Assembly (NCBI RefSeq): GCF_000616095.1
Contig: NZ_BAMS01000003.1
Span: 248,001-312,000 of the forward strand
DNA: 64,000 bases
Origin: Sneathiella glossodoripedis JCM 23214
GTDB taxonomy: Bacteria; Pseudomonadota; Alphaproteobacteria; Sneathiellales; Sneathiellaceae
Direction of reading: 5' to 3'
The stretch's first letter is position 1. The number at the start of each line of letters is the position of its first letter. The notes below the pieces were generated by a model. That model was not told where the DNA came from. It saw only the letters and a list, made by a program, of their open reading frames with translations, and did not search any database. Made by a program: the position numbers and the translations under genes. Of this stretch, positions 1 to 64,000 are shown piece by piece.

Positions 1-596
1 AATATTTGTGCCTTGCGGCGTTTTCTCCAGCCCACCAGTCCAAGTACAGCCATGCCGGCAGCATATAACGGCAGTGCAGCTGGTAACGGAGTTGCGACTA
101 CGGAAACTTCCTGTATCAGGAGATCTTTGCAATTCCCAATTCCTTCAATCACGAAAGCGAGAATATTTGTAGCTCCATATTCCAGATAGAGAGTGTTGCC
201 ATTAATGGAGTGGTCTATATCAAATTCCTCATTGTTTTGAGAGTATCCGGTAACGGTGATTTGTGCCGGGTTTACGTTATCTGGTGAAAGTGTCAGATAT
301 TTAATCACTACGGGTTCACTGAACTCGAATCTCAAGCTCTCAGTCTTGTTAATCGCGCGAGAGTTCGAATAGTTAGGCACTGCAACACCAAGTCCACTTC
401 CATTGTTTTTTGTTATTTTAGGTGTGCCGATTTGGCCACTAAATGGGGTGACAGTTAGCTTGTTCCCCTCGAATATTTCATATGGCAGGCTTTGAAAGTT
501 TCCCATGCCGCCATCATCCAGAGGAATTACAGCGGCAGTTGCATTGAGAGTTGGGGATAGCAGCAGCAAAGCCGTTGCCAGAAGTATGTTTCGCAT
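1..596 (-). CDS. VPLPA/PEP-CTERM-sorted secreted protein (3' end cut by window edge)
   Basis: An open frame runs from an ATG at 596 to the left edge, giving 198 visible residues. It starts with a Sec signal peptide (MRNILLATALLLLS, then an Ala-rich cleavage region). The body of about 150 residues is Ser/Asn-rich and not recognised. The C-terminus shows the tripartite sorting signal of the VPLPA-CTERM/PEP-CTERM class: a TPLPAALPLYAAG motif, a hydrophobic stretch and a WRKRRKA basic tail. In this family the tail is processed by an exosortase and the protein goes to the cell surface or extracellular matrix; that is family knowledge, and no exosortase is visible here. A GGAAGGAAA ribosome site precedes the start. 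The stop lies just outside the window, so the protein is nearly complete. Confidence 0.8.
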   Translation of the reverse strand, partial: MRNILLATALLLLSPTLNATAAVIPLDDGGMGNFQSLPYEIFEGNKLTVTPFSGQIGTPKITKNNGSGLGVAVPNYSNSRAINKTESLRFEFSEPVVIKYLTLSPDNVNPAQITVTGYSQNNEEFDIDHSINGNTLYLEYGATNILAFVIEGIGNCKDLLIQEVSVVATPLPAALPLYAAGMAVLGLVGWRKRRKAQI

Positions 597-677
597 AAAA
601 TTTCCTTCCATAAAATAGACGTAATACGCAGAATGTTTGGATAGGTGACGATCAAGTCAGCGATTCGTGAGGATTTA

Positions 678-1769
678 ATGCGGTTAATTACGGCCTGTTT
701 GTTTCTGATTTTTAGTGGCTGGGGGCATAGTCCTCTTTGGGCGGAAGAGGTGACTTCCGGTGACGAGCCGCAAATCTCACTCCGCCAGCAAATAAAACCG
801 ATCGTAATAGAAAATGGTGGCCAGTCATCGCGGCTAAACCAACTGGACCTTCTGTACCTGATGGGATCAGAAGAAATTCAGGTAAAGGTTTCGGGAGGTT
901 GTACGGAAGAGGTAATCGAAACCAATATCCATAGCCGCGGTGAGTACCTTGCTCAACTGTTAATCGGGTATGGTACCGATATCGACAGTTATTGGAGCAA
1001 AACAGTTTATGTGGGGGACGATCGGACGATATCTTCAAGAGAGGAAAATGTGTCTTTACCTCTGCAGTTAAAAATGTTCAGTGGTACATCCTATCGCATA
1101 GAACCGCTTGAGATTTTGGCTGAAAAGGTCAATGAATTTGAGGGGCAGGTTGAGAGAAAGCTTAAATTTTACCAAGAAAGTTGGGTGACAAAAAAGGAAT
1201 TACCTGTTCGCCTTGAAGTGATCTGCCAGCCATATGAGTATAACAAGGTTTTGGATAAACTTCAGTTGCTCCAAAAAAGGAGCAGAGTCAAAAATCAGAA
1301 ATTTTCCCTTCCGATAAAGTACATGGGTGATCCGGCTCTAAAGGCTTCGGCTACAAAACGGCTTGCCATGACGGGTAGTTCTGTTTCGATATCGCGCCCA
1401 TTTCGTTTGAGTTCTGTTCAAATTCTGGAAGGGCCCAGAAATTTAAGAGGAATTTGCCCTCTGATTGGCGAATTCAAGGCCCGCCTCTTTGGTGAGGGGC
1501 AGGGCGAGGTGCGCCTTCATGCGCGGTATGGGCAGAACAAAAAAATGATAAGTGAGGCTGTCTCGTTCAGCGGTCCATACCAGGATATCGGCTTTAAATT
1601 GTTGACGGAGCGCAAACCCAGAAGTTCTGATGGAATTCAACAGCTTGAAAAACTGGTTTTGCATGTAGAGGGAAGATCGGCAGAGGCAGAGAAACATGCC
1701 TTATTCTCTCAGAAGCGGAAAAGTCCTCCTTATCTTTGGCAATTTGCCTGCATTAATTTGACTGAATAG
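678..1769 (+). CDS. Hypothetical secreted protein
   Basis: The 363-residue frame starts best at ATG 678, which has a GAGGA site 4 bases upstream and opens directly with a signal peptide (MRLITACLFLIFSG...LWAEE). An in-frame start at 645 would add 11 polar residues before it. The mature part has no motif I recognise. It contains four cysteines, in GGCTEE, VICQP, GICPL and FACINL, consistent with disulfides in the periplasm or outside the cell. It is transcribed divergently from the VPLPA-CTERM protein across a gap of about 80 bases, so shared regulation is possible but not shown. No membrane segment is seen beyond the signal peptide. Confidence 0.6.
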   Translation: MRLITACLFLIFSGWGHSPLWAEEVTSGDEPQISLRQQIKPIVIENGGQSSRLNQLDLLYLMGSEEIQVKVSGGCTEEVIETNIHSRGEYLAQLLIGYGTDIDSYWSKTVYVGDDRTISSREENVSLPLQLKMFSGTSYRIEPLEILAEKVNEFEGQVERKLKFYQESWVTKKELPVRLEVICQPYEYNKVLDKLQLLQKRSRVKNQKFSLPIKYMGDPALKASATKRLAMTGSSVSISRPFRLSSVQILEGPRNLRGICPLIGEFKARLFGEGQGEVRLHARYGQNKKMISEAVSFSGPYQDIGFKLLTERKPRSSDGIQQLEKLVLHVEGRSAEAEKHALFSQKRKSPPYLWQFACINLTE

Positions 1770-1868
1770 TTCGCAGTGCCTCTTTTAGAGTGGTGTGAAT
1801 CTATTATTGAGTTGAGCTCAATTTAATGATAGTTAGATGAATAGAATGGCTGAACTGAGGGTTAGGGA

Positions 1869-2503
1869 ATGCAAAATAAAGTCACAAAATTGCAAAAAAC
1901 TGAGGAGCCTAATCCTAAGCCACGCCGGAAACGAAGGTCGCTGAGGAGAGCCGCCGTGAAATATTGAAAGTAGCCGCGAGAGAGCTGGTTAGTTCAAACG
2001 GTGCTTTGGATATGGCAACACTGGCCAAAAAAGCAGGTTTGTCGGAGGGGTTGGCATATCATTATTTTAAAAATCGGGCAGGGGTTATTGCCGCTGTAGT
2101 TGATCAATATTTTGATGCCTTTGAAGAGGCGGTTATTGACGTCGCATTTGCTGGAGATACTTGGCAGGAGAGAGAGAAGTTAAGGGTGGAGGCTTTGGTG
2201 GACTTTTACTGTGCTGATCCCTTGACGCCGGTCATCTATTCAAGGCTAGGAAGCGAGCCGGAAGTAGTGGAGGTCGCTGGACGCAGGGCCCGCCGTCAGC
2301 TTGAGCTGGCCGCCCGAAATATCCTGATGGGACAGGAAAGTGGTGACATAAATGCTGATCGAGACCCCTGGATTTTAGGGGCGATGATGTTGGGTGCAAT
2401 TAATTTCGTTGTGTCGGGATATTGGCAGAATGGCACGGATGTTGAGCCAAAAACCCTGAAAAAAGAAATATGGGCTGGAATTGACGCCCTATCCCGCGCT
2501 TGA
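1869..2503 (+). CDS. TetR-family regulator, N-terminus split by apparent -1 frameshift
   Basis: The HTH reads SRREILKVAAREL, then an ATLAKKAGLSEGLAYHYF recognition region, followed by an all-helical ligand domain of about 150 residues. The only in-frame start downstream of the last stop is TTG 1964, which would cut helix 1 of the DNA-binding domain. ATG 1869 in another frame encodes a basic leader (MQNKVTKLQKTEEPNPKPRRKR) of the kind TetR proteins often carry. Adding one base near 1935 joins the two into a 211-residue protein of normal length. The gene lies 10 bases upstream of the Rieske oxygenase on the same strand, so it probably controls that operon and itself. Family assignment is firm; the start and frame repair are inference. 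Confidence 0.75.
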
Positions 2504-2513
2504 GGAGGACATT

Positions 2514-3656
2514 ATGAAACGTGAAAAAGAAATCGAACTCTTGAAACGTTGTGCGGGTCTGCTCGCTGAAAATAGCCGGGAAATGGCAGATGAAGAAGGG
2601 GGGAGTAGGCCAGATATATATCTTTCTCAAGATCGGTTTGAGAAGGAAATGAAGAGCTTTGAGCGCTTTCCTCTTATGGTAGCTCACAGCTCTCAATTAC
2701 CGGAAAATGGGAGTTATCTGGCGTTGGATTGGCTGGGTGGCTTTCCGCTTTTGCTCACGCGGGATATGGACGGGGAAGTGCACGCCTTTGCCAATGCCTG
2801 CCAACATAGAGGAAGCCCACTTGCTCAAAATGGGTGTGGTCAGGCTCGTCGGTTGATGTGCCCGTATCATGCTTGGACATATGATATGGCGGGGCAGTTA
2901 AAGTCTGTTCCACATAAATCAGGATTTCCCTCCCTTGATCCAACAAAAGTTAAACTGAGTGAATTGCATGCGAGTGAATTTGGTGGATTTATTTGGGTTC
3001 AGAAAAGCGGGGATACAAAACTGGATGTAGGCGAGCATCTTGCGGGTTTAGGAGATGATCTTAAGTGGATTAATGCAGCCGATCATGTCCTTTTCGCTGA
3101 AGAATCTCGTATCTGGAATAGTAATTGGAAATTTATTGTCGAAGGAGGGCTTGAATCTTACCATTTCAAGATTGCACATCGTGATACAATTGCCCCACTG
3201 TTCAATGACACTCTATCGGTTTTCGATGAATTTGGACCTCATTTCAGATCTGTTCTGACAAAAACCAGTTTGAAGCAACTTCAGGAAATCGATGAAGAAA
3301 ACTGGCAGATCCGTGAAACAGCGAACGTATTGTATAGCTTTTATCCGTCAGCCTCTCTTTTATTGCAGCCGGATCATTTCGCTGTCATCGATGCGATACC
3401 TCTCTCCCCTAGTCAGACACATATTTCAGTTCGGACATTTGTTCCCAAAGGTTCGATGGAGACTGAAAAATCAAGGGCACACTGGCAGGCAAATTTTGAT
3501 TTCACACGTGATACATTATTGGAAGATTTTGAACTGGCGGTGCAAATTCAAAAAGGTCTGCAAAGCGGCGCGACGAAACAGTTTCGGTTTGGCCGTTTTG
3601 AAAATGCGTTGACCCGCTTTCACCAGATAAACGAGCAGATGATTTCAAAGGAATGA
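2514..3656 (+). CDS. Rieske non-heme iron oxygenase, alpha subunit
   Basis: Predicted aromatic-ring hydroxylating or demethylating oxygenase of 380 residues. The N-terminal Rieske domain carries the [2Fe-2S] ligands C96-x-H98 and C116-x2-H119. The catalytic domain contains the mononuclear iron motif around ESYHFKIAHRD, a His-x4-His pair following a Glu. The start is ATG 2514, with a strong GAGGAGG 5 bases upstream; a start at 2481 would overlap the regulator. No beta subunit or dedicated ferredoxin reductase is visible, so it is either a homomultimeric type or uses a reductase encoded elsewhere. The substrate cannot be read from sequence, but the downstream isomerase and GST suggest an aromatic compound. 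Confidence 0.85.
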   Translation: MKREKEIELLKRCAGLLAENSREMADEEGGSRPDIYLSQDRFEKEMKSFERFPLMVAHSSQLPENGSYLALDWLGGFPLLLTRDMDGEVHAFANACQHRGSPLAQNGCGQARRLMCPYHAWTYDMAGQLKSVPHKSGFPSLDPTKVKLSELHASEFGGFIWVQKSGDTKLDVGEHLAGLGDDLKWINAADHVLFAEESRIWNSNWKFIVEGGLESYHFKIAHRDTIAPLFNDTLSVFDEFGPHFRSVLTKTSLKQLQEIDEENWQIRETANVLYSFYPSASLLLQPDHFAVIDAIPLSPSQTHISVRTFVPKGSMETEKSRAHWQANFDFTRDTLLEDFELAVQIQKGLQSGATKQFRFGRFENALTRFHQINEQMISKE

Positions 3657-3734
3657 TTGCGAAATATCACCAAAATCAGTAGCTTTTCATCTAAACTGGG
3701 CGCGATAAGCAAAAAATGACAAGGAGGCTCCCTA

Positions 3735-4346
3735 ATGACAAAGCTTGAATTTTTCTTCGACTGCTCCAGCCCGTGGACTTATCTGGGGTTTGAAGGGCTA
3801 CAGGATTTGATAGAACTGTATCCTCAGGTGGATGTGGTCTATAAGCCTTTTCTTGTTGGCGGGGTATTCAATGCCGTCAATCCGTCCGTATATGCAAATC
3901 GGGATAACCCTGTTCCCGCTAAACAGGCATATTCCAAAAAAGACATGCAGGATTGGGCGCAATTGCAGGGAATTAAAATTGGCGAACCACCTGTCTTTCC
4001 CGTAAACAGCGTGAAAGCGATGCGTGGTGCGTTCGTCGCCATTGAAGAAGGTCGTCTTGTCGCTTATGCAAGGCGGGTATTTCAAACATATTGGGGTGAA
4101 CTTCAGGATATATCGCAGGACGAAGTCCTGTCACAAATTGTGAAAGAAGTTGGGCTCGATGAAGACAAATTTTTTTCGAAAATCAATGATCAGGCTTATA
4201 AGGATAAGCTTCGCGATACTACGGAAGAGTTGATTAAACGTGGAGGGTTTGGCTCTCCAACTATCTTTCTGGATGAGGAGGATATGTATTTCGGAAATGA
4301 CCGTCTGCAGTTGATTGAAGCCAAGCTGATGGAGTTGCCGGAATGA
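3735..4346 (+). CDS. 2-hydroxychromene-2-carboxylate isomerase / DsbA-family (kappa-GST-like) protein
   Basis: The 203-residue protein has the HCCA-isomerase form of the thioredoxin fold. It begins LEFFFDCSSPWTYLG, where the Ser replaces the redox CxxC. A helical insertion follows (FPVNSVKAMRG...), then the cis-Pro loop GGFGSPTIFL and an FGNDRL C-terminal motif. In the naphthalene/PAH pathway this family catalyses glutathione-dependent isomerisation of 2-hydroxychromene-2-carboxylate; other members act on unrelated substrates. The AAGGAGG site sits 8 bases before the ATG. It overlaps the following GST by 4 bases (ATGA), so the two are translationally coupled, and both are glutathione enzymes by family. 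Confidence 0.85.
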   Translation: MTKLEFFFDCSSPWTYLGFEGLQDLIELYPQVDVVYKPFLVGGVFNAVNPSVYANRDNPVPAKQAYSKKDMQDWAQLQGIKIGEPPVFPVNSVKAMRGAFVAIEEGRLVAYARRVFQTYWGELQDISQDEVLSQIVKEVGLDEDKFFSKINDQAYKDKLRDTTEELIKRGGFGSPTIFLDEEDMYFGNDRLQLIEAKLMELPE

Positions 4347-5038
4347 TAGAATTATATTACTGGCCAACTCCAAATGGATGGAAAATATCCATAGCACTTG
4401 AAGAAATGGGGTTGGATTATCGCGTTATTCCAGTGAATATTGGACGTGGGGATCAATTTAAAAGCGACTTTCTGGCAATCAGCCCCAATAACAGAATGCC
4501 CGCAATCGTTGATCTGGATCCGGAAGATGGTGGGGAGCCCGTGTCCGTATTTGAAACTGGGGCGATACTGGTTTATCTGGCTGAAAAAAGCGGAAAGTTC
4601 CTGCCAAGCGACATTCGTGGCCGCAAGGAAGTCATGGAATGGCTCATGTGGCAAATGGGCGGACTTGGTCCCATGTTGGGCCAAAATGGTCATTTCAAAT
4701 TTTATGCACCGGAAAAAATACCTTACGCGCAGGAACGCTATGGAAATGAAGTGTTGCGTTTGTTTGGGGTTCTGGACAGGCGGCTCGAAGGGCGTGAGTT
4801 TATTTGCGGCGATTATTCGATCGCAGATATGGCGTGTTGGCCATGGATCATCACGTACAAGCGGCAGGAAATTAATCTGAACAATTTTCCAAATGTAAGG
4901 CGTTGGTATGATCAGCTTAAACAGCGTCCTGCATTGCGTAAAGGCTACAAGGTCGGTTCTGAACTCGGTAAGCCAACTGGAAAATGGGATGACGAGGCCC
5001 GCAAATACCTGTCGGCTCAGGCCACAGCACCAAAATAA
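4343..5038 (+). CDS. Glutathione S-transferase (Ure2/YfcG-like)
   Basis: The 231-residue protein has an N-terminal thioredoxin-like GSH domain (about 1-85), with IELYYWPTPNGWKISIALEE, a cis-Pro MPAIVD loop and an ETGAILVYLAEK helix. An all-alpha C-terminal domain follows (about 90-210), with the SIADMACWPW N-capping motif. The N-terminal sequence resembles the bacterial Ure2p/YfcG group (nu class), which bind GSH or GSSG and often show disulfide-reductase activity. Its ATG overlaps the stop of the preceding isomerase. The Rieske oxygenase / isomerase / GST order suggests that an oxygenated aromatic is opened, isomerised or conjugated with glutathione. Confidence 0.85.
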   Translation: MIELYYWPTPNGWKISIALEEMGLDYRVIPVNIGRGDQFKSDFLAISPNNRMPAIVDLDPEDGGEPVSVFETGAILVYLAEKSGKFLPSDIRGRKEVMEWLMWQMGGLGPMLGQNGHFKFYAPEKIPYAQERYGNEVLRLFGVLDRRLEGREFICGDYSIADMACWPWIITYKRQEINLNNFPNVRRWYDQLKQRPALRKGYKVGSELGKPTGKWDDEARKYLSAQATAPK

Positions 5039-5117
5039 AAGGAAGTTGGGGGTGTTTCCTTAAAAAAGAGGGTATATTCCAAATTTGCATTTGGCGCGGG
5101 CTCGAATTCCTCCTACA

Positions 5118-5175
5118 CTAAATATGCAAAGAACCGGATTAAAAATTTGATTCTTTGCGGTTGCGTCATATTTAG
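5118..5175 (+). promoter_or_regulatory. Two-part inverted repeat just upstream of the GGDEF-EAL gene
   Basis: The outer arms CTAAATATG (5118-5126) and CATATTTAG (5167-5175) are exact reverse complements. Immediately inside the left arm, CAAAGAA (5127-5133) pairs exactly with TTCTTTG (5151-5157). This leaves a 17-base loop and a 9-base bulge on the right. The structure ends 3 bases before the possible GTG start at 5179 and 18 before ATG 5194. It could be an mRNA structure limiting translation or a pair of operator half-sites. The pairing is seen; the role is inference. Confidence 0.5.
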
Positions 5176-5193
5176 TAAGTGTTGGTATTCGGA

Positions 5194-6966
5194 ATGTCAT
5201 CCGTCAGAATAAACCTGCCTGGTCAGGAACAGATTAAAGTATCACCCGAAAAAACAGAGAAACTGTTGAGGGCGATTTCAAAAATGCAGGCGTGTCGTCA
5301 TACGCAAACATTTTACCGCACAACACTGTTCGAACTTTGCAATGTGTTCGAAGACATAGAGTATTGCGCTTTTCTGCTTGAAGATAATAGCGGGTCGGGG
5401 TTTCGGGTTGTCGCGAAAAATGGAGACGTGCCCCATAAAATCCCAGCCGAAGAAATTTCACTACTCAAACAATGTCTGCAAAGCCGCCAGTCAGTTTTTA
5501 CCCAAAATATAGCCGCCCTTGCGTTAGTCGGGGACGACCATCGTTACGGCGCCATTTTGGTGAAATCGGAACGAAACTGGAAGTCGGAAGATTTTCGTCT
5601 GCTTCGGCAATATGCAAATAACGCAACACGCGGTTTTGAAACCGCACAGCTTCTGGAAGAGGCAGAAGAACTTGCTTTTCAAGACCGACTGACTCATCTG
5701 GAAAATCGTGTCAGTTTTAAAAAATCTGTTTCAAGACGATTGATGCAATGCAGGGAAAAAGGATCCTTTGCAGTTGTTCAATTTGTTCTGGATAATCTGT
5801 CGGAACTGAATATAGCTCTAGGATACGCTACTGGTGACGAGCTAATCTGTCAGGCAGCAGAAGAATTGACAAAGCTATTTCCCAGCGCTGTTTCAATTGC
5901 ACGAACTTCTGGAAACGGCTTTGCCGTATGTGTTGATCTTGAAAGCGAAGATGATTTTCTCGTGCTACCGCATTTGATTAATGATTTATTCGATTTGACG
6001 TTGCCTGATAAATACGGCTTGCCGCATCTTTCGCCGACAATCGGTTTAACCCGCTACCCGCAGGATGGGGATAACGCAGACAAGTTATGGAAGAATACCA
6101 GTACAGCGCTTGCAAATGCGAACAAGCTGAAAACAAACAATTATTGTTATTATGATAACCAGATTGAGGTTGAAATTCACGGAAGAGTAACGCTGAATCG
6201 CGCCTTGCGTGAAGGTTTGGGAAAGAAACAACTGTCGCTCAACTATCAACCGCAGATCAGTCTGTCCTCAGGGCGTATGGTAGGGGCGGAAGCGTTACTG
6301 CGTTGGAAACGCGACGGCGGTGAGTATGTGCCCGCGGATACCTTCATTCCTATCGCAGAAGCGTCTGGTCTGCTCGGACCAATTAGCGAGTGGGTGATTG
6401 AGGAAGCGTGCAAGCAGCGTGTTGAGTGGACGCGTCAAGGCGTGCCCGAATTTCCTGTTGCTGTGAATATCTCACTGAATGAATTTCAGAGTGAAGATTT
6501 TGTCCCTTTGGTGCAAAGAATTCTAAACGAAACGGGGATGCCAGCTCAATTACTGGATATTGAACTGACTGAAAGCGTGATCATGGAAGATCGCGGTCAA
6601 ACAAAACGCAATATGGAACGGTTGAAGGAATTGGGTGTTCGTCTGTCCATTGACGATTTTGGAACTGGATACTCTTCGCTTAGTTATTTAAGCCATCTTC
6701 CTGCGTCGGTTCTGAAAATTGACAAAAGTTTTGTGGATGGAATTGTACAAAATAAAAATGATGCGGCTATTGCAATGACCATTATTTCGCTGGGATATAA
6801 TCTTGGAATGAAAATTCTGGCGGAAGGCGTAGAAAACAAAGAACAGATCGAATTTTTGAAAAAAGCAGGCTGCCATGAAGCGCAAGGATTTACGTTCTCG
6901 CGCCCGGTAAAGCCACATATGATCCCGCAATTGGCGAGGCGTCAAGATTACCTTAACGTGTCATAA
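5194..6966 (+). CDS. GAF-GGDEF(degenerate)-EAL c-di-GMP phosphodiesterase
   Basis: Predicted cytoplasmic c-di-GMP signalling protein of about 590 residues. A GAF-like sensor occupies about 20-150. A GGDEF domain starts at DRLTHLENRVSF, but its active-site loop reads RTSGNGFAV instead of GGDEF, so cyclase activity is unlikely. The EAL domain (about 340-585) keeps the catalytic signature: EALLRW, NISLNEFQ, DIELTESV, DDFGTGYSS, LKIDKSFVDG, AEGVEN and QGFTFSRP. The likely net activity is c-di-GMP hydrolysis, possibly with the GGDEF domain as a GTP sensor. The start is uncertain: ATG 5194 or in-frame GTG 5179, neither with a good ribosome site. A conspicuous inverted repeat lies immediately upstream. 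Confidence 0.85.
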   Translation: MSSVRINLPGQEQIKVSPEKTEKLLRAISKMQACRHTQTFYRTTLFELCNVFEDIEYCAFLLEDNSGSGFRVVAKNGDVPHKIPAEEISLLKQCLQSRQSVFTQNIAALALVGDDHRYGAILVKSERNWKSEDFRLLRQYANNATRGFETAQLLEEAEELAFQDRLTHLENRVSFKKSVSRRLMQCREKGSFAVVQFVLDNLSELNIALGYATGDELICQAAEELTKLFPSAVSIARTSGNGFAVCVDLESEDDFLVLPHLINDLFDLTLPDKYGLPHLSPTIGLTRYPQDGDNADKLWKNTSTALANANKLKTNNYCYYDNQIEVEIHGRVTLNRALREGLGKKQLSLNYQPQISLSSGRMVGAEALLRWKRDGGEYVPADTFIPIAEASGLLGPISEWVIEEACKQRVEWTRQGVPEFPVAVNISLNEFQSEDFVPLVQRILNETGMPAQLLDIELTESVIMEDRGQTKRNMERLKELGVRLSIDDFGTGYSSLSYLSHLPASVLKIDKSFVDGIVQNKNDAAIAMTIISLGYNLGMKILAEGVENKEQIEFLKKAGCHEAQGFTFSRPVKPHMIPQLARRQDYLNVS

Positions 6967-6981
6967 CCTGACTTAATTGGT

Positions 6982-8391
6982 CTATATATCTGGTAATACC
7001 TTGCCGGGATTGAGAAGATTATCAGGGTCCAGCGCCTGTTTGATTTTTCGCATCAGGTTGATTTCTATGGGCGACTTATAACGTGCAATTTCATTTTTTT
7101 TCATTCGCCCAATGCCATGCTCTGCACTAATGCTACCGTCAAGTTCATGGGTGATGTCATGGACAACGCGGCTTACTTCTTCCCATTTATTCAGAAAATC
7201 CTGTTTGTCCATGTCAATCGGTTGCAGTGGATTGTAATGTAGATTTCCGTCTCCCAAATGGCCGAATGTCACGGGCCGAAATCCGGGAATGATTTTTTGA
7301 AGAGCTGCGTCTGCGCGTTCAATAAAAGCGGCGATATTTGCAATGGGGACTGAAATGTCATGTTTAATACTGCCGCCTTCCGGTTTCTGTGCACCGGAAA
7401 TTTCCTCGCGCAATGACCAAAGTTTTTGTTGTTGAGATACGCTGGCCGGAATAACTGCATCCAGAACATCGCCTGTTTCAAATCCTGCCTCCAGGATGCT
7501 TTCCATCAACGCACTTAGATCACTGGTTGCACTCGATGACAGTTCTATAAGCACCTGCCAGTCATACCGCGCAGGCATCGGATCATTAAAATCCGGTACG
7601 TGCTTGCAAACCAGATCTATGGCTATGCGCGGAATCAATTCAAGGGCAGTTACCTGATCTCCGCTCATTTTTCGGGCTTGGGATAACAACTTGATTGCTG
7701 CATGGACGCTCGGTACCGCGACCATTGCAAGTTGCTGATATTTTGGGCGCGGGTACATTTTGACAACTGCGGCAGTCACAATTCCCAAAGTTCCTTCACC
7801 GCCAATGAAAAGCTGTTTTAAATCGTAACCGGTATTGTCTTTGCGAAGTCGGGTAAGTCCGTTCCATACATTGCCATCAGCAAGGACAACTTCCAGACCC
7901 AGAATTTGTTCCCGCGTATTGCCATAATGTAATACCTGTACGCCCCCAGCATTTGTCGAAATGTTGCCGCCAATCTGGCAGCTACCTTCAGAGCCAATGC
8001 GCAAAGGAAACATATGATCATTCTCTTCGGCTACTTTTTGCAAATCTGCAAGTATGCATCCCGCTTCTACTGTGAGGGTGCTGCCTTCCAGATCAATGTC
8101 CCGTATTTTATTCATGCGTTTGAGAGATATTATGACTTCATCACCCTGATCAAACGGGATACTGCCGCCAACAAGGCTTGTGTTACCACCTTGCGGTACA
8201 ATGGGCATTTTGTGTGCAGCGCATATCTTAACAACAGCAGCAACTTCTTCTGTTGATTTAGGAAAAATGATGGCGCGTGCTCGCCCTTCATATTTATCTC
8301 GCCACTCTGTTAGATAGCCCTGCATATCAGATTCGGCGAGCAGTATGTTTTTACCGCCAACGATCGTCTCAATTTCTGTTTCAAAACTCAT
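6982..8391 (-). CDS. FAD-linked oxidase, GlcD / D-lactate dehydrogenase family
   Basis: The 469-residue protein has an N-terminal PCMH-type FAD domain, with PQGGNTSLVGGSIP and SEGSCQIGGNISTNAGG, and a C-terminal FAD-oxidase domain with FGHLGDGNLHYN and GSISAEHGIGRMKK. The family oxidises D-2-hydroxyacids such as D-lactate, glycolate and D-2-hydroxyglutarate; the exact substrate cannot be read here. No Fe-S partner subunit is present, which favours a stand-alone enzyme. ATG 8391 is preferred over 8418: it has an AGAGG site and lies 4 bases after the stop of the upstream Sua5 gene, indicating an operon. The gene converges with the GGDEF-EAL gene, leaving only 15 bases between stops. Confidence 0.85.
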   Translation of the reverse strand: MSFETEIETIVGGKNILLAESDMQGYLTEWRDKYEGRARAIIFPKSTEEVAAVVKICAAHKMPIVPQGGNTSLVGGSIPFDQGDEVIISLKRMNKIRDIDLEGSTLTVEAGCILADLQKVAEENDHMFPLRIGSEGSCQIGGNISTNAGGVQVLHYGNTREQILGLEVVLADGNVWNGLTRLRKDNTGYDLKQLFIGGEGTLGIVTAAVVKMYPRPKYQQLAMVAVPSVHAAIKLLSQARKMSGDQVTALELIPRIAIDLVCKHVPDFNDPMPARYDWQVLIELSSSATSDLSALMESILEAGFETGDVLDAVIPASVSQQQKLWSLREEISGAQKPEGGSIKHDISVPIANIAAFIERADAALQKIIPGFRPVTFGHLGDGNLHYNPLQPIDMDKQDFLNKWEEVSRVVHDITHELDGSISAEHGIGRMKKNEIARYKSPIEINLMRKIKQALDPDNLLNPGKVLPDI

Positions 8392-8395
8392 GGAG

Positions 8396-9355
8396 CTAAC
8401 CTCTGGGTGCTGCTGCACGTTTTAGTCTGTCATTTATCGCAACCCCAAGTCCCGAATTGGGAATAGGGGCAAAGGCAATAGCTTTGTATTGGTTTTTGTT
8501 TAGATCATGCATTAGTGAAAAAAGACGGGCTGTGGCTTCCCTCAGATCTGCCGAGGCACTGAGGTTAGTGGTTTCAAATTCAGCTGTTCCCGGGCCGAAA
8601 CCAACGAAAGCCTCTCCCTCTTTTTTGTCAGTTGCCATGAGCCGGACCGGGCAGTCTGGAGCGTAATGACTGAGAAGCATACCGGGGCTGGTTATGGAGC
8701 TGTCTTCACCTGCAAACTGAACAGGATGCTGACTATAGGGTGCGAGGTCTTCGTCCGTAACGCCGCCCGGACGTAATATTGTAATAACTCCGCCAGTGGT
8801 GCTAATGACTGTGCTTTCCACGCCCACAGCGCAATCCCCGCCATCCAGTATCAAAGCAACTTTTGAGCCAAGACCCTGTGCAACATGTTGGGCGCTAGTC
8901 GGACTGATTTGCCCGGATGGATTGGCACTGGGTGCCGCAACCGGCCTCTCTGTTTCTTCAAGAAGGCGTCGTGCGGAAGCCGTAGATGGGATCCGAACAG
9001 CTAGCGTATCCAAGCCAGCGCTTGCCAGTCGGGAAATAGGGCAGTTGTCTCTTCTGGGCAACACCATGGTTAAAGGGCCGGGCCAAAACGCCGCGGCAAT
9101 TTTGAGGGCCGTGTCGTTAAATTTCACCAGGCTTTTTGCGATCTCGATTGACGGGACATGAACAATCAGTGGGTTAAAAGAAGGCCTTCCCTTTGCTTCA
9201 AATATCTTTGCGACAGCTACGTCATTTGTGGCATCTGCACCAAGACCGTAAACAGTTTCAGTCGGGAAAGAGACCAGCTTCGCCTCCCGCAACAGTAAAG
9301 CCGCTTCTCTGATGGATTGCTCAGTAATTGGTTTGACGTTCGACTTTTCAGACAT
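8396..9355 (-). CDS. L-threonylcarbamoyladenylate synthase (Sua5 type)
   Basis: Enzyme of the universal t6A37 tRNA modification, making threonylcarbamoyl-AMP from Thr, bicarbonate and ATP. The 319 residues hold a YrdC/TsaC domain (about 10-205; SFPTETVYGLGADA, KGRPSFNPLIVHV, PSANPSGQISPT) and the C-terminal Sua5 domain, whose start is marked by SPGMLLSHYAP. The two-domain length separates Sua5 from short TsaC. ATG 9355 has an AGGG site 6 bases upstream; an in-frame start at 9385 adds only 10 residues. The downstream oxidase follows after 4 bases. This is a housekeeping gene with normal key motifs. Confidence 0.9.
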   Translation of the reverse strand: MSEKSNVKPITEQSIREAALLLREAKLVSFPTETVYGLGADATNDVAVAKIFEAKGRPSFNPLIVHVPSIEIAKSLVKFNDTALKIAAAFWPGPLTMVLPRRDNCPISRLASAGLDTLAVRIPSTASARRLLEETERPVAAPSANPSGQISPTSAQHVAQGLGSKVALILDGGDCAVGVESTVISTTGGVITILRPGGVTDEDLAPYSQHPVQFAGEDSSITSPGMLLSHYAPDCPVRLMATDKKEGEAFVGFGPGTAEFETTNLSASADLREATARLFSLMHDLNKNQYKAIAFAPIPNSGLGVAINDRLKRAAAPRG

Positions 9356-9476
9356 AGATACCCTAAGAGCAGGTGCATATTTCACCTGAAAACTATTATA
9401 AATATGTTTTTGTTGAAGCTCTTAATATGGCATAACAGCCGCATAATCGATATGTAATTTTGAAAAGGAAATTTCG

Positions 9477-11275
9477 ATGGGCGAATATAAAGCTCCACTG
9501 AAGGATATGGATTTTGTCCTGAACCATGTGGTTGGTCTTGATGAACTGTCCCGGATGGATGCCTTTGCACATGCCGAAAGTGATGTTGTCGCGGCAGTAT
9601 TGGAAGAAGCCTCCAAACTTGCGGGAAATGTACTCTCCCCGTTAAACAAGGCAGGTGATTTGGCGGGAACGTCAGTAAAAGATGGCGTTGTGACTTCGCC
9701 TGATGGATGGCAGATGCTTACCGTCAGTTTGCTGAAGGCGGCTGGAACGGAATTGCAGGGCCGGAAGAGTTTGGCGGCGGCGGCATGCCTCAAGCGGTTG
9801 CTCTGGCAAGTGTGGAGATGTGGAATGCATCGAATATGGCTTTCGCACTTTGTCCTCTGTTGACCCAAGGCGCGATAGAGAGCCTTATCGCACACGGAAC
9901 TGAAGAACAGAAAAAGACCTATCTTGAAAAACTGGTCACTGGTGAGTGGACAGCGACCATGAACCTGACCGAGAGCCATGCTGGATCTGATGTCGGTGCG
10001 CTGAGAACAAAAGCTGAGCCTGCGGATGACGGTAGTTGGCGGATTTCCGGCCAAAAGATTTTCATCACATATGGTGAACATGAAATGGCCGACAATATCA
10101 TCCATCTGGTACTCGCGCGGACACCAGGGTCACCAGCAGGGACAAAAGGTATTTCTCTTTTCATTGTCCCCAAGTTTCTTGTGAACGAAGACGGGTCGCT
10201 TGGTCGCCGTAACGATCTGCGGTGCGTATCAGTTGAGGAAAAAATTGGTATTCACGCAAGCCCAACCTGCGTCATGTCCTACGGCGATAACGGTGATTGT
10301 GTCGGCTATCTAATTGGCGGTGAGAATAATGGCATGGCCTGCATGTTCACGATGATGAATAATGCTCGTCTGAATGTTGGACTGCAAGGGCTTGCAATTG
10401 CTGATAGAGCTTATCAGCAAGCCGTTGAATATGCGCTAGAGCGTCGGCAGGGTCGGGCAGTGGGAACCCCAAAAGGGGAAAGTGCCCCAATCGTAAAACA
10501 TGCTGATGTCCGTCGGATGCTGATGACAATGCGCTCCTACGTAGAAGCTATGCGTTGTCTGGTTTATTTAAATGGAGCTGCCCTCGACAAAGCCCACAAT
10601 CACAGTGACGAAACTGTGCGAAAAGAAAGCATGGGGCTGGCAGAGCTGCTAACTCCGTTGTCGAAGGCCTGGTGCACTGATTTGGGTGTTGAATTGGCAT
10701 CCACAGCGGTTCAGGTCCATGGCGGTATGGGCTTTATTGAGGAAACAGGTGTTGGGCAATATTATCGCGATGCCCGTATCCTGCCAATCTACGAAGGGAC
10801 CAACGGGATTCAGGCTCTGGATCTGGTTGGACGCAAGCTTGGGCTGCAAGGTGGTGAACCTGTTCGCAAGTTGATTGCTGAGATGGATGAACTTGCTCAC
10901 GGTTTAAATGGTGACAATGATGATTTGAGTGTCATTTCACGGCAACTTGGCGTTGCGGTGACCGCGCTTAAAGAGGCAACTGACTGGATGTATGCGAATG
11001 CGCCGAATGATCCAAATGCTGCACCAGCTGGAGCAACACCATATTTGCGCATGTTCGCGACTACCGTAGGTGGATATTTATTGGCCAAATCTGCGAAAAA
11101 AGCGCTGGAACTGAAAGCTGCTGGTGATGCAGATGTTAAATTCCTGGATGCAAAAGTGGTAACCGCCAAATTCTTTGCAACCCAAATCCTGCCCCAAGTG
11201 GCTGCTTTGCTCGGGCCGGTTACCGAAGGTGCTGATTTGTTGTATGCCATTGAGGAAGATGATCTGGTCGCCTGA
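9477..11275 (+). pseudogene. Acyl-CoA dehydrogenase, interrupted by one apparent -1 frameshift
   Basis: The gene should encode a FadE-like flavoprotein of about 599 residues that oxidises acyl-CoA to trans-2-enoyl-CoA. Frame 1 (9477 on) gives MGEYKAPLKDMDFVLNHVV through VVTSPDGW; the frame beginning at 9707 continues ADAYRQFAEGGWNGIAGPEEFGGGG to the end. Adding one G in the GG at 9709-9710 joins them as DGWADAYRQF, exactly the family arrangement. Later motifs are intact: TMNLTESHAGSDVG, QVHGGMGFIEETGVGQYYRD with the following arginine, and YEGTNGIQALDLVGRK. The long C-terminus is typical of bacterial ACADs that carry an extra helical domain. It lies with an MBL hydrolase and an enoyl-CoA hydratase. 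A sequencing indel is the likeliest cause of the break. Confidence 0.85.
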
Positions 11276-11326
11276 TATTGGCTATTGGTTGACGTTTACG
11301 TAAACTCAACTAAACTCATATACAAA

Positions 11327-11353
11327 GAGTATGGCGGCTTTTGCCGCCATACT
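11327..11353 (+). terminator. Hairpin after acyl-CoA dehydrogenase
   Basis: An 11-bp perfect stem, AGTATGGCGGC paired with GCCGCCATACT, has a TTTT loop and can be extended by one G-U pair. A weak T-containing tail (TGTCTT) follows. It lies between the dehydrogenase stop and the MBL gene, so it probably ends or attenuates transcription there. An in-frame ATG inside the stem (11331) is therefore a poor start for the next gene. Confidence 0.6.
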
Positions 11354-11375
11354 TGTCTTATGTCAGGAAAAACAA

Positions 11376-12437
11376 ATGAATAATAAACAGGAAATGACAT
11401 ACCCGCTGGGAACACGTCCCGGGGATGGAGAAGCATTGGAAGTTTGCGACGGCGTTTTGTGGGTTCGAATGCCCATACCCTTCAAAGGCCTTGATTATAT
11501 TAATCTGTATCTGATTGAAGATGACGATGGCTGGACGATGGTTGATTCAGGTTATAACTCTGAAGAAATCAAAACTCTTTGGGTGCAGATTTTTGATAAA
11601 TACCTGAAGGGAAAACCCGTTACTCGGTTGATTTGTACGCATTTTCATCCTGACCACATGGGTCTGGCCGGTTGGGTTTGCGAATATTGGTCGATTCAAC
11701 TGACGATGACATTCGGTGAGTGGACTTTTGGCCGGATGCTCTATCTGGAATCCGGTGGTGAGGTTCCGGATCACCTGATTGAATTTAACAAGAAGGTGGG
11801 CTTCACTGAAAACATGTTGAATATGGTGCGCAAAGGCGGATTTAGCTTCTTTAAAAACGCTGTGCATAATTTGCCACCCAGCTTTATCCGTATTGAAGAT
11901 GGGCAGGAAATTTCAATAAGCGGGAATAGCTGGCGTGTCATTGTTGGCAAGGGCCATTCTCAGGAGCATGCGTGCCTGTATTGCGAAGACAAAGGGGTCC
12001 TGATCTCTGGGGATCAGGTGTTGCCGCGCATTACACCACATATAGGAGTGTATGTGTCAGAGCCATCTGCCAATCCGCTGGAGAAGTTTCTCAATAGTAT
12101 TGATAAGTTGTCGAGCCTTCCTGAAGAGACCCTCGTCCTGCCCGCACATAATGATGTATTCATTGGCCTACATAATCAGTTGATTTATTATCGTGAACAT
12201 CATGCTGAACGTCTACTCCGCCTGAAGAACGCTTGTGGATCACCTAAAACAGCTTTTGACCTACTGCCTATTCTTTTTGAGCGTGAATTGAGCGAAAACA
12301 ATCAACGTCTTGCAGTGGCAGAAGGTTTGGCTCATTGCCATTACCTTGTTGGTACCGGAGAGCTCGAACGGATAACCGGTGCGGACGGTGTTTGGCGTTT
12401 CCAGATTGCGCAGAATGTTAAAACAGCAGTTGCCTGA
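11376..12437 (+). CDS. MBL-fold metallo-hydrolase
   Basis: The 353-residue metallo-beta-lactamase-fold hydrolase has the metal-binding motif THFHPDHMG (HxHxDH) about 95 residues in, GKGHSQEHACLY as the next His ligand, ISGDQVLP as the bridging-Asp strand, and PAHNDVF as the last His. The C-terminal region (about 270-350) is helical, as in the glyoxalase-II-like/LACTB2-type branch. Such proteins hydrolyse thioesters or other esters; the substrate is not evident. ATG 11376 has an AGGA site and lies beyond the hairpin. Its position between an acyl-CoA dehydrogenase and an enoyl-CoA hydratase suggests an acyl-CoA-related role, which is inference. Confidence 0.85.
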   Translation: MNNKQEMTYPLGTRPGDGEALEVCDGVLWVRMPIPFKGLDYINLYLIEDDDGWTMVDSGYNSEEIKTLWVQIFDKYLKGKPVTRLICTHFHPDHMGLAGWVCEYWSIQLTMTFGEWTFGRMLYLESGGEVPDHLIEFNKKVGFTENMLNMVRKGGFSFFKNAVHNLPPSFIRIEDGQEISISGNSWRVIVGKGHSQEHACLYCEDKGVLISGDQVLPRITPHIGVYVSEPSANPLEKFLNSIDKLSSLPEETLVLPAHNDVFIGLHNQLIYYREHHAERLLRLKNACGSPKTAFDLLPILFERELSENNQRLAVAEGLAHCHYLVGTGELERITGADGVWRFQIAQNVKTAVA

Positions 12438-12488
12438 CGACTGAATGGAAAAAGAACTCAAAACAATAACAAAGAAGGAGTTTTAAAA

Positions 12489-13286
12489 ATGAGTGAGCAC
12501 TTACTGCTAGAGAAAAAGGGAGCGATTGCAACGCTCACCATGAACCGGCCGGAAAGCCGCAATGCCCTCTCCGTTCAAATGCGCGAGAAATTGTTTGAAT
12601 CGATGCAGGATATCGAAACAGATGACTCCATTCGATGTGTCGTCGTAAAAGGGGCGGGTGATCACTTTATGGCTGGTGGTGATGTGATTTCGTTTGCCGA
12701 AATCGCGAAAAAAGATCCGGATGAGCGTCAAAAGATTTTTGAAAACCGAATTCACGGTCTACATCCAACCATCTTTACAATGCGCCGAATGCAAAAGCCC
12801 ATTATTGCCAGTGTTCAAGGCGCCGCTGCTGGGTTCGGGCTTTCGCTTGCAATGGCATGCGATATGGTGATTGCTGCTGATAGCTCATTTTTTACTCTCG
12901 CCTATATCAATATCGCAACTACGCCAGATGGTTCGGGTACTTATTCGCTGCCTCGAATAGTGGGATTAAAAAAAGCGATGGAAATTGCCATGCTTGGTGA
13001 TCGATTTGACGCGGCAGAGGCGCAGCGTCTTGGGTTGGTGAATTTTGTAGTACCCTCGGCAAAGCTGGAAGAAGAAACGGATAAACTTGCCAAGCGTCTT
13101 GCTGCCGGACCTACAGTTGCAATTGGGCGGACCAAGCGTTTGATGCATGAATCCCTTGTCAATGATATGGAAAAACAGCTTGCGCTTGAAGCCGAGAATT
13201 TTGCGGCCTGCGCGCGTACCGACGATTGGGCAGAGGGTATTTTCGCTTTTGGTGAAAAGCGGAAGCCTGAATTTAAAGGAAAATAA
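12489..13286 (+). CDS. Enoyl-CoA hydratase/isomerase family protein
   Basis: The 265-residue crotonase-fold protein has TMNRPESRNALSVQM near the N-terminus. The oxyanion-hole segments are VVKGAGDHFMAGGDV and ASVQGAAAGFGLSLAMACD. The active-site region has TPDGSGTYSLPRIVG in place of the two Glu of classical mitochondrial-type hydratase, so the precise reaction (hydration, isomerisation or other) is open. An AAGGAG site precedes the ATG. A hairpin with a T-tail follows the stop. The neighbouring acyl-CoA dehydrogenase and MBL hydrolase suggest a fatty-acid or aromatic acyl-CoA degradation cluster. Confidence 0.85.
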   Translation: MSEHLLLEKKGAIATLTMNRPESRNALSVQMREKLFESMQDIETDDSIRCVVVKGAGDHFMAGGDVISFAEIAKKDPDERQKIFENRIHGLHPTIFTMRRMQKPIIASVQGAAAGFGLSLAMACDMVIAADSSFFTLAYINIATTPDGSGTYSLPRIVGLKKAMEIAMLGDRFDAAEAQRLGLVNFVVPSAKLEEETDKLAKRLAAGPTVAIGRTKRLMHESLVNDMEKQLALEAENFAACARTDDWAEGIFAFGEKRKPEFKGK

Positions 13287-13294
13287 AATTGGCT

Positions 13295-13320
13295 AGGCTG
13301 CAATAAAACGCAGCCTTTTC
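13295..13320 (+). terminator. Rho-independent terminator after enoyl-CoA hydratase
   Basis: Stem AGGCTGC (13295-13301) pairs with GCAGCCT (13310-13316) around an 8-base A-rich loop, with TTTT directly after. It sits between the hydratase and the convergent hemA stop, so it mainly terminates the plus-strand unit. Confidence 0.75.
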
Positions 13321-13338
13321 ATTTTGGGGTTTGCAGGG

Positions 13339-14556
13339 TCAGGCGGCCTGGCGAAGGCCGAGCCGACTCCACACCTCTTTCAGGGCATGAACAAGCGCCG
13401 TCATCATTTGATCATCGTGCAGAGGAGAGGGCGTAATCCGCAAACGTTCTTCACCGCGTGGTACAGTTGGAAAATTGATCGGCTGAATATATATGCCATA
13501 ATCGTCGAGCAGCATATCACTCGCCTGTTTGCAAAGGGCTGCATCGTAAACCATGACAGGGACAATATGTGTTGGTGTTTGCATTACCGGCAAACCCGCT
13601 TCTCGTAACAAGGATTTTAGCGTTGCAGCACGTTCCTGATGAGCGGTTCGTTCAACCTGACTATTTTTCAAGTGACGCACACTTGCGATAGCCCCGGCAC
13701 TGATCACCGGCGGTAGAGATGTTGTGAAAATAAATCCCGAAGCGTAAGAGCGTATGGCATCTACGATGTTTGTGCTGGAGGTAATAAATCCACCGACAAT
13801 GCCGAACGCCTTGCCAAGAGTACCTTCCATAATCGTTATGCGATCCATCAAGCCTTCTCGCTCGGCAATACCGCCGCCTCGTGGACCATAAAGTCCAACG
13901 GCATGGACTTCATCCAGATATGTGATTGCATTATATTTATCGGCCAAATCGCAAATTTCTTTCATTGGCGAAATGTCACCATCCATCGAATAGACGGATT
14001 CAAAAGCGATTACTTTTGGACGGTTTGGATCGATCGTTTTCAGCTTGGCTTCTAGATCGGCTACATCATTGTGGCGAAAAATCATTTTCTCGCAGCCTGA
14101 ATGGCGTACACCGTCAATCATTGAGGCGTGGTTCAATTCATCTGAGAGAATAACAGCACCGGGCATTAATTTTCCAAGCGTGCTGATCGTTGCATCATTT
14201 GATACAAAGCCGGATGTAAAAACCAGTGCGCTTTCTTTGTTATGAAGATCTGCCAGCTCTTTTTCCAACTCGCAAATTAGATGGGTATTACCTGAAATAT
14301 TTCTGGTGCCACCGGCGCCGGCGCCATATGTGTCCACCGCTTCTTTCATTGCGGCCAGCACTTTTGGGTTTTGACCCATACCCAAATAATCGTTTGAACA
14401 CCAGATTATGACTTCACTGGTCCCGTGTTCAGTATGTTGGGTCGCACGAGGAAAGTCTCCAGCATGGCGTCCCAGCTCTGTGAAGACACGATATCTATTT
14501 TCTGATTTGAGATTTTGAATGGCCTGCTCGAACACATGTTCATAGTTCACTGTCAT
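13339..14556 (-). CDS. hemA: 5-aminolevulinate synthase
   Basis: Condenses glycine and succinyl-CoA to 5-aminolevulinate, the first step of haem and tetrapyrrole synthesis by the C4 (Shemin) pathway, which marks Alphaproteobacteria. The 405-residue PLP enzyme is full length. It has [24 protein letters not shown], the [10 protein letters not shown] stretch, [12 protein letters not shown] with the PLP-contacting Asp, and the Schiff-base lysine in TLGKAFG. The start is the ATG at 14556. Some 176 bases separate it from the uspA gene upstream on the same strand, enough for its own promoter; I see no convincing FNR-type palindrome there. Confidence 0.95.
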
Positions 14557-14732
14557 GCCTTCAATATCCTTCTCTAGCCACAGAATACTTTTTTATTAGT
14601 AGTTAATCATAAAAGATTTATAAATGTTGAATAGCCGACAACCCACCTCCATATCAAGAGACAAATAGTCGCATCACGGACTAATCATCTATTTTAAGAG
14701 CGGGCTATACCTAATTTGGCGTATACTTAGTG

Positions 14733-15614
14733 TTAGTGAACCAGTAATGTCGGAAGGGAGCAGTTTTCCAGCATTTCACCTGTAACAGCACCAAAAAACA
14801 ACCTGCGAAGACGGCTTTTTGTATAAGCGCCCATGACGACAAAATCCGCCTCAAATTTACCTGCCGCATCCATTAGTGCCTGTGCAGTTGATTTGCCGCT
14901 TCCGCCCTTGATGATACAGCTTTGCGCTTTCACACCATGCAACGCAAGATACCGTAAAGCGTCGTCGGGTCTAATATCTTCGCTAAGATCGTCAACAGCA
15001 CAAATCAATGAGACGGCAGTCGCATTTTGCAAGAGTGGCAGGGATTGAGTGATGGCGAGACTGGCTTCTACAGATCCATTCCAGATTACAGCGATCCGAT
15101 CACCGAAATTCTCGCCAAGAGGCTCATCGATAACCAGCACGGGCCTGCCCGTTTCCAATATTGCTGCATTTATGACGAGTTCGTTTTGAGTGTTATCGCT
15201 GCTCGTTTTCTTACAAGCGACAATAAGATCAAACATGCGTCCGTATTCAGGAAGGAACTCCTCCTGATTACCAGATATTTCTACAAATCTCCCAGCAGGT
15301 GTTGAGAGATTCTGCAGATCCTTTGCATCAACGAGAGGGACACCCACAGCAGCACATTGATCAGTGAAAGTAGAGAGTGCTGTATCGCAGCGATTTTGAA
15401 CATCCTTATCGGCAAGTTCGATGACACTTTCAATCATTGCGGTTGTCATACCTTCGCCGACAAAAGCCGCTGCGGTACGGGGGTCGCGTTTCACATGCAA
15501 GCCATCTACAGCCGCATTGAGGCGTTTTGCAATATTCAGCGCAGAACTGACTGCATTGGCGTCACAGGGCTTGTCGGAGCCATTCAGCGGAACAAGAATT
15601 GCTTTAATTGACAT
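14733..15614 (-). CDS. Tandem universal stress protein (UspA family)
   Basis: The 293-residue cytoplasmic protein has two Usp-like halves: MSIKAILVPLNGSD at the start, and about residues 150-293, where the nucleotide-binding loop VMGAYTKSRLRRLFFG is close to the canonical G-x2-G-x9-G(S/T) pattern. Tandem Usp proteins bind ATP or act in stress survival; the exact role is unknown. ATG 15614 has a GAGGTG site, while the 15656 start adds an unrelated 14-residue leader. It stands alone between hemA and the kinase/ATPase gene. Confidence 0.85.
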   Translation of the reverse strand: MSIKAILVPLNGSDKPCDANAVSSALNIAKRLNAAVDGLHVKRDPRTAAAFVGEGMTTAMIESVIELADKDVQNRCDTALSTFTDQCAAVGVPLVDAKDLQNLSTPAGRFVEISGNQEEFLPEYGRMFDLIVACKKTSSDNTQNELVINAAILETGRPVLVIDEPLGENFGDRIAVIWNGSVEASLAITQSLPLLQNATAVSLICAVDDLSEDIRPDDALRYLALHGVKAQSCIIKGGSGKSTAQALMDAAGKFEADFVVMGAYTKSRLRRLFFGAVTGEMLENCSLPTLLVH

Positions 15615-15684
15615 GGACACCTCTTCAAATTCGCTATCTGTAATATAGAGTAACAACGAAACTTTTAAAGTCCACAGTTTTCAG

Positions 15685-17261
15685 TCATTTAATTGAATTT
15701 AAGACTGCATTTGTATTTTGCTCAATGGAACCATCTGCGTTAATTATGGTCCAGTCAGTATGTGTGTTGGGTTGTTTTTGAAGTTGCATGTGAAGGACGT
15801 CGATGGTGGCATCTGATGCGTCTCGTGTACGTGCGGCAATTCTCTCTTGCATTTTCTCTTTTTCGACCTGTAACCAGAAACCTTGGAAATTTGCGCCTGT
15901 AGAAGAGAGCTGTTCTTTAAATAATTTTTGGTCATGTGGCCTATCGAATACCGCATCCAGAATGACCGAATGACCATGTGCTAAAGCAGTTTTTGCAACC
16001 TCAAGCATCTTTGTATAAACCTGCTCCGACTGTTGTGGTGTATATGCTGACTGAGGCATTGGCGAAAACTCGTCCCATTCCATAAGTTGCCGCCTGATTT
16101 CATCGCTTCTAACTCTTAGCGCACCGGGTGCGTTTGAAATCAAGGGCGCCAAATTCGCCGCAATTGTAGATTTACCGCTTCCTGAAAATCCGCCAACCGC
16201 GATTGCTTTTGGCTGCACGTGGCTAAGATATTCTACCGATGCTGCAAGATGAAATCTGGCCTGCTCAGCGTGCAAAGTCTTTGCCTGTTCGGTTGTGGCC
16301 TGTGAATACTGGCTTGCTGCGACATGCGCGCGAATGCCCGCTCGCATCGCCATAAAGAACGGGAGACACCGCAAAATGCGTAATTCGCTGGGTTCCATTT
16401 GCCAACCCATCATCGGACATACCGGTTGAAAAGCTGATTTGATGTTTTCGTTTGACCGCGCGCAGCAAGGTCCATCAATAGAAAACTTGTATCATAGACA
16501 ACATCGCCGATAACAAAGTCATCTTCATATTCGATGGCGTCAAAGGGAATAGCAGAGCCGTTGTGCAGACAAATATTTTGTAAATGCAGATCGCCATGGC
16601 CGTAGCGAACCCACCCTTTGTTCAATCTTTCAAGTAGAATGTGGGCTGTTTGTGAAAGCTCAGTGTTGAGTAACGTTCTGAACTCTTCGATTAGGCTTTT
16701 TGAAAATAGGGTAGGGGAATACTCATGGAGCTGATCAAAATTTCTGGAAATTACCGAGTGAAAATTCGGTGCACTCTCTTGCTCCAGCACTGCCGTTGCT
16801 GCTTTGTGAAAACTAACAATTGTATCGCAGAGTTGTTCTGATAGCAGATCCGGAATTTCGTTTTCCCGAATATAGATATCCAGTCGATTTCCATCGGCAA
16901 AGCGCTTCATTAGCAAACAGGATTCAGCATCTTTCATTGGTTGCGGGAAAAGCTGAATCCCGTCAGCCGTGAAGCTAATGCTGAAAACTCCTTCATAAAG
17001 ATCAGCCGCCATCGGTTGGTTCACCTGAAATTCTTTGTTGAGGCAGGCTGTTCTTTTCGCAAGTGTGCTGTAATCCATATGATCGAACAACACTGGCTTT
17101 TTGAGTTTTAAAGCTTTTCGTATCCCCAATAACACTGTCGATCCGTGAGTTTCAATTTTTTTGACCTCACTCGCATTCGTGCTGTGGCTATCCCAGACAG
17201 AAGGAGAATTCACGAGTGCGTCAATTAACTGGTCATGTTTAGCAAAGGAAAAATCAGGCAT
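15685..17261 (-). pseudogene. Aminoglycoside-phosphotransferase-like / P-loop ATPase fusion, interrupted
   Basis: The upstream part (17261 to 16410) has an APH-type kinase fold: MKRFADGNRLD, the catalytic loop RYGHGDLHLQNICL and the metal loop FDAIEYEDDF. The downstream part (16413 to 15685) begins with the last helices of that kinase domain and carries a zeta-toxin-like P-loop, AVGGFSGSGKSTIAANLAP. Family members are single proteins of about 500 residues with both domains. Stop and start overlap as ATGA at 16410-16413, which could look like coupling, but the split falls inside the kinase domain. One added base there gives a normal 525-residue fusion. The function of the fusion family is not established. 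Confidence 0.75.
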
Positions 17262-17263
17262 CG

Positions 17264-18185
17264 TTAAGGATTTACGAGTAATTCTTTTGGCGCTGGATCC
17301 TGGTGAATCAGTGCTTCTGCGTTGGGGTAAGATTCCAAAATTGCGCCTTCAACAGCTTCAGAAATGTCGTGTGCCTGTTGCAAGTCGAGATCGGGGTGCA
17401 GGTCTATATGCATCTGAATGAAAACCTGTTGCCCTGAGCGGCGTGTGCGTAAGTCGTGAACACCCAGCACATCTTCATGACCCATTACAATAGAAATAAT
17501 GTTTTGTCGTTCTTCAGCGGGAAGCTCTTCATCCATCAGGTCGACAAACGACTGTCGTACAATCAGGTAAGCATTGTAAGCCAGATACAGGGCAATCCCG
17601 ATCGCGAAGATCGCATCAGCCAGAGCCACTGTAATTGCAGACTAAGTACTATTGCCACGATCACGCTTGCATTCACCAGTAGATCGCCCGCATAGTGAAG
17701 TGCATCTGCTGAAATGGCGATGGATTGCGTCTTGCGAATGACGTATCGTTGATACAAAACCAGCGACAAGGTCAGCACAATTGAAATGACCATTACTGTT
17801 ATGCCGGTTGTTCCAGCTTTCAGCATCACCGGATTGGTAATGCGCTCAATCGCTTGTAAAATCAGAAAAGCTGCGGAGCCGACTATGAAAGCAGCCTGAA
17901 ATAAACCTGCCAAGCTTCTGCCTTGCCATGGCCAAAGCGATGATCATCGTCAGCGGGAGTTAGCGCATGTCGAACCGCAATCAGATTGACCATTGAGGCG
18001 CCAAGATCAAGGAGCGAATCCACCAGTGTTGACAAAACTGCAATCGATCCTGTCGCCAGATAGGCCCAGATTTTAATAATGATCAAAGTACCCGCAACGG
18101 TAACGGCAAAATACGTGGCACGGCGCATGAGTTGCGCATTTTGCTCATGGTCGGTGTTTTGCTGAGGGTCAGTATTGGAGGACAT
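17264..18185 (-). pseudogene. Cation diffusion facilitator transporter, two apparent -1 frameshifts
   Basis: CDF-family (FieF-like) efflux protein for Zn(II), Fe(II) or similar ions, in the inner membrane. Three consecutive frames together give a normal protein of about 307 residues. Part 1 covers TM1-3, with the metal site DSLLDLGAS and DDDHRFGHGKAEA. Part 2 starts LAGLFQAAFIVG and covers TM3-5. Part 3, from ADAIFAIGIALY, covers TM6 and the cytoplasmic domain with HEDVLGVHDLRTRRSG. The breaks lie near 17914 and at the GG 17620-17621; adding one base at each restores GKAEALAGLF and LQWLWADAIF. ATG 18185 has a GAGG site. It sits between pdxH and the kinase/ATPase gene on the same strand. Confidence 0.85.
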
Positions 18186-18194
18186 CAAAGTGCC

Positions 18195-18785
18195 TCAAGG
18201 GTACAGGACAGCTTTTTGCCACCCTATATCCGTATGCGTGTATTGATTGCGCTCATGAAGCCTGAAGGGTTTGTCCTGCCAGAATTCGATTTTTTTAGGA
18301 ATTACCCTGAAACCAGACCAATAAGGAGGTCTGGGAACCTCACCAACGGCATATTTAGCGGCATATTTGGCAACCGCAGCTTCCAGTGAAAACCTGCCTT
18401 CCATTGGCCTGGATTGTTGGCTGGCCCATGCCCCAATTCGGCTATCTCTTGGCCTGCTGTTAAAATAGGCATCTGCTTCTTCGTCAGAGACTTGCTCCAC
18501 AGTTCCATTTATGCGTATGCAACGCCTAAGGCTTTTCCAGTGAAAACACAAAGCTGCGTTAGGGTTTTGGAGTAATTCTTGCCCTTTTTGGCTTTCGAAA
18601 TTTGTGTAAAAAACAAACCCATTTTCATCTACCCCTTTTAACAATACCATTCGAACTGATGGTTCGCCGTCACTATTGACGGTGGCGAGTGACATAGCGT
18701 TGGCGTCATTAGGCTCCAAGTTTTCAGCTTCCTGAAGCCAGGAACTAAATTGTGAAATCAGTTCGGGCAGTTGTTTTATTTCCAT
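18195..18785 (-). CDS. pdxH: Pyridoxamine 5'-phosphate oxidase
   Basis: FMN enzyme oxidising pyridoxine- or pyridoxamine-5'-phosphate to PLP. The 196 residues show [33 protein letters not shown], the [16 protein letters not shown] stretch and the C-terminal [24 protein letters not shown] and LYP end of the family. ATG 18785 with a GGGG site matches the usual N-terminus; a TTG at 18839 is possible but adds a nonconserved leader. It is encoded divergently from the following lipoprotein and just upstream of the cation efflux gene. Confidence 0.92.
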
Positions 18786-18979
18786 GGAAACCCCAGATAC
18801 AAAGGGAAAAGACGAATGTGATTGCGGTAATGTAGTCAATGGACTTCTTTCTGTCGACCTTTCGTCTTATTCAAGCCGCAATCTTGTGAAAAATAACGCT
18901 GAATTCGGTTGCATTGTGAGGGCTGGTACATATTTCTCACGTGTCGCTGACACTGACTTTTAAAAAGAGGTTTAAAGAA

Positions 18980-19459
18980 ATGGCTATCCAGAAAACATTG
19001 GTCGCGGGTTCAATGGCTGTCATGTTGGTCCTCGGTGGCTGTGCATCCAATGAAGGCAATAGCAAGCAGACAGGCGGTGCGATAATTGGTGGTATCGGTG
19101 GTGCGTTGCTGGGTTCAGCTTTTGGAAAGGGAACAGGGCGGTTGGTAGCCGTTGGTGTCGGGACATTGGTTGGCGCCATGATTGGTCAGGAAGTCGGCAA
19201 GTCTCTTGATCGTGCAGATCGCGCCGCGATAGATCGTGCAGAAAGACGGGCAACGACAGCTCCGATTGGTGAAACCATTACTTGGGATAACCCCAAAAGT
19301 GGCAATAATGGATCCATTACCCCTGTTAGGGAAGGGAAGGATACCAGCGGAAGATACTGCCGCGAATTCCGCCAGACTATCGAGATTGGTGGCCGTTTGG
19401 AAGAAGGATATGGAACGGCCTGCCGTCAAGAAGATGGTTCGTGGCAAATTATGTCCTGA
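18980..19459 (+). CDS. RT0821/Lpp0805-type surface lipoprotein with glycine zipper
   Basis: The 159-residue protein has a lipoprotein signal peptide with lipobox VLGGC. A glycine-zipper region (GGAIIGGIGGALLGSAFGK, then VGTLVGAMIGQEVG) and a short charged helix (DRADRAAIDRAERR) follow. The C-terminal beta-rich domain has the REFRQTIEIGG...YGTACRQEDGSW motif. Relatives are outer-membrane or surface antigens of alphaproteobacteria with unknown biochemical role. ATG 18980 has an AAGAGG site 9 bases upstream. The pdxH / this gene / dnaJ-like / fabI order is a recurring alphaproteobacterial neighbourhood. Confidence 0.82.
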   Translation: MAIQKTLVAGSMAVMLVLGGCASNEGNSKQTGGAIIGGIGGALLGSAFGKGTGRLVAVGVGTLVGAMIGQEVGKSLDRADRAAIDRAERRATTAPIGETITWDNPKSGNNGSITPVREGKDTSGRYCREFRQTIEIGGRLEEGYGTACRQEDGSWQIMS

Positions 19460-19539
19460 TTTATCCGCGTTAGGTCTGTATTTTTGATCAGATTTCCCAT
19501 ACAAAGGAGTGAAGCAACTATACAAGACCGACGGGATAG

Positions 19540-21239
19540 ATGTTGAAACTGAATAATTTGCTGGCCAGCAGCGCTATCGCATTAACCTTGGCAATTTTAC
19601 CGGTTGGGTACACTCATGCCGGATTTGAAGAAGCAGTCAAAGCTTATGAGGCCGGGGATTATGAAACTGCGCTTAAAGAATGGATGATCCTCGCGCAGAA
19701 GAATGATCCTGCTGCAATGCGTAATATTGGCCATCTGTACCGCCGCGGCCTTGGTACCGAGCAAAGCTATGAAAAAGCGATGCATTGGTATAAGCGTGCA
19801 TCCAGTTTTGGTTTTGCGCGAGCTCAGGCGAATGTTGCATCCATGTATTTACGGGGGCAGGGTGTTGAACAGGATTATGTTCAGGCTGCTGACTGGTTTA
19901 CGAAAGCTGCCCGTAACGGACATGTTATTGCGCAGTATAATCTGGGCTTGATGTATGAGCATGGTAAAGGTGTTGAAAAAAGCGTTAGCAAGGCGCTAGC
20001 TGGTATAATCTGGCAGCAAAAGCTGGCCATCCCAAAGCGCTGGACAAATTGTCAGTCCTGGTTGCCAGTGATCCCGACGTCAAAGACATCTCTGCAGCGG
20101 ATCAGGCGTCTGCCGTTGCCGCTGAGGAGCCGCAACAAGATGTTAAGAGTGCTGACGCTGGGACTAACGGTACGAAAAAAATGACCGCAAAACCAGCAGA
20201 AGGTAAAACCGAAAAAGGGAATTCATCTGTAAGTGACGAAGTACAAAAAGTGACGTCGCCTGCTGTATCTGCAGCAGATGTGTCAACAAAAGCTGCAGAT
20301 ACAGCAGTCAAAAAACCTGTTACAAAATCAACTCCAGTACCGTCTTCTGAACCTCTCGCCAAAACGGCCACTCCAAAGAAAATTGACCCGTTTGCGGGTA
20401 GTGCAAATAACAATTTACTTGCTGGAGGGCAAAATAACACCCCGGCAGTGGAGACGAAAGGGGCGCCAACGGCATTTAACAGGCAACAAGCAAACACGGC
20501 TTCCGTAGCGACGAAAAGTGCAGATTCCACTGGCGGTGATTTAGCTAATAAGCCGCCGGTAGGGGTAAAATCGCAATCTATTCCGGACACGAAAGTTGTT
20601 GATACGCGATCTATCGCTTCGAAAGGAAGCGTATCGTCAGAGCAAACAACTTTAAAACCTTCTTTCGTAGAACCGGTTAATTCGGGTGCAGTGCAAGAAA
20701 GCGTTACTTCATCTGCACCAACCGAAGTGCCGATAGTAACGCCTTCTGCTGATGTTCCGCCAAAACCAGAGAGCAAAGGTTTCTTTGCATCGCTTAAGTC
20801 ACTTATTACTGGTGATGATGAGGAGGAAGTTTCATCCACCGCCGTTGCTGAACCGGCTACTGTCGCTGCGGCGCCAGCGTCAGCAATTGTTGCGCCTAAA
20901 CCCAAAAGTGAACTCAAACCGGTTGAAGTAGTTGTTCCAGGAGCTGGTTTAACAGTTGCGGAGCGACTTGAGATGGCAGAATTGTCCTTCTCTCTGGAGC
21001 AGTATCAGCAGGCTTTAAGCGTATGGGCTCCTTTGGCGCAGGAAGGCAATGCGGTCGCGCAGTACCATTTGGGCCAGATGTTTCATGAAGGTTATGCTGT
21101 TCCAGTTGATCGTGTGAAAGCTCATTACTGGTGGTCGCTTGCCAAACAAAATGGGTCATCAAAAGCTGCACAGTCTCTTGAACGATTGGAGGCAACACTT
21201 ACTTTTCTTGAGAAACAGCAGTTGCAGACTGTTAATTAA
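19540..21239 (+). pseudogene. Secreted Sel1/TPR-repeat protein, interrupted by one apparent -1 frameshift
   Basis: A signal peptide (MLKLNNLLASSAIALTLAILP) is followed by about four Sel1-like repeats (for example AMRNIGHLYRRGLGTEQSYEKA and AQYNLGLMYEHGKGVEKS). At about 20000 the frame breaks: one added base continues KALAWYNLAAKAGHPKALDKL, a proper Sel1 repeat. Then come about 280 residues of Ala/Ser/Thr/Pro/Lys-rich low-complexity linker, and a C-terminal Sel1 repeat (AQYHLGQMFHEGYAVPVDRVKAHYWW is split between key residues AQYHLGQMF and VKAHYWW). Restored length is 566 residues. Sel1 proteins scaffold envelope or signalling complexes; the partner is unknown. Confidence 0.75.
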
Positions 21240-21300
21240 AAGTACTGATTACTGCTTTATTTAGTTTTCGTTGGTTTTTACTTGGTTGGTAACTGATTAG

Positions 21301-22218
21301 ATGAAAGACTTGTATGCATCACTGGGTGTGAGTAAAGGCGCATCCCAAAGTGAGATAAAATCTGCCTACAGAAAACTGGCTAAAAAATATCATCCCGATG
21401 CGAATCCCGGTGATGATAAAGTTGCTGACCGTTTTAAAGAGGTTTCCGCTGCCTATAATATACTAGGTGATGAAACTTTGCGCGCAAAGTACGATCGCGG
21501 AGAAATTGACGAAAATGGTCAGGAGAAATTCGCGCATGGTTTCAGTGGAGGCGGTGCACGGCGTAGCTCTGGCGGATTTCATGAGGCGAGCGGAGGCTTT
21601 GCTGGTGCAGATGATCTTTTTTCTGAAATTTTTGGCAATTTTCGTCGTGGTGGCGCGCGCAGCAGAGCAACCAAGGGACGCGATCGTACATTTGCGATCG
21701 ATGTATCGTTTAAAGAAGCCGCTATTGGTGGAACGCGAAGATTGACGCTGGGCGAAGGTGGCAAAACCTTGGACGTTAAGATCCCGGCAGGCATAACTGA
21801 TGGAAAGCAAATTCGTCTCAAAGGTCAGGGGGAGCCGGGGATATCTGGTGGCCCAGCAGGTGATATTCTAATTAATGTCTCTGTCAAACCTGATGATCTT
21901 TTTCAGCGTGATGGCAGAAATATCATATTGGAGTTACCCGTTAGTGTGCCTGAAGCTGTCTTAGGAGCTAAAGTTGAAGTGCCCACTGTTGAGGGACTTG
22001 TCAATCTGAAGATTCCGGCAGGCTCCAACACGGGAACAACCCTACGTCTTAAAGGTAAAGGTGTTGGTGCTAAGGGAAGCTCGGACCGGGGTGACCAATT
22101 GGTCAGACTGAAAGTTGTTCTTCCGGAAAAACCGGATGCAGAGTTTCAGGACTGGATTTCAAAATGGTCTGAAGAACATCAATATGACGCGCGCTCCAAG
22201 TTTGGGCGCAAAGCATGA
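21301..22218 (+). CDS. DnaJ-like cochaperone without zinc finger (CbpA type)
   Basis: The 305-residue protein has an N-terminal J domain (about 3-68) with the KKYHPDANPG loop (HPD motif) that stimulates DnaK ATPase. A Gly/Phe-rich linker (about 75-120) follows, then two DnaJ C-terminal substrate-binding domains (FAIDVSFKEAAIGGTRRL, then PDDLFQRDGRNIILELPVSV and LRLKGKGV). The Cys-rich zinc finger of DnaJ is absent, so this is a type II CbpA-like cochaperone. The gene is followed after 95 bases by fabI on the same strand. Confidence 0.88.
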   Translation: MKDLYASLGVSKGASQSEIKSAYRKLAKKYHPDANPGDDKVADRFKEVSAAYNILGDETLRAKYDRGEIDENGQEKFAHGFSGGGARRSSGGFHEASGGFAGADDLFSEIFGNFRRGGARSRATKGRDRTFAIDVSFKEAAIGGTRRLTLGEGGKTLDVKIPAGITDGKQIRLKGQGEPGISGGPAGDILINVSVKPDDLFQRDGRNIILELPVSVPEAVLGAKVEVPTVEGLVNLKIPAGSNTGTTLRLKGKGVGAKGSSDRGDQLVRLKVVLPEKPDAEFQDWISKWSEEHQYDARSKFGRKA

Positions 22219-22313
22219 TACTTCATGTATATGCCTTTTGGTTTTGACTGAACTGTCCGGGCGCGATAAATAAAGTAAACACTGAGTTTTGAAAGAGTAA
22301 CGGGATCACGGGG

Positions 22314-23144
22314 ATGACTACAGGACAGACCGGTCTGATGAGCGGTAAGCGCGGGTTGATTATGGGTGTGGCCAACAACATGTCGCTTGCGTGGGGGATC
22401 ACCAAGGCATTGCACGCTCAAGGAGCCGAGATCGCTTTCACTTATCAAGGTGAAGCCCTTGAAAAACGGGTCAGGCCTCTGGCTGAAAGTCTTGGCTATG
22501 ACGTGTTAATGGAATGCGATGTCACTGACGAAGCTTCCATGGATGCTGTATTTGACGAACTTGAACAGAAGTGGGGCAAGATTGATTTTCTGGTTCATGC
22601 AATCGGATTTTCGGACAAGCGTGAGTTACGGGGAAATTACTCGGATACAAGCCGTGAAAACTTCCTGATGACCATGGATATATCCTGCTATTCTTTTACT
22701 GCAGTTGCCAAACGGGCTTCAAAGCTGATGACAGATGGTGGAAGCATGCTCACATTGACCTATTACGGCGCGGAACGTGTGATGCCGCACTATAATGTAA
22801 TGGGAGTGGCAAAGGCTGCATTGGAAGCATCCGTGAGGTATCTGGCAGCGGAGATGGGCGGTGATGGTATTCGTGTTAATGCACTTTCTGCAGGACCGAT
22901 TAAAACCCTTGCTGCATCCGGTATCGGTGATTTCAGATATATTCTGAAATGGAATGAGTATAATGCGCCGCTAAAACGTAACGTTACGATTGATGATGTG
23001 GGGGGATCGGCCCTTTACCTTTTGAGCGACTTAAGCTCTGGGGTTACGGGAGAGACGCATCATGTGGATTCCGGTTATCATGTAGTCGGTATGAAGCGCG
23101 AAGACGCTCCGGATGTGCCAGCACCACGAATAGAAAAAAGTTAA
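22314..23144 (+). CDS. fabI: Enoyl-[acyl-carrier-protein] reductase (NADH)
   Basis: Final reduction step of the type II fatty-acid elongation cycle. The 276-residue SDR-fold protein has the FabI-type nucleotide motif [12 protein letters not shown], the [12 protein letters not shown] strand, and the catalytic Tyr-x6-Lys pair in the segment [13 protein letters not shown]...GVAKAALE. The late motif [12 protein letters not shown] follows, with [11 protein letters not shown] at the C-terminus. FabI is the target of triclosan-type inhibitors. It is 17 bases upstream of aroC on the same strand, an arrangement common in alphaproteobacteria. Confidence 0.95.
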
Positions 23145-23161
23145 ATCAGGCGGCAGACCTT

Positions 23162-24241
23162 ATGTCATATAACAGTTTTGGTCATATGTTTCGGGTTACA
23201 ACCTGGGGTGAAAGTCACGGCCCGGCCCTTGGGTGTGTCATTGATGGTTGCCCGTCGTTGATCGAAATCAGTGAAGCAGAAATACAGACTTATTTGGATC
23301 GCAGAAAACCGGGACAGAACCGCTTTACAACACAGCGCCGTGAACCGGACGCAGTTAAAATTCTGTCTGGTACTTTTGAAGGAAAAACGACAGGTACACC
23401 GATCAGTCTGATGATTGAAAATGTGGATCAGCGGTCCAAGGATTATGGTGACATTGCCGAGAAATTTCGACCCGGTCATGCAGATTTTACGTATCAGAAT
23501 AAATACGGTATCCGCGATTACCGAGGCGGCGGCAGATCCAGTGCTCGTGAGACAGCGGCTAGGGTAGCCGCGGGCGCGATAGCTCGCAAAGTGCTGGGCG
23601 ATGATGTAAAAATTAAAGGCTATCTCACTCAAATTGGTGAGCACAAGATTGATTATTCTCGCTTTGACGCGTCGCAGATCGATCAAAACCCCTTTTGGGG
23701 ACCAGATCCGAAAATGGTGGATGTCTGGGCAGAATATCTTGATGGTATCCGTAAGAGTGGGTCTTCAGTAGGCGCAGTAATTGAGGTTGTCGCTTCAGGC
23801 GTGCCCGCAGGTCTCGGCGCGCCAATTTATGGAAAACTGGATTCAGATTTGGCCGGTGCCATGATGACGATCAATGCAGTTAAAGGGGTGGAAATTGGCG
23901 AAGGCTTTTCAGCGGCCGCTTTGACAGGGGAAACCAATGCTGATGAAATGTTCAGCGGGAATGAGCAAGGCCCACGATTTGCGAGTAATCATGCAGGCGG
24001 TATTTTGGGAGGAATTTCGACTGGGCAGGATATTGTGGTGCGATTTGCAGTCAAACCAACCTCATCGATCCTGAAACCTAGAGCGACCATAACCAAATCC
24101 GGTGAGCAGACTGAAATCGTTACTAAAGGTCGTCACGATCCTTGCGTGGGTATTCGTGCTGTGCCTGTTGGTGAAGCTATGATGGCATGTGTTTTGGCCG
24201 ATCATTTGTTACGCCACAGAGGACAGCAGGGCATTTTCTGA
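23162..24241 (+). CDS. aroC: Chorismate synthase
   Basis: Last step of the shikimate pathway: trans-elimination of phosphate from EPSP using reduced FMN. The 359-residue protein is complete and carries all three signatures: [16 protein letters not shown], the [18 protein letters not shown] region and [17 protein letters not shown]. It starts at ATG 23162, shortly after the fabI stop, and is probably cotranscribed with fabI. Confidence 0.95.
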
Positions 24242-24363
24242 AAAATTTAGATATAATTTTACCGCTCGTTAACCTGAAGTTAAGGGCCTGTAAATAAGAT
24301 GAAGCTGTTATTTTAGGCTTTAGAATGAAGCCTTACCCTCTTAAAAAGAGAAAGGTACAGCTT

Positions 24364-25128
24364 ATGTCTGACTTGATAGCGGGGTTTTCCGCCTCGTCTT
24401 CCTATAGCTCTCTGGCTTCGGCGACTAGTTATAGTAATCCCTACAGGGGAATTTCCCACACCTCGACCTCGCTAGCTCAGGAGGCTTCATTTAGCTTTGA
24501 TGCAGTTATCGCAGAAAGTCACAGTAATCCCATCGTCTCATTGCCATTTGAGGAGGGTGAAAAGGATGCGGATGACATGCTGGACATGCTCGCAGAAAAG
24601 CTGGAGGGGTTCCTGGAGCCATTTGGGCACAAAGGTGAAGAACTTGCTGAGATAATTAATACGGCTCTGGAGTCACTAGCTGATCTTGTGAGTGATACCT
24701 CGGTGGATCAGGCATCACTGTCAATCGATATTCGATTGGCACGTGTTGAAGAAACCTATAGTTCAGGCTCACTCGGGAGTGCCGGGGTTTTCAGTGGTTT
24801 TGCACTGGAAGTCAGTGTCGCGACCGAAACAGTTGATTACGATCCAAACCGGGCGACCGTCATAAATACGGCTGGATCGACGGTTGAATTTACCCAGACC
24901 CAAATGATCGAAGGGCATAAATATGGTGTTTTCCGACGAGAGGCACCTGCTGTAAATAGTTTTGCTGAGAAAAACAGTGAGGCTATGGAGCAGGCTAAGG
25001 AAATTATCGAATTTCTAAAGGAAACACGTAAACAGCTTAAAGCCTTTACTCATGACGAAGAGCGTGGATATCGTCTTCAGTTGGGGCACATGATGAAGGA
25101 TTTTCATCATCATCGTGTAAGCGCTTAA
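24364..25128 (+). CDS. Hypothetical protein with Ser/Tyr-rich N-terminus
   Basis: The 254-residue protein is not recognised. The first 60 residues are rich in Ser, Tyr and Ala with no signal peptide. Then comes an acidic helical segment (EEGEKDADDMLDMLAEKLEG; residues about 65-110), a beta-rich central region (LSIDIRLARVEETYS; GFALEVSVATETV) and a C-terminal helix ending in HHHRVSA. The overall impression is of a cytoplasmic or surface-filament-associated protein, but nothing supports a function. ATG 24364 has an AAGG site; 24325 is an alternative without one. A strong inverted repeat follows. Confidence 0.6.
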   Translation: MSDLIAGFSASSSYSSLASATSYSNPYRGISHTSTSLAQEASFSFDAVIAESHSNPIVSLPFEEGEKDADDMLDMLAEKLEGFLEPFGHKGEELAEIINTALESLADLVSDTSVDQASLSIDIRLARVEETYSSGSLGSAGVFSGFALEVSVATETVDYDPNRATVINTAGSTVEFTQTQMIEGHKYGVFRREAPAVNSFAEKNSEAMEQAKEIIEFLKETRKQLKAFTHDEERGYRLQLGHMMKDFHHHRVSA

Positions 25129-25140
25129 GCATCACTTTAT

Positions 25141-25172
25141 TTGAGGAGGCAAAAGTTTCTTCGCCTCCTCAA
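25141..25172. terminator. Inverted repeat between convergent genes
   Basis: TTGAGGAGGC (25141-25150) and GCCTCCTCAA (25163-25172) form a 10-bp perfect stem with a 12-base loop, between the hypothetical protein and the convergent beta-barrel gene. There is no long T-tail on either side, so it may be a weak bidirectional terminator or an mRNA-end stabilising hairpin. Confidence 0.55.
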
Positions 25173-25188
25173 CGATCTGCTTTGAAAA

Positions 25189-26150
25189 CTAAAATTGGAA
25201 ATTAATGCTAATACGGGCACCTGCGGAATATGATAATCCGTCAGTGCTGATTTTGGCTTCATCTCCAGAAAATTCTGGCATATCAATATATGGCGTTCCA
25301 GAAGTAGCGGAGCCGTAGAGATCTACGCCAAAGGAGACATTTTCAATCTGTTTCACAATGCCGACTTCAAGCTTTCCTTCATAAACAATTGATGTCTTTG
25401 AATCCCTGACTGTCAGTCTGTCGGCGAAGGAGGAAATTGCACTATCTTTGTCCTGAATGACGCGCATGTCGGTGTCTGCACCCATTATTTTGGCAGATGG
25501 CTTAAATCCAAAACTCCAGCCGTTGTAATTTGGGGACTGAATATTAAGGGAAACTTGTGCACCATACATGTGCGATTCTAAATCTCCGTCAAAAACATTG
25601 CGTCTGGTCGATACATCAAAATCACTATCCTGATCATATTCCTGTTCGAAATAACGACCAACTAAACCAATTTCAGGGAATAGCGACCAAGAATCTGCGG
25701 GTGCCTTTGTGAAACCCTTGAAGCTAAGGTTTAGGTCAGCAAGCTCATAATCGTTTGTTGAATACCATGTCGCGTCAACCCAGCGGCTACCGACGGTACC
25801 ATCTACCGCCAACAGGCTGTTTGCGTTAGTACCTGTAATACGGTCAGATGCGCTTGAGGAGCCTTTGAAATATCCAAAATCCAATGACAACATTGATTTT
25901 GCCCAAAAATGCCATTGCTGAAAACACTGTCACTGGGTAGAGCGTAAGAAATTCCTGCGTTGCCGCCAATCAGGAGAGTTGACTTATCTGTGGATGTTTT
26001 AGTTGGCGCTAAGTAATCGACAGCATAAGTGGTTGCTTGATTCCACTGATGATGAACACCCGTATCAAGAGAAAATGTAAATTTTTCCTCAGCCGTGGCA
26101 TTTAGAGAGAAAACGGCAAACAATGAAACAATGGCAAGGTTTTTATACAC
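25189..26150 (-). pseudogene. Outer-membrane beta-barrel protein, interrupted by one apparent -1 frameshift
   Basis: GTG 26150 (GGAG site) opens a signal peptide (MYKNLAIVSLFAVFSLNATAEE), followed by alternating beta-strand sequence. At the T-run on the minus strand (plus positions 25905-25909) the frame is lost. Adding one T continues SNGIFWAKSMLSLDFGYFKG and runs to a terminal Phe (ARISINFQF), the C-terminal signature recognised by the BAM machinery. Restored length is 320 residues. The family is not identified; the strand pattern and final aromatic residue support an outer-membrane barrel or porin-like protein. Confidence 0.65.
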
Positions 26151-26356
26151 TACAAACTCCGAAAGCTACTGATCCTGATTTCAGTTTTTAAGAAACCAAG
26201 GCGGATAATTTCAACTAAAAGTTAGCGGGCAATGTATTTAAAATTTGTTTGATATACAACAAATTTATGGATATTTTTTTATTTTTTGAGTATTAGTTTT
26301 ACATACTTTTTTTAATTCTAAAAAATACTTATATTGATAAGTGTCGTTTCAGCTGA

Positions 26357-27250
26357 TTATAAGCCTCGTCTGGCTTCTTCTCGTATTAACCTGGCAAGCA
26401 GCTCAACACCAGGTCCAGCATTTTCCCCCTTTGATGTAACCAGATACAGCGTGGCTGCACGGGCAAGCTCACCTTCTGTTTGAATTTGTTTTATCTGATG
26501 GTCTGGGCAACTCGTTTTAAGGAAATGTTCGGGCATCCAACAGAAACCATCTCCTGATAAGAGGATCTCACGCGCATGATAGAAGTCACTAACCGTCCAT
26601 CTTTTTTCTGCCCGCAGCCATCCCGTGGGCATTTTGCGTGCCACTGTGCCAGTATCCTTAATTACGATCTGTAAATGCTCAATTAAGTCCCGTTGTGTTG
26701 CCGGTTGCGCCATTTTGTTAAGTGGGTGATCCTTATGGGCGAAAGGCAATAAGGTGACTGTTAAAAGCGGTGTTCCAATAAAGCCCGATGGTACAATGGG
26801 TGTGATCACAATATCTGCCTCAGCAGTTTCAATCATCTCCATTGCGCCAGAAAGGACGACGTCCAGTATTCGAAGCCGCGTGATATGATTTGTTTTATGA
26901 AAATGCTTTAATGCCGGTTGTAGCAGGGATTTTGGGAAAATGTTTTCGACAGCGACAGTAATTTCGCTTTCCCATCCGCGAGAGAGTTTAACTGCAAGTT
27001 CCTCGATTTCCAGAGATTCCTGCAACAATCGTTTGGCTCTTCGGTGGATGACTTCACCGATTTTTGTCAATACCGGGGTTTTGCCATCGATGACCAGAAG
27101 ATCAACCCCCAACTGTTGCTGTATTTTGGCAACCGCATGATGTAGTGAAGAATGACTGCGGTTCAGCGCTTTCGCCGCTTTATAATATCCCCCGTGCTCA
27201 ATTACAGCGTCAAAAATTGCCCATTGGGATAGTGATATGCGTCCGATCAT
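26357..27250 (-). CDS. LysR-family transcriptional regulator
   Basis: The 297-residue regulator has an N-terminal winged HTH (about 1-62: WAIFDAVIEHGGYYKAAKALNRSH is the helix-turn-helix region, then IQQQLGVDLL) and a periplasmic-binding-like effector domain (about 90-290). The first helix begins LSQWAIFDAVIE instead of the more usual LRYF form. It is divergent from the DoxX gene across 109 AT-rich bases, the classical LysR arrangement in which the regulator controls the neighbour. The inducer is not known. Confidence 0.88.
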   Translation of the reverse strand: MIGRISLSQWAIFDAVIEHGGYYKAAKALNRSHSSLHHAVAKIQQQLGVDLLVIDGKTPVLTKIGEVIHRRAKRLLQESLEIEELAVKLSRGWESEITVAVENIFPKSLLQPALKHFHKTNHITRLRILDVVLSGAMEMIETAEADIVITPIVPSGFIGTPLLTVTLLPFAHKDHPLNKMAQPATQRDLIEHLQIVIKDTGTVARKMPTGWLRAEKRWTVSDFYHAREILLSGDGFCWMPEHFLKTSCPDHQIKQIQTEGELARAATLYLVTSKGENAGPGVELLARLIREEARRGL

Positions 27251-27359
27251 CGTATTATGTCTATAAATTAGAATATATTAGTCGAAATTTAACAATTTTA
27301 TTCTGAAAAAGTAAATTTAAATTCAGATCACACGTAATTATTATCGAAGGTGAATTGGG

Positions 27360-27770
27360 ATGACTGACAAACTCGTACCCGTATCTGAAGTTCTTGGCCG
27401 GATTTTATTAGCGGCTTTGTTTATTCCCGCAGGTTTTTCAAAGATCAGCGGATATGAGGGCACTCAGGGCTATATGGAGGCCATGGGCGTACCCGGCATG
27501 TTACTACCACTTGTTATTCTATTTGAAATTGGAGGTGGTTTGTTACTTATCGCAGGCTATCAAACGCGCTTGATTGCGGCGGCACTTGCAGGCTTTTGTG
27601 TTGTTTCTGGATTTATTTTTCACTTTCAACCCGCTGATCAAATTCAGATGATCCTGTTTATGAAAAACATTGCTATTGCTGGTGGTTTTTTGTTGCTCGT
27701 TGCCCATGGTGCCGGTGATTATAGTTTGGATGTTAAATTAAAACATCGCAAATTCCCTCTACAAGCATAA
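27360..27770 (+). CDS. DoxX-family membrane protein
   Basis: The 136-residue integral membrane protein has four predicted transmembrane helices: LGRILLAALFIPAGFSKI, MLLPLVILFEIGGGLLLIAG, LIAAALAGFCVVSGFIFH and KNIAIAGGFLLLVAHG. This pattern and the RILLAALFIPAGFSKI start are typical of DoxX/YphA proteins. Several DoxX relatives are linked to quinone or redox stress, but the role here is unknown. The divergent LysR gene probably regulates it. A terminator follows. Confidence 0.85.
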   Translation: MTDKLVPVSEVLGRILLAALFIPAGFSKISGYEGTQGYMEAMGVPGMLLPLVILFEIGGGLLLIAGYQTRLIAAALAGFCVVSGFIFHFQPADQIQMILFMKNIAIAGGFLLLVAHGAGDYSLDVKLKHRKFPLQA

Positions 27771-27792
27771 TCACTAGGCTTCAGGAAAACAG

Positions 27793-27821
27793 GGCCGAAC
27801 TGTTTAGGTGCCGGCCTTTTT
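27793..27821 (+). terminator. Rho-independent terminator after doxX-like gene
   Basis: Stem GGCCG (27793-27797) pairs with CGGCC (27812-27816), and TTTTT follows directly. Confidence 0.7.
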
Positions 27822-27935
27822 ATGTGAATTTTAAATGGAAAGAAGGTTCTTTATTTTCAACTCTAAATAAATTAGACTAATCTAATTAGGTTGCTTTGCC
27901 GGTTTGCAGGAAATTCAATCGGGGGATTTAGTCCC

Positions 27936-28487
27936 ATGATGACGGTAAAGTATCAATATAACCTTGTTCCCGTATCTCAGAAAAGTGCAGAGAAGCAGAA
28001 TAATGCCGCCTCAATACTTAAAGAGTTGGGGATCAAATTTTATGACAAGGTGATCCTGGCAGCATTGGTTTTTGCTGTGTTATATCCGTTGCAGCAAATT
28101 CAGTATGAAAACAATCTGGAAATTGAATCGCGTGCCCGTCTCGCTGAGGCGAAGACGACATTCCTGTATGAAAATCTGACCCAGCTTTCCCAAAGTATCA
28201 GTCGTCTGACCGAGATTGCTCAAAGTAATCGAAATGCGGGAACTGACAAAATCAATGAAACCAGAACTGAGCGTATGACTGAGCTTGCACGTGCGATGGC
28301 GTCTTTAGTGTCTGTCAGGACTTTAACCGGGCTGAAGGACAGCAGTTCAGATGCTCTGATCAAAGCGTTGGAGGATTATCGAAATATTTCGAAATTCACG
28401 GACGCAGAAGTAATGCAGATACAAGTCGCCATGAACGGCAATTCCGTAAAATTTATAGAGACGGTGATCCAAAATGCAGAAATGTAA
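27936..28487 (+). CDS. Hypothetical single-pass membrane protein with helical domain
   Basis: A start at ATG 27936 (GGGGGA site 9 bases upstream) gives 183 residues. About 45 residues of polar N-terminus precede one membrane helix (VILAALVFAVLYPLQQI). The remaining 115 residues are charged and helical (NLEIESRARLAEAKTTFLYENL..., ...INETRTERMTELARAMASL), likely a coiled coil. I do not recognise a family. Its end overlaps the start of the next gene by 14 bases, so the two are probably translated as a pair. Confidence 0.6.
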   Translation: MMTVKYQYNLVPVSQKSAEKQNNAASILKELGIKFYDKVILAALVFAVLYPLQQIQYENNLEIESRARLAEAKTTFLYENLTQLSQSISRLTEIAQSNRNAGTDKINETRTERMTELARAMASLVSVRTLTGLKDSSSDALIKALEDYRNISKFTDAEVMQIQVAMNGNSVKFIETVIQNAEM

Positions 28488-29682
28488 TCCCTTCACAATG
28501 TGTGTCTTTGGTATTTGTCTTCTGGTGTTGCCGGTGAGAGCGGACGAGGTTCACGTTGTAATGGACGGCGACTGGGCGATCGCACCTTATGGTGACGACA
28601 GACGTCCTATCATTACCTATGTGCCTACTGGTACATTGCTCTACCGTGTTGATAAGTCTGAAACTTATAATGATGGTAATCAGTATGTACGCGCGGTGAC
28701 CCAGGATGGAATATCGCTTTCAATCATGCATGAGCGTGTCAGGCCACTGAGCATTTTTGGCAATCGGGATTTTATGCCCCATCAGGATTTCAACGCTTGT
28801 ATCAAATCCGGCTGCGAGCTCGGGAATGATGCCAGTTTTAAAATCACCGCAGGGCAGCCTTTTTCTCTGAAAGAGTCTGTTATCTACACGAATATCGGGA
28901 TACTAGATGAAAAAGTTGGCTTCCTGTCTGATGTCCGCCGCAAAGCGATGGTGGATGACGGAAAACTCACACAGATTGACGATACCTATCCGAAGTTTGA
29001 AATTATTCGCGAAAGCGCAGGGGCGCTGATTAATCGCTGTGCAGAGGACACATTCGCGCATAACGGAACCGATGAATTCTCGGAAGCTGAGGAGGCGTTG
29101 GCTGTCATTTACGGGGTATATGAAAAATCCGGATCAGACCTCACTTTTCGTGATGGCTTTGGCCAGGAGGGTATGCAGGTAGAGTTTAGGCTTTACACTG
29201 CAATCGCTTCAACGCGTGAAAACGGGAAAATTTCAGGGCGGATATATGCAGCGGCACTCAATATCCGGTGCGCAGAATTTGATCAGCCTAACTTTATTGA
29301 AAACGTTCGTATTGTGGAGTTGCCACTCACAACGGAAGCACCTGAAAATCTGTCAGATTATTTTACCTATCCTATTCCGGGAGAGAATACTGTGGCCTAT
29401 ATCCCGGCGGAGAGGAAGACCTTCTCCATTCTTTTAAAGCCATGGGGAACGCATGAGGGTCTTGCAGGTGAAAAAATTGCTCGCAACCGAACCTATATGT
29501 GGAGCGTAAATTCCGCGCAACAGCATTTTGATTTGCTGTCTCGTTTAACCGGCAAATTTCAAAAACGCTCCATTGCGAGTTTTTTCATTTCCGAGTTCAA
29601 TCGTAGTTGCCGGCGAATTCATCGTCTTGGGGGCGCGCGCGAAAGTGAGCTTTGCCTGCAAGGGCAGTATCTGGAAGATTAA
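28474..29682 (+). CDS. Hypothetical secreted protein paired with the membrane protein upstream
   Basis: The 402-residue protein has a signal peptide (MCVFGICLLVLPVRADE region; ATG 28498 is an alternative start). The N-terminal part, to about residue 95, has a small SH3-like beta pattern (GTLLYRV, YVRAV, ISLSIMHERVRPL). The rest, with eight or more cysteines (CIKSGCELG, INRCAED, NIRCAEF, SCRRI, SELCLQG), looks like a disulfide-stabilised periplasmic domain. No family is recognised. It overlaps the upstream membrane protein, suggesting a joint envelope function, and converges with dusA. Confidence 0.6.
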   Translation: MQKCNPFTMCVFGICLLVLPVRADEVHVVMDGDWAIAPYGDDRRPIITYVPTGTLLYRVDKSETYNDGNQYVRAVTQDGISLSIMHERVRPLSIFGNRDFMPHQDFNACIKSGCELGNDASFKITAGQPFSLKESVIYTNIGILDEKVGFLSDVRRKAMVDDGKLTQIDDTYPKFEIIRESAGALINRCAEDTFAHNGTDEFSEAEEALAVIYGVYEKSGSDLTFRDGFGQEGMQVEFRLYTAIASTRENGKISGRIYAAALNIRCAEFDQPNFIENVRIVELPLTTEAPENLSDYFTYPIPGENTVAYIPAERKTFSILLKPWGTHEGLAGEKIARNRTYMWSVNSAQQHFDLLSRLTGKFQKRSIASFFISEFNRSCRRIHRLGGARESELCLQGQYLED

Positions 29683-29686
29683 TCGC

Positions 29687-30653
29687 TTAGCGTACTTTTG
29701 CAGCAGCCTCTTTTAAAATGCTGGTGTCGGCGCCGTCCAGATGTGCGTTTTCAGAAATATGTCGCCGCCAGGCACGCGCGCCGGGTCGCCCCTGAAATAG
29801 CCCAAGCATATGCCGGGAAATGGCTTTCAGAGGAACTCCTTTTGCCATTTCGGAATCGATATAGGGCAAGATTTTTTCGACCACTTCTTTGCGCTCTGGC
29901 GCATCGTCTGAAACGCCGTAATAGCGCTGGTCAATTTGCGCCAGAAAATATGGATTCTGATAGCTTCGCGCCCAATCATAACGCCGTCTACAGCCTGCAG
30001 ATGGCTGTCTATTTCCTCAAGAGTTTGAATGCCACCATTTATAATGATCTCGAGTTCCGGAAAATCTTTCTTTAGCTGATAAACAACATCATATTTGAGC
30101 GGTGGAATGGTTCTGTTTTCTTTTGGGCTGAGCCCTGTAAGCCAGGCTTTGCGGGCATGAATGATGAAAGTCTCACAACCTTTGTCTTTAATGGTTTGAG
30201 TGAAATGGACAAGATGCTCGTAACTATCCAGATCATCAATGCCAATTCGGTTTTTGACGGTTACGGGCAGCGTCGTTGCATCTTTCATTGCAGCAACGCA
30301 ATCGGCTACCAATTCTGGCTCGGCCATCAGGCAGGCGCCAAACCGCCCATTTTGAACCCGGTCTGAAGGGCAGCTACATTCAGGTTAATTTCCTTGTATC
30401 CATACCCCTCAGCGATTTTAGCGCATTTGGCAAGGTCTTCCGGATTGCTGCCGCCCAGTTGTAATGCAACGGGTTGTTCATCTGAATGAAAGTTTAGATG
30501 CCGGGCTTCGTCACCAAAAAGAATTGCACCGGTTGTCACCATCTCTGTGTACAGCAGGGCTCGTGATGTGATCAGGCGCAGAAAATATCTGTCATGACGA
30601 TCAGTCCAATCCATCATGGGCGCAATACTTACGGTGCGGTTTAGTTTGGTCAC
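29687..30653 (-). pseudogene. dusA: tRNA-dihydrouridine synthase A, two apparent -1 frameshifts
   Basis: FMN enzyme reducing uridines in the tRNA D-loop. Part 1 (GTG 30653, GAGG site) encodes [23 protein letters not shown] to KEINLNV. One added base near 30374 continues [17 protein letters not shown], containing the catalytic Cys, then [12 protein letters not shown] and [11 protein letters not shown] second added base near 29962 continues [16 protein letters not shown] to the end. Restored length is about 322 residues, normal for DusA. The gene's 5' end is the recombination site of the island upstream (30654-34406). Two breaks in one gene could be true decay, but similar breaks throughout the window favour sequence error. 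Confidence 0.85.
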
Positions 30654-30667
30654 ATCTACCTCTGTTT
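30610..30667. repeat. dusA attachment-site repeat, copy A (start of dusA)
   Basis: These 58 bases, covering the first 14 codons of dusA and its ribosome site, recur exactly and in the same orientation at 34349-34406. Direct repeats of the dusA 5' end are the hallmark of prophages and genomic islands whose integrases target dusA: the element's own end restores the gene start and displaces the old one. Confidence 0.8.
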
Positions 30668-31019
30668 CATTTCGTAGTTTAGATATATAATTCCACGCAG
30701 AAAACCAAGGGAAAATCTGTAGCTTAACGCCGCTACTAGGCATTCAGGCTTTCTCACTAGGTCAGAACAAAAATAATTGGAGGAACTTCGTAATTACATT
30801 CTCTAGTTTTTGGTCCTTTAATTCTATGAGGATGTGTCCAGTAGGGAATTCTACCGTATGGTGAGGTTTTAGCAAAGACACAAACTACACCGCATATTTG
30901 TCAATATTTGATGGATCAGACGATTGAAGAAAATAGTGTTTCAAGAAATTCAGAGAATTTGTATAATCCTCTAAGTTGTAAGGGATGCAAGAAAAATGTT
31001 GATTAGGTAGGGGGAAGTT
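30654..31019. other. AT-rich left end of island, no gene seen
   Basis: This 366-base stretch between the dusA start and the first island gene holds the promoter side of dusA. I find no credible coding frame, RNA gene or long repeat in it. Confidence 0.5.
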
Positions 31020-31523
31020 GTGTCGCAACAGAATGAAGTGATTGAAACAGAAAATAGTGCTGATTTTTCTTCGGAATACTCAAGAGAGCGGCTTTTTAGG
31101 CTATTTGTTGGTCCGAATGCAGAGATTTTTTTACAATTAAACAACGACCTAAACGCGAACAAAAAACCTAAATCGTACAATTGGGTTGCTTTTTTCTTTC
31201 CAATACCATGGCTATTTTATCGAAAAATGTACTTATGGGGCTTAGCTATTTTACTGGTTCCGGTAATTTTATATACAGTATTTCCGGATCTACCGGATGC
31301 CAGTATTGCTATTGGAGTTGTGTTTCTTCTGCTTGGAAATCAGTTTTACGTTGAGAGCGCCAACAAAAAAATAAAAAAAATCGAGGCATTGGGGCTCTCT
31401 CCAGAGGAGCGCGATGAGCGTATTCGCAGTACGGGTGGAGTGTCAAAGACAGGAGCAATTTTTGGCGGCATAATAATGCTATCATTGATTGCTATAGTTG
31501 TTTTAAACTATTCTGCAAGATAA
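31020..31523 (+). CDS. DUF2628-like membrane protein
   Basis: The 167-residue protein starts at a GTG with a GGGGGA site. About 60 polar residues are followed by a KSYNWVAFFFPIPWLFYRKMY segment (key residues NWVAFFFPIPW and FYRKMY), typical of DUF2628/DUF805-like proteins. Two membrane helices (LAILLVPVILYTVF; SIAIGVVFLLLGNQFYV), a charged loop and a last helix (GGIIMLSLIAIVVLNY) come next. The biochemical role of the family is unknown. Seven bases separate it from the PrsW-like gene, so they form a two-gene island operon. Confidence 0.65.
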   Translation: MSQQNEVIETENSADFSSEYSRERLFRLFVGPNAEIFLQLNNDLNANKKPKSYNWVAFFFPIPWLFYRKMYLWGLAILLVPVILYTVFPDLPDASIAIGVVFLLLGNQFYVESANKKIKKIEALGLSPEERDERIRSTGGVSKTGAIFGGIIMLSLIAIVVLNYSAR

Positions 31524-31530
31524 CTCATCA

Positions 31531-32550
31531 ATGGACGAAATCCCGCTTAGAACACTTTCATTTTTTGCTGCAATTGTTCCGCCTGTTATCGTGCTTGTAT
31601 ATTTTTTGACTGCTGCCAGAATCAAAGTTACTGGCGATAAAATATGGGAGGGCTTTGGATTTGGCGCCTGTGCAGCCTTTCCTGTTGTTGTTGTAGTGCA
31701 GATTTATGAGAAGTCTTTTGGCTATGGTGATGGTTTTTTTGAAAGCAGTCTCAATCATGCCTTTTTTGGTGCTGCAATTCCAGAAGAGACGTTCAAACTT
31801 ATAGCACTATTAACCTTAATTAGTGGCCAGCTTCACACTCTGAAACCCAGCCAGACATTTACACTGAGCATTGCCGTTGCGTGTGGCTTTGCTTGTCTAG
31901 AGAATATTTTCTACGTCGTAGACAGTGACAATTGGCATTTTGTTGCACTATTGCGGAGCATAAGTGCAGTCCCGGGGCATGCTTTTGTTGGCGCTCTTAT
32001 GGGTTTCTTCGCTGCGAAAGCTACCAAAGGTCGAAATAAGATCATTTACTGGGCGTTAGCCGCTATCGTGCCAATCCTGTTACACGGATTATATGATTTT
32101 CCAATTTTTGTTATTTCAAATTTTGATCAGGTGGTTGATGGGCCTCCGACAGAAATTGCCTGGTTCTTTGTTCTTATGTTTATTCTTGTTGTCATCATTG
32201 AGGGCTTATTTGCGCATATTAGTCTTTGCCATATTCTCAAAAATTCAACCCCTCAAAGAAGAGGCACAATTATAGAACAGCAAACAGTATTCTACTTGAG
32301 ATGGCTTCATAATGTTGCGGAACATTCATTTCTGTGGGTATTTATGGGGGTTATAAGCTTTTCTGTGGCTGTCATTTTTTTACTTGGCGTAGATATCGAG
32401 CACGTAATCTCGCGTTCATTCTATAAAGATAGTAAATACGTTCTTGTACTTGGCTTTGCTTGCTTCGCAATGCTTCACGCCTTCACTTTTGTTGGCCTTG
32501 CAATTGTTTTAAGAAGCAGAAAGAAGGGCATTACCGCTAACTTTGTATAG
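31531..32550 (+). CDS. PrsW-family intramembrane metalloprotease
   Basis: The 339-residue polytopic membrane protein has the PrsW/CAAX-protease-like motifs: PEETFK (residues 84-89, EExxK), ACLENIFYV (ExxxN type), an ISAVPGHAFVGALMGFF segment with His, and LLHGLYDFP with His and Asp. In Bacillus, PrsW performs the first cut of an anti-sigma factor; other family members have unknown substrates. About eight hydrophobic helices are seen. It follows the DUF2628-like gene closely. Its location inside the dusA-bounded island suggests accessory function. Confidence 0.8.
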   Translation: MDEIPLRTLSFFAAIVPPVIVLVYFLTAARIKVTGDKIWEGFGFGACAAFPVVVVVQIYEKSFGYGDGFFESSLNHAFFGAAIPEETFKLIALLTLISGQLHTLKPSQTFTLSIAVACGFACLENIFYVVDSDNWHFVALLRSISAVPGHAFVGALMGFFAAKATKGRNKIIYWALAAIVPILLHGLYDFPIFVISNFDQVVDGPPTEIAWFFVLMFILVVIIEGLFAHISLCHILKNSTPQRRGTIIEQQTVFYLRWLHNVAEHSFLWVFMGVISFSVAVIFLLGVDIEHVISRSFYKDSKYVLVLGFACFAMLHAFTFVGLAIVLRSRKKGITANFV

Positions 32551-33486
32551 CAGACCTCAACTGTTGTACCGCTTGATGGGCAAAACAAAGTGTTTTCGCT
32601 AATTATTATCCTTTCTAAAATTAGTAATACCGGTCTTAAGTAGTTAATAATCAGTCAGTTGTTGTTAGCATCGATAATTTAATTGGCGCTAAAAGAGTGC
32701 CGAAAAATACAATTGATTTAATCGGTTATGTCTGAAGTCCGCCCAATCCTTTATGAGGACTAATAGTTGCGGTACGGTTGAATTTGGTCACGGTTTCCTT
32801 GGTTTCTTTTTACGGCCGAAAAATAGAATTTTAGGCAAAAATCAACGAGATATATAAAGCGCTGATTTAGGAATGGCCTGAGTTTCAGTCATAAAATTCC
32901 GCTGTTTCGCTATATTAGTACCGCTTAAGGAGCTTTTAAATCAAAATTATTTATTGGATTGTTATGCCCGTTAGGTGGAGAAGGTCGGCCCCGATGAAGC
33001 CGCTGTTTGCCCGTTTATCTGCGTAGAGGTTAACAAAAGTGAATTGGCTCGTTTGCAGAACGTAATCCTTTAGCTTAAGCACCGGTGGGATGGTACTTCG
33101 CTTGGTTGGATCAACCCGTCCATATGGGTGAATTGGCCTTGATTTTTTAAAACATCGATAATCCGCTAGTCTGGATTGCCTTTTTCCGGAAAAATGGTTT
33201 AAGCTACTTAAGGCTCTCAATAGTTATGTTTGGTGTCTGAGGCAGTTTAAAATATCTGTTATTACTTTTGCGTTTGGAATGTTCGCTGAAATGAGAGAAC
33301 TCGATTGTACTAATCCCTAATAAGTCACAGTGCCAAATTAATTCTCTTTGTATTCAGGTGTCGCTGCATATCTGATTGAATTTTTTCACTTTGGTTGGAG
33401 GAAAATTAAGGTAGTGCTTGTGTTTGATGTTAAATCTATTAACGGTGGCTCTCAATTTAATTAAATAGACAACTAGAAAAGTATTT
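32551..33486. other. AT-rich non-coding stretch with dusA fragment
   Basis: These 936 bases have stops in all frames at short intervals, apart from one 89-codon minus frame (32951-33220) with no recognisable motif. The only interpretable content is the decayed dusA start at 32726-32791. It is probably the junction of two inserted elements or the remains of lost island genes. Confidence 0.5.
32726..32791 (-). repeat. Diverged third copy of the dusA 5' end (copy C)
   Basis: Read on the minus strand from GTG 32791, it gives V-T-K-F-N-R-T-A-T-I-S-P, closely matching dusA's [12 protein letters not shown]. Over the 33 bases ending at the GTG, 25 match copy A. It then loses frame by one base but still matches the DNA for the MMDW codons. 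All three copies have the same orientation. It is best read as the attachment-site remnant of an older, tandemly inserted element. Confidence 0.65.
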
Positions 33487-34110
33487 ATGTCAAAAAAAAT
33501 AACTAAATTTTACTCGAAAAATAATGTTTCCTACACCAAAAAAGGTGATACTGAAGTTATTGTTTTGCCGCTACCAAAGCACCCAATAAACGCAATATTG
33601 CTAGCAATTTATAGCATTTTAATGCTCTCTATGAATTTACTTTTTCAGTCACTGTTCAATGCTCAGCTAACGAATATTCAAAACATATACCACTTTATGA
33701 TCTCATCAGCCGTTTATATGTTTCTGGTTGTCTTAGCGGCCTTTCCTCTGTTTTTGCTTTATTTAATACTTAGGCCCAAGCATCAGGAGCGAATTCACCT
33801 CACACCAATGGAAATCAGCATTGATAGTGGGGCCTTAGCTTTAAGGCCTACAGTTGACATTAATGATTTTATTGAGCAGGTAAAAAATAGTCCTCGAAGG
33901 CAATTCACGGTTAGTGCAAATCTGGTGCTTCGAACCCTTCTAATTCGGTATGGCCGACAAAGTTACCTGCAAGTCATGGATGGTTCAAAATATAAAAACA
34001 TTGCTCGAGGTCCCTCAAACGAGGTTCGAGAGTTTCTCTTTCATCATATTGTGCATTATTATGAAAAGGTTGCTACTGATAAAAAAAATCAGCCATCCAG
34101 CAACTTGTAA
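33487..34110 (+). CDS. Hypothetical two-helix membrane protein (island cargo)
   Basis: The 207-residue protein has a basic N-terminus (MSKKITKFYSKNN). Two membrane helices follow (AILLAIYSILMLSMNLLF; VYMFLVVLAAFPLFLLYLIL) at about 37-55 and 78-98. A soluble C-terminal domain of about 105 residues shows mixed alpha/beta sequence and a Lys-rich tail. I do not recognise a family. Codons are AT-rich relative to the flanking housekeeping genes, consistent with acquisition. Confidence 0.6.
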   Translation: MSKKITKFYSKNNVSYTKKGDTEVIVLPLPKHPINAILLAIYSILMLSMNLLFQSLFNAQLTNIQNIYHFMISSAVYMFLVVLAAFPLFLLYLILRPKHQERIHLTPMEISIDSGALALRPTVDINDFIEQVKNSPRRQFTVSANLVLRTLLIRYGRQSYLQVMDGSKYKNIARGPSNEVREFLFHHIVHYYEKVATDKKNQPSSNL

Positions 34111-34522
34111 TACTTGATGTTAGGATATGTTGGGGATAAATTTACTATATATGGTTGATTTTTTTATAATATAAAACACGTATAAAGATTGAATTTTTGA
34201 CCCATATCGCAATTGTTTGAATTGCTTTAGGAACGCAGTCAATTTCTTTACACGGTTATATTCATTGCGTAAAAAGTTATTGGCATTAAATACTTACCAA
34301 GAAAAAAATTAACAACTAAATCAAGTAGCTGAGAAAAAATCCGTCCAGTCCATCATGGGCGCAATACTTACGGTGCGGTTTAGTTTGGTCACATCTACCT
34401 CTGTTTTCAGTTCTGCCTTCCATATAGGCAAATGATCATATAACGAAAGAGAAAATGTTGTCTTAATGGGATTATAATACAGGTGCAAGAGCTGAAAATT
34501 GCGCTGCAGGTCAATTCATTAC
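34111..34522. other. AT-rich right end of island and dusA upstream remnant
   Basis: This 412-base stretch contains no gene. It holds the distal dusA repeat at 34349-34406 and, to its right, what is probably the original upstream region of dusA next to azlD. Confidence 0.5.
34349..34406. repeat. dusA attachment-site repeat, copy B (displaced dusA start)
   Basis: Identical over 58 bases to 30610-30667. On the minus strand it encodes [14 protein letters not shown], continues D-W-T-D with synonymous third-base differences from copy A (GAC for GAT, ACG for ACT), and then runs into a stop after five more codons. This is what is left of the pre-insertion dusA start. Confidence 0.8.
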
Positions 34523-34828
34523 TTACCAGCCTTGGGAGCCCATAAAATTCAGCAGCGCAAAGACTGCCACACCGCCGCACATGGTCCAGATTACGTGATT
34601 ACTGAGCCATGCGATTGCAAGTGCAGCGCCAGCGGCGATCCAAGTTGTAAGCCCTTGACCAGTTAGTGATGCAGCAACAAGAGAGATGATAATCAGGCCG
34701 GGGATCTCTTCCAGTATCCAGGCATGCTTGGACGCTTTGATCGTGTCTCCGGCGACCAACCCCAGAATACGGATTGAGAAAGCCGCTGCTGCTAGGACAA
34801 ATATCAATACCCAAAAATCGGTACTCAT
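34523..34828 (-). CDS. azlD: AzlD-family branched-chain amino-acid export subunit
   Basis: The 101-residue membrane protein has three to four helices: FWVLIFVLAAAAFSIRILGLV, PGLIIISLVAASLTG, WIAAGAALAIAWLSN and GGVAVFALLNF. It matches the small AzlD/BrnE subunit. Together with AzlC it exports branched-chain amino acids or analogues. Its ATG overlaps the azlC stop by 4 bases, and the divergent Lrp-type regulator is the likely controller. Confidence 0.85.
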   Translation of the reverse strand: MSTDFWVLIFVLAAAAFSIRILGLVAGDTIKASKHAWILEEIPGLIIISLVAASLTGQGLTTWIAAGAALAIAWLSNHVIWTMCGGVAVFALLNFMGSQGW

Positions 34829-35501
34829 TGATGGTTACTCCTGCGTCTTAACACTGCGATGCAGGCAAGGCCAGCTAGTGTCCCTGCAACAATTGCATAG
34901 GCTTTTGCCAAGCCCAGTAATACAAAGATCATGGTAATAAAGAAGCTGATCAACCAAGGAAACAGTCTGGAATGCCCACTCCATAACCCTCTTGCCATGC
35001 AATAAATGCCGCTGTGAAGGCAAATCCGAGGCCAAACTCTTCTAAATTGGGGAGGTTGGATCCAACAATCGCCCCAAATGAGGTTGAGAGGGTCCACACA
35101 CTGATCATGACAATGCCGGAGCCAATAAGGAAGGGGGCGCCAATAGTGGGGTTTTTGGCACGTTCCGACATGGTCAACGCCCAATTTTCATCGCCTGTGA
35201 TATGAATTGCCAGTAATTTAAACCGAAGCGGCAATCCGTCCAGTATGTCCGACAATGAAGCAACAATACCTATGTATCGCAGGTTTAATGCGGCACTGGC
35301 GAGGGCGGCACCAATCACAGCGGGACTGGCAGCGAATTGCTCAACCGCAACAATTTGCGATGAGCCGGCGTGAACGAGGGAGCTCATTAGTGCCACTCCC
35401 CACCATGGAAAACCAACTTGCGCGGCTAACAAACCGAAGGCAAAGCCATATATGGCTGCACCTGCTGCAAGAGGTAAGATTGTTATCATTCCTTGTTTCA
35501 T
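34825..35501 (-). pseudogene. azlC: AzlC-family branched-chain amino-acid exporter, one apparent -1 frameshift
   Basis: Large membrane subunit of the AzlCD exporter. The first frame (ATG 35501) gives GMITILPLAAGAAIYGFAFGLLA, the SLVHAGSSQ stretch, ALNLRYIGIV and GDENWALT, typical AzlC signatures. Near 34998 the frame breaks; one added base continues FIAMARGLWSGHSRLFPWLI and the last helices to the stop at 34825. Restored length is about 225 residues, normal for AzlC. It is coupled with azlD downstream. Confidence 0.85.
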
Positions 35502-35597
35502 AGGCCTCACAATATCTAAAAAATGTGATGTAAAAAATGCAAATAAAGGATAAAAATTGATTTGTTTGTGTCTAACAGGAAGAAATATTGATAAAAT

Positions 35598-36056
35598 ATG
35601 ATCATGGATATTAGTGATTTGAAATTGCTGTCTCTACTGCAGCAGAATGCGAAAACCTCAATTCAGGAAATGGCGGCACATATCAGTGCCTCTACCGCTT
35701 CTGTACAAAGACGGTTGAAGTCACTTCGCGAAAGTGGGGTGATTAAAAAAGAAGCCGCAATTCTGGATCAGAAGAAGTTGGGCTTTGGCATTACCGCGAT
35801 TGTCTCGGTGGAGTTGGAGAGGGATCGTCTGGATCAGATCAACGCATTCAAGCAAAAAGCAAAACAGGATGGGCAGGTGACAAATTTCTACTGCATTGCC
35901 GGTGATGCTGATTTTGTCATGATTGTGGTAGCGAAGGATATTGCAGACTATGAAAAATTTACGCACCGCTTTTTCTTCGCAGATAAAAATGTCCGAAAGT
36001 TTCGAACATCTATTGTTGTATCTACGGAGAAGGCCACTTTGGACCTTCCCCTGTAG
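35598..36056 (+). CDS. Lrp/AsnC-family transcriptional regulator
   Basis: The 152-residue regulator has an N-terminal HTH (DLKLLSLLQQNAKTSIQEMAAHI, where the recognition helix follows with SASTASVQRRLKSL) and a C-terminal RAM ligand domain (ITAIVSVELERDRL; CIAGDADFVMIVVAKDIADYEKF). Lrp proteins sense amino acids. It is divergent from azlCD with 96 bases between, so control of branched-chain amino-acid export by this protein is a reasonable inference. It could start two codons later at the second ATG. Confidence 0.88.
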   Translation: MIMDISDLKLLSLLQQNAKTSIQEMAAHISASTASVQRRLKSLRESGVIKKEAAILDQKKLGFGITAIVSVELERDRLDQINAFKQKAKQDGQVTNFYCIAGDADFVMIVVAKDIADYEKFTHRFFFADKNVRKFRTSIVVSTEKATLDLPL

Positions 36057-36083
36057 AACCTAGATTTTATTGGGGCCTTATAG

Positions 36084-37232
36084 TTAGAATTCCAGTGAAT
36101 AGCTAAGCATTGCGCCCAGTCTGTGGTTTTCTTCACCTTCAACATCCTGATATTTATATCCACCGCCGAGCGAGATGCCGTTCTGAAAACGGTATTCCAA
36201 TGACGCCTGAAACACCTTGCCGTCAATCGCCTCATCAGCTTCTTCAGGATTGTCATTGCCGATATGGGTAAAAGTCGAACCTGCAACCCATTGATCATAA
36301 GTGAGCTCCGCACCCACTGTTTTATAGGTGCGATCATGCGGTGCTTCACCGTTGAGGTGGTTGATATGCACGATCTCACCCAAAACGCGGCCTTTCAGGT
36401 CTGATGTGAAGACATGCTCATATTGCCCCGATATGCTGAACCGGGTTTCATCTTCTTCATCCCCTTCACCCGCGGCCTGGTGGGCGAACCCGATACGGTA
36501 AGACAGTCCTTCGGGGATATCACTATTTAGAGAATAAAAATCCCTGCCACCTAACGAAATTGCAATCGATGAGAAATCTTCTGTATTGGCAACGCCGCCA
36601 TCCTCTTCTTTTGTCTGGCCTCGCTCATGTAGAACCGAGTTACTTAAGAAGGTCGTGTCGGAGAAGAAAGTGCTCACATCAAGGCGGTGCTTGCCGTAAT
36701 CTCCAGCATTTAGCTGACCATAGCCACCAAAACCGATTTTTTCCCGAACTGTATATTCATCAACAATTTGATAGCCGTAGATACCGGGCATAGCATGCTG
36801 ATCAAGGCTGATTACGGGGTCAAACTTACCTGCGTACAGGCCAAAGCTTTTTCGATCGTAATTGACTGTGAGTGAACGAACGAAGAGAGGAGTATCCTCA
36901 AAATATCGATTGTTACCATCAAGTTCAGAGCCACCTCCATGATGGTCATGGCCGCCAGGCTCTCCTTCCAGTTCCAGATTGGTGTTGAATGATAGTCCAT
37001 TCTCAAAACCATACCCGAGCTCAAGGTGGGAGTGGGTATATGCTTCGTTTATCTCTTCATCTGATTCTTCTGCGTCATAGACATGATCGAAAAGAACTTT
37101 AGCATGCAGATGTCCGTAAAAGCCTGTCCCTTGGTGTCCGTGCTGGTGATCATGGTCATGATCATCAGCTGCCATTGCATTCCATGAGCCTAGCGCCAGA
37201 ACAAGCGAAGGAAGTACGCGAATTATTCTCAT
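36084..37232 (-). CDS. His-rich outer-membrane porin-like protein, likely zinc-linked
   Basis: The 382-residue protein has a signal peptide (MRIIRVLPSLVLALGSWNAMA), then a histidine/aspartate-rich mature N-terminus (DDHDHDHQHGHQG) and a second metal-binding-like loop (GGHDHHGGGSE). The rest is alternating beta-strand sequence ending in YSLEF, a C-terminal Phe typical of outer-membrane barrels. The divergent neighbour is znuA, and a Zur-like palindrome lies between them. It therefore probably helps zinc across the outer membrane under zinc limitation; transport itself is inference. Length fits a 16-strand-type porin. Confidence 0.75.
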   Translation of the reverse strand: MRIIRVLPSLVLALGSWNAMAADDHDHDHQHGHQGTGFYGHLHAKVLFDHVYDAEESDEEINEAYTHSHLELGYGFENGLSFNTNLELEGEPGGHDHHGGGSELDGNNRYFEDTPLFVRSLTVNYDRKSFGLYAGKFDPVISLDQHAMPGIYGYQIVDEYTVREKIGFGGYGQLNAGDYGKHRLDVSTFFSDTTFLSNSVLHERGQTKEEDGGVANTEDFSSIAISLGGRDFYSLNSDIPEGLSYRIGFAHQAAGEGDEEDETRFSISGQYEHVFTSDLKGRVLGEIVHINHLNGEAPHDRTYKTVGAELTYDQWVAGSTFTHIGNDNPEEADEAIDGKVFQASLEYRFQNGISLGGGYKYQDVEGEENHRLGAMLSYSLEF

Positions 37233-37252
37233 TTGTGGTAGCTTTCAGTTTT

Positions 37253-37267
37253 TGTTACTATATAACA
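37253..37267. promoter_or_regulatory. Candidate Zur box between porin-like gene and znuA
   Basis: TGTTACTATATAACA is a near-perfect palindrome (TGTTA...TAACA arms) resembling Zur operators, which centre on TGTTATAATATAACA-like sequence in Proteobacteria. It lies 20 bases before the porin-like start and about 110 before znuA. Two zinc-type genes diverge from it. The match is seen; Zur binding is inferred. Confidence 0.55.
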
Positions 37268-37377
37268 TAACAATAACAAAATGACTGGGCTGTCAAGTGT
37301 ACGTTTCGATATTTGTCGAAGTGTGAATTTTGATGCCTCTGATCTGAAGCCTTGTAAGGAATTTGAAAGTTACGATT

Positions 37378-38388
37378 ATGAGAAAGTTTCTGGCGCTTAG
37401 CGCTCTGTTTTCATTTTTTGCGCTCGAAGCCGCGGCATCCTCCTCTCGAGTTGCCGCATCTATTGCACCAGTGCATTCACTGGTTCAGGCTGTAATGGGT
37501 GATACGGGTAAGGCTGAATTGTTGGTGCAAGGAAATGTATCCCCTCACGCAACCCAGCTGAAACCCTCTCAAATGAAAATGCTGCAGCAATCGACTCTTG
37601 TTTTTTACATAGATGCAGGTTTTGAAACCTTTCTCCCGCGTGCCTTGAGGGTGATGCCTGATACAGTTCGCCCGGTGGCATTGATGGATCAGGATGGGAT
37701 CCGCTTGCTGGATACTCGCAGTGGAGCAAACTGGGAAGTTCACTCTCATGATGATCACGATGGGCACAAGGATCATGACACTCACGAAACCCATGGTAAA
37801 CATAAAGACCATGACGACCACGATGATCACGACCATAATCATCACCATGGCCATTCCCATGGGGCGAATGTGGACGCCCATGTATGGTTGGACCCTGAAA
37901 ACGCAATCACTATGGTGAAAGTGATTACAAAAGAACTCTCACGCGCTTTTCCGGAAAACAGAACTACCTACAAAGCCAACGCTCGTGCGATGATTTCACA
38001 GATTGAAACGGTTGATGAGAAACTGAAATCAGAGTTGAGCTCTGTTGGAAATCGTCCTTTCATTGTATTTCATGATGCCTATCAGTATTTTGAACGTCAC
38101 TATGGTTTACAGGCTGTGGGCTCTATTGTCCTCGATCCAGCACATTCCGCATCGGCAAAACGAATTACTGAATTACGAAAGAAGGTTGCCGATCTGAATG
38201 TTGTCTGCGTATTTCGCGAACCGCAGTTTCCTGCAAAACTTTCCAATATAGTCATCGAGGGAAGCACAGCTTCCGCAGGCGTGCTTGACCCTCTGGGTGC
38301 AAATCTGAGCCTCGGGCCAGGGCTTTATCTCCAACTACTCGAAAATATGTCGAAAAACTTTATATCTTGTATTAAAAAAGCAAGTTGA
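37378..38388 (+). CDS. znuA: Zinc ABC transporter substrate-binding protein
   Basis: Periplasmic zinc-binding protein of the ZnuABC importer, 336 residues. A signal peptide (MRKFLALSALFSFFALEAAA) is followed by the cluster A-I lobes with the ligand histidines in APVHSLVQ and ANVDAHVWLDPENA, and in FHDAYQYFERHYG. Between the first two is a long His/Asp-rich metal-sponge loop (about 125-165) typical of zinc-specific ZnuA. ATG 37378 opens the signal peptide; a TTG at 37363 is less likely. No znuB or znuC follows here, so the permease and ATPase must lie elsewhere. A hairpin follows the stop. Confidence 0.9.
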   Translation: MRKFLALSALFSFFALEAAASSSRVAASIAPVHSLVQAVMGDTGKAELLVQGNVSPHATQLKPSQMKMLQQSTLVFYIDAGFETFLPRALRVMPDTVRPVALMDQDGIRLLDTRSGANWEVHSHDDHDGHKDHDTHETHGKHKDHDDHDDHDHNHHHGHSHGANVDAHVWLDPENAITMVKVITKELSRAFPENRTTYKANARAMISQIETVDEKLKSELSSVGNRPFIVFHDAYQYFERHYGLQAVGSIVLDPAHSASAKRITELRKKVADLNVVCVFREPQFPAKLSNIVIEGSTASAGVLDPLGANLSLGPGLYLQLLENMSKNFISCIKKAS

Positions 38389-38395
38389 TTTAAAA

Positions 38396-38430
38396 CTCCC
38401 CCCCCTCCTTGGATGGATAGAGTGGGGGAG
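38396..38430 (+). terminator. Hairpin after znuA
   Basis: CTCCCCC (38396-38402) pairs with GGGGGAG (38424-38430) across a 21-base loop, followed by GTTGCTTTT. It separates znuA from the convergent hybrid kinase. Confidence 0.55.
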
Positions 38431-38446
38431 GTTGCTTTTGATCTGA

Positions 38447-40762
38447 TCAGGCACTCAAATGCACGCTATATTCGTCTAGCAGGGAAACTAGATGCTCTTC
38501 TTTGAAGGGCTTGGTTATGACCGTGTCCATTCCAATGGACGTAAATTGAGTATGTCGATCTTCAAATGCATCTGCGGTGAGACCAACAACTGGAATGTTG
38601 CGGGTCGCACTTTTGGACTTTATCATTTTAGTGGCCTCCAACCCGTCCATTTCGGGCATGTGGACATCCATAATGATCAAATCAGGCCAGCCTTCGTCGG
38701 CAACTTCTACCGCAAGTTTTCCATTTGTAACGTGGCGCACTGTATGGCCTGCATTTTCAATAAATGAAGTCGCGATCAAAGCATTAACGTGATTATCTTC
38801 TGCCAATAAGACGTTTAGCTTGGCACTGTTTTTGTTTAATGCGTCGGGGACGATTGTCGGTGCTGGTTTTGGTGTCTGTTTAACGGTTTTGGACTGGTTC
38901 CCGGGTTTGAAGGGAATATCTACTGTGAACTCAGTGCCGATGTTCAAATCACTGACTACTGAAATTTCACCGCCCATTTTTTCGACAATTGTTTTGACGA
39001 TCGATAGTCCAAGACCGGTTCCACCATATTCACGGTTTATGGATGTATCTTCTTGGGTAAAGCGATCAAAAATGGCCTGAACTTTTTCATCGCTGATGCC
39101 CTTGCCAGTATCTCGTACCCGAAATCTGATCCAGTTGGCTTTTTTCAGGTTGTATTTTGGGTCATCATTGGGTGGGGCAGGGAGCGGTGTCACACTCAGG
39201 CAAACAGTTCCTTCCGATGTAAATTTGATCGCATTATTCAAAAGATTCCAGACTATTTGGCGCACCCTTACCATGTCGCCTTTAACAGCTACCCTGTCGG
39301 CAAGGCCATTTTCAACTTTAAGGAAAAGGCCCTTCTCGTCAGCAAGGCTTTTCATTGGGGACGCGACCGTTGATACCAACTCATTCAGATCAAAATCAAT
39401 TTCCTCAAGTTTGAGCTCGTCCGCTTCAATTTTGCTCATATCAAGCACATCATTGATGATGGATAATAGCGAATTTCCAGCGGATAAAATTGTTTCCACC
39501 ATGGACCGCTGGTCTTCATTCAAATCTGATTTTTTGAGTATTTGCGCCATTCCAAGAACTCCATTTAAGGGGGTTCTGATTTCATGGCTCATATTGGCAA
39601 GGAATTTGGATTTTGCTTTGCTGGCTTCATTCGCGACCAATCGCTTTCTGTTGGTGGATGCCAGCAGAAATACCAATATGCTGACCACGAAAAGAAGAAG
39701 CGTGCCAAAGATCAATTCTGTCCGATAAACGTCATAAAAATCGGGCGCTTTGAACCGGATCTGTGCATTTTCCGGTAAGTTCTGAGATGCTATTTTCCAG
39801 CGTTTTAATTGCCGTTGATCATAGACATGATGATAGGCAATTTCACGAATGACTTCACCGCCACGTGAGTGATTGAAATTCAGTACATACCGGGCAGCAA
39901 TTTCACCAACTTTTTCCCCAGAAAGCAGATAACCACCGACTATGCCGCTACCTAGCAACGTTTCCCAATTGGTGAAGATGGGCGCATTGGCGACAGGGGA
40001 AAGTCGTTGCAACACCGCATATGGTGTTAGGCGATTGCCCTTTCCGTCGCTAAAGATGAGCGTGTAGAAAATAGCACTTTTCTCAGGTGTATCTGCAAGT
40101 ATTTGCTTCAGCTCTTCCAAAGATTTGTCGGTAAGTACAATAACATCGATCTTGTCCTTGTAGGGATTGAGAGCGTCCAGTGCGGCTTTTAAACGTTGTT
40201 TGGCTGGCTTCGTGTTGTTGTCTCCAACAACATAAACAGTTCGCGGGGCAACACGTTCAATCATTTCAGCGACGGCACCATCAACATCCTGAATTATCGG
40301 AATTTGTACATTGTTCGAACTTTTCGCAGTGTCGGATAGCGATTTATGACCAACTGGAGTTATTAGAACCCTCTGAGCATCAGGTAGAAAATCCGGGTAA
40401 TCCGCAAGAAAATTGGCGGACGGTTGACCGTCACTGATGATCAGATCAATTCTGCGATCCTGATATTTCGACTGCATGAACTGAGCAAACGCAGAAAAAT
40501 GTTTATCTTTGTTAAATCGGACGGCATCGAGTGTTTCATAGTAGATTGCGTGTTTGCTGTCGTTGGATTTTAGTAAGTTTTCAAACCCACGCGCAACTGC
40601 TTCTGGCCATGGGACGCCTTTGTGGAAAGAACCAATATAAAGCACATTCAATTTTTCGGCAGCATGGACCGAAGCTGATGCAATTGTCAGGAACACAAAG
40701 GCTGAAACCGCTACCAAAAAGGTATTTAGGAATGCACACAATTTTGAGGAGGCGATTAACAT
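38447..40762 (-). CDS. Hybrid sensor histidine kinase with periplasmic ABC-type sensor domain
   Basis: The 771-residue membrane kinase has a signal anchor (about 1-34) and a periplasmic domain (about 36-340) of the ABC-transporter substrate-binding type (LNVLYIGSFHKGVPWPEA; LIISDGQPSANFLADYP). One membrane helix follows (LIFGTLLLFVVSILVFLLAS). The HisKA domain carries the phospho-accepting His in FLANMSHEIRTPLNG; the ATPase domain has NAIKFTSEG, DTGKGIS and GGTGLGLSI. A C-terminal receiver carries the Asp in LIIMDVHMPEMDG and Lys in ITKPF. The ligand is unknown. No dedicated response regulator is adjacent. It converges with znuA. Confidence 0.88.
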   Translation of the reverse strand: MLIASSKLCAFLNTFLVAVSAFVFLTIASASVHAAEKLNVLYIGSFHKGVPWPEAVARGFENLLKSNDSKHAIYYETLDAVRFNKDKHFSAFAQFMQSKYQDRRIDLIISDGQPSANFLADYPDFLPDAQRVLITPVGHKSLSDTAKSSNNVQIPIIQDVDGAVAEMIERVAPRTVYVVGDNNTKPAKQRLKAALDALNPYKDKIDVIVLTDKSLEELKQILADTPEKSAIFYTLIFSDGKGNRLTPYAVLQRLSPVANAPIFTNWETLLGSGIVGGYLLSGEKVGEIAARYVLNFNHSRGGEVIREIAYHHVYDQRQLKRWKIASQNLPENAQIRFKAPDFYDVYRTELIFGTLLLFVVSILVFLLASTNRKRLVANEASKAKSKFLANMSHEIRTPLNGVLGMAQILKKSDLNEDQRSMVETILSAGNSLLSIINDVLDMSKIEADELKLEEIDFDLNELVSTVASPMKSLADEKGLFLKVENGLADRVAVKGDMVRVRQIVWNLLNNAIKFTSEGTVCLSVTPLPAPPNDDPKYNLKKANWIRFRVRDTGKGISDEKVQAIFDRFTQEDTSINREYGGTGLGLSIVKTIVEKMGGEISVVSDLNIGTEFTVDIPFKPGNQSKTVKQTPKPAPTIVPDALNKNSAKLNVLLAEDNHVNALIATSFIENAGHTVRHVTNGKLAVEVADEGWPDLIIMDVHMPEMDGLEATKMIKSKSATRNIPVVGLTADAFEDRHTQFTSIGMDTVITKPFKEEHLVSLLDEYSVHLSA

Positions 40763-40850
40763 CTACTAACTGTCCAATTGAACATTTTATTAAAAAATTA
40801 ATCTAAATTTCTAATATTAACAAAATCATAACATACGATATAATTCTGAA

Positions 40851-41246
40851 TTATTTTCGCCAATCAGGTATTTCTACGTCATTTATCTCTCCGGGAGAGT
40901 ACATCTCAATCATTTCCAGATCATCTGAGCAAGCCATTAACTCGTGGTGGCACCCTTCAGGCATAAAGTGGCAATCCCCTTCCTCAAGCCTCACCAGTCC
41001 CACATCCTTGAACTCAAACTCCACCCATCCTTTAGTGACGTAGACCCACTGAAACTGGACATCATGGGCGTGATGACCTGTCCCCTTTGTCAGGGCCTGT
41101 TTTGCGCGAATGACTTGCGCATAATATTGACCGTTCGTTGCGTCACCTAGTTCAAGATCGCGATACTCAAAGAAACTGCGGTGACCAGATGTCCAGTTAG
41201 CGCCTTTTGCGGTATGTTTTACATATCCGTTTTTATATTTTGTCAT
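40851..41246 (-). CDS. Cupin-domain protein
   Basis: The 131-residue single-cupin protein has motif 1 GTGHHAHDVQFQWVYVTKG (His/His/Gln metal ligands and Gly) and motif 2 LEEGDCHFMPEGCHHELMA with the last His. Small cupins of this type are metal-binding sensors or enzymes; the substrate is unknown. It lies 18 bases after the SDR gene on the same strand, probably the same operon, with a CGGAGAG site before its ATG. Confidence 0.75.
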   Translation of the reverse strand: MTKYKNGYVKHTAKGANWTSGHRSFFEYRDLELGDATNGQYYAQVIRAKQALTKGTGHHAHDVQFQWVYVTKGWVEFEFKDVGLVRLEEGDCHFMPEGCHHELMACSDDLEMIEMYSPGEINDVEIPDWRK

Positions 41247-41264
41247 TTTTCTCTCCGGCTTTGT

Positions 41265-42050
41265 TTAGGTAAAACTTCCATTATTGGCGCCGTGACCGCC
41301 ATCAACAGTAACAATGGTACCGCTGATATAAGAAGCGCGTTCTGATGCCATAAAGGTTATTACGTCGGCGACCTCCTCAACCTCAGCCGCACGTGAAAGA
41401 GGCAGGTTGGACAGATAACTTTGCCATCTGTCTGTCGTTCCAAATTCCGCCTCTGAACGTGTTTTCATGAGGTTTACAAGACGCTCAGTCGCGACAGCGC
41501 CGGGGCTTACCGCCAGTACACGTATTCCATCGCGCAAGCTTCGGCTACCCAAAGCTCTGGTGAAAGCATTAAGACCTGCATTGCCGGTGGTTCCCGCAAT
41601 ATAATCTGCATCAGTTCGATCCGCAGCCAGTCCCGTTACATTGACAATCACCCCAGAGTTTTTCCGACACATAGCGTCATAGTAAGTTCGGCACATATTA
41701 ATATAGCCAAAAACTTTCAAATCCCACGCTTGACGCCAACGGGCCTCGTCGATTGTTTGCAAATCACCGGCTGGAATCGCTCCCGCATTATTGATTAATA
41801 TGTCCGGTGTTCCTGTTTTCTCAAACAAAGTCTGGGAAGATCCATTGCCTGAAATATCCAGCGCATAGATTGTGGTTTTTACCTGATAGTTTGAGGATAT
41901 TTCCGCCGCAAGCTGCTTCAGGTCATCTTCAGTCCGCGCAACCAGTTGTAGATGACACCCTTCAGCGGCAAAGCTAATTGCAGCAGCTCGTCCAATCCCT
42001 TTGGATGCGCCAGTGATGAGCACCGTTTTTCCGCCAAGCTTCAAGTCCAT
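41265..42050 (-). CDS. Atypical SDR-family oxidoreductase lacking the YxxxK lysine
   Basis: The 261-residue Rossmann-fold protein has the cofactor motif TGASKGIGRA and the NNAG strand, as in classical SDRs. In place of the catalytic Ser-Tyr-x3-Lys it reads VNVTGLAADRTDADYIAGTTGNAG (key part YIAGT): the Tyr is kept, but Thr stands at the Lys position. The C-terminal IVTVDGGHGANNG is typical. Either the reaction differs or the protein binds without catalysis. ATG 42050 (AAGGGG site) is chosen; the longer frame adds an unrelated 37-residue leader. It is cotranscribed with the cupin gene. Confidence 0.8.
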   Translation of the reverse strand: MDLKLGGKTVLITGASKGIGRAAAISFAAEGCHLQLVARTEDDLKQLAAEISSNYQVKTTIYALDISGNGSSQTLFEKTGTPDILINNAGAIPAGDLQTIDEARWRQAWDLKVFGYINMCRTYYDAMCRKNSGVIVNVTGLAADRTDADYIAGTTGNAGLNAFTRALGSRSLRDGIRVLAVSPGAVATERLVNLMKTRSEAEFGTTDRWQSYLSNLPLSRAAEVEEVADVITFMASERASYISGTIVTVDGGHGANNGSFT

Positions 42051-42219
42051 TGGCAATCGCCCCTTAAATCTGGAAAACCAGTGCAAATAGTAGCAAATTA
42101 TTTTACTCCGGAAACAAAAGAGTCTCTCTTGAGAGCAAACAATAAATTTTGCGAAAGGCAAACATATCCTGTAAAAGGTCGGAAACGTAACCTCATGTCC
42201 GGAAATTCAGGGAAAATAG

Positions 42220-43917
42220 ATGACAAGACATCTTATCACTTCAGCGTTGCCTTATATTAATGGTGTGAAGCATTTGGGGAACCTGATCGGGTCCATGTTG
42301 CCTTCTGATTTGTATGCTCGTTATTTACGTGCACGCGGTGAAGAAGTTCTGTTCATCTGTGCAACGGATGAGCACGGAACACCTGCCGAGCTTGCAGCGC
42401 GAGAAGCTGGCCTTGACGTCGCGGAATTCTGTAAGGAACAGCATGAGGTTCAGGCTCGCCTGGGTGAAGCCTTCTCTTTATCCTTTGATTACTTTGGTCG
42501 TTCGTCTTCTTCGCAGAACAGAGAGCTGACCCAGCATTTTGGAAACAAGCTTCTGGAAAACGGTTTTATTGAAGAGCGGGTCACGAAGCAGGTTTTTTCA
42601 ATTGATGATGATCGATTTCTGCCTGACCGCTACGTTGAAGGAACCTGTCCACATTGCGGCTATGAAAAAGCCCGCGGTGACCAGTGTGAAAGCTGCACAC
42701 GTCTCCTGGATCCAACTGATCTTCTTGAGCCCCGTTCTGCGATTTCAGGGAGCGCCAATCTGGAAGTTCGTGAAAGTAAACATTTGTTTTTACTACAGTC
42801 GAAACTGTCCGATGAAATTCGGGCCTGGGTGAACGAACACGCTGATTGGCCAGTTCTAGTATCTTCGATAGCCTTAAAATGGCTTGATGAAGGTTTGCAC
42901 GATCGCGGCATAACGCGTGACTTGAAATGGGGTGTTCCTGTCGGGCGTGAAGGGATGGAAGACAAGGTATATTATGTGTGGTTTGACGCGCCGATCGAAT
43001 ATATCGCCGCGACGTGGGAATGGGCCGATGAGGATGCTGATAACAGGGATTGGAAATCCTGGTGGTATGAAGCCGAGGACGTCAATTACACCCAGTTTAT
43101 GGCCAAGGATAACATCCCCTTTCATACGGTAACCTTTCCCGGCACGCAGCTTGCAAGTCGCGAACCTTGGAAGATGGTTGACTATATTAAGGGGTTTAAC
43201 TGGTTAAATTACTATGGTGGAAAGTTTTCCACCAGCCAGAAGCGCGGAATTTTTATGAGCGATGCAATTGAAATGCTGCCAGCCGATTACTGGCGTTATT
43301 ATCTGCTCGCCAACGCCCCGGAAAATTCCGATACCAGTTTCACGTGGGAAAGTTTTAGTGGCGCCGTCAACAAAGATCTGGCGGATACACTTGGGAATTT
43401 TGTGAACCGTATCTTGAAATTCTGTTCTTCCAAATTTGGAACAGAACTCCCTGCCGGGGGAACCCCAACGGCACGTGAAGACGCTTTAATCAAGTCGCTT
43501 GCTGAACGTATTGAAACATACAATACCCATATGGATGAATTGCAGATCCGCAAAGCCATGCAGGAATTGCGTGCGATCTGGGTAATGGGAAATGAGTATC
43601 TGACCGAAGCTGCACCTTGGACCGAGTTTAAAACCGATCCGGATGCGGCTGCGGTCAGTCTCCGTTGTGCGATTAACCTCATTCGCGTGTTTGCTATCTT
43701 AAGCGCACCGGTCATCCCGAATGCGTCCCGGCAGATTTCGGAGGCTCTTAACCTTGGTCTGACAGGTGAAGAATGGATCAGCCAACCCATTGAAGTAGAA
43801 CTGACAACCTTAAAGCCCGGTCACAAATTCACCGTTCCAGACGTGTTATTCCGTAAAATTTCCGACGAGGAAGTTGCTGAGTGGCAAGAGCGTTTTGGTG
43901 GTGGTGAAAGCCAGTAG
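42220..43917 (+). CDS. metG: Methionyl-tRNA synthetase
   Basis: Charges tRNA-Met, essential. The 565-residue class I synthetase has the HIGH-type site in [14 protein letters not shown] (HLGN), a zinc knuckle [17 protein letters not shown], and [11 protein letters not shown] as the KMSKS-equivalent loop. An anticodon-binding alpha domain ends the protein. No C-terminal tRNA-binding (EMAP-like) extension is present. ATG 42220 follows an AGGGAAA site. A 9-bp palindrome follows the stop directly. Confidence 0.95.
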
Positions 43918-43937
43918 TTACCTAAACTTTTAGGTAA
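43918..43937. other. Palindrome directly after metG
   Basis: TTACCTAAA and TTTAGGTAA form a perfect 9+9 inverted repeat around 2 bases, starting immediately after the metG stop. The 2-base centre makes a tight hairpin, and no T-run follows, so it may be a protein-binding site or weak transcript end. Confidence 0.4.
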
Positions 43938-43952
43938 ATTCAGGCCCTTTGG

Positions 43953-43967
43953 TTAAGACTGGTTTAA
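43953..43967. promoter_or_regulatory. Candidate CtrA site upstream of the TadE operon
   Basis: TTAA-N7-TTAA (TTAAGACTGGTTTAA) matches the full CtrA consensus of alphaproteobacteria and lies about 60 bases before the tadE start. In several relatives CtrA controls pilus genes. A short AT-rich motif can occur by chance. Confidence 0.4.
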
Positions 43968-44027
43968 TATGTGCGCGTTATAGTTCCGGTTTATGGATTT
44001 GGAACTGTACAAGAGTGCGATTAAATC

Positions 44028-44623
44028 ATGTTAAAGCAGCTTATAAAGCGTATCCGGCGTGATCAGCGTGGCACGACAGCCGTAGAGCTTGCCTTGATTT
44101 CGCCGGTATTGGCGACGGTTCTCTTTGGTATTATTGAGCTAAGCGTCGCCATGTTCGTCAATACAGTTGTTGAAGGTGGGCTGAGAGATGCCTCGCGTGT
44201 TGGTTTAACCGGCATGGATACAGGTGGAACCAGCCGTGAACAGCGCATTGCCGATATTGTGAATGAAGCTTCCCTCGGCATGGTCAATTTGACCCCAAGT
44301 GATATTTCGTCATTAATATATCCAAGTTTTGGTGATATCGGACAGCCAGAACCTTATACCGACGTAAATGGCGATGGCAGCTATACAGCTAACGCTTTTA
44401 CTCATAATGGCGTTAGTTACCCTGACGGTGAGCCTACGATGATATAAACGGTAGTGGCGCCTGGGAAGATGATATGGGGCAGGCGGGCCTCGGTGGGCCC
44501 GGCGAAATTGTGCTTTATACAATCACCTATAACTGGAACCTTTTAAGCGGGCAGATTATTCCGATCCTTGGGGGGACAATTCCCATGTCAGCGTCGATGG
44601 TTGTTCGAAACGAGCCATTCTAG
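44028..44623 (+). pseudogene. tadE: TadE-like pseudopilin, one apparent -1 frameshift
   Basis: Minor pilin-like component of the Tad secretion/pilus apparatus. The N-terminus has the TadE signature RDQRGTTAVELALISPVLATVLFGIIELSVAMF: a G/T-AVE processing region and a single hydrophobic helix. Near 44435 the frame breaks in GAGCCTACG; one added T continues EPYDDINGSGAWEDDMG and on to a TAG at 44621-44623, giving 198 residues. The restored tail ends MSASMVVRNEPF. It lies 9 bases before the second pseudopilin gene. Confidence 0.8.
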
Positions 44624-44632
44624 GAGTGACTT

Positions 44633-45258
44633 ATGAAACGCATGATTTTGTTTGATCAACTTCGTAGATCACGGCTATTTACCCGATTTCTAAAAGATAA
44701 ATCCGCTGTGGCGATGACTGAGTTCGCGATGTTGTTGCCGCTGCTTCTGTTGCTGACAGTTGGTAGCTTTGAAGTGGGGCGGTATGCACTCTTAACGCAG
44801 AAACTTGATCGAATATCGGCAACTATGGCCGATTTGGTGGCGCGGGCCGAAGCTTGAGCGCGGCTGAGATGGATAATTTGTTCAATTCGACCGATCATCT
44901 TGCCAAACCTTTTGATTTTACCGGTTCCGGGATGGTTGTTGTGACATCCGTTATGGGACGAAATGGACAGGACCCGTTAGTCATTGGACAACGCTCCAAG
45001 GGAACTATCACGGGCGTCAGCAGTAAAATCGGAAATGATGGCGGAACAGCAACCCTGCCTGCTGTCTTTACAGATGTAAACGGTCAAACCCTGTCTGAGG
45101 GGGAGGGCGTCATCGTCAGCGAGGTTTTTTATAGTTACTCACCCTATTTCGTTGGTGCAGGTGGCCAGTTTTTCTCAACAAATTTCTTTAATGATTTGGT
45201 TGTATACCGTCAGGCTTTCTTCCGCCCCAGATTATCTGAACAAACAACTTTCGAATAA
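44633..45258 (+). pseudogene. TadE/TadF-like pseudopilin, one apparent -1 frameshift
   Basis: A second Tad minor pilin. Frame 1 gives KDKSAVAMTEFAMLLPLLLLLTVGSFEVGRYALL (a TadE/F-type prepilin helix) and stops after LVARAEA. The frame starting at 44854 continues LSAAEMDNLFNSTDHLAKPF to RPRLSEQTTFE. Stop and start overlap (TTGA), but one added base near 44853 joins them as ARAEALSAAEMDNLF, giving 208 residues. Whether it is TadE or TadF cannot be settled. It is the last gene of this small operon. Confidence 0.78.
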
Positions 45259-45263
45259 TGAGC

Positions 45264-45316
45264 ATTCACCAACAATCTTTGATGTAGCAGTGACTAAATT
45301 CTAGACGTTGGTGAAT
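45264..45316. repeat. Inverted repeat between convergent genes
   Basis: ATTCACCAAC (45264-45273) and GTTGGTGAAT (45307-45316) are exact inverted repeats separated by 33 bases, extendable to 13 bp with one bulged T. They lie between the pseudopilin operon and the convergent lipoprotein gene. A bidirectional transcript end is possible; no T-run is present. Confidence 0.4.
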
Positions 45317-45338
45317 TGCTAAGATTATTTGATTAAGG

Positions 45339-45767
45339 TCAAGACGAACTGGCGGATTGCTCTTTAATCGCGCAGTTTTTCACCTTAACGAGGTAATTGA
45401 GCTGATCTTTTTCTTTTTGAAGATTATCTAGCTCAGTCTTTGCTTCCTGGTCATGATCCGCTGCAACAAGTAGCGGCAAGAACAACACAGCACCAAAATA
45501 TCCAACGACTTGGTTATGTGCTCGATTGCTTTTGATGACCGCTTCATTTTCGGTGTAGCGAATTAAAATTTCGTCTTGTCTGGATTTGATTTGTTCACAT
45601 GTAAGACGTTTTTGTTCTTCTGAAACACCAATTTCTTTTTCAATTTCATGCTTATTGGCTTCAGAAAAACTGGGAGGTAAATCAGGTGCGCTTCTCGCGC
45701 ACCCGTTAACCACTGACAATGCGAGTAAAACAAGCACTGATCTTAGAAAAGTGATTTTTGAAGACAT
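45339..45767 (-). CDS. Small hypothetical lipoprotein
   Basis: The 142-residue protein has a lipoprotein signal (FLRSVLVLLALSVVNGC; lipobox VVNGC). Two helical stretches flank a hydrophobic hairpin (VVGYFGAVLFLPLLVAA). Further cysteines are in LTCEQ and VKNCA. A comparable layout is seen in small alphaproteobacterial lipoproteins of unknown role. It sits inside the Tad region on the minus strand next to another lipoprotein and the VWA protein. Confidence 0.6.
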   Translation of the reverse strand: MSSKITFLRSVLVLLALSVVNGCARSAPDLPPSFSEANKHEIEKEIGVSEEQKRLTCEQIKSRQDEILIRYTENEAVIKSNRAHNQVVGYFGAVLFLPLLVAADHDQEAKTELDNLQKEKDQLNYLVKVKNCAIKEQSASSS

Positions 45768-45772
45768 ATCAA

Positions 45773-46158
45773 TTACATAAATTTAATGGCGCGACCTTTG
45801 CCTTCAATTGAGCCCCAACTCATAAAGCTAACACCAACGGTGCCATAGCGGACTAAAATTACGGCATCAGCACCAATTCCAGCAGCTTCCTCTTGAAGTT
45901 TTTTCGCGGCCATTTCTGGGGTTGGGTCATCGTGGAAAATGGTTGTTTTATTTACGACAACTTCAAGGTCAGCAAGCACCTTGTATTTTCTATCCAAAAT
46001 GTCATCTTCAAAAAGCTGAATTTGTTCTGGTGATTTTTTTTCGCTTTCTGACACTGTGACTGCGATAGCTCGCCATCTTTGGTCGTTTGGCTTGAACTCC
46101 ATGTTGCACAACCGGTTAGCAGCGACAAAACCGCTGCGCAATACATTATCTTCCTCAT
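45773..46158 (-). pseudogene. Lipoprotein with C-terminal YbjQ/RcsF-like domain, one apparent -1 frameshift
   Basis: ATG 46158 opens a lipoprotein signal (MRKIMYCAAVLSLLTGC; lipobox LLTGC). At an eight-base A-run on the minus strand (plus 46034-46041) the frame is lost; one added A continues KSPEQIQLFEDDILDRKYKVLADL and a domain ending GADAVILVRYGTV and IEGKGRAIKFM. This tail resembles the small alpha/beta fold in YbjQ/RcsF-type proteins, but the match is weak. Restored length is 128 residues. The overlapping longer frame starting at 46201 lacks the lipobox and is less likely. Confidence 0.6.
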
Positions 46159-46221
46159 TAGATTTCCCCCAACTCGATATGCAATTTATTGGTAATTGCA
46201 TTTAGTCTATCCACTAACGAC

Positions 46222-46242
46222 AATTGTGGTCAATCCACAATT
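46222..46242. other. Hairpin downstream of the VWA gene
   Basis: AATTGTGG (46222-46229) pairs with CCACAATT (46235-46242) over a 5-base loop, in the gap downstream of the VWA protein gene on the minus strand. It has no T-tail; possible weak terminator. Confidence 0.35.
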
Positions 46243-46317
46243 TCAGGTAATTGGGGTCTAAATAATTTCCCGCTAAAATTTAGCAGTTCATACTGCGCTG
46301 ATTTTAACGGCGTCACT

Positions 46318-47973
46318 CTATTCTGCAATTCGAAGGTTACTCAGTTCCTGTCCGATGGTGCGAAAAGCATCACGAAGTGCTTCTTTAGTCGGGGAGTTGA
46401 AAAAATGGGCTGGCGATGTAGCGCAGTTTCGATACAGGTTATCGTTACCCGATTTAAATTTAATCGTATAGACGATAATCCCAGCGGCCTTCATTGCGTT
46501 ACATACGCTTGTGAATTTGGCATCAATTCTACTCCGGTAGTAGGATGATGACGTGTAGCGAAGGCGCCCGTCAGGATCTGTATAGGCATCCGTGGAGCCG
46601 GCACTACTTGCATGTCGCCCCCAAGCGTTTTTTTGATGACGTGAATATGAGTTGTAGTCGAAAGTACTTTTGCTGCCGTGGCTGAAAACCAGATTCTCGC
46701 CATCTGTCATCATAATGACCGCTTTATCGATTAATGGTTCATCATAATCTTTTGGGAGCTCAGGATCTGAACCATACCAAAGACCTCTCCATCTTGGTGA
46801 GATCGCGCGCCATCCCCAAACCATGCCAACGTTACCCATTGTTCCCCCACTGTACCACGGGCGCATGGCGGCGATTGCGGCCTTGACCGTCGATTTTTCA
46901 GCTGTAAGCGGCAATATGGGTGAGGGGCATCCCGCATTTGGACCGCGTCCTACAGAATTGTTAAAGCTGTTCCATTGGGTCACATCTGCCGCAGCAATGT
47001 GCCGTACTGTTCCAGGATTGCTGTCATTCCAATCGTTATCTCTGTCGCGATAACTGTTGTTCAGGTTTCTATGACCGTCAAAATAAATGTAAGGAAGGAA
47101 GTCGTTGTTTGGGGGATTGTCGGTTGTATCAATTGTCCCGCCATCCAGATGATCCCGCATTTCTACGCAACCTTTCCAGCCATAGTTCGTGTCATTTCCG
47201 CCAGAGCCGTCAACATTTCGGTTAAAGGGTATATGATAGTCACTATCTTTATAAAACTCGCTGGAGCTGCCAGAGATTATGTTGTCCCGCTCGTCAGTAT
47301 CCAGAAAATGAATATTGTCGTAGCCCACATTCACTTGAGTGACATAGGGGACAATCCCGACCCATAGGTTTTTCTGCACTTCCTTCGATCCATATAATAT
47401 GTCGACAAGATCGTTGGCTGCGTCGCGTAAACTACCCATTCGCTGGTTTGCCAATGAACCGCCGTAACTATTGCTGTCGGAATCCCGGGCCATAGAACCG
47501 GTATTATCGAGCACCATAATGAGCTCTAATCCACGATTAACCCTGTTTACGACGGTTCGCGCGCCTACCGTAATCTCGTTGTAGCCTAGTACACTTAAAA
47601 ATGTTGTGTTCAGATCGGCATTCACATTCAATTCAATGTTTTCGCGATTTGCATCCCAACTGACTTGCAATGCACTAACAGATGCACCCATATAATTGGC
47701 TGTAAAATTGGCATCAAAAAATTTCTGCGCGTCAGCGCGGACAATCGCATCATCCTGAAAGACCACTCTGCCCGCCGCCAGTCCCGCTGAGTCCAATGCC
47801 GTTGATAGTTTGGATTTCAGGACATAGGCCCTACCCAAATCAATGGATAAGCCTATGGCACCAAAAATAGGGATGGCCAGCAATGCTATTAAGACTGCTG
47901 TTACGCCCCGGAAATCGGATTTCAGATTCACTAACTGCGCAATAATTTTTGAAATATATGAGGTGATAGACAT
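46318..47973 (-). CDS. tadG: TadG-like pilus-assembly protein with VWA domain
   Basis: The 551-residue protein has a TadG/Flp-type N-terminus with one membrane helix (RGVTAVLIALLAIPIFGAIGLSIDLGRAY) and an ALDSAGLAAGR region. A von Willebrand factor A domain (from about 165) carries the MIDAS start LIMVLDNTGSM and a later MMTDGENLV strand. Tyr/Asn/Ser-rich insertions lie between. TadG-type proteins belong to Tad pilus loci, where VWA domains are thought to mediate adhesion or assembly. It is transcribed away from the flp operon, across a 510-base AT-rich gap. Confidence 0.82.
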   Translation of the reverse strand: MSITSYISKIIAQLVNLKSDFRGVTAVLIALLAIPIFGAIGLSIDLGRAYVLKSKLSTALDSAGLAAGRVVFQDDAIVRADAQKFFDANFTANYMGASVSALQVSWDANRENIELNVNADLNTTFLSVLGYNEITVGARTVVNRVNRGLELIMVLDNTGSMARDSDSNSYGGSLANQRMGSLRDAANDLVDILYGSKEVQKNLWVGIVPYVTQVNVGYDNIHFLDTDERDNIISGSSSEFYKDSDYHIPFNRNVDGSGGNDTNYGWKGCVEMRDHLDGGTIDTTDNPPNNDFLPYIYFDGHRNLNNSYRDRDNDWNDSNPGTVRHIAAADVTQWNSFNNSVGRGPNAGCPSPILPLTAEKSTVKAAIAAMRPWYSGGTMGNVGMVWGWRAISPRWRGLWYGSDPELPKDYDEPLIDKAVIMMTDGENLVFSHGSKSTFDYNSYSRHQKNAWGRHASSAGSTDAYTDPDGRLRYTSSSYYRSRIDAKFTSVCNAMKAAGIIVYTIKFKSGNDNLYRNCATSPAHFFNSPTKEALRDAFRTIGQELSNLRIAE

Positions 47974-48483
47974 GGGCCAACCTCGAATTAAAAAATCTAA
48001 GTTGGCTAGAATATATCCACTTAAGTATTAAGCTTGCATAAATAACTGTCCGCAAATTCTCGTAATTAATCATAAAATTTGGCAAATATTCTAGGTATTC
48101 TTTCCTCAGTAAAAAGATTTCAGTTTATGACTCATTATATATAGTGGGGGAATGTGTGTAGAAGATGATAAGTAATTATTAAATAAAAAAAATACAAATA
48201 CTTTATTATTACTTTTAGTTTAAATTTAGATAAAATTTTATCAAGTTAAATGAGTTAGTTTTTTTGAAAAAAGTTAATTCGTTTAACTATTGATTAATTA
48301 TTTTGGTGCAAATTACTTCTCAGGAGCAAGGCAAAAGATCACTTGAGCAGCGCTTCGAAATTAGGAACCTCAAATGGTTTAAGGGTTAACGCTTGTTAGA
48401 GGTTCACAGATTGAGAGGACTGTCTCTCGGCTTTAAAGATTAACTTCAGAACAGAGTTCTGTCGCTTTATTAGGAGATGTAAA
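47974..48483. promoter_or_regulatory. AT-rich intergenic region between tadG and flp
   Basis: These 510 bases are very AT-rich in the middle (A/T tracts at 48170-48300, suitable as an UP element or curved DNA). They contain a CtrA-like site, the 5' leader of the first flp gene, and no coding frame I trust. Confidence 0.6.
48283..48297. promoter_or_regulatory. Candidate CtrA site upstream of flp
   Basis: TTAACTATTGATTAA fits TTAA-N7-TTAA, the CtrA full-site consensus, about 190 bases before the first pilin gene. A second match lies before the tadE operon. AT-richness raises the chance of coincidence. Confidence 0.4.
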
Positions 48484-48708
48484 ATGATTAAAATGATCCG
48501 CAATTTTGTAAATGACGAATCTGGTGCAACTGCAATTGAATATGGACTGATCGCGGCGTTGATCGCCCTGGTTGGTGTGGTGGCTTTCACGGCCCTTGGC
48601 GATACAATCGCTGACTCTTTCAGCGAAGTTGCTGAAACACTTTGTACAAGTGCAGGCGGTACATACAGCTTGACAGCTGGTGGTACAAACTCTTGCACAT
48701 TCTCATAA
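48484..48708 (+). CDS. flp: Flp-type pilin 1 (Tad pilus subunit)
   Basis: The 74-residue prepilin has a short leader, a CpaA cleavage site in DESGATAIEYG (cut after Gly, with Glu +5 and Tyr +6), and a hydrophobic helix LIAALIALVGVVAFTAL. Most Flp pilins end shortly after; this one adds a tail with two cysteines (ETLCTSAGGTYSLTAGGTNSCTFS, key parts LCTS and SCTFS) that could form a disulfide loop. An AGGAG site is present. A strong terminator directly follows, so it is probably the abundant major pilin with its own short transcript. Confidence 0.92.
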   Translation: MIKMIRNFVNDESGATAIEYGLIAALIALVGVVAFTALGDTIADSFSEVAETLCTSAGGTYSLTAGGTNSCTFS

Positions 48709-48721
48709 GAGTATGATTGCC

Positions 48722-48752
48722 AGGGGCTGCGCAAAACCGCAGCCCCTTTTTT
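48722..48752 (+). terminator. Strong terminator between the two pilin genes
   Basis: GGGGCTGCG (48723-48731) pairs with CGCAGCCCC (48738-48746) around CAAAAC, flanked by an A-T pair and followed by six T. It limits read-through from flp1 into flp2 and the cpa genes, a common way to keep pilin in excess. Confidence 0.85.
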
Positions 48753-48781
48753 ATTCGACCAGACTTTTGGTGGAGGGTTCT

Positions 48782-49003
48782 ATGTTTAATATTGTTCATT
48801 TTTTGGGTGACGAAACAGGGGCCACTTCAATTGAGTATGGTCTGATTGCAGCTTTGGTTGCGCTGGCGGGTATCATTGCTTTTACAGCGACCGGAGACAC
48901 CATCACTGACAGTTTTGACAACATCGCAAGAGATATGTGTGAGGCTGTTGGCGGGAGTTATAGTTTAACGTCAGCTGGTACAGATAGCTGTACATTTTCC
49001 TGA
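48782..49003 (+). CDS. flp: Flp-type pilin 2
   Basis: The 73-residue paralogue of the pilin just upstream has cleavage site DETGATSIEYG, helix LIAALVALAGIIAFTAT, and the same two-cysteine tail (DMCEAVGG ... DSCTFS). ATG 48782 has a GGAGGG site. It lies beyond the terminator, so it is expected at lower level and may be a minor or specialised subunit. Forty-four bases separate it from cpaA. Confidence 0.9.
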   Translation: MFNIVHFLGDETGATSIEYGLIAALVALAGIIAFTATGDTITDSFDNIARDMCEAVGGSYSLTSAGTDSCTFS

Positions 49004-49047
49004 TTTGGCACATTCCCCGAGCGTGTCGCAGATAGGTAATCAGTGTT

Positions 49048-49563
49048 ATGTTCTTGCCTATACTTAATATTGTGATTTTGTTTGCTGCAGCTGCGACTAC
49101 CGGTTTAGCCGCCTATTCTGATTGGCGACACTACAAGATCCCTAATTACTTCAGCCTTATTCTGATATTACTTTATCCGGCATTTATTCTGACGTCACCA
49201 GTTGAAACTAACTGGGTTTATTCCCTAATCGTCGGCTTGATTACCTTTATTGTTGGCTTTTCGCTATTCGCAGCCGGATTATTCGGGGGCGGTGATGTCA
49301 AACTGATAACTGCCTTAAGTCTTTGGGCGGGTACTTCATTTATTTTAACATTTCTTGTTTCAATGGTTCTCGCAGGTGGTGTCCTCGTCTTTGTTGTCAT
49401 TATTCGTGAAGCGTTGAGGCAAATGGATGAAACCAGTGGATTTTTTAAGGGAGCCCGTGCTGCCATTAGAACCAAAACACCTGTTCCCTATGGTGTAGCG
49501 ATAGCCGCAGGAAGCTTACCATTTTTCGTTTTCTTTATAAAAAACAGCAGTTTTGTTGGTTAA
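49048..49563 (+). CDS. cpaA: Prepilin peptidase CpaA/TadV
   Basis: The 171-residue inner-membrane aspartic protease of family A24 cleaves Flp and Tad pseudopilin leaders. The two catalytic Asp lie in the AYSDWRHYKIPN segment and in GGGDVKLITAL, the conserved GxGDVKL site. It lacks the methylase domain of type IV prepilin peptidases, as expected for Tad systems. About five hydrophobic helices are visible. It lies between the pilin genes and cpaB. Confidence 0.9.
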   Translation: MFLPILNIVILFAAAATTGLAAYSDWRHYKIPNYFSLILILLYPAFILTSPVETNWVYSLIVGLITFIVGFSLFAAGLFGGGDVKLITALSLWAGTSFILTFLVSMVLAGGVLVFVVIIREALRQMDETSGFFKGARAAIRTKTPVPYGVAIAAGSLPFFVFFIKNSSFVG

Positions 49564-49638
49564 TAAGCGCTTTCTTTAACACCAAATTAAGTACTGATGA
49601 GGTACAAAGGGAATCATTTTAATGTTGGATTTAAGCTC

Positions 49639-50529
49639 ATGGCACGTAAACTAATTCTGGTTGTTTTTGCCCTTGTTATTGCGGGTGGAACAGTGATGTT
49701 CGTTCGCAGTTGGGCGGGTAATCAAGTGGCTTCACCAGCCGTGCAAACGGTTACGGAAACCGTTGTCGCGCCGCAAAAGCCAGCGAAAAAAATATTGGTG
49801 GCAAGTTCTGATCTGCCTGCGGGCACACTCGTACGTGAGGAGCATCTGACTTGGCAAGCATGGCCGGACTCTGACGATTTGGAAGAAAGATATATCGTCG
49901 AGATGGTTCGAACTGCAGATGAGTTTTTTGGAACAGTCGTTCGCCAAGGCGTCGCAAGTGGTGAGCCTATCACAGATAGTCGTATGGTCCGTCCCGGTCA
50001 GCAAGGTTTTCTAGCTGCTGTATTGGAGCCGGGCATGCGTGCGGTGTCCATTAATGTTGATGCAACTGCAGGTATCGCTGGGTTCGTATTTCCGGGTGAT
50101 CGGGTAGATGTTGTTTTAACGCTGGAACTGAAAAAAGAAGGTGAGGAAAACTCGGTACCTCATCATGCCAGTGAAACCATTTTGACTGATGTGCGTGTCG
50201 TTGCGATGGATCAATCTACTGATGACCAATCGCAGGAAGCTTCCGTTCGCAGTATTGCAACACTGGAAGTAACCCCCAAGGAAGTGGAAATCATTTCAGT
50301 ATCACGCGAGCTCGGTCGTTTGTCTTTGTCGCTGCGGAGTATTGCAAGGGTGCAGGATGAAAACAGTGCACTCGAAGGTGCAGTTGCACTGAAGCCAGAG
50401 CGTGGAAAAGGGTATACGCTGGATAGTGAGGCTAGCTCACTCATATCAGCACCCAGAAATGCAGGTAAAGCGGCAGATACAGTGATTGTTGTGCGGGCCG
50501 GTGAAGCCAAGCAAAAATCTTTTGACTAA
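49639..50529 (+). CDS. cpaB: Flp pilus assembly protein CpaB/RcpC
   Basis: The 296-residue protein has an N-terminal membrane anchor (ARKLILVVFALVIAGGTVMFV), an SAF-like domain (KILVASSDLPAGTLVREEHLTWQ; key motif LPAGT) and the RcpC domain (GMRAVSINVDATAGIAGFVFPGDRVD). It sits in the periplasm and supports secretin function. ATG 49639 is favoured by the anchor sequence; the ATG at 49597 adds 14 unrelated residues. Nine or so bases separate it from cpaC. Confidence 0.88.
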   Translation: MARKLILVVFALVIAGGTVMFVRSWAGNQVASPAVQTVTETVVAPQKPAKKILVASSDLPAGTLVREEHLTWQAWPDSDDLEERYIVEMVRTADEFFGTVVRQGVASGEPITDSRMVRPGQQGFLAAVLEPGMRAVSINVDATAGIAGFVFPGDRVDVVLTLELKKEGEENSVPHHASETILTDVRVVAMDQSTDDQSQEASVRSIATLEVTPKEVEIISVSRELGRLSLSLRSIARVQDENSALEGAVALKPERGKGYTLDSEASSLISAPRNAGKAADTVIVVRAGEAKQKSFD

Positions 50530-50536
50530 GGGGGAA

Positions 50537-51952
50537 ATGGTCTTGCGTAAACTTCTTTTAGCAATGGCAGCGGTCGCCCTGGTGTCAGGCGGGTTGGCAA
50601 CACCTGTTTCAGACGGGTATGCCGCTAAAATCATTAATGATATTGGCGATCCCATTGATTTAACATTGAATACGGGTAAGTTGATCAAACTGGACAATCC
50701 GGCCAATTCTGTATTTGTTGGAAATCCCGAACTTGCTGATGTGCAGGTGCAATCTCCGACCATTATTTATGTGTTCGCGAAAAGACCGGGTAAGACCAAC
50801 CTCTTTGCACTTGATAAAAAAGGATCAGTGCTTCTCAATTCACCAGTACAAATTAGTCACGATGTAAGTTCGCTTCAGCAATCATTAAGGGACATAGATC
50901 CTAATGGCTTTATCAAAGCTCATTCCGTACAAGAAGGCTTGATTTTGTCTGGAAGAGCAGCCAGCGCATCTGTCTCAAGCGATGCTCAGCGTCTGGCAGC
51001 GCTCTATGCTCCCGGTGGAAATATCGTAAACAGGATTGTCGTCGAAGGCTCTCAACAAGTGAACCTTCGTGTTCAGGTTGCAGAAGTCGCTCGCTCTGTT
51101 ACCAAACAACTCGGTATTAACTGGGAAAATTTGAGTGGTTTAGGCAATTTCTCACTCGGAACTTTTGTCGGACGCGATATTGTTGATGCAACTAATCTGA
51201 TCACAAGAAGCGGATCAACCAGTGGATTGTTTGCTGCCTTCAATGATGGCCAGACAAGTATTCAGGGGATGATTGACGCGCTGGAAGACGAAGGCCTGAT
51301 TACGGTTTTGGCGGAACCAAATTTGACGGCTTTATCAGGAGAGACTGCAAGTTTTTTGGCCGGAGGTGAATTTCCAATTCCGGTTCCACAGGAGGATGGC
51401 GCTATTGCCATTGATTATAAGGAATTTGGTGTGTCACTTCGCTTTACACCAAATCTCGTTGGAAACAATCGAATAAACCTACAGGTCCGCCCAGAGGTCA
51501 GTCAGTTATCATCTGCTTCTGCGATCAATATCAACAATATCTTTATTCAATCCTTGCTGACTCGCCGGGCAGAAACAACTGTAGAGCTCGCCAGCGGACA
51601 AAGTTTTGTTTTAGGTGGTTTGCTCAATAGTGATTCAGATAACAATGTTTCAAAGACCCCCTTCTTGGGTGAACTTCCTATTATTGGGGCATTATTCCGA
51701 TCTGTTTCTTTTCAGCGAAACGAAACAGAACTGGTCATAATTGTCACGCCATATCTTGTTGAACCAACAAATTCCCGTATCGCGTTGCCTACTGATGGGT
51801 ATGTGCCACCAAACGACAGCGATTTGTACAAGGATGGTGAATTGATGAAGCCATCGAGTGGCGAAAATCAATTCAATGTGGATGACTCTTCGAAAACCGC
51901 TGATGCCAAGGATGTAAAACTCATCGGCCCTGCCGGATTTATCATGGAGTAA
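50537..51952 (+). CDS. cpaC: Pilus secretin CpaC/RcpA
   Basis: The 471-residue outer-membrane secretin forms the pilus exit pore. It has a signal peptide (VLRKLLLAMAAVALVSGGLA), a BON/pilus-N domain (about 40-110: NPANSVFVGNPELADVQV), a segment AQRLAALYAPGGNIVNRI, and the secretin core (about 235-405) with ITVLAEPNLTALSGETASFLAGGEFPIPVPQ (key motif ASFLAGGEFPIP) and VELASGQSFVLGGLL. AAGGGG lies upstream. Downstream comes the cpaD lipoprotein. Confidence 0.9.
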   Translation: MVLRKLLLAMAAVALVSGGLATPVSDGYAAKIINDIGDPIDLTLNTGKLIKLDNPANSVFVGNPELADVQVQSPTIIYVFAKRPGKTNLFALDKKGSVLLNSPVQISHDVSSLQQSLRDIDPNGFIKAHSVQEGLILSGRAASASVSSDAQRLAALYAPGGNIVNRIVVEGSQQVNLRVQVAEVARSVTKQLGINWENLSGLGNFSLGTFVGRDIVDATNLITRSGSTSGLFAAFNDGQTSIQGMIDALEDEGLITVLAEPNLTALSGETASFLAGGEFPIPVPQEDGAIAIDYKEFGVSLRFTPNLVGNNRINLQVRPEVSQLSSASAININNIFIQSLLTRRAETTVELASGQSFVLGGLLNSDSDNNVSKTPFLGELPIIGALFRSVSFQRNETELVIIVTPYLVEPTNSRIALPTDGYVPPNDSDLYKDGELMKPSSGENQFNVDDSSKTADAKDVKLIGPAGFIME

Positions 51953-51956
51953 GGCG

Positions 51957-52669
51957 ATGCAGAGAAATTTATTGGTATCAAACTTAAAGAAATCATTTGT
52001 GGCTTTTGTAGGTTTTGCAACTCTGGTTGCATGTGCGCCAATGGACCGGATACGGGTCGTCCTGCGGAATTACGTGCCTCTCCCGCTACGGCAAATATGG
52101 CAAAACAGATCAATGTGCAGGTTTTAACGCCTACCTTTGTTACACGCTTTGACAGTTCAGGAGCTGAATTTAGTGATCTTGAAAAAGGTCGTCTGTTGGG
52201 TTTCTTACAGGCGCAAGGGATTAAGTTCGGCGAAGAAGTTTATCTGGAACTACCCCCTTTCGATGACCCTGGGGGGGTGAACGAGCAGCGCTTTGGTGCT
52301 GTTGGTAGTTTTTTGCAGGATCAAGGTTTGAAAGTGTCACCAAAAATAGTTGGAGACGGTCTTCGTAATTCACTTCGTGTCTATTACTCCAAATATGTTG
52401 CGACAGCTGATCCGAAATGTGCAAAGGGGTGGCACCGGCCGGCGGGAACGTCTTATGAAAATCTGCCATTACCCAATATGGGCTGTGCAACTGCGTCTGC
52501 ATTTGCGCAAATGGTTGCGAACCCTAAAGACTTGGTGTCCCCCGCTCAGATCGGTGGATATGACGGCGAGAGGGCAGCCAAATCCATTCTCAAATACAAA
52601 CTGGGTGGAAAATCAAGCACTACTGGTGGCGGTTCAGAAGAGAGCGGATCCTCTGAAGGTGGTAACTAG
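51957..52669 (+). pseudogene. cpaD: Pilus assembly lipoprotein CpaD, one apparent -1 frameshift
   Basis: ATG 51957 opens a lipoprotein signal (SFVAFVGFATLVAC; lipobox LVAC), and the frame is lost in ATGGACC at 52041-52047. Adding one G gives APMGPDTGRPAEL and continues in the frame that runs to 52669, with DGLRNSLRVYYSKYVA and PNMGCATASAFAQMVANPKDL, CpaD-like Cys motifs. Restored length is 237 residues. The Ser/Gly-rich C-terminal tail (GGGSEESGSSEGGN) is not conserved. Tad loci need this lipoprotein to assemble the secretin, so a real loss would be notable. Confidence 0.85.
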
Positions 52670-52706
52670 CAGGTTCAGTTGCTTTTTAGGTTGAGAAGGT
52701 ACAGAC

Positions 52707-53936
52707 ATGGCCAGTGCAGCATCAAATTTAAGTACACTCTTTGGAAATCAGGTTTTCGAAGATGTAATGGTATTCGTTGACGATGAACATTCCTTGGGCA
52801 TTTGCAGGGCTGCTGCAGGGTCTATTGGCTTTTCTGCGGATGCTGTTCAGGATGGCGGTATCACCGAAGCACTTAATCGTATCGAACCCGGTCATTCTCC
52901 CAAAAAAGTGGTTGTGGATATTAGCCGAAGCTTGGATCCGGAGGGCGATATAACTCGGCTTGTGCGCAAGATGGGGCCAACAAATCATTTGATTGTTATT
53001 GGAACGTCCAATGATGTAATGGTCTTTCGCAGAATGATGTCATTGGGGGCTCATGATTATCTGGTTAAGCCGCTTACGACTGAATTGTTCAGCGATGCTG
53101 TGGAAAATGTGGACCGGCAAGCCGCAGCAGTGCAGACTGCTCAAAGCGGCAAGTTGACAGTAGTCATTGGCGTACGCGGTGGAACCGGTGCGTCTACCAT
53201 CGCAACGAACCTTGCCTGGATCATGGCAAACGAAGAAAAATTGCCCGCAGCTCTTCTTGATCTGGATCTGCATTTCGGAACAAGCACCCTGTCATTGGAT
53301 GTTGAATCAGGAGGTGGCTTCCGGGAGGCGCTCGAAAATCCTCATCGCTTGGATAAACTCTTTCTTGATAGTGCTATCACCAAAGCCGGCGATCGATTGG
53401 CCGTTCTTGGGACAGAGGAGCCGATAGAAGAGTTTGTTGACGTCAATCCGGATAGTATTGATGCATTGATAGGGGAAATTTCACAAGATTACAGTCAAAT
53501 AATTGTTGATCTGCCGCGTCACCTGTTGCCGACGCAAGGTGCCTTGCTTGCCTCCGCTGATACTGTTGTACTTGTTTCGGATCAAACCCTCGCCGGTATT
53601 CGCGATATTAATCGGATAACACAGGCGATGACATCACTTTCCACCAAAGGACGGATAGTGAAAGTGATCAGTCGTGTTGGATCTGAGAGGGCAACGCAAG
53701 TTGCTAAAGCGGATTTTCAAAAAGCATTGGAAGAGCCAGCAGAATATTTTGTTCCTGAAGATGCAAAAACTTTGACCGTTTGTGCAAACGCCGGAAAGTC
53801 GATCCCGACTGTTAATGCGAAAGGTCCGATTACTAGGGTCTTGCGGCAGTTAGCTGCAGATCTTTCCGGTTATGAAGAGCCGCGCAAAAAAGGGTTGTTC
53901 GGTCTCCTGAAAAAATCCGGAAAATCCGAAGGGTAG
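52707..53936 (+). CDS. cpaE: Pilus localisation ATPase CpaE/TadZ
   Basis: The 409-residue protein has an N-terminal receiver-like domain without the phospho-Asp pocket (about 15-140) and a C-terminal ParA/MinD-type ATPase (about 145-390). Its Walker A reads RGGTGASTIATNLAW: the signature KGGxGKT lysines are replaced by R and A, as often seen in CpaE/TadZ. Such proteins place the Tad apparatus at the pole. Six bases separate it from cpaF. Confidence 0.9.
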   Translation: MASAASNLSTLFGNQVFEDVMVFVDDEHSLGICRAAAGSIGFSADAVQDGGITEALNRIEPGHSPKKVVVDISRSLDPEGDITRLVRKMGPTNHLIVIGTSNDVMVFRRMMSLGAHDYLVKPLTTELFSDAVENVDRQAAAVQTAQSGKLTVVIGVRGGTGASTIATNLAWIMANEEKLPAALLDLDLHFGTSTLSLDVESGGGFREALENPHRLDKLFLDSAITKAGDRLAVLGTEEPIEEFVDVNPDSIDALIGEISQDYSQIIVDLPRHLLPTQGALLASADTVVLVSDQTLAGIRDINRITQAMTSLSTKGRIVKVISRVGSERATQVAKADFQKALEEPAEYFVPEDAKTLTVCANAGKSIPTVNAKGPITRVLRQLAADLSGYEEPRKKGLFGLLKKSGKSEG

Positions 53937-53942
53937 TGGAGC

Positions 53943-55880
53943 GTGAGTTTGTGGCGGTCGTCCTCAAATAGTCAGAAAAATGCAAAACCTGCGCAAGGTC
54001 GCGCCGGGTCGTCGGCCAATGATGTTGCTCTTGTTGATCGTTTATATGAGCAAGCCTGCTCTGAATTGCTGAGCCAATTCGAAGCGGGCGTGGCGCGCCC
54101 CCAAGTCTCTGCTGCGGTGAAGCAGTTTGCCAAGCAACAGATTGAAACAGAAAATCTCTCCCTAAACGTATTGGAGCAGAGAAATCTGGTGGCGGCGCTT
54201 TCTGATAGAATCTGGAGTGAGTACCAAGCTCGAAATCCTGCTGTAGATCAGAACGCTATTGGGAATGTTGAAGCCGGAAACTCTTCGCAGGATTCAAACG
54301 GGGTTGAGTTACCCTCAGCGACACAGATCGTGGAAGAGGGCGTGACCGTCTTTGGCGTTGATGCTGAAGCACCTGTTGAGGTGAAGGCTGAATTTGAACG
54401 TCCGGAAACTGAATTTCTTTCCAGCAAAGGGGACTTTGAAGAGGAAGAGGATTTCTCACAACCTCAAGTCCCTTTGGCAAATGCTGCACCAATCGAAGAT
54501 CAGGCCTCTGCTGTTGAAAACCCTGAAGCTGCAGGCGATATTGTGCCGCCCGTAGAAGAGGAAGAAAAATCAGCGGATATACTCAAGCTCGAGCCCGTTC
54601 TGGAATCACAAGCTCCTAGGGCGACTTCTCAAATCGAAAAAATAAAAGAACGGATTCAACCTTTATTGCTGGAGCGAATTGACATCAGCGCAGCCGTTCA
54701 AATGGACAGACTGGATCTTGCCAGGGATATTTCAGATATTGTTGCTGATATTCTTGTCGAGGAGCGTATTCAGCTCAATCAGCGTGAGCAAAGGGAGCTG
54801 ATTGAACGCCTCATGCATGATATGCTGGGGCTTGGTCCTTTGGAGCCACTTCTGGCAGATGAAACTATAACAGACATTATGGTCAATGGCCCAAAACAGG
54901 TCTATGTGGAACAAAAAGGTAAGCTGGTTCTGTCTGACTGTCAGTTTCGTGATAATGCACATGTCTTGAGTATTGCTGGCAGGATTGTTAGTCACGTCGG
55001 GCGTCGGGTGGATGAGTCAAATCCGCTGGTTGATGCGCGTCTTGCAGATGGTAGTCGTGTGAATATTATTATTCCGCCCTTGGCAATTGATGGTCCCAGC
55101 ATTTCAATTCGTAAATTTGCCAAGCAGAAAATAACCCTTGATACAATGGAAAAGCAGGGGAACCTGTCTCCAGCTGCCGCAACTGTTTTAAGGGTAGCCG
55201 GTAGATGCAGGCTAAATATTCTGATTTCTGGCGGTACCGGCTCGGGTAAGACAACCATGCTGAACGCTATTTCCCAGTTGATTGATCCGGGGGAGCGGAT
55301 TGTAACGATCGAGGACGCAGCCGAACTGCAATTGCAGCAGCCGCATGTCGTGCGATTGGAAACCCGTTCTGCCAACCTCGAAGGAACAGGAGAAATCAGC
55401 ATGCGTGATTTGCTCAAAAACTCGCTTCGAATGCGTCCTGATCGTATTATTTTGGGGGAAATTCGGGGTAGCGAGGCTATTGATATGTTGCAGGCGATGA
55501 ACACTGGGCATGATGGCTCTCTATCAACTATTCATGCGAACCGTCCTCGTGAAGCACTGACCCGACTTGAAAATATGGTTGGAATGTCTGGAATTAACCT
55601 GCCTGCGAAAGCAGTTCGAACTCAGATTGCATCCGCTATTGATCTTATTGTGCAAGTGAGCCGTATGCGAGACGGTGTTCGCCGCGTCACCTATGTTTCT
55701 GAAGTTGTCGGCATGGAAGAAGATGTCATCACCATGCAGGATCTGTTTTGGTACGAATACCAGGGTGAAGACAAGGGAGGGCGTCTGATCGGCGACTTTA
55801 AATCTTCTGGTTTGCGTCCCCATTTCACGCCCCGCGCTGCTTATTTTGGTCTCGACAAGATGTTGATTGGAGCAATGTGA
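53943..55880 (+). CDS. cpaF: Pilus secretion ATPase CpaF/TadA
   Basis: The motor for Flp pilus extension, 645 residues, starts at GTG 53943. The C-terminal two thirds are a normal CpaF: MLGLGPLEPLLADETITDIMVNGP, Walker A ISGGTGSGKTTMLN, the Asp box region VTIEDAAELQLQQPHVVRLE and the His-box-like MNTGHDGSLSTIHANRP. The first 230 residues contain an acidic, Glu/Pro/Ala-rich linker (about 95-215), which makes it longer than the typical 450-500 residues. The stop overlaps the tadB start (TGATG). Confidence 0.9.
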   Translation: MSLWRSSSNSQKNAKPAQGRAGSSANDVALVDRLYEQACSELLSQFEAGVARPQVSAAVKQFAKQQIETENLSLNVLEQRNLVAALSDRIWSEYQARNPAVDQNAIGNVEAGNSSQDSNGVELPSATQIVEEGVTVFGVDAEAPVEVKAEFERPETEFLSSKGDFEEEEDFSQPQVPLANAAPIEDQASAVENPEAAGDIVPPVEEEEKSADILKLEPVLESQAPRATSQIEKIKERIQPLLLERIDISAAVQMDRLDLARDISDIVADILVEERIQLNQREQRELIERLMHDMLGLGPLEPLLADETITDIMVNGPKQVYVEQKGKLVLSDCQFRDNAHVLSIAGRIVSHVGRRVDESNPLVDARLADGSRVNIIIPPLAIDGPSISIRKFAKQKITLDTMEKQGNLSPAAATVLRVAGRCRLNILISGGTGSGKTTMLNAISQLIDPGERIVTIEDAAELQLQQPHVVRLETRSANLEGTGEISMRDLLKNSLRMRPDRIILGEIRGSEAIDMLQAMNTGHDGSLSTIHANRPREALTRLENMVGMSGINLPAKAVRTQIASAIDLIVQVSRMRDGVRRVTYVSEVVGMEEDVITMQDLFWYEYQGEDKGGRLIGDFKSSGLRPHFTPRAAYFGLDKMLIGAM

Positions 55881-56881
55881 TGTTTGCAGGAGAAGACCAG
55901 CTCACACTGATGCTGATTGTTGGCGGAGCGACGCTTTTTGTCACTTTGGTGCTCGGATTTGCACTTGTTGGAGGAGACGGTAATTCTGCAAGTGCCAAAC
56001 GGCGCCTCGCAAATCTATCTCATGGTCATACTCCGGTAATGCCTAAAAATACTCAGCGGAATTCGGCCCGTATTGATGATCGTCAAAGCAGTATTAAAAT
56101 CCTTGATACGATTGCGCGAAAATTTGTTCCAAAGCCGACTGAATTACGTGCAAGATTACAGAAAACTGGCACAAAACTAACAATCGCGGAATATGCGTTG
56201 ATCACATTTGTGACCATGGCAACCATCTGGGTTTTGATGTATTTTGTTTATGAGCTGCCTCTTGTTTTATGCATCCCAGTGGGGTTGGCTGCTGGGATGA
56301 TTTTTCCGCATTGGACAATTGGTTTTTTGGGGCGGCGACGTGTTAACAAATTCATGAAGCATTTTCCTGAAGCAATTGAATTGCTGGTGCGCGGTCTTCG
56401 GGCGGGTATTCCAATCAGCGAAGCAATTATCACTGTGGGACATGATGCACCTGAACCGATTGCGAGCGAATTCAAGGGTGTTGCAAACACTGTTAAGATG
56501 GGAAAATCTGTAGAAGAAGGACTCTGGGAAGTTTCAAAACGCATTGATGTGCCGGATTTCAAGTTTCTTGTCATTGCCATTTCCATCCAGCGTGAAACAG
56601 GTGGTAATCTTGCAGAAACCCTTGCAGGTCTTGCCAATATTCTGCGCAAGCGTCGCCAAATCAAACTGAAGATCAAAGCGATGTCTTCGGAAGCACGTGC
56701 CAGTGCCTGGATTATTGGATCACTGCCTTTCATCATGTTCTTTCTACTGTGGCTCGCAAACGCTGATTATATCCTCACATTGGTCAACGATCCGCGTGGC
56801 ATATATCTAATTGGTGCGGGACTGACAATGATTGCAGGCGGTGTAGGCGTGATGGCCAAAATGGTACGTTTCGAGATTTAG
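55880..56881 (+). CDS. tadB: Tad inner-membrane platform protein TadB
   Basis: The 333-residue T2SSF-domain protein has an N-terminal helix (LMLIVGGATLFVTLVLGFALV), a central pair of helices (YALITFVTMATIWVLMYFVY; VLCIPVGLAAGMIFPHWTIGF), the family region FMKHFPEAIELLVRGLRAGIPISEAI, and SIQRETGGNLAETLAGLANILRKR. The C-terminal helices end at 56881. With TadC it forms the platform on which CpaF acts. Start and upstream stop overlap as TGATG, meaning coupled translation. Confidence 0.9.
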   Translation: MFAGEDQLTLMLIVGGATLFVTLVLGFALVGGDGNSASAKRRLANLSHGHTPVMPKNTQRNSARIDDRQSSIKILDTIARKFVPKPTELRARLQKTGTKLTIAEYALITFVTMATIWVLMYFVYELPLVLCIPVGLAAGMIFPHWTIGFLGRRRVNKFMKHFPEAIELLVRGLRAGIPISEAIITVGHDAPEPIASEFKGVANTVKMGKSVEEGLWEVSKRIDVPDFKFLVIAISIQRETGGNLAETLAGLANILRKRRQIKLKIKAMSSEARASAWIIGSLPFIMFFLLWLANADYILTLVNDPRGIYLIGAGLTMIAGGVGVMAKMVRFEI

Positions 56882-56891
56882 GAGAGCAGCT

Positions 56892-57873
56892 ATGATAGAT
56901 ATTGCAACCTTGCTCCCCGATTGGATGAAATCTACAGATATTCTGGCCATAATTGCCGGTGTAGCCTCAATGGCGTCCTTCTTGCTGATTTGGAATGCGC
57001 TTTTGGTCAAGGACTCCCTTCCTGATAGAATCAAGGGATTGGAAAACCGCCGCAAGCAATTACGTGATGAAATCGTCAAGAAAAACCCCCAACGCAGTAA
57101 TTTGATTGCAAAAGAAAGCTTTATGCATCGCGTGGTGAAAAAACTACAGTTGATGAAAGGGGAAAGGGCGAAACAGATCTCCGCTCATTTGGCACAAGCA
57201 GGCTGGCGATCAAAAGAAGCTCTGGCAACTTACCTGTTTGCACGGATTTCATTGCCAATACTTTTTGGAGTTCTGGGCGTACTGTATGCTGTTGCTAAAA
57301 ATCCCTTTGACTGGCCGCTTCCTGCAGGCATTGCGGTTGCTCTTGCTGCTGCATTTACGGGTTACATATTGCCGGGAATTATTCTTAAAAACCAGATTAG
57401 TAAACGTTATGCCCTTATTCGCAAAGCGCTGCCAGATGGGTTGGACCTTCTGGTCATTTGTACAGAAGCTGGCTTGAATTTGGATAGCGGCCTTGATCGG
57501 GTTTGCCGCGAGGTTTCAAATTCGGCTCCGGAACTTGCAGATGAATTTGCTTTGACTGCTATTGAATTGGGCTTTTTGCCAGATCGCAAGGAAGCATTGA
57601 TGAATTTGTCTTCACGCGTAGACTTTCAATCCATGAACACGCTCGTCAATACCTTGTTGCAGACAGAAAAATATGGAACGCCTCTTGCGGTTGCTGCGGG
57701 TACTTTCGGCTGAAATGCGGGACGAGCGTTTGATGAAGGCCGAAGAAAAAGCGGCCCGTCTGCCTGCAATTATGACGGTTCCAATGATCCTATTTATTCT
57801 TCCCGCACTCTTTATTGTGCTCATTGGCCCGGCCGTACTTCGCGCTCTTGATGCTTTCTCCGGTTCCGGTTAA
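56892..57873 (+). pseudogene. tadC: Tad inner-membrane platform protein TadC, interrupted (+1 or -2 shift)
   Basis: Partner of TadB. Frame 1 encodes the N-terminal helices, the RKALPDGLDLLVICTEAGLNLDSGLDRV signature and LVNTLLQTEKYGTPLA, then stops at 57713. The last 55 residues (LRVLSAEMRDERLMKAEEKAARLPA, then ILFILPALFIVLIGP) are in the frame open from 57673. Unlike the other breaks in this window, the shift needs one base removed (an insertion) or two added, giving about 326-327 residues, normal for TadC. The break lies at about 57688-57700. Confidence 0.85.
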
Positions 57874-57957
57874 TATTAGTAACTTGGAAAATAATGGGAT
57901 TTACCTTTAGACGGTTTTTCATCGTGAAGGTGAACCACTGGAGAAAGTTTGCGTGTG

Positions 57958-58323
57958 ATGGATCTATTTTCTGGAGTCTCGCAACAGATCGGGGATGATG
58001 AACAGCTTGAAATGTTGCGAGCTGATTTAGGGGACGATGTGCTCTCTTTACTTTTAAACCGGGCCGTTGACGGTGTGCAGGAGACGGTGGACGAGCTTAA
58101 AACATCGGCGGACAACAGCGATACTGAAACACTTAGGCGTTTAGCTCACGCTATGAAAGGCTCCACCGGGTCACTGTATTCAATACGTCTGTCAGAAATG
58201 GCTGCGGTGCTTGAAAAACATCACGCAGAACTAGGCAGGATCAAAGCAAGCTTCCCAGAATTTGAAAAGACCGCAAAAACTACAGTTGATTGGTGGGGTA
58301 CAAAAATCAGCGAATTTGCTTGA
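57958..58323 (+). CDS. Hpt-domain phosphotransfer protein at the end of the tad operon
   Basis: The 121-residue single-domain Hpt protein has the phospho-accepting His in LRRLAHAMKGSTGSLYS, in the conserved HxxKG context. It has helices before and after, and no kinase or receiver domain. It is 85 bases after tadC, with no other two-component gene nearby, so it might relay phosphate to or from a hybrid kinase. The start is ATG 57958 (GGAGAAAG site). A very strong hairpin follows its stop. Confidence 0.8.
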   Translation: MDLFSGVSQQIGDDEQLEMLRADLGDDVLSLLLNRAVDGVQETVDELKTSADNSDTETLRRLAHAMKGSTGSLYSIRLSEMAAVLEKHHAELGRIKASFPEFEKTAKTTVDWWGTKISEFA

Positions 58324-58348
58324 ATTGCAAACTGGATGGAAAGAATGC

Positions 58349-58379
58349 GAACAAGGCCCCAATTTTTGGGGCCTTGTTC
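58349..58379. terminator. Bidirectional terminator after the tad operon
   Basis: GAACAAGGCCCC (58349-58360) and GGGGCCTTGTTC (58368-58379) form a perfect 12-bp stem with an AATTTTT loop. A T-rich tail (TTAATTT) follows on the plus strand. It lies between the Hpt gene and the convergent TPR-SPOR gene and can serve both. Confidence 0.85.
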
Positions 58380-58399
58380 TTAATTTGTAATAAACTCTA

Positions 58400-60292
58400 T
58401 CAGTAAGAAACCGAGGCAGTTGTTTGGTCATCTATAGAAAGTGACCTCTTTTGTTGCTTATGGCCTGCTGTATTGGCTACTACATACCCTTCTTGATCGT
58501 TGGCAGGATCCGCATCGGCTATAGCTTCACCATCAATCTCGATTTGCGAATTCACTTTCGTCAAATAGCAGTCCGTACTTCTTTCTTGCAAGTTTCCGCA
58601 AAGAACACGGGGTGTCTCTTTGGCTGCAAATCCGCCGATACGCACTCGATAATATGTTCCTCGGTTTTCAACTTCGGCAACAGTATAAACAGGGCTATAT
58701 TCATTGAGCAGATCAGGGTGTCGGCTTGTTAATTCACGCCATGCGCGCTTCGCCCGGTCCAGATTTTGAAAGGATGCAACCTGAACGTAATAAAGCGGCT
58801 TTGTATCACCGGGTGCAGTTTGAACTGGTTTACGTGACCACAGATCAGTTGAGCCTCCTGAATACCAGTCATAGGCAATGGGCTGGATATAGGCTTTGTG
58901 GGAGTTTTGCTGATCGTTATCAGGTTCGAGCAGGGCAAGAGGTGGCTCGACCTGTTCTGGTTTATTCTCAACTCTGGCAGTATCAGCGTTATTTTCGGGG
59001 TCTTGGGCGATTGCCTGGTCGCGTATTTCACCATTCTGATCTGCTTCGGTATGAGTTGATACCTTAGTGATTGCATCTAGAGGTTCTGCAGCATATTGCA
59101 TGGCAGATTTATACGCAGGGGCCCGTGCAGCGCTCATTGCTGTTGCCAGTTTGGTCAGTTCTTCAAACGGCTGACTAACATTTTTTTCAGGGGCAGAATT
59201 TGTTGACAGAGCAACAGCTAACTCACTAGATCTCATCGGCTCTTTTGGAGCAGGCTCCGCAATCATGGAACGGCTCCTGTTTGCCATTCGTGCACTCGCA
59301 ATTAAATCCGAAGGTACATCTGGTTCCGCATCTGGTTGAACCCGAATGTCTTTTGTTTCGGTTTTTGTTTCGATAAGTGTATATGGCTGACGAGATGTGT
59401 GGGCTCCTCTATTGCGTGTGGTTTCAGGCGCAACTGCCGCGACAGAAGATGCGTTTTCATGCCTTCCTCTATCGCTATTTAACGCCTGAAAATAAAGGGC
59501 GTTGTTTCTGGCTTCACTTTCGCTCAAGTCCATTCTGGAATAGCGCATGGCATCCGCCGATTTGCCTGCCATACCATATACCAGTGCGAGATTTTGACGA
59601 TGCCGCGCAGTAGCGTTGGGGTGGGCGGTAATGATATCAAACATCGCAATCGCTTGTTCCAGCCTGCCGGTTAGAGCGAGAGAAAGAGCAAGATTGTTTT
59701 GGTATGTCAGATTTGCGGGTTCTGCTTCAATGGCAAGTCTGTAATAATCTTGGGCCTTTTCATGCTCACCTGCACTATCCAGCGCCAACGCCAGACCACC
59801 AAGTGATTTCGCATTCTTTTTGTCGAGTGAAACTGCATGTTCAAAGGATTTTGCGGCTAAATATGGCTTGTCAATTGATAGCAATGTGTAGCCAATTCCT
59901 GAATGAACAGCGGGTAAATCCGGATATTTGGAGGCAAGCTGATTGTATAGGTCGAGTGCAGCTTTTGTTTTTTTGCTTTTGCGCAGAATTTTTGCAATTC
60001 CCAAAACCGGTGTCGGATCCTGAGGTGCTTTTTCTGCTGCCATTGAATAAAATCGCAAGGCAGTTTCAGCTTTGCCTTTCGACCATTCCCGTTCAGCAAT
60101 TCGTATCAGTCGATTTGGTGACAGTTCGCCTGAAAAATCCGTGTCGCCGTTCGTTTCAGTCGCAATTTCGGTACCTTGTGGGGTGGAACTGTAAGGTCCG
60201 TTTTGGGCTGTTCCGCAACTTGCTACAACGAGGCTGGTACCAATTAACAGCATAGCCTTGTTTGCTTTATGAATAGTTTCAAACTGGAGCAC
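58400..60292 (-). CDS. tadD: TadD-like TPR lipoprotein with C-terminal SPOR domain
   Basis: The 630-residue protein starts at GTG 60292 (GGGAGA site), giving a lipoprotein signal HKANKAMLLIGTSLVVASC (lipobox VASC). TPR repeats cover about 70-260 (for example AETALRFYSMAAEKAPQDP; PVLGIAKILRKSKKTKAALDLYNQL is typical). A disordered Ala/Glu/Asn-rich middle (about 270-510) follows. A SPOR domain near the C-terminus (KPLYYVQVASFQNLDRAKRAW ... YRVRIGGFA) binds denuded peptidoglycan glycan in other proteins. The TPR part matches TadD, the pilotin-like lipoprotein of Tad loci; the SPOR tail is an unusual addition. It converges with the tad operon. Confidence 0.8.
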   Translation of the reverse strand: MLQFETIHKANKAMLLIGTSLVVASCGTAQNGPYSSTPQGTEIATETNGDTDFSGELSPNRLIRIAEREWSKGKAETALRFYSMAAEKAPQDPTPVLGIAKILRKSKKTKAALDLYNQLASKYPDLPAVHSGIGYTLLSIDKPYLAAKSFEHAVSLDKKNAKSLGGLALALDSAGEHEKAQDYYRLAIEAEPANLTYQNNLALSLALTGRLEQAIAMFDIITAHPNATARHRQNLALVYGMAGKSADAMRYSRMDLSESEARNNALYFQALNSDRGRHENASSVAAVAPETTRNRGAHTSRQPYTLIETKTETKDIRVQPDAEPDVPSDLIASARMANRSRSMIAEPAPKEPMRSSELAVALSTNSAPEKNVSQPFEELTKLATAMSAARAPAYKSAMQYAAEPLDAITKVSTHTEADQNGEIRDQAIAQDPENNADTARVENKPEQVEPPLALLEPDNDQQNSHKAYIQPIAYDWYSGGSTDLWSRKPVQTAPGDTKPLYYVQVASFQNLDRAKRAWRELTSRHPDLLNEYSPVYTVAEVENRGTYYRVRIGGFAAKETPRVLCGNLQERSTDCYLTKVNSQIEIDGEAIADADPANDQEGYVVANTAGHKQQKRSLSIDDQTTASVSY

Positions 60293-60424
60293 GTTCTTGT
60301 CTCCCTTTGCTGTCCATGATCATTTGCAGGGGAGTCTAAACAATTCTTCCTTAAAAACTGTTAAGAATAACGGTCTGGTTTAAGTAAATTTTTAATAAAG
60401 GTTTTGATCCAAATCTCTTTATCC

Positions 60425-60859
60425 TTATGGTTTTAAACGACGTTTCGCGGGGCGTTGGGGCAATCCTGACATATTCAATAAATCTGGCCTTTGCGGGGGA
60501 ATGAAGTTGGATGGCATCACATCCGACCGATAGCTTTGCGCCATTTGCTGTTCAGTTGGTTGCGCCGGCGCTGATTGCGGGGGGTGTGGTTGCGCTGGTG
60601 CGGGCTGCGCATATCCCTGACTAGTAGTGTTCGTTTCCGGATCTATATATTTATCAAATGTGCCCGCTCGGATCTGGTTGGGAATCTGCTCAAACAAATT
60701 GATTGTGTTTTCTTTTCCAATGCGGTTTACGAAATTTGCAAGGGTAATCGTCAGGAGCCCGGTTCGTAAGGTTTGCTCATCTACAGCCATGTTTTTACAT
60801 TGGTTCATTGCTTCAGCAATTGTTCGGGCAACCAGCCTGTTTGCTTGTTCAGTATTCAT
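60425..60859 (-). CDS. Hypothetical protein with Pro/Gln-rich tail
   Basis: The 144-residue protein is unrecognised. Residues 1-78 look helical and hydrophobic/polar mixed (ARTIAEAMNQCKNMAVDEQTL; key parts TITLANFVNRIGKE, LFEQIPNQI). Residues 80-144 are low-complexity Pro/Gln/Ala with a basic end (RPAKRRLKP). No signal peptide or membrane helix. It is encoded divergently from the Sir2 gene. Function cannot be inferred. Confidence 0.55.
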   Translation of the reverse strand: MNTEQANRLVARTIAEAMNQCKNMAVDEQTLRTGLLTITLANFVNRIGKENTINLFEQIPNQIRAGTFDKYIDPETNTTSQGYAQPAPAQPHPPQSAPAQPTEQQMAQSYRSDVMPSNFIPPQRPDLLNMSGLPQRPAKRRLKP

Positions 60860-60952
60860 GTGAACATCCTCAATTCAGTTTTAGTTTCCAACTTTCCTGT
60901 GATTTAATGACGGTTGAACTGGAAAGATGTGACGATCGAGGGCAAGGCAAAA

Positions 60953-61690
60953 ATGGACGAAATACAAACGTTTCAAAAAATGATTGAGGGGAGCACAAAT
61001 ATCGTTGTCTTTACAGGCGCAGGGATTAGCACTGAGTCTGGCATTCCGGATTTCAGGAGCCCTGGCGGATTGTGGGAAAAAAACAGGCCTATCGATTTTT
61101 CTGAGTTCATGTCTTCACCTGAGGCCCGAAAAGAAGCTTGGCGCCGCAAGTTCGCGATGGAGGAGGTTCTTGGCAATGCAATACCCAATTCAGGTCATTT
61201 GGCAATCGCGAAACTCTATGAGCAACAAAAAATTGGGGCTGTCATAACGCAGAATATAGATGGGTTGCATCAAGCATCGGGTATTCCCGAAGAAGACGTA
61301 ATAGAACTGCATGGCAATACGACATATGCCAAATGCCTAGATTGTCATGAACGAATGAGCCTTGATGCCGTAAAGGTAAAATTTATACCTGATGAAATTC
61401 TTCCTCACTGCGAGAAATGCGGTGGAATTGTCAAGACTGCAACAATTTCATTCGGGCAAGCAATGCCAGTCGCTGAAATGAGAAGGGCCGAAGAAGAGGC
61501 ACTTAACTGTGATTTGATGATTGCTATAGGCTCCTCTTTGGTAGTTTATCCTGCGGCTGATATACCGGTTCTGGCGCGACAGAACGGCGCAAATCTGGTC
61601 ATTTTAAACAGGGAGCCCACGCCACTTGATGGGATTGCGACATTGACCCTAAATCGGGAAATTGGGGAAACGCTGAGTGCTGTCACATAA
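60953..61690 (+). CDS. NAD-dependent protein deacylase, Sir2 family
   Basis: The 245-residue sirtuin has the NAD-binding GAGISTESGIPDFRSP, the TQNIDGLHQ loop, the catalytic His in ELHGNT, a zinc ribbon (CLDCHER ... CEKCGG) and GSSLVVYPAAD. Removes acyl groups from lysines using NAD. ATG 60953 with AAGG is preferred over 60914. It lies upstream of phoR on the same strand, with Pho-box-like sequences overlapping its stop; a functional link to phosphate control is not implied. Confidence 0.92.
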   Translation: MDEIQTFQKMIEGSTNIVVFTGAGISTESGIPDFRSPGGLWEKNRPIDFSEFMSSPEARKEAWRRKFAMEEVLGNAIPNSGHLAIAKLYEQQKIGAVITQNIDGLHQASGIPEEDVIELHGNTTYAKCLDCHERMSLDAVKVKFIPDEILPHCEKCGGIVKTATISFGQAMPVAEMRRAEEEALNCDLMIAIGSSLVVYPAADIPVLARQNGANLVILNREPTPLDGIATLTLNREIGETLSAVT

Positions 61691-61729
61691 TTGTAAGACT
61701 GCTTATACATACTGTCGTAATCTAACATT
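61680..61729 (+). promoter_or_regulatory. Candidate Pho boxes before phoR
   Basis: CTGTCAC-ATAA-TTGTAAG (61680-61697) and CTGTCGT-AATC-TAACATT (61712-61729) fit the 7-4-7 spacing of PhoB sites, the first half of each being a good match to CTGTCAT. They lie 33-82 bases before the phoR start. Inference from pattern only. Confidence 0.5.
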
Positions 61730-61761
61730 AGTTTCATATTTCTGTAGTATTTGGAAATCGA

Positions 61762-63171
61762 ATGCATAATACCCCTGGGTTTCTGAGCAAACTGCTGCTG
61801 TTTATTTTGGTGGTGACCCTGCCTGTTGCAATTCTGGCGATTTGGATGGTCAGCCACGATATCTTAAGTCTGGAATACGGGCTATTGCTCACGCTTACGC
61901 CTGTGGGGCCTGCGGTGTTGCTGTATAATCGTTTGCTGAAGGAAATAGCAGCTTTAACGCGTAAGATGGGATATGCGGTGGTTAATCCACTGGATGCAAA
62001 TGATCCTTCGAACACAGATCGTGGCGGTTTGCTACCGGTTACTGATTTTTTACTGACGATGCAGCAATACAGGCGTGTTCTTACAAAATCACTGAAAGAT
62101 GCAGAAGAGAGCCAAAAAGACGCGGCGCTGTTGTTCAATATCTTGCCAAATTCCGTTTTGGTGCTGGACCACCGTCGTCGGGTTGTACAGTTTAACAATG
62201 CCGCCACCGTGTTCTTTGGTCGTACGAATATGGAAGGTGATTTAACCACATATTTGCGAAATCCGTCATTGATCAAGGCGGTTGATGCGACCCTTGCCGG
62301 TGAAATTACCGGTCGTCGGGTAGAGTTTGAAATGGTGGGAGAGGTCTCTCGCCATATTGCTGCAAATGTCGTTGCATTTGATAGCGGAAAATCTGAAAAG
62401 CTGAGAGTTATTATTACTTTGCATGATTTAACAGCGATCAGGAAAACCGAGCAGATGCGTGTTGATTTTATCGCCAATGCCAGCCATGAATTGCGTACGC
62501 CCCTCGCTATTTTGATTGGGGCAATTGAAACGCTGTTGGGGCCTGCGGCAAATGACCCAAAGGCCCATAAGAGGTTTTTGGAAATTATGCAGGCTCAGTC
62601 TACTCGTATGTCGCAGTTGATTGATGATTTGTTATCTTTGTCGCACATCGAAATGAATGAACATAGCAGGCCTTCAGATGAGGTGAATCTGGGTGATGTC
62701 CTGAACTCTGTTGAAAGTCTGCTCGCAGCCAAGGCCGTGGATTTACAGAAACAGTTGGCTCTTGAAATCCCTGAGCACCCTGTTGTTGTTGCCGGAGACA
62801 AGGACCAGCTTTCTCAGGTGTTTACGAACCTTATTGATAATGCTCTGAAATACAGCCGTGACAATAGCACAGTAACAGTTCGCTTAAAAGATATGGGTAA
62901 AGAAGCTCGTGTACTGATAATCGACCAGGGGGAGGGGATTCCCTCCGAACATCTACCGCGCCTTACAGAGCGATTTTATCGAGTTGATAGTGACCGAAGC
63001 CGTGAGATGGGTGGGACCGGTCTCGGCCTCGCGATTGTCAAACATATTGTGAGTCGCCACAGAGGGCAGCTTGATGTTGACTCGGTGGTAGGAAAAGGCT
63101 CAGTCTTTTCTGTAACACTTCCTTTAAATCAGGCAAAAAACAGCGGAAGTTCAACACTTTCCGAGCTGTAA
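61762..63171 (+). CDS. phoR: Phosphate-regulon sensor histidine kinase PhoR
   Basis: The 469-residue kinase has two N-terminal membrane helices (LLLFILVVTLPVAILAIWMV; YGLLLTLTPVGPAVLLY) without a periplasmic loop, a PAS-like domain (about 130-220: FNILPNSVLVLDHRRRVVQFNNAA region), HisKA with the His in FIANASHELRTPLAIL, and HATPase with DNALKYSRD, DQGEGIPSEH and GGTGLGLAIVKHIV. The phoR-pstS order with Pho-box-like repeats supports PhoR. phoB is not in the window. The start is ATG 61762. Confidence 0.88.
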   Translation: MHNTPGFLSKLLLFILVVTLPVAILAIWMVSHDILSLEYGLLLTLTPVGPAVLLYNRLLKEIAALTRKMGYAVVNPLDANDPSNTDRGGLLPVTDFLLTMQQYRRVLTKSLKDAEESQKDAALLFNILPNSVLVLDHRRRVVQFNNAATVFFGRTNMEGDLTTYLRNPSLIKAVDATLAGEITGRRVEFEMVGEVSRHIAANVVAFDSGKSEKLRVIITLHDLTAIRKTEQMRVDFIANASHELRTPLAILIGAIETLLGPAANDPKAHKRFLEIMQAQSTRMSQLIDDLLSLSHIEMNEHSRPSDEVNLGDVLNSVESLLAAKAVDLQKQLALEIPEHPVVVAGDKDQLSQVFTNLIDNALKYSRDNSTVTVRLKDMGKEARVLIIDQGEGIPSEHLPRLTERFYRVDSDRSREMGGTGLGLAIVKHIVSRHRGQLDVDSVVGKGSVFSVTLPLNQAKNSGSSTLSEL

Positions 63172-63205
63172 CAATAGTGTCATACAACTGTAGTACTAAC
63201 GTCAT
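63166..63205 (+). promoter_or_regulatory. Candidate Pho box upstream of pstS
   Basis: Four 7-mers at strict 11-base spacing: CTGTAAC, GTGTCAT, CTGTAGT and ACGTCAT (63166, 63177, 63188, 63199), each separated by 4 bases. This is the layout of two tandem PhoB sites. The first overlaps the phoR stop. It supports phosphate-dependent expression of pstS. Confidence 0.6.
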
Positions 63206-63269
63206 CGCCAAAAGGCACTGTCCGCGCATCGGCAGGATCTGCTGTCGTTAGATATAACGGAGATATGAC

Positions 63270-64000
63270 GTGTTTAAGAAAACTCTCGGACTTGCTGTCG
63301 TTGCGACAGTTGCTATTGCGTCTCAAGCAGTGGCTCGCGATCAAATCAGAATTGTTGGCTCTTCAACAGTATTCCCTTTTTCCACAACTGTTGCAGAAAC
63401 TTTTGGTAACAAAGGCAACTTCAAGACCCCTGTTGTTGAAAGCACTGGCTCTGGCGGCGGATTGAAACTGTTTTGTGCAGGTATCGGTGTTGAACATCCG
63501 GATATTACAAATGCATCTCGGCGGATTAAAAAATCCGAAGTCGAAAAATGTGCAAAAGCCGGTATCACGGACATCACAGAAGTGAAAGTTGGTTTTGACG
63601 GAATCGTTGTTGCAAATGCCAAGTCAGCGGCTCCCCTGAACCTGACGAAAAAGCAGATTTTCATGGCATTGGCCAAGCAGGTTCCAATCGATGGCAAGCT
63701 TGTCGACAATCCATATAAAACATGGAAAGACGTTGATCCTTCTTTGCCAAATACAGCGATCAAAGTATTTGGTCCTCCTCCAACCTCAGGGACACGTGAT
63801 GCGTTCGCTGAACTGGCTCTTGAAGGGGGAGCAAAAGCATTTCCAAGTCTCAAGGCTCTGCGTAAATCAGACAAAAAAGCATTTAAAGCCATCGCTCATG
63901 CCGTGCGTGAAGACAATGTTTATGTAGAAACGGGTGAAAATGACAACCTGATTGTTCAGAAACTCGTCGCAGAACCAACAGCCGTTGGCGTATTTGGTTT
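63270..64000 (+). CDS. pstS: Phosphate ABC transporter substrate-binding protein (3' end cut by window)
   Basis: GTG 63270 (GGAG site upstream, in CGGAGATATGAC) opens a signal peptide (FKKTLGLAVVATVAIASQAVA) followed by the PstS phosphate-binding signature IVGSSTVFPFST and VVESTGSGGGLKLFC, then SRRIKKSE and PPPTSGTRDAFAEL. The frame runs off the right edge at 64000, so about 243 residues are visible. The periplasmic high-affinity phosphate receptor is expected to be followed by pstCAB. The Pho-box-like repeats and phoR lie upstream. Confidence 0.9.
   Translation, partial: MFKKTLGLAVVATVAIASQAVARDQIRIVGSSTVFPFSTTVAETFGNKGNFKTPVVESTGSGGGLKLFCAGIGVEHPDITNASRRIKKSEVEKCAKAGITDITEVKVGFDGIVVANAKSAAPLNLTKKQIFMALAKQVPIDGKLVDNPYKTWKDVDPSLPNTAIKVFGPPPTSGTRDAFAELALEGGAKAFPSLKALRKSDKKAFKAIAHAVREDNVYVETGENDNLIVQKLVAEPTAVGVFG

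Follow-up and report, generated by a model that had tools for sequence, protein, structure and literature searches.

The 3.7 kb that separate a displaced start of dusA from the resident one in the analysed window, a 64-kb stretch of DNA (G000:C10:248001-312000, G000 being the genome of the window) in which dusA lies on the minus strand, appear to be a tandem pair of small integrase-less elements, and a third, decayed copy of the dusA start would be the seam between them. We assign a probability of about 0.75 to this reading, under which the composite probably moved last. The start copies are designated C (30576-30653, resident), B (32714-32791, minus strand) and A (34315-34392, displaced); the putative element from C to B, about 2.1 kb, is called alpha and that from B to A, about 1.6 kb, beta. 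The features are as follows.

29690..30653, minus strand: resident dusA, whose start is copy C (Pfam Dus in two frames; G005 DusA matches in frames -3, -2 and -1)
30600..30723, minus strand: copy C with its promoter, the putative right end of alpha joined to dusA (right-end profile, 88.8 bits; this sequence is in the profile)
31020..31523, plus strand: alpha cargo, DUF2628 protein of 167 aa (Pfam PF10947, E=1.6e-8)
31531..32550, plus strand: alpha cargo, PrsW-family membrane protease of 339 aa (Pfam PF13367, E=2.1e-24)
32677..32758, minus strand: left half of B, a putative degenerate left end of alpha (model R1, 17.6 bits; core-free test, 9/2000 shuffles)
32738..32849, minus strand: right half of B, a degenerate dusA promoter and start, the putative right end of beta (right-end profile, 24.5 bits; 0/300 shuffles)
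33487..34110, plus strand: beta cargo, 207-aa protein with hydrophobic stretches by eye (open reading frame; no Pfam match)
34271..34367, minus strand: putative left end of beta at junction A (model R1, 70.8 bits; this sequence is in the model)
34339..34463, minus strand: copy A, a displaced dusA promoter and start (97% identity to C over 68 nt; right-end profile, 101.8 bits; this sequence is in the profile)

The first-pass annotation had placed a third, diverged dusA start at GTG 32791 on the minus strand, between the resident and the displaced start, and our comparisons confirm it. This GTG opens VTKFNRTATISP, after which the frame is lost; the further claim that the DNA still matches the MMDW codons of dusA agrees with the C-B alignment, which begins about 45-60 nt upstream of the GTG, where the similarity reaches into the dusA promoter, and passes the MMDW codons after a 1-nt shift. 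When the three copies are aligned as nucleotides, A and C form a pair with 97% identity over 68 nt, and B shares 75% identity with either of them over 44 nt. The ungapped start score of B (32714-32791) is 43; the resident copy scores 141 and the displaced one 95. When 130 nt of the resident 5' region are aligned locally to the island between C and A, the score is 68, which none of 300 dinucleotide shuffles reached (mean 27.8, maximum 42; Gumbel p about 2e-8).

The two halves of B were assessed separately, with B left out of the right-end profile, the first left-end profile and model R1. A right-end profile of 18 sequences, A and C included, gives B an E of 3.4e-6. A first left-end profile, from five sequences, assigned only 10.6 bits to B (E=0.13) and detected two further decayed junctions, in the Sneathiella genomes G011 (E=6e-10) and G006 (E=3e-5). 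With these added, the left-end model R1 (103 positions, seven sequences) matches B with E=4e-4 over 182 kb and, genome-wide in G000, ranks B third after A and C (E=0.0087, with 150 of 873 candidates scored). Five partial R1 matches of 17.2-19.6 bits, covering 33-59 model positions and lying off dusA starts, are present in G005, G017, G022, G023 and G011, so that the R1 score of B is by itself not unusual; B differs from these matches in its coverage of model positions 9-97 and in being in register with the dusA start. Against a core-free profile built from eight left ends, B scores 2.9 bits, and 9 of 2000 shuffles as well as 5 of 3996 background windows score at least as high; thus, the left half without the core beats most, not all, of the controls. 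As judged from these profiles, the right half of B is strongly and the left half moderately supported. The earlier proposal of two dusA-targeting elements with a decayed junction is in this respect upheld, with the dusA promoter and start upstream and an element left end downstream in B.

Similar junctions exist in other members of the genus, namely G005, G006 and G011, in line with the proposed two-element array. We searched 23 other Sneathiella genomes for dusA and took twenty stretches; in G004 and G012 the matches did not exceed the level of other Dus genes, and G016 had no match. There are three dusA starts in G005 (L043), two in G011 (L044) and one displaced start, near a contig end, in G006 (L053). 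The internal junctions in G011 and G006 are decayed, and the tandem arrays of G005 have full middle junctions. Among the candidates scored with model R1 across 24 genomes, ten near-full-length left ends of at least 20 bits were found in four genomes (G000, G005, G006 and G011) and none in the other 20. Seven of the ten are training sequences; the three new ones are at a second G011 locus (131975, 65.4 bits; 138860, 30.2 bits) and on G006:C129 (20.2 bits). From core to core, the lengths are between 1.6 kb and 8.3 kb, with only rough values for G006. Reading from the displaced start towards dusA, G011 has a TRAP-to-TetR block (6.05 kb, 84% to G023), then the decayed internal junction and then a 2.3-kb block (73%); G023 has the same two blocks beside dusA in the opposite order, with no junction detected beside them. 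The near-full-length left ends in four genomes, the three starts in G005 and the swapped blocks indicate that such junctions recur in Sneathiella.

The second G011 locus (L100/L101, G011:C1 about 131975-138946) has copper-type genes between two dusA-type junctions, beyond which lie transposase-like ORFs (genes named by eye); the 30 kb fetched there contain no dusA.

Many resident and displaced Sneathiella starts have in common a T-rich stretch, a TATAT box, a GAGG-like ribosome site and similar first codons, and some resident dusA starts lack the T-rich promoter. Most genomes that carry this promoter lack a detectable left end, so the promoter may belong natively to dusA and have been copied by the elements, instead of being one of their own marks. 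In the displaced copies of G000, G005, G006 and G011, the dusA sequence ends past the core and gives way to an AT-rich stretch, followed in most displaced copies by TTGGTAC/TTTGGTACC-like repeats, which we regard as putative recombinase arm sites.

The cargo conforms to the earlier suggestion that B splits the island into two halves: the open frames at 31020-31523 and 31531-32550 (DUF2628 and PrsW, in alpha) lie on one side and the single frame at 33487-34110 (in beta) on the other. The 207-aa beta protein has a 34% paralogue in the same genome (G000:C12:85416-85970, L065), amid ordinary-looking chromosomal genes; it was found in one of 24 Sneathiella genomes and in two of 385 genomes of the class, one of these being that of the window. 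PrsW was found in two of the 24 Sneathiella genomes, the second being G004 (32%). None of the fetched loci contains a convincing relative of the stretch 32796-33487 (best E=0.1), PADLOC gave no match for the three window cargo proteins, and nothing in the plasmid and phage collections matched the island DNA. One viral contig has the left-end motif, but as a chance match inside an ORF, and was rejected. In G004:C283 (L069:7904-9402), a DUF2628-like ORF (by eye) adjoins the PrsW relative, the same pair as in alpha; this 10.7-kb stretch has no significant dusA end.

We propose the following order of events. The left end of each element would be AT-rich, and its right end would contain a copy of the dusA promoter with the first codons of the gene; given such a right end, insertion within the first dusA codons would displace the old start and supply a new one. 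Copy B would be where the right end of beta meets the left end of alpha, and as an internal copy it would neither drive dusA nor border the unit; it has decayed. Beta and alpha would have joined first, after which the composite would have been inserted, or have left and been re-inserted, as one unit, through site-specific recombination by a tyrosine recombinase presumably acting in trans. Because A and C are nearly identical and B is decayed, the entire 3.7-kb composite probably moved last as a single unit, a step that the present comparison suggests and that was absent from the first-pass annotation. Insertion of one element after the other predicts that A, as the oldest displaced copy, should be worn; given that it is not, we prefer, and infer, an order in which the pair was joined first.

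An unlikely alternative is a single island that entered with both cargo parts and retains in B a relic att site or dusA start; accretion at this locus would then not have occurred. The contrast between the 97% identity of A and C and the decay of B would be expected under this scenario as well, and it fits the distribution of the cargo: DUF2628 and PrsW occur together in G004 without the beta protein, and arrangements with alpha or beta alone at dusA, which the first-pass annotation had raised as something relatives might show, were not found among the 24 Sneathiella genomes, neither cargo part being seen at another dusA. Conversely, accretion leaves behind exactly this, a promoter, a start and a left end in register, and G005 does have tandem arrays whose middle junctions are full. 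Moreover, a single island leaves the origin of the relic unexplained, and for lack of that account this explanation comes close to the favoured one, in which a composite moved last.

A still less probable possibility is that a whole dusA copy, arisen by duplication or acquisition, once lay inside one larger element and that B is what its decay has left. The C-B pairwise alignment does continue, with gaps, for about 20 nt beyond the DWTD codons. However, dusA coding profiles of 45 and 78 nt have no match downstream of B, the G005 DusA protein matches only 29690-30653 of the window (E<=1e-10), and the left-end model fits the downstream part of B instead, where there is a moderate resemblance to the left end common to Sneathiella dusA elements. 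Because the region downstream combines this resemblance with the absence of a dusA coding match, B is best read, on its sequence, as a decayed element-element junction and not as a decayed gene. Chance similarity, which the AT-rich composition of the region (33-42% GC) and the only moderate significance of the left half alone might favour and which the first-pass annotation had named as the outcome that would undo its claim, is highly improbable and is rejected for the right half by the shuffles and the profile E-value given above.

Under the favoured reading of a tandem pair, the recombinase would be encoded elsewhere. A Pfam scan of the three island ORFs returned DUF2628, PrsW or no family, and no integration or transfer genes. 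The genome-wide search covered tyrosine integrases (Phage_integrase) only, with E<=1e-5 for G005, G006 and G011. There is no Phage_integrase match on the dusA contig C10 of G000, whose nine matches are all on C11 and C12, and none on the dusA or array contigs G005 C2, G006 C39 and G006 C129; in G011, the distance to the nearest match is about 605 kb for dusA and about 37 kb for the second junction locus. Ten cargo ORFs of G005 and G011 yielded no recombinase in a Pfam scan.

Outside Sneathiella, 78 of 80 named dusA loci could be scanned for a second start within 10 kb upstream, and two (L179 and L168) have a clear one. In L179, from Psychrosphaera, an integrase is beside dusA; relatives of this integrase are present in 17 of the 24 Sneathiella genomes, and no right-end or left-end match was found in 20-kb stretches surrounding the relatives in G000 and G018. 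L168 (1900-10000), from an Oceanospirillaceae MAG, has a displaced dusA start about 8 kb upstream, with no integrase among seven ORFs scanned with Pfam. A literature search, which largely did not reach subscription journals, returned no report of such arrays in Sneathiella.

Several known systems invite comparison. Genomic islands specific to dusA, with DAI integrases and a 21-bp att consensus, have been described (Farrugia et al. 2015, PMC4482086). As in those islands, the insertion here is in the 5' end of dusA, the original start is displaced and a new one supplied, and the repeats are direct and imperfect, with A and C flanking the island. DAI islands differ in having a DAI tyrosine integrase beside dusA and a typical size of 30-60 kb, compared to 1.6-2.1 kb here and no integrase on contig C10 or among the island ORFs. 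The dusA-targeting IMEs of Vibrio carry an integrase, RdfN and mobilisation genes (PMC8409611), none of which was found here. CIMEs lack integration and transfer genes, keep their att sites and stack in tandem, and composites of them may move as one (PMC5704250). The window elements are similar in that the Pfam scan of the three ORFs found no such genes and that B, with its strong right and moderate left half, is an att-like junction parting two elements; unlike in CIME accretion as described there, the array contains no ICE or IME partner with an integrase. By this analogy, integrase-less (CIME-like) elements seem to have accreted in tandem here, at a known hotspot. The Dehalococcoides ssrA islands are likewise tandem units at one gene, parted by repeats of the gene end, and 15 of them are without an integration module (PMC3146451); they differ in using the ssrA 3' end and in the serine recombinase DsiB, present in 16 islands, as opposed to the dusA 5' end and no integrase here. 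The microcin H47 island of E. coli is also small, lacks recombinase genes and is flanked by imperfect direct repeats; its excision and integration with functions encoded elsewhere have been demonstrated (PMC3191183).

More tentatively, the Sneathiella dusA could be a cassette-array site at which small integrase-less elements pile up and change order through a recombinase encoded elsewhere, with each insertion giving this housekeeping gene a start anew. The common left end would then be AT-rich, possibly often with TTTGGTACC-like repeats, and the right end would mimic the dusA promoter and start. Such a site would function in the manner of an integron array in which a gene start takes the role of attC/attI. 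If small integrase-less elements do stack at dusA and reorder between species, this hotspot, whose islands in the accessible parts of the cited papers are mostly large and bring their own integrase, would be a modular cargo dock too; the helper recombinase of the dock could be sought, and decayed internal junctions such as B would let the history of an array be read.

In the comparison with proteins of relatives, 5 of 25 rows match in more than one reading frame, one of these being an ORF antisense to dusA. The segments concerned are 29690-30653 (dusA, read in three frames in the present assembly), 44034-44620, 44633-45255 and 56895-57867, and their frame breaks may be assembly indels rather than real decay. 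Similar frame breaks are seen by eye in azlC at 34825-35510.
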